Below, piece after piece: positions 1 to 12,494 of a DNA stretch of 12,494 bases. Numbering within the stretch: position 1 is the stretch's first letter; every line of letters begins with the position of its first letter. The DNA is from Candidatus Sulfotelmatobacter sp. (GTDB lineage Bacteria > Acidobacteriota > Terriglobia > Terriglobales > Acidobacteriaceae). The translations under genes and the position numbers were made by a program. The notes below the pieces were generated by a model that worked only from the letters and a program-made list of their open reading frames with translations, searched no databases and was not told the origin of the DNA. Location: contig JASIKQ010000294.1 in NCBI GenBank assembly GCA_030049565.1, positions 1-12,494 of the forward strand, read 5' to 3'.

Positions 1-644
1 CTCACTTCATTCACCGCCGTGCCGATCCCATTGCCGCTAACCAGACCATTGATTAGGTCCTGAATGCTCTGAAACATGTCCGTGCCCGGAGCGGAAAAAA
101 GTTGCGAGCCGGGAAGGTTGGTTTGCAGGCTGAAATTGTTGCCCAAGGTAACCTGGTTGACGCCGGAATTGCCCTGATACGTAACCCCGGAAGGAGAATT
201 CGCGTCGAGCACATAGGGAGTGGTCTGGGTTGCGGTTCCAGCAAAGACGTAATTGCCCTGGTAGGTAAGGTTTGCCAGGCTGAGCAACTGACTCTGAATG
301 CCCTGCACCTGGGTCGCGATCTCGGCACGGTTGGCGCTGCTGACCGTTCCGTTTGCGCCTTCGGTGCCGAGAGTGATCGCCTGTTGCAGCGCCGCGGTTA
401 CCGAGTTAAGGGCCGAGTCGACGTTTTGCATCTCGCCCTCGACGCCGCCCAGGCTGCGCTGGAACTGATCGACCGCGGATGCCTGGTCTGCATTCTGAAC
501 CAGCGCCGCTGCGGCCGCGGGGTTGTCGGAGGGGACGCTGACGCTCTCGCCCGAGGCGATTTCTTCCTCGTCGGTGTTGATCTGCTGCTGTGCCTGGGCA
601 ACGGCGGCCAGCAGGTCGGGATATGGGTCGGGGTTGATGCGCAT
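1..644 (-). CDS. flgL: Flagellar hook-filament junction protein FlgL (partial)
   Basis: FlgL (HAP3) forms the second junction ring between hook and filament and is exported through the flagellar type III apparatus. The reading frame opens at ATG 644 with MRINPDPYPDLLAAV and runs 214 codons without a stop to the left edge, so the C-terminus is missing. The N-terminal half is a flagellin-like D0/D1 helix pair: a Gln-rich helix, then the ASGESVSVPSDNPAAAAAL stretch typical of FlgL and flagellin (the S-x-P-S-D-x-P box), then a long helix ending LLSLANLTYQGNYVFAGT, the usual entry to the D2 domain. It starts 6 bases after the flgK stop and is probably translationally coupled. Its Shine-Dalgarno (GGGAT) is weak. 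Position after flgK is the standard flgKL order. The identity is secure; the total length cannot be seen. Confidence 0.93.
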   Translation of the reverse strand, partial: MRINPDPYPDLLAAVAQAQQQINTDEEEIASGESVSVPSDNPAAAAALVQNADQASAVDQFQRSLGGVEGEMQNVDSALNSVTAALQQAITLGTEGANGTVSSANRAEIATQVQGIQSQLLSLANLTYQGNYVFAGTATQTTPYVLDANSPSGVTYQGNSGVNQVTLGNNFSLQTNLPGSQLFSAPGTDMFQSIQDLINGLVSGNGIGTAVNEV

Positions 645-650
645 CGTCGG

Positions 651-2033
651 TTATCCCGTAAGCGTAGTCATGTTGATCACCGCGTACATCATGTCGTTGA
701 CCGTGGTGATCACCTGCGCAGAGGCCTGATAGGCGTCCTGATACTGCACCATGTTGGCCGCTTCTTCGTCGAGCGACACTCCCGAAATCGAAGAGCGCTG
801 ATCGTTGAGCTGCTGGAGTATCTGGCTGGAAGCGTTCTGCTCGGCAGAAGCGTTGGAAGCAGCATTGCCGACGTTGAACACGATATCGGAGTAGTAGTTC
901 GTGGGGCTCTGGCCGTCGATGATGCCCTGGTTGTTGAGCGCGTACATGGCTTCGGCGTTTCCGTTGCTCCCCGGGCTGCCGTCCGAACTGGCCGCGATGA
1001 GCGCGGGATTCGTGATGGCAACTGATAAACTTGCCGCGGCGCCCACGTTATTGGCTGGCGGAGGATTAAACAGGTTCTCCGTCGTCGCCTTGTTTCCATT
1101 CAGGTCGTAGCCTTGGGTCTGCACGGAATTGACCGACGTGGCCAGATCGCCCGCCAAAGTGTCGAGCTGGATTTGAATCGCAGGGATCTGCTGATCGCGG
1201 GCTTCGAGCGTGCCCCCCAACTGGCCGGATGTGATCTGGCTGGTGATATCGTTACCCTGTGAATAGACGTCATGCAGCCCCGAAGCATTCGTCTGGGTAG
1301 TAAGCTGAAAGCTTTGTTGTCCCGCCACCAGCGGCGCGCCATTGGCCGTTGTAAGGGTAAGCGTGTTGTCGGCGGGGATGACCGAAACGTCGACCAGGGC
1401 TGAAAGCTGATCGATCGCCTGCTGGCGCTGGTCAATGAAAGTTCCCGCGTTATCCCCGGCGTTTTCGAGGTTGCCGACCTGTTGGTTGAGCTCAGCGATC
1501 TGCTGCGTGAGCTGGTTGATCTGGTCAACAGTCTGGACGACGCTAAGATCCAGGCTTTGCTGCTGCTGGGTCAGATTGTTGGCAGCGGTGTTGAAGCTCG
1601 AAGCCAGATTGTCTGCGGCCGTCAACACGCCTTGCCGCGTCGGCAAATCGGAAGGGTCGGCCGATAGCTGGTTGATGCTGTCGAAGAAATTCGAAATCGC
1701 CGTCCCGATATCGCCGGTACTGCCAGTGAAAGTCGTCTGCGTCTGCTGCAAGGCTGAAGCCAGCGTATTGTATTGATTCTCCGTCTGCGTCTGTTGCTGG
1801 ATTTGCGTTTCCAGCACGGGATCGCGAATGCTCTCAATGCTTTGTAGCGTGACCCCGGTCCCGAAGGTGAGCGGGTCTTCCACCACCGGATCGCTCGCCA
1901 CCAGCACTGGCACTTCCCGGGAGTAACCCGCCGTGTTCACATTTGCGACATTGTTGGTAGTGGTTTCCAGCGCTCCCTGTTCGGCGATCAGGCCGCTGAG
2001 GGCAGTAGCCAAGCTGGCATTCAGGCTCGACAT
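651..2033 (-). CDS. flgK: Flagellar hook-associated protein FlgK (HAP1)
   Basis: FlgK caps the hook and joins it to FlgL and the filament. The 460-residue protein keeps both family ends. The N-terminal D0 helix is followed by NNVANVNTAGYSRE (residues 27-40), the rod-hook-HAP signature. The C-terminal D0/D1 helix contains SISGVSLDEEAANMVQYQDAYQAS, the hallmark FlgK box. The middle is Gln/Asn/Thr-rich coiled coil (about residues 75-215) followed by a short D2/D3 region, so it is shorter than enterobacterial FlgK (about 547 residues). The ATG at 2033 lies 3 bases after the flgN-like stop, with GGAG about 10 bases upstream. It is expected to be read from the sigma-28 promoters upstream of flgM. 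A long open frame on the other strand (102-1025) is judged a shadow of this gene and flgL. Confidence 0.97.
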   Translation of the reverse strand: MSSLNASLATALSGLIAEQGALETTTNNVANVNTAGYSREVPVLVASDPVVEDPLTFGTGVTLQSIESIRDPVLETQIQQQTQTENQYNTLASALQQTQTTFTGSTGDIGTAISNFFDSINQLSADPSDLPTRQGVLTAADNLASSFNTAANNLTQQQQSLDLSVVQTVDQINQLTQQIAELNQQVGNLENAGDNAGTFIDQRQQAIDQLSALVDVSVIPADNTLTLTTANGAPLVAGQQSFQLTTQTNASGLHDVYSQGNDITSQITSGQLGGTLEARDQQIPAIQIQLDTLAGDLATSVNSVQTQGYDLNGNKATTENLFNPPPANNVGAAASLSVAITNPALIAASSDGSPGSNGNAEAMYALNNQGIIDGQSPTNYYSDIVFNVGNAASNASAEQNASSQILQQLNDQRSSISGVSLDEEAANMVQYQDAYQASAQVITTVNDMMYAVINMTTLTG

Positions 2034-2036
2034 CGG

Positions 2037-2513
2037 TCAGATTCTCCGTCCGCGCTCGTCCGCAAGCAGCCCGCCATTCGCTGAGGGGACCACTCCGTAG
2101 CTCCTGCCCGGGCCCGCCAGCATGTTGGCGATCACCCGCAATTTTCGTTGCGCCCGCGCCAGCAGCGCCATTTGCAGTCGTCCCGCGTCGAGAACTCGCC
2201 GGGCGGCACGCTCCAGTTCTTGCCGCTCCGGCCTGGGGCGAAGGCACGCTTTGGTTTGCGCTACGCGGGGATTAATTCTGCAGCGGACCGATGGGAGCAT
2301 GAGGCAGCTATTTCGTAGCCCAAGTTCCTGCATGGCCAACATTTGTTCGCAGGTCTCGCGCCCCAGGCCCGCCAGGTCGAGCGCGAGCACAGCTTTCCTG
2401 CTGCCCTCCAGGCTCGACTGGAGCCGCCCGACCAGCGCCAGCACGCGCGCGATTTCGGCAGAAACTTCCACACCCTCGCCCGCGAGATCAAAGCCGCTGA
2501 ATTCAGTTGGCAT
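2037..2513 (-). CDS. flgN: FlgN-like export chaperone for FlgK/FlgL
   Basis: This is a predicted cytosolic helical protein of 158 residues between flgM and flgK, where FlgN, the chaperone that keeps FlgK and FlgL export-competent, is normally encoded. The sequence fits the loose FlgN pattern: an N-terminal helix rich in Leu/Val (AEIARVLALVGRLQSSLEG), a middle helix, and a C-terminal amphipathic helix LERAARRVLDAGRLQMALLARAQRKL ending in VIANMLAGPGRSYG. The family is poorly conserved, so the call leans on context as much as sequence. The ATG at 2513 has AGGAG only 3 bases upstream. That Shine-Dalgarno overlaps the TAG stop of the preceding small ORF, which suggests coupled translation. Cys residues near the middle (about 56-100) are not typical of the family. 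Confidence 0.75.
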   Translation of the reverse strand: MPTEFSGFDLAGEGVEVSAEIARVLALVGRLQSSLEGSRKAVLALDLAGLGRETCEQMLAMQELGLRNSCLMLPSVRCRINPRVAQTKACLRPRPERQELERAARRVLDAGRLQMALLARAQRKLRVIANMLAGPGRSYGVVPSANGGLLADERGRRI

Positions 2514-2519
2514 ACGCTC

Positions 2520-2750
2520 CTAGGCGAGGCTGTCAATTTTGTGCTGCGGAGAATCATCCCTATGTTCGACCGCCTCCTCGGCTGCCTCTTCGGCCGGCGG
2601 CGGCCTCCGGCGCTGCGGATTCTCCCGCTCGCCTGGCAATCTTTGCCCTTGCACCGGCGGCGTGGAAGACACCGGCGACGTCTGGTCCACAGTCAGATTG
2701 ACCGACAGGTCGGCTCGCTCTACCCCCATGGCTGCGCTCTTTCGTACCAT
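2520..2750 (-). CDS. Small hypothetical protein in the flagellar operon
   Basis: I do not recognise this 76-residue protein. It begins MVRKSAAMGVERADLSVNLTV; a second in-frame ATG at 2729 with AAAGAG upstream would give 69 residues and may be the better start. The remainder is low-complexity: Pro/Gln/Arg-rich (QRRRPPPAEEAAEEA) ending in HRDDSPQHKIDSLA. There is no signal peptide or membrane segment. Support for coding is its place in a tight operon: its TAG stop at 2520-2522 sits inside the Shine-Dalgarno of the flgN-like gene, and removing it would leave an otherwise unexplained gap of about 300 bases between flgM and flgN. It could be a small flagellar regulator or a non-functional frame. 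Codon evidence alone is weak because several frames are open here. Confidence 0.45.
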   Translation of the reverse strand: MVRKSAAMGVERADLSVNLTVDQTSPVSSTPPVQGQRLPGERENPQRRRPPPAEEAAEEAVEHRDDSPQHKIDSLA

Positions 2751-2776
2751 CCCGCCACAGCGCCTGAGCCGCTCTT

Positions 2777-2818
2777 TCCTCGTTAATTCTTCCTCGTTAA
2801 TTCTTGCCTCTTAATACT
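2777..2818 (-). repeat. Three tandem 14-bp units after flgM
   Basis: On the plus strand the unit TCCTCGTTAATTCT occurs exactly at 2777-2790 and 2791-2804, followed by a degenerate third copy, TGCCTCTTAATACT, at 2805-2818 (9 of 14 matches). The array starts at the last base of the flgM stop codon. Read in the direction of transcription, each exact unit contains a stop (TAA) followed by a Shine-Dalgarno-like GAGGA. It could be slippage-generated spacing between flgM and the next ORF. Confidence 0.8.
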
Positions 2819-3123
2819 TATGCCGCAGGCCTCACCAGCATGTCCTCCAACAACGCGCCCGCGATCTGCTGCGGAGCCGGATTGTAGTTGCCCCCCTGCA
2901 CCACTTGCCGCAAGGCTTGAACGCGCTCCTGGCGCACTTCCGGCAATTGCGCCGCCTGTGCCACCAGTGCCTGTACTTGGGCATGAACCTCGGAAAGCTG
3001 CGCCTGGTCTTCCCCAAGAACACTGTTGGCAGCGGCACCGGCCGGGGTGGCGGCGGCTTTGCCGCTGTTGGCCCCGCTGCTTTCCACAAGCCCCTCTGCT
3101 GGTTGATTCAGGTTAACTCTCAC
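2818..3123 (-). CDS. flgM: Anti-sigma-28 factor FlgM
   Basis: FlgM binds and silences FliA (sigma-28) until it is exported through the finished hook-basal body. A longer in-frame extension exists upstream, but GTG at 3123 is the better start: GGAGG lies 7 bases before it and two sigma-28 promoters lie just beyond, which the longer form would have to read through. This gives 101 residues, normal for FlgM. The N-terminal half is Ala/Ser-rich and probably disordered. The C-terminal half holds the sigma-binding helices: LSEVHAQVQALVAQ, then VRQERVQALRQVVQGGNY, then PAPQQIAGALLEDML, matching the family pattern (V-x-x-L-R-x-x-V-x-x-G-x-Y, then I-A-x-x-L-L). It is the first gene of the late block with flgN, flgK and flgL. 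Confidence 0.88.
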   Translation of the reverse strand: MRVNLNQPAEGLVESSGANSGKAAATPAGAAANSVLGEDQAQLSEVHAQVQALVAQAAQLPEVRQERVQALRQVVQGGNYNPAPQQIAGALLEDMLVRPAA

Positions 3124-3130
3124 AATTTTT

Positions 3131-3135
3131 CCTCC
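3131..3135 (-). promoter_or_regulatory. Ribosome binding site that fixes the flgM start
   Basis: GGAGG on the minus strand with a 7-base spacer (AAAAATT) to GTG at 3123. It is one of the best Shine-Dalgarno sites in the window and supports the GTG start over any upstream in-frame codon. Confidence 0.8.
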
Positions 3136-3155
3136 GGATTCCGCTTGCAATTTAG

Positions 3156-3182
3156 CTATCGGCAATCCGTTAGAAAACTTTA
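3156..3182 (-). promoter_or_regulatory. Sigma-28 promoter, proximal copy, for flgM
   Basis: TAAAGTTT (3182-3175), an 11-base spacer, then GCCGATAG (3163-3156). This matches the established FliA consensus TAAAGTTT-N11-GCCGATAA at every position but the last, with exact spacing. Transcription would start near 3149, giving a leader of about 25 nt that carries the flgM ribosome binding site. It places flgM and probably orf-flgN-flgK-flgL under sigma-28, so FlgM feeds back on its own transcription. Confidence 0.9.
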
Positions 3183-3235
3183 ATCGCGTCTCAGCCGCTC
3201 TCCCCGGTTCCCCCTGCAACCCGCTTTATGTTGTT

Positions 3236-3263
3236 CTATCGGCAGAGGTTACGAAAAACTTTA
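3236..3263 (-). promoter_or_regulatory. Sigma-28 promoter, distal copy, for flgM
   Basis: TAAAGTTT (3263-3256), a 12-base spacer, then GCCGATAG (3243-3236). Both boxes are identical to those of the proximal copy, but the spacer is one base longer than the usual 11, so it may be weaker. It begins 5 bases beyond the flgJ stop codon. The two promoters are 81 bases apart, measured between the starts of their -35 boxes. Confidence 0.8.
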
Positions 3264-3267
3264 GGGC

Positions 3268-3633
3268 TCATAAGCGGGGTCGGAGAATTCCTGTGGCGTC
3301 CCTTCGGGTGCGACCTTGGTGCTCCCGCCGGCCCTCGGCAGGGAGGTGCGCGGTGATCAGCTTGGCGATTCCGAAACCACCCGCCTCGGCGATGGCCGTG
3401 GCTAGGGCATGAGTGCCGAGATAGTTGTAGTTGTCCTCGCCCGCGATGGCGTCCTGGCCAGGCAGTCCGGCAAAAGTCTTCTCGATCGACTCCAGCAGCG
3501 CGCCAATCAACTGCCCCTCAAACTCGCGTGCAGCCTTGGCGCCTTTGCCCAGCGCCAGGGTTGGCAAGCGCGGCAACCCCGCCGCTGCCGACGGACCAGA
3601 TATAAAAGAAGCTGAAGTCGCAATCCCGCTCAT
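3268..3633 (-). CDS. flgJ: FlgJ-type rod-binding protein (no muramidase domain)
   Basis: This 121-residue protein corresponds to the N-terminal, rod-binding half of enterobacterial FlgJ, which acts as a rod cap or scaffold in the periplasm. Visible family features are AAREFEGQLIGALLESIEKTF (about residues 34-54), GQDAIAGEDNYNYLG and ALATAIAEAGGFGIAKLI. The peptidoglycan hydrolase domain of the two-domain form is absent, which is common outside beta- and gammaproteobacteria; a separate enzyme would then have to open the cell wall. The start ATG shares one base with the flgI stop (TGATG). GGAGGTGAT, close to the full anti-Shine-Dalgarno complement, lies inside the end of flgI with a 7-base gap from GGAGG, so coupling is likely. 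The last 25 residues are basic and unlike the family. Confidence 0.88.
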   Translation of the reverse strand: MSGIATSASFISGPSAAAGLPRLPTLALGKGAKAAREFEGQLIGALLESIEKTFAGLPGQDAIAGEDNYNYLGTHALATAIAEAGGFGIAKLITAHLPAEGRREHQGRTRRDATGILRPRL

Positions 3634-4772
3634 CAGATCACCTCCAGTTCCGCTTCCAGAGCACCGGCGGCTTTAATGGCTTGCAGGATCGAAACCACAT
3701 CACGCGCCGTAGCCCCGATCGCTTGCAGGCGCGTTACCAACTCCTCCACGCTGGCACCTTCGTTCAAAGCCACATTTCGCGCCGCAGTTTCGCTGGCTTT
3801 GATTTTTTCCTCCGGCAGCACTTGAGTTTGCCCAGCCGACTCTGCGTTCGGCTGCGAAGCGGAATAGGTCGTCGTTACCTCAATCGAGAAGCTGCCGTGA
3901 AGAATCGAGACCGCCCCGAGGCGCACGTCTTTACCCATCACGACCGTACCCGTACGTTCGTTGACGACCACCTTGGCTCGTCGTTGGACCGTGACCTCGA
4001 GATCTTCTACTCGCGCCAGCAGCGCCGGCAGATCGCCATCGGCGGGAAGGCGCACATCGACCCGGCGGCTGTCGATGACGGTGGCGGCCGGGGCGGCCAG
4101 TTCGTGGTTGATGGCGGCCGCAACCGCTTCGACCGTGGTGAAGCTGGCGTCATGCAGCAGCAACGAAAGATGTTGCAGTTTGCTCAGGTCAATGGAGCTA
4201 TCATGCTCGACCAGCGCCCCGCCGGGAATGCGCCCCACCGTTGGATGATTCACCTGTTTCGAGTTGGCTGCCGTTCCTACGGCATAGCCGCCGGTGACCA
4301 GCGGGCCTTGCGCCGCGGCATAGACCTGACCGTCGGCCGCATACAAAGGAGTCAGCAGCAGGGTCCCGCCTTCCAGGCTGCGCGCGTCTCCCGCGGAGGA
4401 GACGGTCACATCGAGCCCCATGCCAGGCCGGGAAAACGGCGGCAGACTGGCCGTAACAAATACCGCAGCCACGTTTTTTACCTGCACCGTGGTCTGCACC
4501 ACGCTGGGCGGAATCTCGACCCCCATTCTCTGCAGCACGCTGGCCAGAGTCTGGATGGTGAAGTAAGTCTGCTGCTTGTCACCGCTGCCCCTCAGGCCGA
4601 CGACCAGGCCGTAGCCGATCAGCGAGTTGTTGCGGATGCCTTGCACAGTGGCCACATCGCGGATGAGAACCTTGTGCTCCTCTGTCTGGGCGCAGGCGCA
4701 GGCCACGCAAACCAGTACGGCCCAAAGCCCGCGCCCAACCGAAGCGGCCGATGGTTGTTTTGTTGTCCACAT
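3633..4772 (-). CDS. flgI: Flagellar P-ring protein FlgI
   Basis: FlgI builds the periplasmic P-ring around the distal rod in the peptidoglycan layer. The 379-residue length is near the usual 365. A Sec signal peptide is visible (GLWAVLVCVACACAQ, cleavage probably before QTEEH). It is followed by the diagnostic start of the mature protein, RDVATVQGIRNNSLIGYGLVVGLRGSGD. Further family stretches include VKNVAAVFVTASLPPFSRPGMGLDVTVSS, LLLTPLYAADGQVYAAAQGPL, VVNERTGTVVMGKDVRLG, and the C-terminal VEELVTRLQAIGATARDVVSILQAIKAAGALEAELEVI. ATG 4772 gives a complete signal peptide; the Shine-Dalgarno is weak. It follows flgH by 29 bases and overlaps flgJ by one base. The whole gene has an open antisense frame (3681-4775), judged a shadow. 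Confidence 0.97.
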   Translation of the reverse strand: MWTTKQPSAASVGRGLWAVLVCVACACAQTEEHKVLIRDVATVQGIRNNSLIGYGLVVGLRGSGDKQQTYFTIQTLASVLQRMGVEIPPSVVQTTVQVKNVAAVFVTASLPPFSRPGMGLDVTVSSAGDARSLEGGTLLLTPLYAADGQVYAAAQGPLVTGGYAVGTAANSKQVNHPTVGRIPGGALVEHDSSIDLSKLQHLSLLLHDASFTTVEAVAAAINHELAAPAATVIDSRRVDVRLPADGDLPALLARVEDLEVTVQRRAKVVVNERTGTVVMGKDVRLGAVSILHGSFSIEVTTTYSASQPNAESAGQTQVLPEEKIKASETAARNVALNEGASVEELVTRLQAIGATARDVVSILQAIKAAGALEAELEVI

Positions 4773-4801
4773 TAGCGTCTCGCCCTACGCATAGCAGTCG
4801 C

Positions 4802-5545
4802 CTAAAAATTGAATACTCTCAACAGCCACTTAAGGACGGGGTTGGGCGGGCGGGTGCTTTCGCTGATAATGCCCTTGCCTTTGACCTCGACTTCGAGATT
4901 GCCCACGCTGTTCGAAGCCACCGTGTTGGTGGCGTCAAGATCGCCGGGACGGACCATCCCGCGCAGGATCACCGTCTCTTTCTGGTCGTTCATGACGATC
5001 TGCCGCTCGGCTTCGACCACCAGAGTGCCGCTGGGCAGCAGCGCTGCTACCCGCCCGGTCAGGGTCGTGCTCAGGGCCGTGGTTGAAGTGGCTTGTCCTT
5101 TGCCCGCCAAAGATTGTGCCGAGTTCGGTGAAAACAGGTTCGACACCCCGCTGGTTTTGATATGCCCGCCCAATGCGGTAATGCCGGAGCTGGCCGAGAA
5201 GGCGCGGCTGGTGGCGATATTTCCCGTGTTGGTGGAGGATAGATTTTGAGATATGTTGATGGTCACCAAATCGCCCACGCGCGCAGCCTTGTAGTCAGCC
5301 ACCAGGTTGGCCATACGGCCGTTGTCGACCCAAAGACTGCCTAGCGTGCTGGGGGATGCTACCGGCCCGGGTCCGCCCATGCGCCGCACGTAGTCGGCCA
5401 ACGAGCTACTCTGGGAACCCTTATTCTTCTTGTCTTTGGATTGCGCTCCCGCGAGGATAGCCAGCGCGATCGCGACCAGGAGCATTGCAAGCAGCGGCGT
5501 GATCTTCCCTGACGAAATTTTTCTTGCGCGGTTTCCCATTTTCAT
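4802..5545 (-). CDS. flgH: Flagellar L-ring protein FlgH (no lipobox cysteine)
   Basis: FlgH forms the L-ring in the outer membrane around the rod. The core is clear: GSLWVDNGRMANLVADYKAARVGDLVTINISQ (the family SLW...D..A..VGD box), a Ser/Thr/Gly-rich middle, LTGRVAALLPSGTLVVEAERQIVMNDQKETVILRGMVRPGDL, and VGNLEVEVKGKGIISE. I chose ATG 5545 (247 residues) because AGGA lies 8 bases upstream and it gives a short basic start plus hydrophobic segment; ATG 5554 and 5539 are alternatives. The longer in-frame extension would run into flgA and is rejected. Classical FlgH is a lipoprotein. Here the segment ends LAILAGAQS with Ala where the lipobox Cys should be, and the protein has no cysteine at all. 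Instead it ends in a short hydrophobic tail, VLKWLLRVFNF. Confidence 0.95.
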   Translation of the reverse strand: MKMGNRARKISSGKITPLLAMLLVAIALAILAGAQSKDKKNKGSQSSSLADYVRRMGGPGPVASPSTLGSLWVDNGRMANLVADYKAARVGDLVTINISQNLSSTNTGNIATSRAFSASSGITALGGHIKTSGVSNLFSPNSAQSLAGKGQATSTTALSTTLTGRVAALLPSGTLVVEAERQIVMNDQKETVILRGMVRPGDLDATNTVASNSVGNLEVEVKGKGIISESTRPPNPVLKWLLRVFNF

Positions 5546-5583
5546 GAAGCTCATCCTGCTGTCGTCTTCGTTATTGACTGATC

Positions 5584-6438
5584 TCACAGGTTTGCCCGCA
5601 GCTCTCCCGCACCCACCACCTCCGCTTGTAAAGTTTGCCGTGTCTGTTTGAAGCGCACGCGCACTGTGTCGCCGAGCGCGCCTGCGTCCAGACACGTGAC
5701 CGGCAGAACAACACGAATCCCGTCTTGATCCCAGATGAGGGTTGCGGTTTGGCCGGCCTTGATCAATGTTCCGACGGCGCTTCCCGCGGGCAGGGAATCG
5801 CCGAAGCGCGCGGGCAGCAAGGTGGCCCCTTGCCCCGGATGCCTGTCACTCCGGGACCACACCAGAAAGGGCATGCAGTCTCGGGACTGGGAACAGCGCA
5901 GGGTAAATTCCCAGCGTTGCAAGGACGCGTTCCATGAGGCGCGGGAAAGTTCCAGGGCCACGTCGGCGGGGACACCCTTTGCGGCGGCGCAGTTCAACTC
6001 TTCTGGCTGCACACGAGCTGGCGCATGCGGCTTACGCGGCATATCTCCCGCGCCCGACAAAAACCCGGCAATGGCAGCGCAGGACTTCGTCGCACTCTCC
6101 CGTTGCACGATGATGCGGGCGGGAATCACCAGGTCATTATCATGGGGTTTCGCCACGCCCAGGCTTCCGGTGATTGCGGCCAGCCATTGCCGCACCTGGC
6201 TGCCGTCGATAACACGCAGGCTGCCCGCCCGCGGCGCCTCCCCGAGATTTACCTGCTGTGCCGCCTGTCGCCATGGCAGGCAGGCGTCTGCGGCCAGCAG
6301 GTCGGCAAGCGTTAGATCAGACCTTTCCGCCTCTACCCGCTCCCTTACTCGGATTACACCGCAGGCGGCTTGGGCTGCGCAGGCCAGGGACGAAGCCAGT
6401 AGCAACGCGCTTACCAAGAACATATCCGGACGCTTCAT
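5584..6438 (-). CDS. flgA: P-ring assembly chaperone FlgA
   Basis: FlgA is a periplasmic chaperone needed for FlgI assembly into the P-ring. I place the start at ATG 6438 because AGGAG lies 7 bases upstream and it gives a good signal peptide (MKRPDMFLVSALLLASSLACAAQA). The protein has 284 residues, longer than the E. coli form (about 219). The C-terminal SAF/FlgA domain is recognisable: LPAGSAVGTLIKAGQTATLIWDQDGIRVVLPVTCLDAGALGDTVRVRF, then LQAEVVGAGELRANL. The middle is divergent and carries many cysteines (seven in the predicted mature chain, including CSQSRDC), which suggests disulfides. It lies 35 bases after flgG and 38 before flgH, next to its client flgI in the operon. Confidence 0.87.
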   Translation of the reverse strand: MKRPDMFLVSALLLASSLACAAQAACGVIRVRERVEAERSDLTLADLLAADACLPWRQAAQQVNLGEAPRAGSLRVIDGSQVRQWLAAITGSLGVAKPHDNDLVIPARIIVQRESATKSCAAIAGFLSGAGDMPRKPHAPARVQPEELNCAAAKGVPADVALELSRASWNASLQRWEFTLRCSQSRDCMPFLVWSRSDRHPGQGATLLPARFGDSLPAGSAVGTLIKAGQTATLIWDQDGIRVVLPVTCLDAGALGDTVRVRFKQTRQTLQAEVVGAGELRANL

Positions 6439-6473
6439 TTGTGTGCTCCTAAATCTCATACCGTGGCAGGCCG

Positions 6474-7265
6474 CTAGCGGCCCAGGTTGTTGATGGTTTG
6501 AAGCATCTGGTCGGCCGCATTCACTACCCGCGAGTTAGCCTCATATGACCTCTGGGCCACGATCATGTTCACGAACTCGGTTACCACGCTGACGTTCGAC
6601 TGCTCCAACATGCCCTGGATAATGGTTCCCAAACCGTCACTGCCGCCGGGCGTGCCCACAATCGGATCGCCCGATGCCGTGGTCTGCAAGAATAGATTGC
6701 TGCCGGTGCTGTTCAACCCTCCGGGATTGTTGAACAGGGCCAATTGCAGCGTGCCCACCTGCTGGGCGGCTGGCTGGCCGGCGGTGGTTACGCTGACCGT
6801 GCCGTCGGATCCGACGGTGATCGAAGTTGCGCCCGTGGGAATCGTGATCGCGGGCTGCACCGGATCGCCATCCTGATCGACCAGGTTACCGTTCTGGTCG
6901 GTGTGAAAGCTGCCGTTGCGGGTGTATGCCGTTTGGCCATTGGGCAGCAGCACCTGAAAAAAGCCCTGTCCTTGAATGGTGAGATCCAGGGGATTGCCGG
7001 TCTCACTGAAGTCACCTTGGGTCTGAATCACTTCCGATGCCGCCGAGCGTGTGCCCAATCCCACCTGTAACCCGGCTACAACCGTGGTCTGCTGCGTCTG
7101 TGCGGCGCCCGGCATAATGAGGTTCTGGTAGATCAGGTCCTCGAACTGCAACCTTCGGCTGCGAAATCCGGCCGTGCTCGAGTTCGAAAGATTGTTGGCA
7201 ATGTTGTCGAGGTTCAATTCCTGCGCCGTCATGCCGCTGGCGGCGGTATAGAGTGCGCGCATCAT
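6474..7265 (-). CDS. flgG: Flagellar distal rod protein FlgG
   Basis: FlgG forms the distal rod that passes through the P- and L-rings. At 263 residues it matches the family (about 260). The N-terminus MMRALYTAASGMTAQELNLDNIANNLSNSSTAGFRSRR contains the rod-protein signature (residues 24-34) and the FlgG-specific opening RALYTAASGM. The central domain has GNPLDLTIQGQGFFQVLLPNGQTAYTRNGSFH. The C-terminus LEQSNVSVVTEFVNMIVAQRSYEANSRVVNAADQMLQTINNL is the conserved D0 helix. Of two adjacent ATGs, 7265 has GGAGA 10 bases upstream and is preferred. It starts 17 bases after flgF ends. Confidence 0.98.
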   Translation of the reverse strand: MMRALYTAASGMTAQELNLDNIANNLSNSSTAGFRSRRLQFEDLIYQNLIMPGAAQTQQTTVVAGLQVGLGTRSAASEVIQTQGDFSETGNPLDLTIQGQGFFQVLLPNGQTAYTRNGSFHTDQNGNLVDQDGDPVQPAITIPTGATSITVGSDGTVSVTTAGQPAAQQVGTLQLALFNNPGGLNSTGSNLFLQTTASGDPIVGTPGGSDGLGTIIQGMLEQSNVSVVTEFVNMIVAQRSYEANSRVVNAADQMLQTINNLGR

Positions 7266-7282
7266 ACATTCATATCTCCGCT

Positions 7283-8020
7283 TTAAACCTTGGGCAGATC
7301 CTGCACCGCAATCTGGTTGAGTTGTCCGTCGATGGCGCCCAGCGCGCGGCCCAGCATATCTGCGTTGCGCTGCACTACGATCAACTGAACCACCCCTTCG
7401 GTCGGGCTCACGTTCGAGCCTTCGAGCATGCCCTGCCGCACTTCTGCCTCCGCCGCCGGCAGCGCCACGCCGGCGGGAGCGGCATAAGTCGCATTGCCCA
7501 ATGCGATCAGATTCGTCCCTGGGGCAAACTCCGCGAGCTGAAGTTTGTCGACGATGTTCCCATTGACCGAAATGGTTCCATCGGAACTGATGGTCACGTC
7601 TCCGCTGGGAACGGTAATCGCCGCCCCGGTTTCACTGAGCACCGTGTTTCCTTCGCCGCTGACTAGTTGCCCGGTGCTGGTGAGATGAAAGCTGCCATCG
7701 CGGGTGTAGAGAACGCCTTGAGGCGCTTGCACGGCGAAGAAGCCATTGCCGGCAATGGCTGCGTCCAAAGGATTGCCTGTCGGCGCGAGACTGCCGGAAC
7801 TCAAATCGAGGCGGCTGCCGCTTAAGACGCCAAAGTTATTAACTGCCGCATTCAGGTAATTTGCGCTGACCGCGCCCGACCCGGCCATCAACGAACGAAA
7901 CGTTGTCTGCTCGCCGCGGTAGCCGGTGGTAGCCAGGTTCGATAAATTATGCGCAACGAGGTCTAAAGCCTGCGTTTGTGCCGCCAGTCCTGCGCAAACT
8001 GCGTAGTAGCCGCTGTCCAT
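7283..8020 (-). CDS. flgF: Flagellar proximal rod protein FlgF
   Basis: FlgF is a proximal rod protein in the periplasm. ATG 8020 (245 residues, the usual length) is chosen because MDSGYYAVCAGLAAQTQALDLVAHNLSNLATTGYRGE is a standard FlgF N-terminus; the 13 extra codons upstream add only a basic stretch. Residues 25-34 form the rod signature. The central part has GNPLDAAIAGNGFFAVQAPQGVLYTRDGSF, and the C-terminal helix has GMLEGSNVSPTEGVVQLIVVQRNADMLGRALGAIDGQLNQ. It is the first flagellar gene of the operon here. The ribosome binding site (GAGCAC) is weak and lies inside an inverted repeat (8025-8052). Confidence 0.95.
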   Translation of the reverse strand: MDSGYYAVCAGLAAQTQALDLVAHNLSNLATTGYRGEQTTFRSLMAGSGAVSANYLNAAVNNFGVLSGSRLDLSSGSLAPTGNPLDAAIAGNGFFAVQAPQGVLYTRDGSFHLTSTGQLVSGEGNTVLSETGAAITVPSGDVTISSDGTISVNGNIVDKLQLAEFAPGTNLIALGNATYAAPAGVALPAAEAEVRQGMLEGSNVSPTEGVVQLIVVQRNADMLGRALGAIDGQLNQIAVQDLPKV

Positions 8021-8024
8021 TTTT

Positions 8025-8052
8025 GTGCTCGCTTTGTAAGTCGTACGAGCAC
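8025..8052 (-). repeat. Inverted repeat over the flgF leader and ribosome binding site
   Basis: GTGCTCG (8025-8031) and CGAGCAC (8046-8052) are perfect 7-bp arms with a 14-base loop. The loop-proximal end also contains the perfect palindrome TCGTACGA (8041-8048). In the transcript the 3' arm would hide the weak GAGCAC ribosome binding site four bases before the flgF ATG. It could be a translational control hairpin or a protein-binding dyad. Confidence 0.6.
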
Positions 8053-8063
8053 GCGGCATTCCA
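8048..8063 (-). promoter_or_regulatory. Possible sigma-54 promoter for flgF
   Basis: The minus strand reads TGGAATGCCGCGTGCT. It has GG (8062-8061) and GC (8050-8049) separated by exactly 10 bases, as sigma-54 requires. It agrees with TGGCACG-N4-TTGCW at 9 of 12 positions. Transcription would begin near 8037, about 17 bases before the flgF start. Sigma-54 control of rod and ring genes is known in several flagellated phyla. The mismatches are substantial, so this is only a candidate. Confidence 0.35.
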
Positions 8064-8354
8064 TGCGATGGTGGTGCTGCTTAGCGTCAGTTATTAGATA
8101 CTTCTGAAATAAAGCCGCCTGTGAATCCGCCGATGTTCAACCATCGATCTCCGCCAAAGCTAAAGAACTGAAATACAGCGTAGGAGTAATAGGCCGCTGA
8201 ATCGAAAAGAAGTTTGAGTGGGGAAACAACAGGTATAACGATTCAGACAACTCTAATAGTGGATTTCAGAGAAGTTCTTGCCGGGTCATCGCTGCCCCTC
8301 GGCAAATTACCCCCGATGGCTGGAAACAGCAGCTAGAGCTTTGTTGAGGAACGT
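8064..8354. other. Non-coding stretch between flgF and the candidate RNA
   Basis: About 290 bases upstream of flgF with no credible open frame on either strand. I see no good sigma-28 boxes and no strong sigma-70 pair. If the candidate RNA at 8358-8688 is not terminated, this would be a long flgF leader. Confidence 0.5.
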
Positions 8355-8358
8355 ATCC

Positions 8359-8378
8359 AAAAACTAAGAGTTCCGAGG
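8359..8378 (-). terminator. Possible intrinsic terminator of the candidate RNA
   Basis: The 3' arm CCTCGGAACTCT (8378-8367) of the long-range 12-bp helix is followed by TAGTTTTT (8366-8359). A helix next to a T-tract is terminator-like, but the partner arm is about 145 bases away and the tract has only five consecutive Ts. A second, local pairing (ATCCAA 8389-8384 with TTGGAT 8360-8355) competes. Confidence 0.3.
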
Positions 8379-8392
8379 TGCTGTTGGATCCA

Positions 8393-8511
8393 TTCGTCTC
8401 GGCCAGTAGTTCGCTTTTGACCCTCGCTCGACCTGCAATGCAGTGCGCCCTTGCGGGGGACTGCACGCGATCATTTGCTTGGGCTCCGGGCTCACCGCCA
8501 ACCGGAAAAAC
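8393..8511 (-). repeat. Repeat domain, copy 2
   Basis: This runs from GTTTTTCCGGTTGG (8511-8498) to CTGGCCGAGACGAA (8406-8393). It shares with copy 1 the 14-base opening, the 6-bp hairpin stem (8507-8502 with 8489-8484, 12-base loop), a CAAG after the stem, GGGTC (8423-8419) and 12 of 14 bases in the closing box. Its GNRA hairpin (TGCAGT 8465-8460 with ACTGCA 8444-8439, loop GCAA) is longer than that of copy 1. Confidence 0.7.
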
Positions 8512-8558
8512 CTACCCAACGCCTCGGAACTCTATCCTGCCTTCGACGTTTCTTCTTG

Positions 8559-8667
8559 TTCTTCTCGACCAGCGCGTTGCTAAACGACCCTTGTTTTGCC
8601 CTCCCTCGTCATTTTCATGACAGGGTGACGAAACTTGAGCCCCGGACGCGACACCAACCGGAAAAAC
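8559..8667 (-). repeat. Repeat domain, copy 1
   Basis: This runs from GTTTTTCCGGTTGG (8667-8654) to CTGGTCGAGAAGAA (8572-8559). The first hairpin has stem TTCCGG (8663-8658) with CCGGGG (8645-8640) and a 12-base loop. Where copy 2 has a T-A pair, copy 1 has T-G, so pairing is kept. The second hairpin is CCCT-GTCAT-GAAA-ATGAC-G-AGGG (8625-8603), 9 bp with one bulged G. The offset to copy 2 is 156 bases at the front and 166 at the back. Confidence 0.7.
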
Positions 8668-8694
8668 TTTAGAAGCTGTCAAAGAACGAGTATG

Positions 8695-8728
8695 TTATTA
8701 CCGACTTCCGTTTTTTTCGTCAACGGAA
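8695..8728 (-). promoter_or_regulatory. Possible promoter and operator-like dyad for the candidate RNA
   Basis: On the minus strand TTGACG (8723-8718) and TAATAA (8700-8695) are exactly 17 bases apart; the -35 matches 5 of 6 and the -10 only 3 of 6. Transcription would start near 8688, at the first base of the first predicted helix. A perfect inverted repeat, TTCCGTT (8728-8722) with AACGGAA (8712-8706), straddles the -35 box and could be a repressor site. Confidence 0.4.
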
Positions 8729-8956
8729 AATCGCACTTCGTAACTTTCGTATTTTCAGCCGAGTGCAGGCCGTCCACAGGCTGGTGACGAAAATCAGTGC
8801 AGATGGCGAAAACAAACTCGCGCCCAGAACCTCGGTACCGCGATTGGTCTGAAATGACGCGGCCGTCATCGGCGATAGGAAAATTTCGCATCTTGCCTAC
8901 TGCTGTGAAAAACGCGCAGAACCTGCCAAGCACAGGCATCAGACGCCGCCTTCAGC
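8729..8956. other. Non-coding stretch downstream of the metallopeptidase gene
   Basis: An 86-codon frame on the minus strand (8679-8939) crosses this stretch but has no family features or convincing ribosome binding site, and it would overlap the candidate RNA promoter. I see no CysO/MoaD-like frame here and no clear terminator for the gene ending at 8957. Confidence 0.5.
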
Positions 8957-9394
8957 TCAAACTATTTCCAGTTTTTCGTCTACAAAACCCTTGTCGCTCT
9001 CGTCCGTTCCGCAGAGTTCAAACGAGTTGGTGGCCGCCGACTTTCCTTTTTCCACACTGGTGATGACATAGGAACAAGCGATCCAGTGGGCTTCGGCGAG
9101 ATCCGTGGTCGACCAGCGGGCCGGATGATCTGGATGGGAGTGATAGAAGCCGACGATGTCCTCGCCGCGCTCGCGCCCTTCGCGCTGGATGCGCACCAGT
9201 TCCAGCGGATCGATGTTATAGCGATTCTGCGGAGAATCGGTACGGGTATTGCCACAGCGTACCGTAGAAGTGACCATGCGAACGCCCTCTTCATCGGTGA
9301 ACCGCCCGAGCAGCACGCCGCAGCACTCGTGCGGGTAAGTTTCCTCGCCGTGGCGGCGGAGAGATTCGTACTCGAGGCTAGAGAGCTTGAGCAT
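8957..9394 (-). CDS. JAMM/MPN+ metallopeptidase, Mec-like (CysO-cysteine hydrolase family)
   Basis: This is a stand-alone JAB1/MPN/Mov34 (M67) zinc peptidase of 145 residues. The full JAMM motif is present: Glu23 in YPHECCGVLLG and H85-S-H87-x7-S95-x2-D98 in GFYHSHPDHPARWSTTD, so the two zinc-binding His, the Asp, and the catalytic Glu are all there. Prokaryotic members cleave after the C-terminal Gly-Gly of ubiquitin-like sulfur carriers. Mycobacterial Mec frees cysteine from CysO-cysteine. It lies 172 bases downstream of a cysM-type gene on the same strand, which favours that role. ATG 9394 is used; an in-frame TTG at 9400 adds two residues, and neither has a clear Shine-Dalgarno. A deubiquitinase-like or other carrier-processing role is possible. 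Confidence 0.88.
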   Translation of the reverse strand: MLKLSSLEYESLRRHGEETYPHECCGVLLGRFTDEEGVRMVTSTVRCGNTRTDSPQNRYNIDPLELVRIQREGRERGEDIVGFYHSHPDHPARWSTTDLAEAHWIACSYVITSVEKGKSAATNSFELCGTDESDKGFVDEKLEIV

Positions 9395-9404
9395 TAGCAA
9401 TTGT

Positions 9405-9430
9405 TGATTAATGATTTCTGATTATTGATT
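9405..9430. repeat. TGATT repeated four times at exact 7-base intervals
   Basis: TGATT begins at 9405, 9412, 9419 and 9426 (AATCA on the minus strand), each followed by two variable bases. The array lies directly upstream of the metallopeptidase start. It resembles a short heptameric tandem repeat; no function is evident. Confidence 0.75.
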
Positions 9431-9498
9431 GAAAAGGTCCAGATTCGAATTAAGGCTGTCAATCAAAACCCGGCACCCCAAAGTCGAAAATAAGAAAG

Positions 9499-9548
9499 CG
9501 GAAACATCAATCTATCTCTCCGTCCAGATTTTTGATTCTCCGTTTCCG
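9499..9548 (-). terminator. Weak terminator-like inverted repeat after cysM
   Basis: CGGAAAC (9499-9505) and GTTTCCG (9542-9548) are perfect arms, with an inner ATCAA/TTGAT pair. Read on the minus strand, the hairpin begins 18 bases after the cysM stop and is followed by the T-rich CTTTCTTATTTTCG. The large loop makes it a poor classical terminator. If it works, the metallopeptidase gene would need its own promoter or read-through. Confidence 0.35.
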
Positions 9549-9566
9549 TGTCCCGTGCTGAGCGAT

Positions 9567-10550
9567 TTACTTCTCGCTCCAGAAACGCTCGCTCAAATAC
9601 TTGTCGCCGGAATCGCAGAGGATGGTAACGACGACCGCCTGACGATTTTCTCGCACATGACTGCGCTCGGAAATTTTCAGGCTGCCAACAATCGCGGCGG
9701 CCGCAGAAATTCCCAGTAGCAGTCCGCACTCGCGGGCCACACGCCGCGCCATGGCGTGAGCATCTTCGGTCGCGATCTCGATGTTTTCATCCGCCAGGGC
9801 TGAATCGTAAATTTTGGGAACCATGGCACTGGGCATGTGCTTGGCGCCCTCGATGCCGTGAAATGCCGAATCTGGTTGCAGCGAAATGCAGCGGATAGCA
9901 GGGTTCAGCTCCTTCAAACGGCGCGTCGTACCCATGAACGTTCCGCTGGTCCCAAGCATGGAAACGAAGTGCGTAATTTGGCCTCCAGTCTGTTGCCAGA
10001 TTTCGTTGGCGGTGCCGTGGTAATGCGCAAGCCAATTCGCGTCGTTCGAGTACTGGTCGGCGTAGAAATACAAATCTGGATGGCTGGCGGCGAGCTGGCG
10101 CGCCATGCGGATGGCGCCGTCGGAGCCCTCGCCGGGATCGGTATAAATAATGTTGGCGCCATATGCTGCAAGGATTCGCTTACGTTCGACCGAAACATTG
10201 CTGGGCATGCAGAGCGTGACCGGAAACCCTTCTGCCGCGCCCAGCATGGCATACGCGATTCCAGTATTACCACTGGTGGAATCGAGCAGAATCTTCCCGG
10301 AAGCGAACTGGCCGCTTCGGCGACCTTCGGCGACGATGTTGGCCGCAGCGCGGTCTTTCACCGATCCACCAGGGTTATACCATTCGGCCTTACCCAGAAG
10401 AGCGCTGCCTGGCAAATGCGCGGTGAGACGATCAAAGCGCAACAGCGGAGTGTTGCCGATGCGTGCGAGCAAACTTTGCCCGCTACGCGCAGTCTCCGGC
10501 AAATATTGCGCGGAAGCGTTTGCGGCGATCTCGGCCGGCGCCTGATTCAT
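9567..10550 (-). CDS. cysM: CysM-type cysteine synthase (PLP, beta family)
   Basis: This is a fold-type II PLP enzyme of 327 residues that makes cysteine from an activated serine and a sulfide source. IGNTPLLRFDRL opens the domain. The PLP Schiff-base lysine is K65 in NPGGSVKDRAA. The substrate loop is STSGNTG (91-97), the phosphate-binding loop GTSGT (200-204), and the PLP ring contact lies in LCDSGDKYL. NVSVERKRILAAYGA and AEWYNPGGSVKD resemble the mycobacterial CysM branch, which uses O-phosphoserine and a CysO thiocarboxylate. A Mec-like peptidase gene downstream supports this. An odd point is GISAAAA (280-286) where GIS-[ST]-GA is usual. ATG 10550 gives a 20-30 residue N-terminal extension; GAGAAG upstream is a weak ribosome binding site. 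Substrate choice is inferred. Confidence 0.9.
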   Translation of the reverse strand: MNQAPAEIAANASAQYLPETARSGQSLLARIGNTPLLRFDRLTAHLPGSALLGKAEWYNPGGSVKDRAAANIVAEGRRSGQFASGKILLDSTSGNTGIAYAMLGAAEGFPVTLCMPSNVSVERKRILAAYGANIIYTDPGEGSDGAIRMARQLAASHPDLYFYADQYSNDANWLAHYHGTANEIWQQTGGQITHFVSMLGTSGTFMGTTRRLKELNPAIRCISLQPDSAFHGIEGAKHMPSAMVPKIYDSALADENIEIATEDAHAMARRVARECGLLLGISAAAAIVGSLKISERSHVRENRQAVVVTILCDSGDKYLSERFWSEK

Positions 10551-10643
10551 ATCGAACTATCTTCTCGTGACCAACGTAATTATGCAGGAACGGCAAAAAC
10601 GCGATATGTAGTATGGTGTTTAGATGATTACGGGGGAAACTGC

Positions 10644-10690
10644 GATGCAGCTCTCTAATTATACCTCGACCATGTTCGCGAACCTGCATC
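10644..10690 (-). promoter_or_regulatory. Candidate cysM promoter region with nested dyads
   Basis: A perfect -10 box TATAAT is read on the minus strand at 10663-10658, giving a start near 10650 and a leader of about 100 nt to cysM. No good -35 is present at 16-18 bases. The -35/spacer region instead holds the perfect 10-bp palindrome GTTCGCGAAC (10674-10683), and GATGCAG (10644-10650) with CTGCATC (10684-10690) brackets the whole site. The region is shared with the divergent gene at 10709, so one regulator could serve both. Function is inferred. Confidence 0.45.
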
Positions 10691-10708
10691 TAAAGTCGTG
10701 ACGCAATT

Positions 10709-11212
10709 ATGGACGGTGATCGGAAACACAGAAAAATGGTGAAAACAATAGAAGGTCGAACTTATGACGAAGCGCTGGCGTGGCTGCGAGACAATGGCTT
10801 CGATATAACTGAGGCTCCGGGAACCAACGGCCGCGTCTTCCTTCGCAAATACAATGTGTCGGCCGCAATACAAAAGACACAGGAAGACGGCGTGAAAATT
10901 TTTGCGTATCCTGGCTACCTGATCGGCAGCGAAATCTCGAAACTCGTCAACCGCGGCTACCAGCAGTTTCTAAAGACTTCGAAAACGGAAATTCCGGCCT
11001 CAGCAGACCATCTCAAAGCAATACAGTCATTCTCTGAGGAACTTAAACAGGCTGTCGGCCTGCCCAGCCTCTACAATGAGTCGTTAGGTACGGTCAGCGA
11101 GTCCTACCATTACGATCGCATCAAGGACCGTGACAAACCCGCAGTGGAGCGTCCCAAACGGCCCTGGGAAACCGCCGGAAGAACGGTTGGGCCCAAAAAG
11201 GCACGCGCCTAA
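10709..11212 (+). CDS. Conserved-looking hypothetical protein, unknown function
   Basis: I do not recognise this 167-residue protein. It has no signal peptide or membrane segment, so it is probably cytosolic. A compact alpha/beta region (about residues 10-130) opens VKTIEGRTYDEALAWLRDNGFDI and continues with FLRKYNVSAAIQKTQEDGVKIFAYPGYLIGSEISKLVNRGYQQFL, then a helical segment, ADHLKAIQSFSEELKQAVGLPSLYNE. It ends in a basic, Pro-rich tail (DKPAVERPKRPWE to PKKARA) that could bind nucleic acid. ATG 10709 has no clear Shine-Dalgarno; ATG 10736 (MVKTIEGR), right at the start of the ordered part, is a real alternative giving 158 residues. Codon use and frame length support coding. It is divergent from cysM with 158 bases between them. 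Confidence 0.8.
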   Translation: MDGDRKHRKMVKTIEGRTYDEALAWLRDNGFDITEAPGTNGRVFLRKYNVSAAIQKTQEDGVKIFAYPGYLIGSEISKLVNRGYQQFLKTSKTEIPASADHLKAIQSFSEELKQAVGLPSLYNESLGTVSESYHYDRIKDRDKPAVERPKRPWETAGRTVGPKKARA

Positions 11213-11214
11213 TC

Positions 11215-11451
11215 TCATCTAAGCTTCTGCTTTTCCCTCACAACAAGTCGAGCGCGGAACGATTTTCCCTTTTTACCTGCGTCAGGGTGCAATCTTTCGG
11301 GGATTTTTCCGGACGCCAGCGCAGAAATTTCTTCCGTGCCAGAGCCAACAGGCTGATCTGCTGGGACAGACTCTTGATCAAGAAAAACACGCCGACGCAG
11401 TGTTGACCGGCATTTCTGATACGGCGAACACCCAGGCCAAACACGCGGCAT
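11215..11451 (-). CDS. Doubtful small ORF convergent to the 10709 gene
   Basis: This is a 78-codon frame starting ATG (MPRVWPGCSPYQKC) with GGAGG about 10 bases upstream, ending two bases past the stop of the 10709 gene. No family features are seen and its third codon positions are not GC-enriched, unlike the flagellar genes. It overlaps a second open minus-strand frame (11238-11549). I list it only because of the ribosome binding site and because the stretch is otherwise empty; it may well be non-coding. Confidence 0.2.
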   Translation of the reverse strand: MPRVWPGCSPYQKCRSTLRRRVFLDQESVPADQPVGSGTEEISALASGKIPERLHPDAGKKGKSFRARLVVREKQKLR

Positions 11452-11474
11452 ACGGTGACTACCTCCATTTTCAT

Positions 11475-11525
11475 CAACGCCGTTGAGTTTTCACACGCGA
11501 CGGCGTTGGTGTGAAAACGGCAACG
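11475..11525. repeat. Overlapping, mutually exclusive inverted repeats
   Basis: Helix 1 pairs CAACGCCGT (11475-11483) with ACGGCGTTG (11500-11508). Helix 2 pairs CGTTG-A-GTTTTCACAC (11481-11496) with GTGTGAAAAC-GG-CAACG (11509-11525). They share bases 11481-11483 and helix 2 would loop out one arm of helix 1, so both cannot form at once. TCAACGCCGTTGA (11474-11486) is itself a palindrome. No T-tract follows, so this is not an obvious terminator. Confidence 0.65.
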
Positions 11526-11627
11526 TTCCCCTGCGCCAGCGCATCCCACACTTGCTGCCCCATAGGTACGCCTAAGGCATCCCGAGGGCTAAGTTAAAAT
11601 GCTGGGGAAGACGACTGGTTGCTGGCT
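11526..11627. other. Leader of the POTRA-protein gene
   Basis: About 100 bases with no credible gene. TAAAAT at 11595-11600 could be a -10 box but has no clear -35. GGGGAAG at 11604-11610 is the only Shine-Dalgarno-like sequence; it is 17 bases from ATG 11628 but 8 bases from an in-frame TTG at 11619. Confidence 0.4.
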
Positions 11628-12494
11628 ATGCGATGGCTTGCGGTTCTTCTCTGCGTGTGGGCAATAACCAGTTCGGCTCAACTCACCATCCAAGGCCCGC
11701 AATCGACATATAACGGTCAGAATGTTTCGGAAATTGATTTGGTCGCCAACCCGCATCGCGATGTTGGACCGCTTTGGTCGCTGGTTGCGCAAAAGACGGA
11801 CCGGCCTTACTCGCAGGCGAAAGTTGAAGCCAGCATAGCTGCACTCCAAGACACGCATCTGTTTCAGAAAGTGCAGGTCAGCATCGTCCCGGAAATTTCG
11901 GGGCTAAGGCTGAATTTTCTCTTGGAGCCTGCCTATTACATTGGCATTATTCGTTTCCCCGGCGCCGAGAGATTTTCCTACACACGATTACTACAGGCGG
12001 CGGATTTTTCCGATCAGGATCCCTTCGTGAAAGATTGTCTGTCTCGCTCTGAAAAGTCGCTGGAAAACTTTCTGCAACAAAACGGATATTTCAGGCCCAG
12101 CGTACGGTCAACCGCCGAGATCGACGACGCGCACCAGATCGTGAACATTACTTTCTCCATTAAAACCGGACCGCAGGCACGCGTGGGCAGGGTTAGCTTC
12201 GAAGGCGTCAATCCAGCCGAGGATGCTCGCTTGAGCCGTTCTGTGCGCTCTTTGCGAGCCCGCTTCACGGGCGGATTGCTGAAGCCTGGAAAGCCGTACA
12301 CGCCGGAACGAATCAAATCCGCGACCAGGCTGATCCGGCGCACGCTATCAAAGGAGCACCATCTCGCCAGCAAAGTTCAAGAACAATCTCCTGCTTATCG
12401 CGGTGAGACGAACCGAGTCGACGTAACATTCAAAACCGAGGCCGGCCCAATCGTAATTGTCAGAACAACAGGCGCACGCGTCACTTGGGTTCCA
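11628..12494 (+). CDS. POTRA-domain outer-membrane assembly protein, BamA/TamA-like (partial)
   Basis: The first 289 codons of a gene running off the right edge. A signal peptide is clear (MRWLAVLLCVWAITSSAQ, cleavage likely before Q18). The rest reads as consecutive POTRA domains: about 32-101 (VSEIDLVANPHRD to LNFLLEP, with IAALQDTHLFQKVQVSI as the typical second helix and strand), 104-181 (IGIIRFPGAERFSY to ITFSIKTGP, with LENFLQQNGYFRPSV), and 185-275 (ARVGRVSFEGVN to VDVTFKTEAGP), with a fourth starting. POTRA arrays receive unfolded beta-barrel proteins in the periplasm; the C-terminal 16-strand barrel expected of the Omp85 family lies outside the window. BamA, TamA or a lineage-specific paralogue cannot be told apart. 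ATG 11628 is used; TTG 11619 is an alternative with better ribosome binding site spacing. Confidence 0.85.
   Translation, partial: MRWLAVLLCVWAITSSAQLTIQGPQSTYNGQNVSEIDLVANPHRDVGPLWSLVAQKTDRPYSQAKVEASIAALQDTHLFQKVQVSIVPEISGLRLNFLLEPAYYIGIIRFPGAERFSYTRLLQAADFSDQDPFVKDCLSRSEKSLENFLQQNGYFRPSVRSTAEIDDAHQIVNITFSIKTGPQARVGRVSFEGVNPAEDARLSRSVRSLRARFTGGLLKPGKPYTPERIKSATRLIRRTLSKEHHLASKVQEQSPAYRGETNRVDVTFKTEAGPIVIVRTTGARVTWVP

Follow-up and report, generated by a model that had tools for sequence, protein, structure and literature searches.

A tandem two-domain structured RNA with a boxA-like 5′ end in Candidatus Sulfotelmatobacter and related bacteria

The minus strand between positions 8689 and 8357 of the window, by which we mean the whole 12,494-nt stretch of Candidatus Sulfotelmatobacter DNA analyzed here, is almost certainly a real RNA gene, as its conserved sequence and fold indicate. 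The predicted product, ~330 nt long, consists of a rod-like module and a second copy of it, joined head to tail; each copy combines a core formed by a conserved internal loop (CCGGRGCYC ... AAGGGUC) with an apical hairpin that varies and often has a GNRA cap. A preliminary description of this DNA had proposed an undescribed-looking tandem two-domain structured RNA, and this was borne out, with covarying homologues and no Rfam family matching the element. As for its role, we give an even chance to the reading in which this is an independent gene for a trans-acting RNA, which would serve as a multivalent scaffold or titrating RNA and would recruit the Nus complex through a boxA. The features assigned to the element are listed below, where R2 is a covariance model of domain 2 built from 62 copies and R1, used further on, is one built from 25 sequences.

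8752..8802, minus strand: predicted upstream promoter boxes, CTGCAC...GTCA...CTGTGGAC-N3-CTGCACT-N4-TGAAAA, conserved in nearly all of the wider copies printed
8718..8723, minus strand: predicted −35 element TTGACG, with TTGAC conserved in nearly all copies printed
8695..8700, minus strand: predicted −10 element TAATAA after a 17-nt spacer, TAAAA- or TACAA-like in relatives at a near-fixed distance
8677..8689, minus strand: boxA-like 5′ end TCGTTCTTTGACA, which doubles as the 5′ strand of the helix closing domain 1
8534..8689, minus strand: domain 1, from RNAalifold, pair counts and a match of R2
8689-8678/8547-8535, minus strand: domain 1 closing helix
8667-8648/8574-8558, minus strand: domain 1 rod helix
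8645-8637/8592-8586, minus strand: domain 1 core
8627-8599, minus strand: domain 1 apical hairpin with a GAAA loop
8367..8533, minus strand: domain 2, from covariation in 62 copies and a match of R2 (E 3.5e-39)
8533-8522/8378-8367, minus strand: domain 2 closing helix
8520-8514/8389-8383, minus strand: domain 2 second helix
8510-8495/8409-8393, minus strand: domain 2 rod
8490-8481/8427-8411, minus strand: domain 2 core
8457-8448, minus strand: domain 2 GCAA hairpin
8357..8378, minus strand: terminator-like end, being the 3′ strand of the domain 2 closing helix followed by TTAGTTTTTGG, from T-richness

The repeats between the two domains were found on the minus strand at the spacing and identity first reported: two copies of the 14-base GTTTTTCCGGTTGG begin at 8667 and 8511, 156 apart, GGGTC at 8590 and 8423, and the boxes CTGGTCGAGAAGAA and CTGGCCGAGACGAA, alike in 12 of 14 bases, at 8572 and 8406. 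The minus strand of this region folds at −136.1 kcal/mol (z −3.9), and none of 100 dinucleotide shuffles folded as well, in agreement with the structured RNA expected on that strand, while the plus-strand fold was weaker relative to shuffles (z −1.97, 3 of 100 as good). The conserved block ends sharply at ~8357 and, in the genus copies, extends upstream through the promoter to ~8800. Copies differ by insertions and deletions whose lengths are not multiples of three, and a coding sequence was rejected on this ground.

Homologous copies provided the covariation that had been anticipated for this RNA. RNAalifold gave 94 pairs in 32 genus copies, 15 of them with changes on both sides. In domain 2, 35 of 52 pairs changed on both sides among 62 copies and 97.8% of 3144 cells were paired, in an alignment that was fitted to the structure of R1 and leans towards it. 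None of 500 shuffles reached any of five measures, and sliding the structure by one to three columns lowered pairing to 33-50%. When the same stretches were realigned by MAFFT without structure, they folded into much the same rod. Domain 1 was compared in 77 copies, of which 45 wider ones were chosen for having TTCTTTG[AG] and fewer than 190 nt in domain 1, excluding TTCTTCG copies and those with the boxA further upstream; both-side changes occurred in 16 of 34 pairs, and 96.2% of cells were paired. This is the conserved fold with compensating changes expected of a standalone structured noncoding RNA gene. The genus alignment comprises 32 of 50 loci and the window, with 18 partial copies omitted; the genus alignments A1-A3 also omit L068, whose 5′ end is missing, and alignment A6 omits L199, L228 and L251-L256.

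Most of the individual helices described earlier hold in the alignments. All 12 pairs of the perfect helix closing domain 2 are formed in each of 32 genus copies, and the bulged helix closing domain 1 has 11 pairs in the genus consensus fold. The apical stem of domain 1 keeps its pairing despite sequence change, with 5, 15, 12, 4 and 9 both-side changes at five of its six pairs in 32 copies, the sixth pair having none and no more than 4 copies breaking any pair. The GNRA-capped hairpin of domain 2 carries a GNRA tetraloop in 46 of 62 copies (GCAA in 44, GTAA in 1, GCGA in 1), the remainder having a loop that is longer in the alignment (14) or another tetraloop (2). One element of the preliminary description, a TTCCGG-N12-CCGGRG hairpin in each domain, stood as sequence (minus strand, 8663 and 8507) and not as a local hairpin. 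The four CCGG/CCGG pairs of that hairpin include 11 mismatched cells in 62 copies (9 A.C, 2 C.A), none of them compensated, while a long-range helix using the same bases, CCGGTTGG/CTGGYCGAG (helix 4), is 99.2% paired with both-side changes in 5 of 14 pairs. The local hairpin was dropped in favor of this compensated helix.

Model building and searches of related genomes, which the preliminary description had suggested, did find homologues. A DNA search of the window's own genome and 40 relatives detected the element in 24 of 25 genus genomes, the own genome included and G019 being the one without it. With contig-end pieces counted, it lies at two or more places in 21 of these 25 genomes and at one place in G000, G012 and G021. 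Sixteen genomes outside the genus gave only chance-level matches in the DNA search (best E 0.025). A 38-base pattern matched 65 stretches in a named genome collection, in records titled Candidatus Sulfotelmatobacter, Acidobacteriaceae, Acidobacteria or Terriglobia. Order-wide, R1 matched 96 of 298 genomes at E ≤ 1, covering 41 of 70 sampled genera, 95 of them in the window's own family, f1, and one (G031) in the sister family, f2. Since the other 202 had no match, under the stricter filters that were applied to searches of more than 40 genomes and that lose weak matches, the RNA is not general to genomes of the order. A phylum-wide draw gave 7 of 396 genomes by R1, all f1, and a class-wide search by R2 gave 27 of 399, of which 26 belong to f1 and one (G760, E 0.044 per genome over 399 genomes) was rejected as being at chance level. 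Within f2, R2 matched 4 of 14 genomes (G029, G031, G032, G038).

The models built from domain 2 also find domain 1, which shows the two to be homologous. R1 had a second match directly upstream of domain 2 (E ≤ 0.1) at 51 of 64 family f1 loci, and 47 of these 51 exceed the best antisense match of that search, the other four scoring below it; the domain 2 model weakly matches its own antisense strand, at up to 26.4 bits in f1 loci and 33.3 bits in L270. Domain 1 of the window itself was found by R2 at 8542-8683 with 43.2 bits (E 2.1e-9), against 20.3 bits for the best antisense match in the window. Five loci (L204, L217, L220, L229, L230) have their boxA-like start and promoter 414-491 nt ahead of domain 2, and single-sequence folds place the extra sequence in a hairpin array inside domain 1. 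Two f2 loci appear to carry about four to five tandem domains. L269 had four sense matches to R2 (59.5, 45, 24.4 and 23.7 bits; best antisense 7.8), and L270 had five consecutive stretches (64.4, 42.9, 30, 16.8 and 7.2 bits), where it is mainly the order and spacing of the stretches, and less their scores, that give the module count, because the antisense strand of the last domain reaches 33.3 bits, above three of the five sense stretches. These RNAs of L269 (G031) and L270 (G029) are ~900 nt long, with inverted GGGATTCA/TGAATCCC strands closing the modules, and the gene upstream of both is presumably aroA-like.

Because one conserved core is repeated, we suggest that the RNA may work by multivalent binding or titration, a reading to which we give somewhat less than an even chance. 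The core would be a candidate binding site presented at least twice, through which the RNA would serve a protein or some other partner as a multivalent scaffold, or would titrate it. Such a display would fit the larger number of modules in the sister family (about four or five instead of two) and the inserted hairpin arrays. Two easy partners are unsupported, since neither exceeds shuffles. CsrA-type ANGGA motifs number 2 in the window copy against a mean of 1.83 in 100 shuffles, so a CsrA-titrating RNA was rejected for that copy, and the longest antisense match to rrn sequence (16S and the stretch that follows it) is 10-11 nt against 8-12 nt for shuffles, so rRNA antisense was rejected as well.

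A different use of the same modules, which we consider unlikely, is that of an ornate RNA assembling with itself, in which modules and GNRA loops would make RNA-RNA contacts as in OLE, GOLLD and ROOL. These are large, strongly structured, hairpin-rich RNAs whose function is largely unknown, and the new RNA resembles them in being highly structured, modular and often GNRA-capped, with expandable hairpin arrays and a palindromic CCGG in its conserved core. For OLE, GOLLD and ROOL, the accessible part of PMC12286853 describes A-minor contacts and kissing loops. However, no covariance model of Rfam, including those of OLE, GOLLD, ROOL and 6S, matched over the element, and at 330 nt the two-domain form falls far short of GOLLD in size. 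The new RNA further differs in repeating one module two to about five times, in its boxA-like start and in having no phage association found.

Turning to transcription, the new RNA very probably has its own promoter and terminator, both of which were recognized by sequence conservation. In nearly all of the wider copies printed, the promoter boxes, TTGAC and TAAAA are found at a near-fixed distance from the boxA-like start, and part of this promoter (GAAAACAAAGCAAATAAA, TTGAC, TAAAA) was read by eye in f2. The upstream-box pattern CTGTGRA-N5-TGCACT-N4-TGAAAA had exact matches only at genes of the new RNA in G013 (2), G018 (2) and G083 (1), with one 3-mismatch match elsewhere in each of these genomes. 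It had no match in G105, which carries the RNA, or in G195, which had no match in the order-wide R1 search; the copy of G105 (L197) and L225 fail the promoter pattern search. No upstream box common with rrn or 6S loci was found by regular expression in nine loci. We infer that the upstream boxes at 8802-8752 are activator sites. At the other end, the T fraction in the 10 nt past the model end is 0.55, compared to 0.22 at 30-40 nt downstream, and it is at least 0.6 in 31 of 64 copies, compared to 0 of 64 at 30-40 nt downstream. A sigma70-type promoter with upstream boxes would drive an independent RNA gene on the JAB/cysK side, with transcription heading for the flagellar genes and stopping short of them at an intrinsic-terminator-like helix and T-run.

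The 5′ end of the predicted transcript resembles the boxA of rRNA operons. The three rrn loci of the genus that were found (L094, L095, L096), none of them from the window's own genome, have TCTTTGACAA ahead of 16S, and the 9-nt core TCTTTGACA is identical in all three leaders and in the new RNA. Among 64 wider copies, 47 have TCTTTGA no more than 400 nt upstream and a further 4 have TCTTTGG there. The variant TTCTTCG is present in 5 (L205, L206, L226, L227, L255), the exact motif is further upstream in another 5, L253 is cut by the locus end, and the remaining two, both f2, lack the boxA-like start. The partner of the motif in the consensus fold is GTCGAAGG, located where domain 1 ends, and in the 77-copy alignment the 3′ strand of this closing helix varies in 88 of 615 cells and the 5′ strand in 9 of 693, a near-invariance that is partly built in because the 45 wider copies were chosen by part of the motif. 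We think that the RNA probably begins with a functional boxA. Since the sequence is paired in the fold and missing from the f2 RNAs, it may instead be only a helix strand with extra constraint.

From the boxA match, an involvement of Nus factors is suggested: the start would recruit the NusB-NusE (S10) antitermination complex, as on rRNA leaders, and this complex would shield the untranslated transcript from Rho. GTTCTTTGACA fits 10 of 11 positions of GYTCTTTAANA, a gamma-proteobacterial consensus for the boxA of rrn operons and CRISPR leaders in the available portions of PMC5725501 and PMC7862264, from which the present motif differs in forming the first bases of a short structured RNA and in being paired in the consensus fold. 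A more specific role, as a decoy or sensor of the Nus antitermination complex coupling rRNA transcription to growth, is decidedly improbable in our view. The rrn-like core and the presence of TTCTTTG or TTCTTCG in all 61 wider f1 copies with enough upstream sequence would suit such a role, whereas the pairing of the boxA in the consensus fold and the two f2 RNAs without it would not, and the two large modules would be left unexplained.

The preliminary description had attached the element to a flagellar operon, and this part was not sustained. Among nine window proteins scanned with Pfam, seven were matched, namely two FlgE/F/G-type proteins (the names flgF and flgG being assigned by order), FlgI, FlgK, a JAB/MPN protein, a PALP (cysteine synthase-type) enzyme and a POTRA protein, and two had no match. 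One of the latter is a 158-aa open frame upstream of flgK (2037-2513), for which a FlgN-like chaperone is our guess from position. The JAB gene and flgF flank the element, which is on the minus strand. The JAB/MPN protein adjoins the PALP enzyme at 8957-10550, and this cysK-JAB pair is kept at 19 of 50 genus loci; such a pairing may point to a sulfur-carrier-based cysteine route. Within the stretch available for each locus, downstream frames of at least 100 aa were present at 37 of 50 other genus loci, and flagellar genes at one of these 37 (L038). Other genus copies adjoin what we take to be, for example, an Rrf2-type regulator or an aminotransferase V-type protein. Recurring neighbor proteins across 61 wider loci formed sets of 13, 11 and 4, presumably OppD-type ABC ATPases, adenosine deaminase-like proteins and, downstream and convergent, carboxyltransferase-like proteins.

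These neighborhoods bear on the idea of tandem aptamers or a two-domain regulatory RNA, of which the two homologous tandem domains stand and the leader aptamer finds no support, conserved sequence indicating a promoter, a boxA-like start and a terminator proper to the element. Tandem riboswitches such as the glycine riboswitch likewise have two similar domains in a row and are leaders of particular genes. Tandem protein-binding leaders such as the pan motif (PMC2864571) are of this kind too, while the new RNA looks standalone with its own terminator. If the element were a leader of the flagellar operon, as a tandem-aptamer riboswitch or another cis-regulatory RNA, this would account for the two similar structured domains and for the position upstream of and co-oriented with flgF in the window and in L038. 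We regard such a leader as highly improbable and rejected it on synteny, the terminator-like 3′ end and convergent neighbors: the first downstream frame is on the opposite strand at 29 of 37 genus loci and at 39 of 61 wider loci (one of the latter from the genus; crude ORF caller), the flagellar genes recur at the single locus given above, and most genus genomes hold the element at two or more places. At genus and wider loci, the element showed no constant place ahead of, and in the orientation of, any one gene family, and because there is no such neighbor, the RNA would act in trans. That the element is a dispersed repeat or mobile element, as its two copies per genome in varied places and near-identical pairs in 4 of 12 genomes might suggest, is scarcely credible given its low copy number, its conserved promoter and fold, its one syntenic site (cysK-JAB), and the lack of any match in viral contigs by the exact 38-base pattern or in phages and plasmids by BLAST, searches on which phage or plasmid origin was rejected.

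Twelve genomes have two full copies. In 8 of them, the RNAs of the pair are 77-88% identical; in the other 4, identity is 98.5-99.7% over the RNA, 79-100% over the promoter and 57-83% beyond it, which looks like gene conversion or recent duplication in some lineages.

The RNA did not correspond to a known family in our comparisons. The window was scanned on both strands with Rfam 15 (4227 models) at E ≤ 10, as had been advised with Acido-1, Acido-Lenti-1 and the c-di-GMP families in mind, and no model matched the element, the nearest match being a 79-nt snoRNA outside it (8298-8220, E 7.2). Likewise, there was no match on the element at 14 wider loci at gathering score or on the elements of L269 and L220 at E ≤ 1. 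6S RNA is a standalone, rod-like bacterial noncoding RNA of a few hundred bases, and the new RNA is similar in these respects without matching its family (RF00013). A separate 6S match was present in 32 of 41 genus genomes, that of the window among them (G000:C186), which together with the missing family match rules out 6S identity. One genome had two equal-scoring 6S matches (G007:C45 and G007:C67), one of them at a contig start. Acido-1 and Acido-Lenti-1 are also noncoding RNAs from Acidobacteria, as stated in the portion of PMC2864571 at hand, and neither is among the window matches at E ≤ 10. An Acido-Lenti-1 (RF01687) was found at L191:2538-2583 (50.7 bits), ~1.4 kb from the copy of the new RNA in L191, as a separate RNA. 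No description of the RNA came up in searches of the open-licence PMC literature or in term look-ups in PMC2864571, PMC11109978 and PMC8632094, and it may have been described elsewhere.

With due tentativeness, the element could represent a new bacterial RNA class in which a tandem-duplicated module is transcribed with Nus factors, as rRNA is, and forms a multivalent RNP scaffold or self-assembles; as a part of this tentative reading, the two gene copies would in some lineages be kept alike, as happens with rRNA genes. A strongly covarying RNA in 41 of 70 sampled genera of an order of soil bacteria, having no Rfam family, is an annotation gap. The variation in module number between lineages, from two to about five, makes the role of a single module a testable question. 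The boxA survey states, in the part of PMC5725501 available, that short standalone noncoding RNAs were not considered, and a functional boxA at the start of this RNA, if true, would extend Nus antitermination to a short standalone noncoding RNA.
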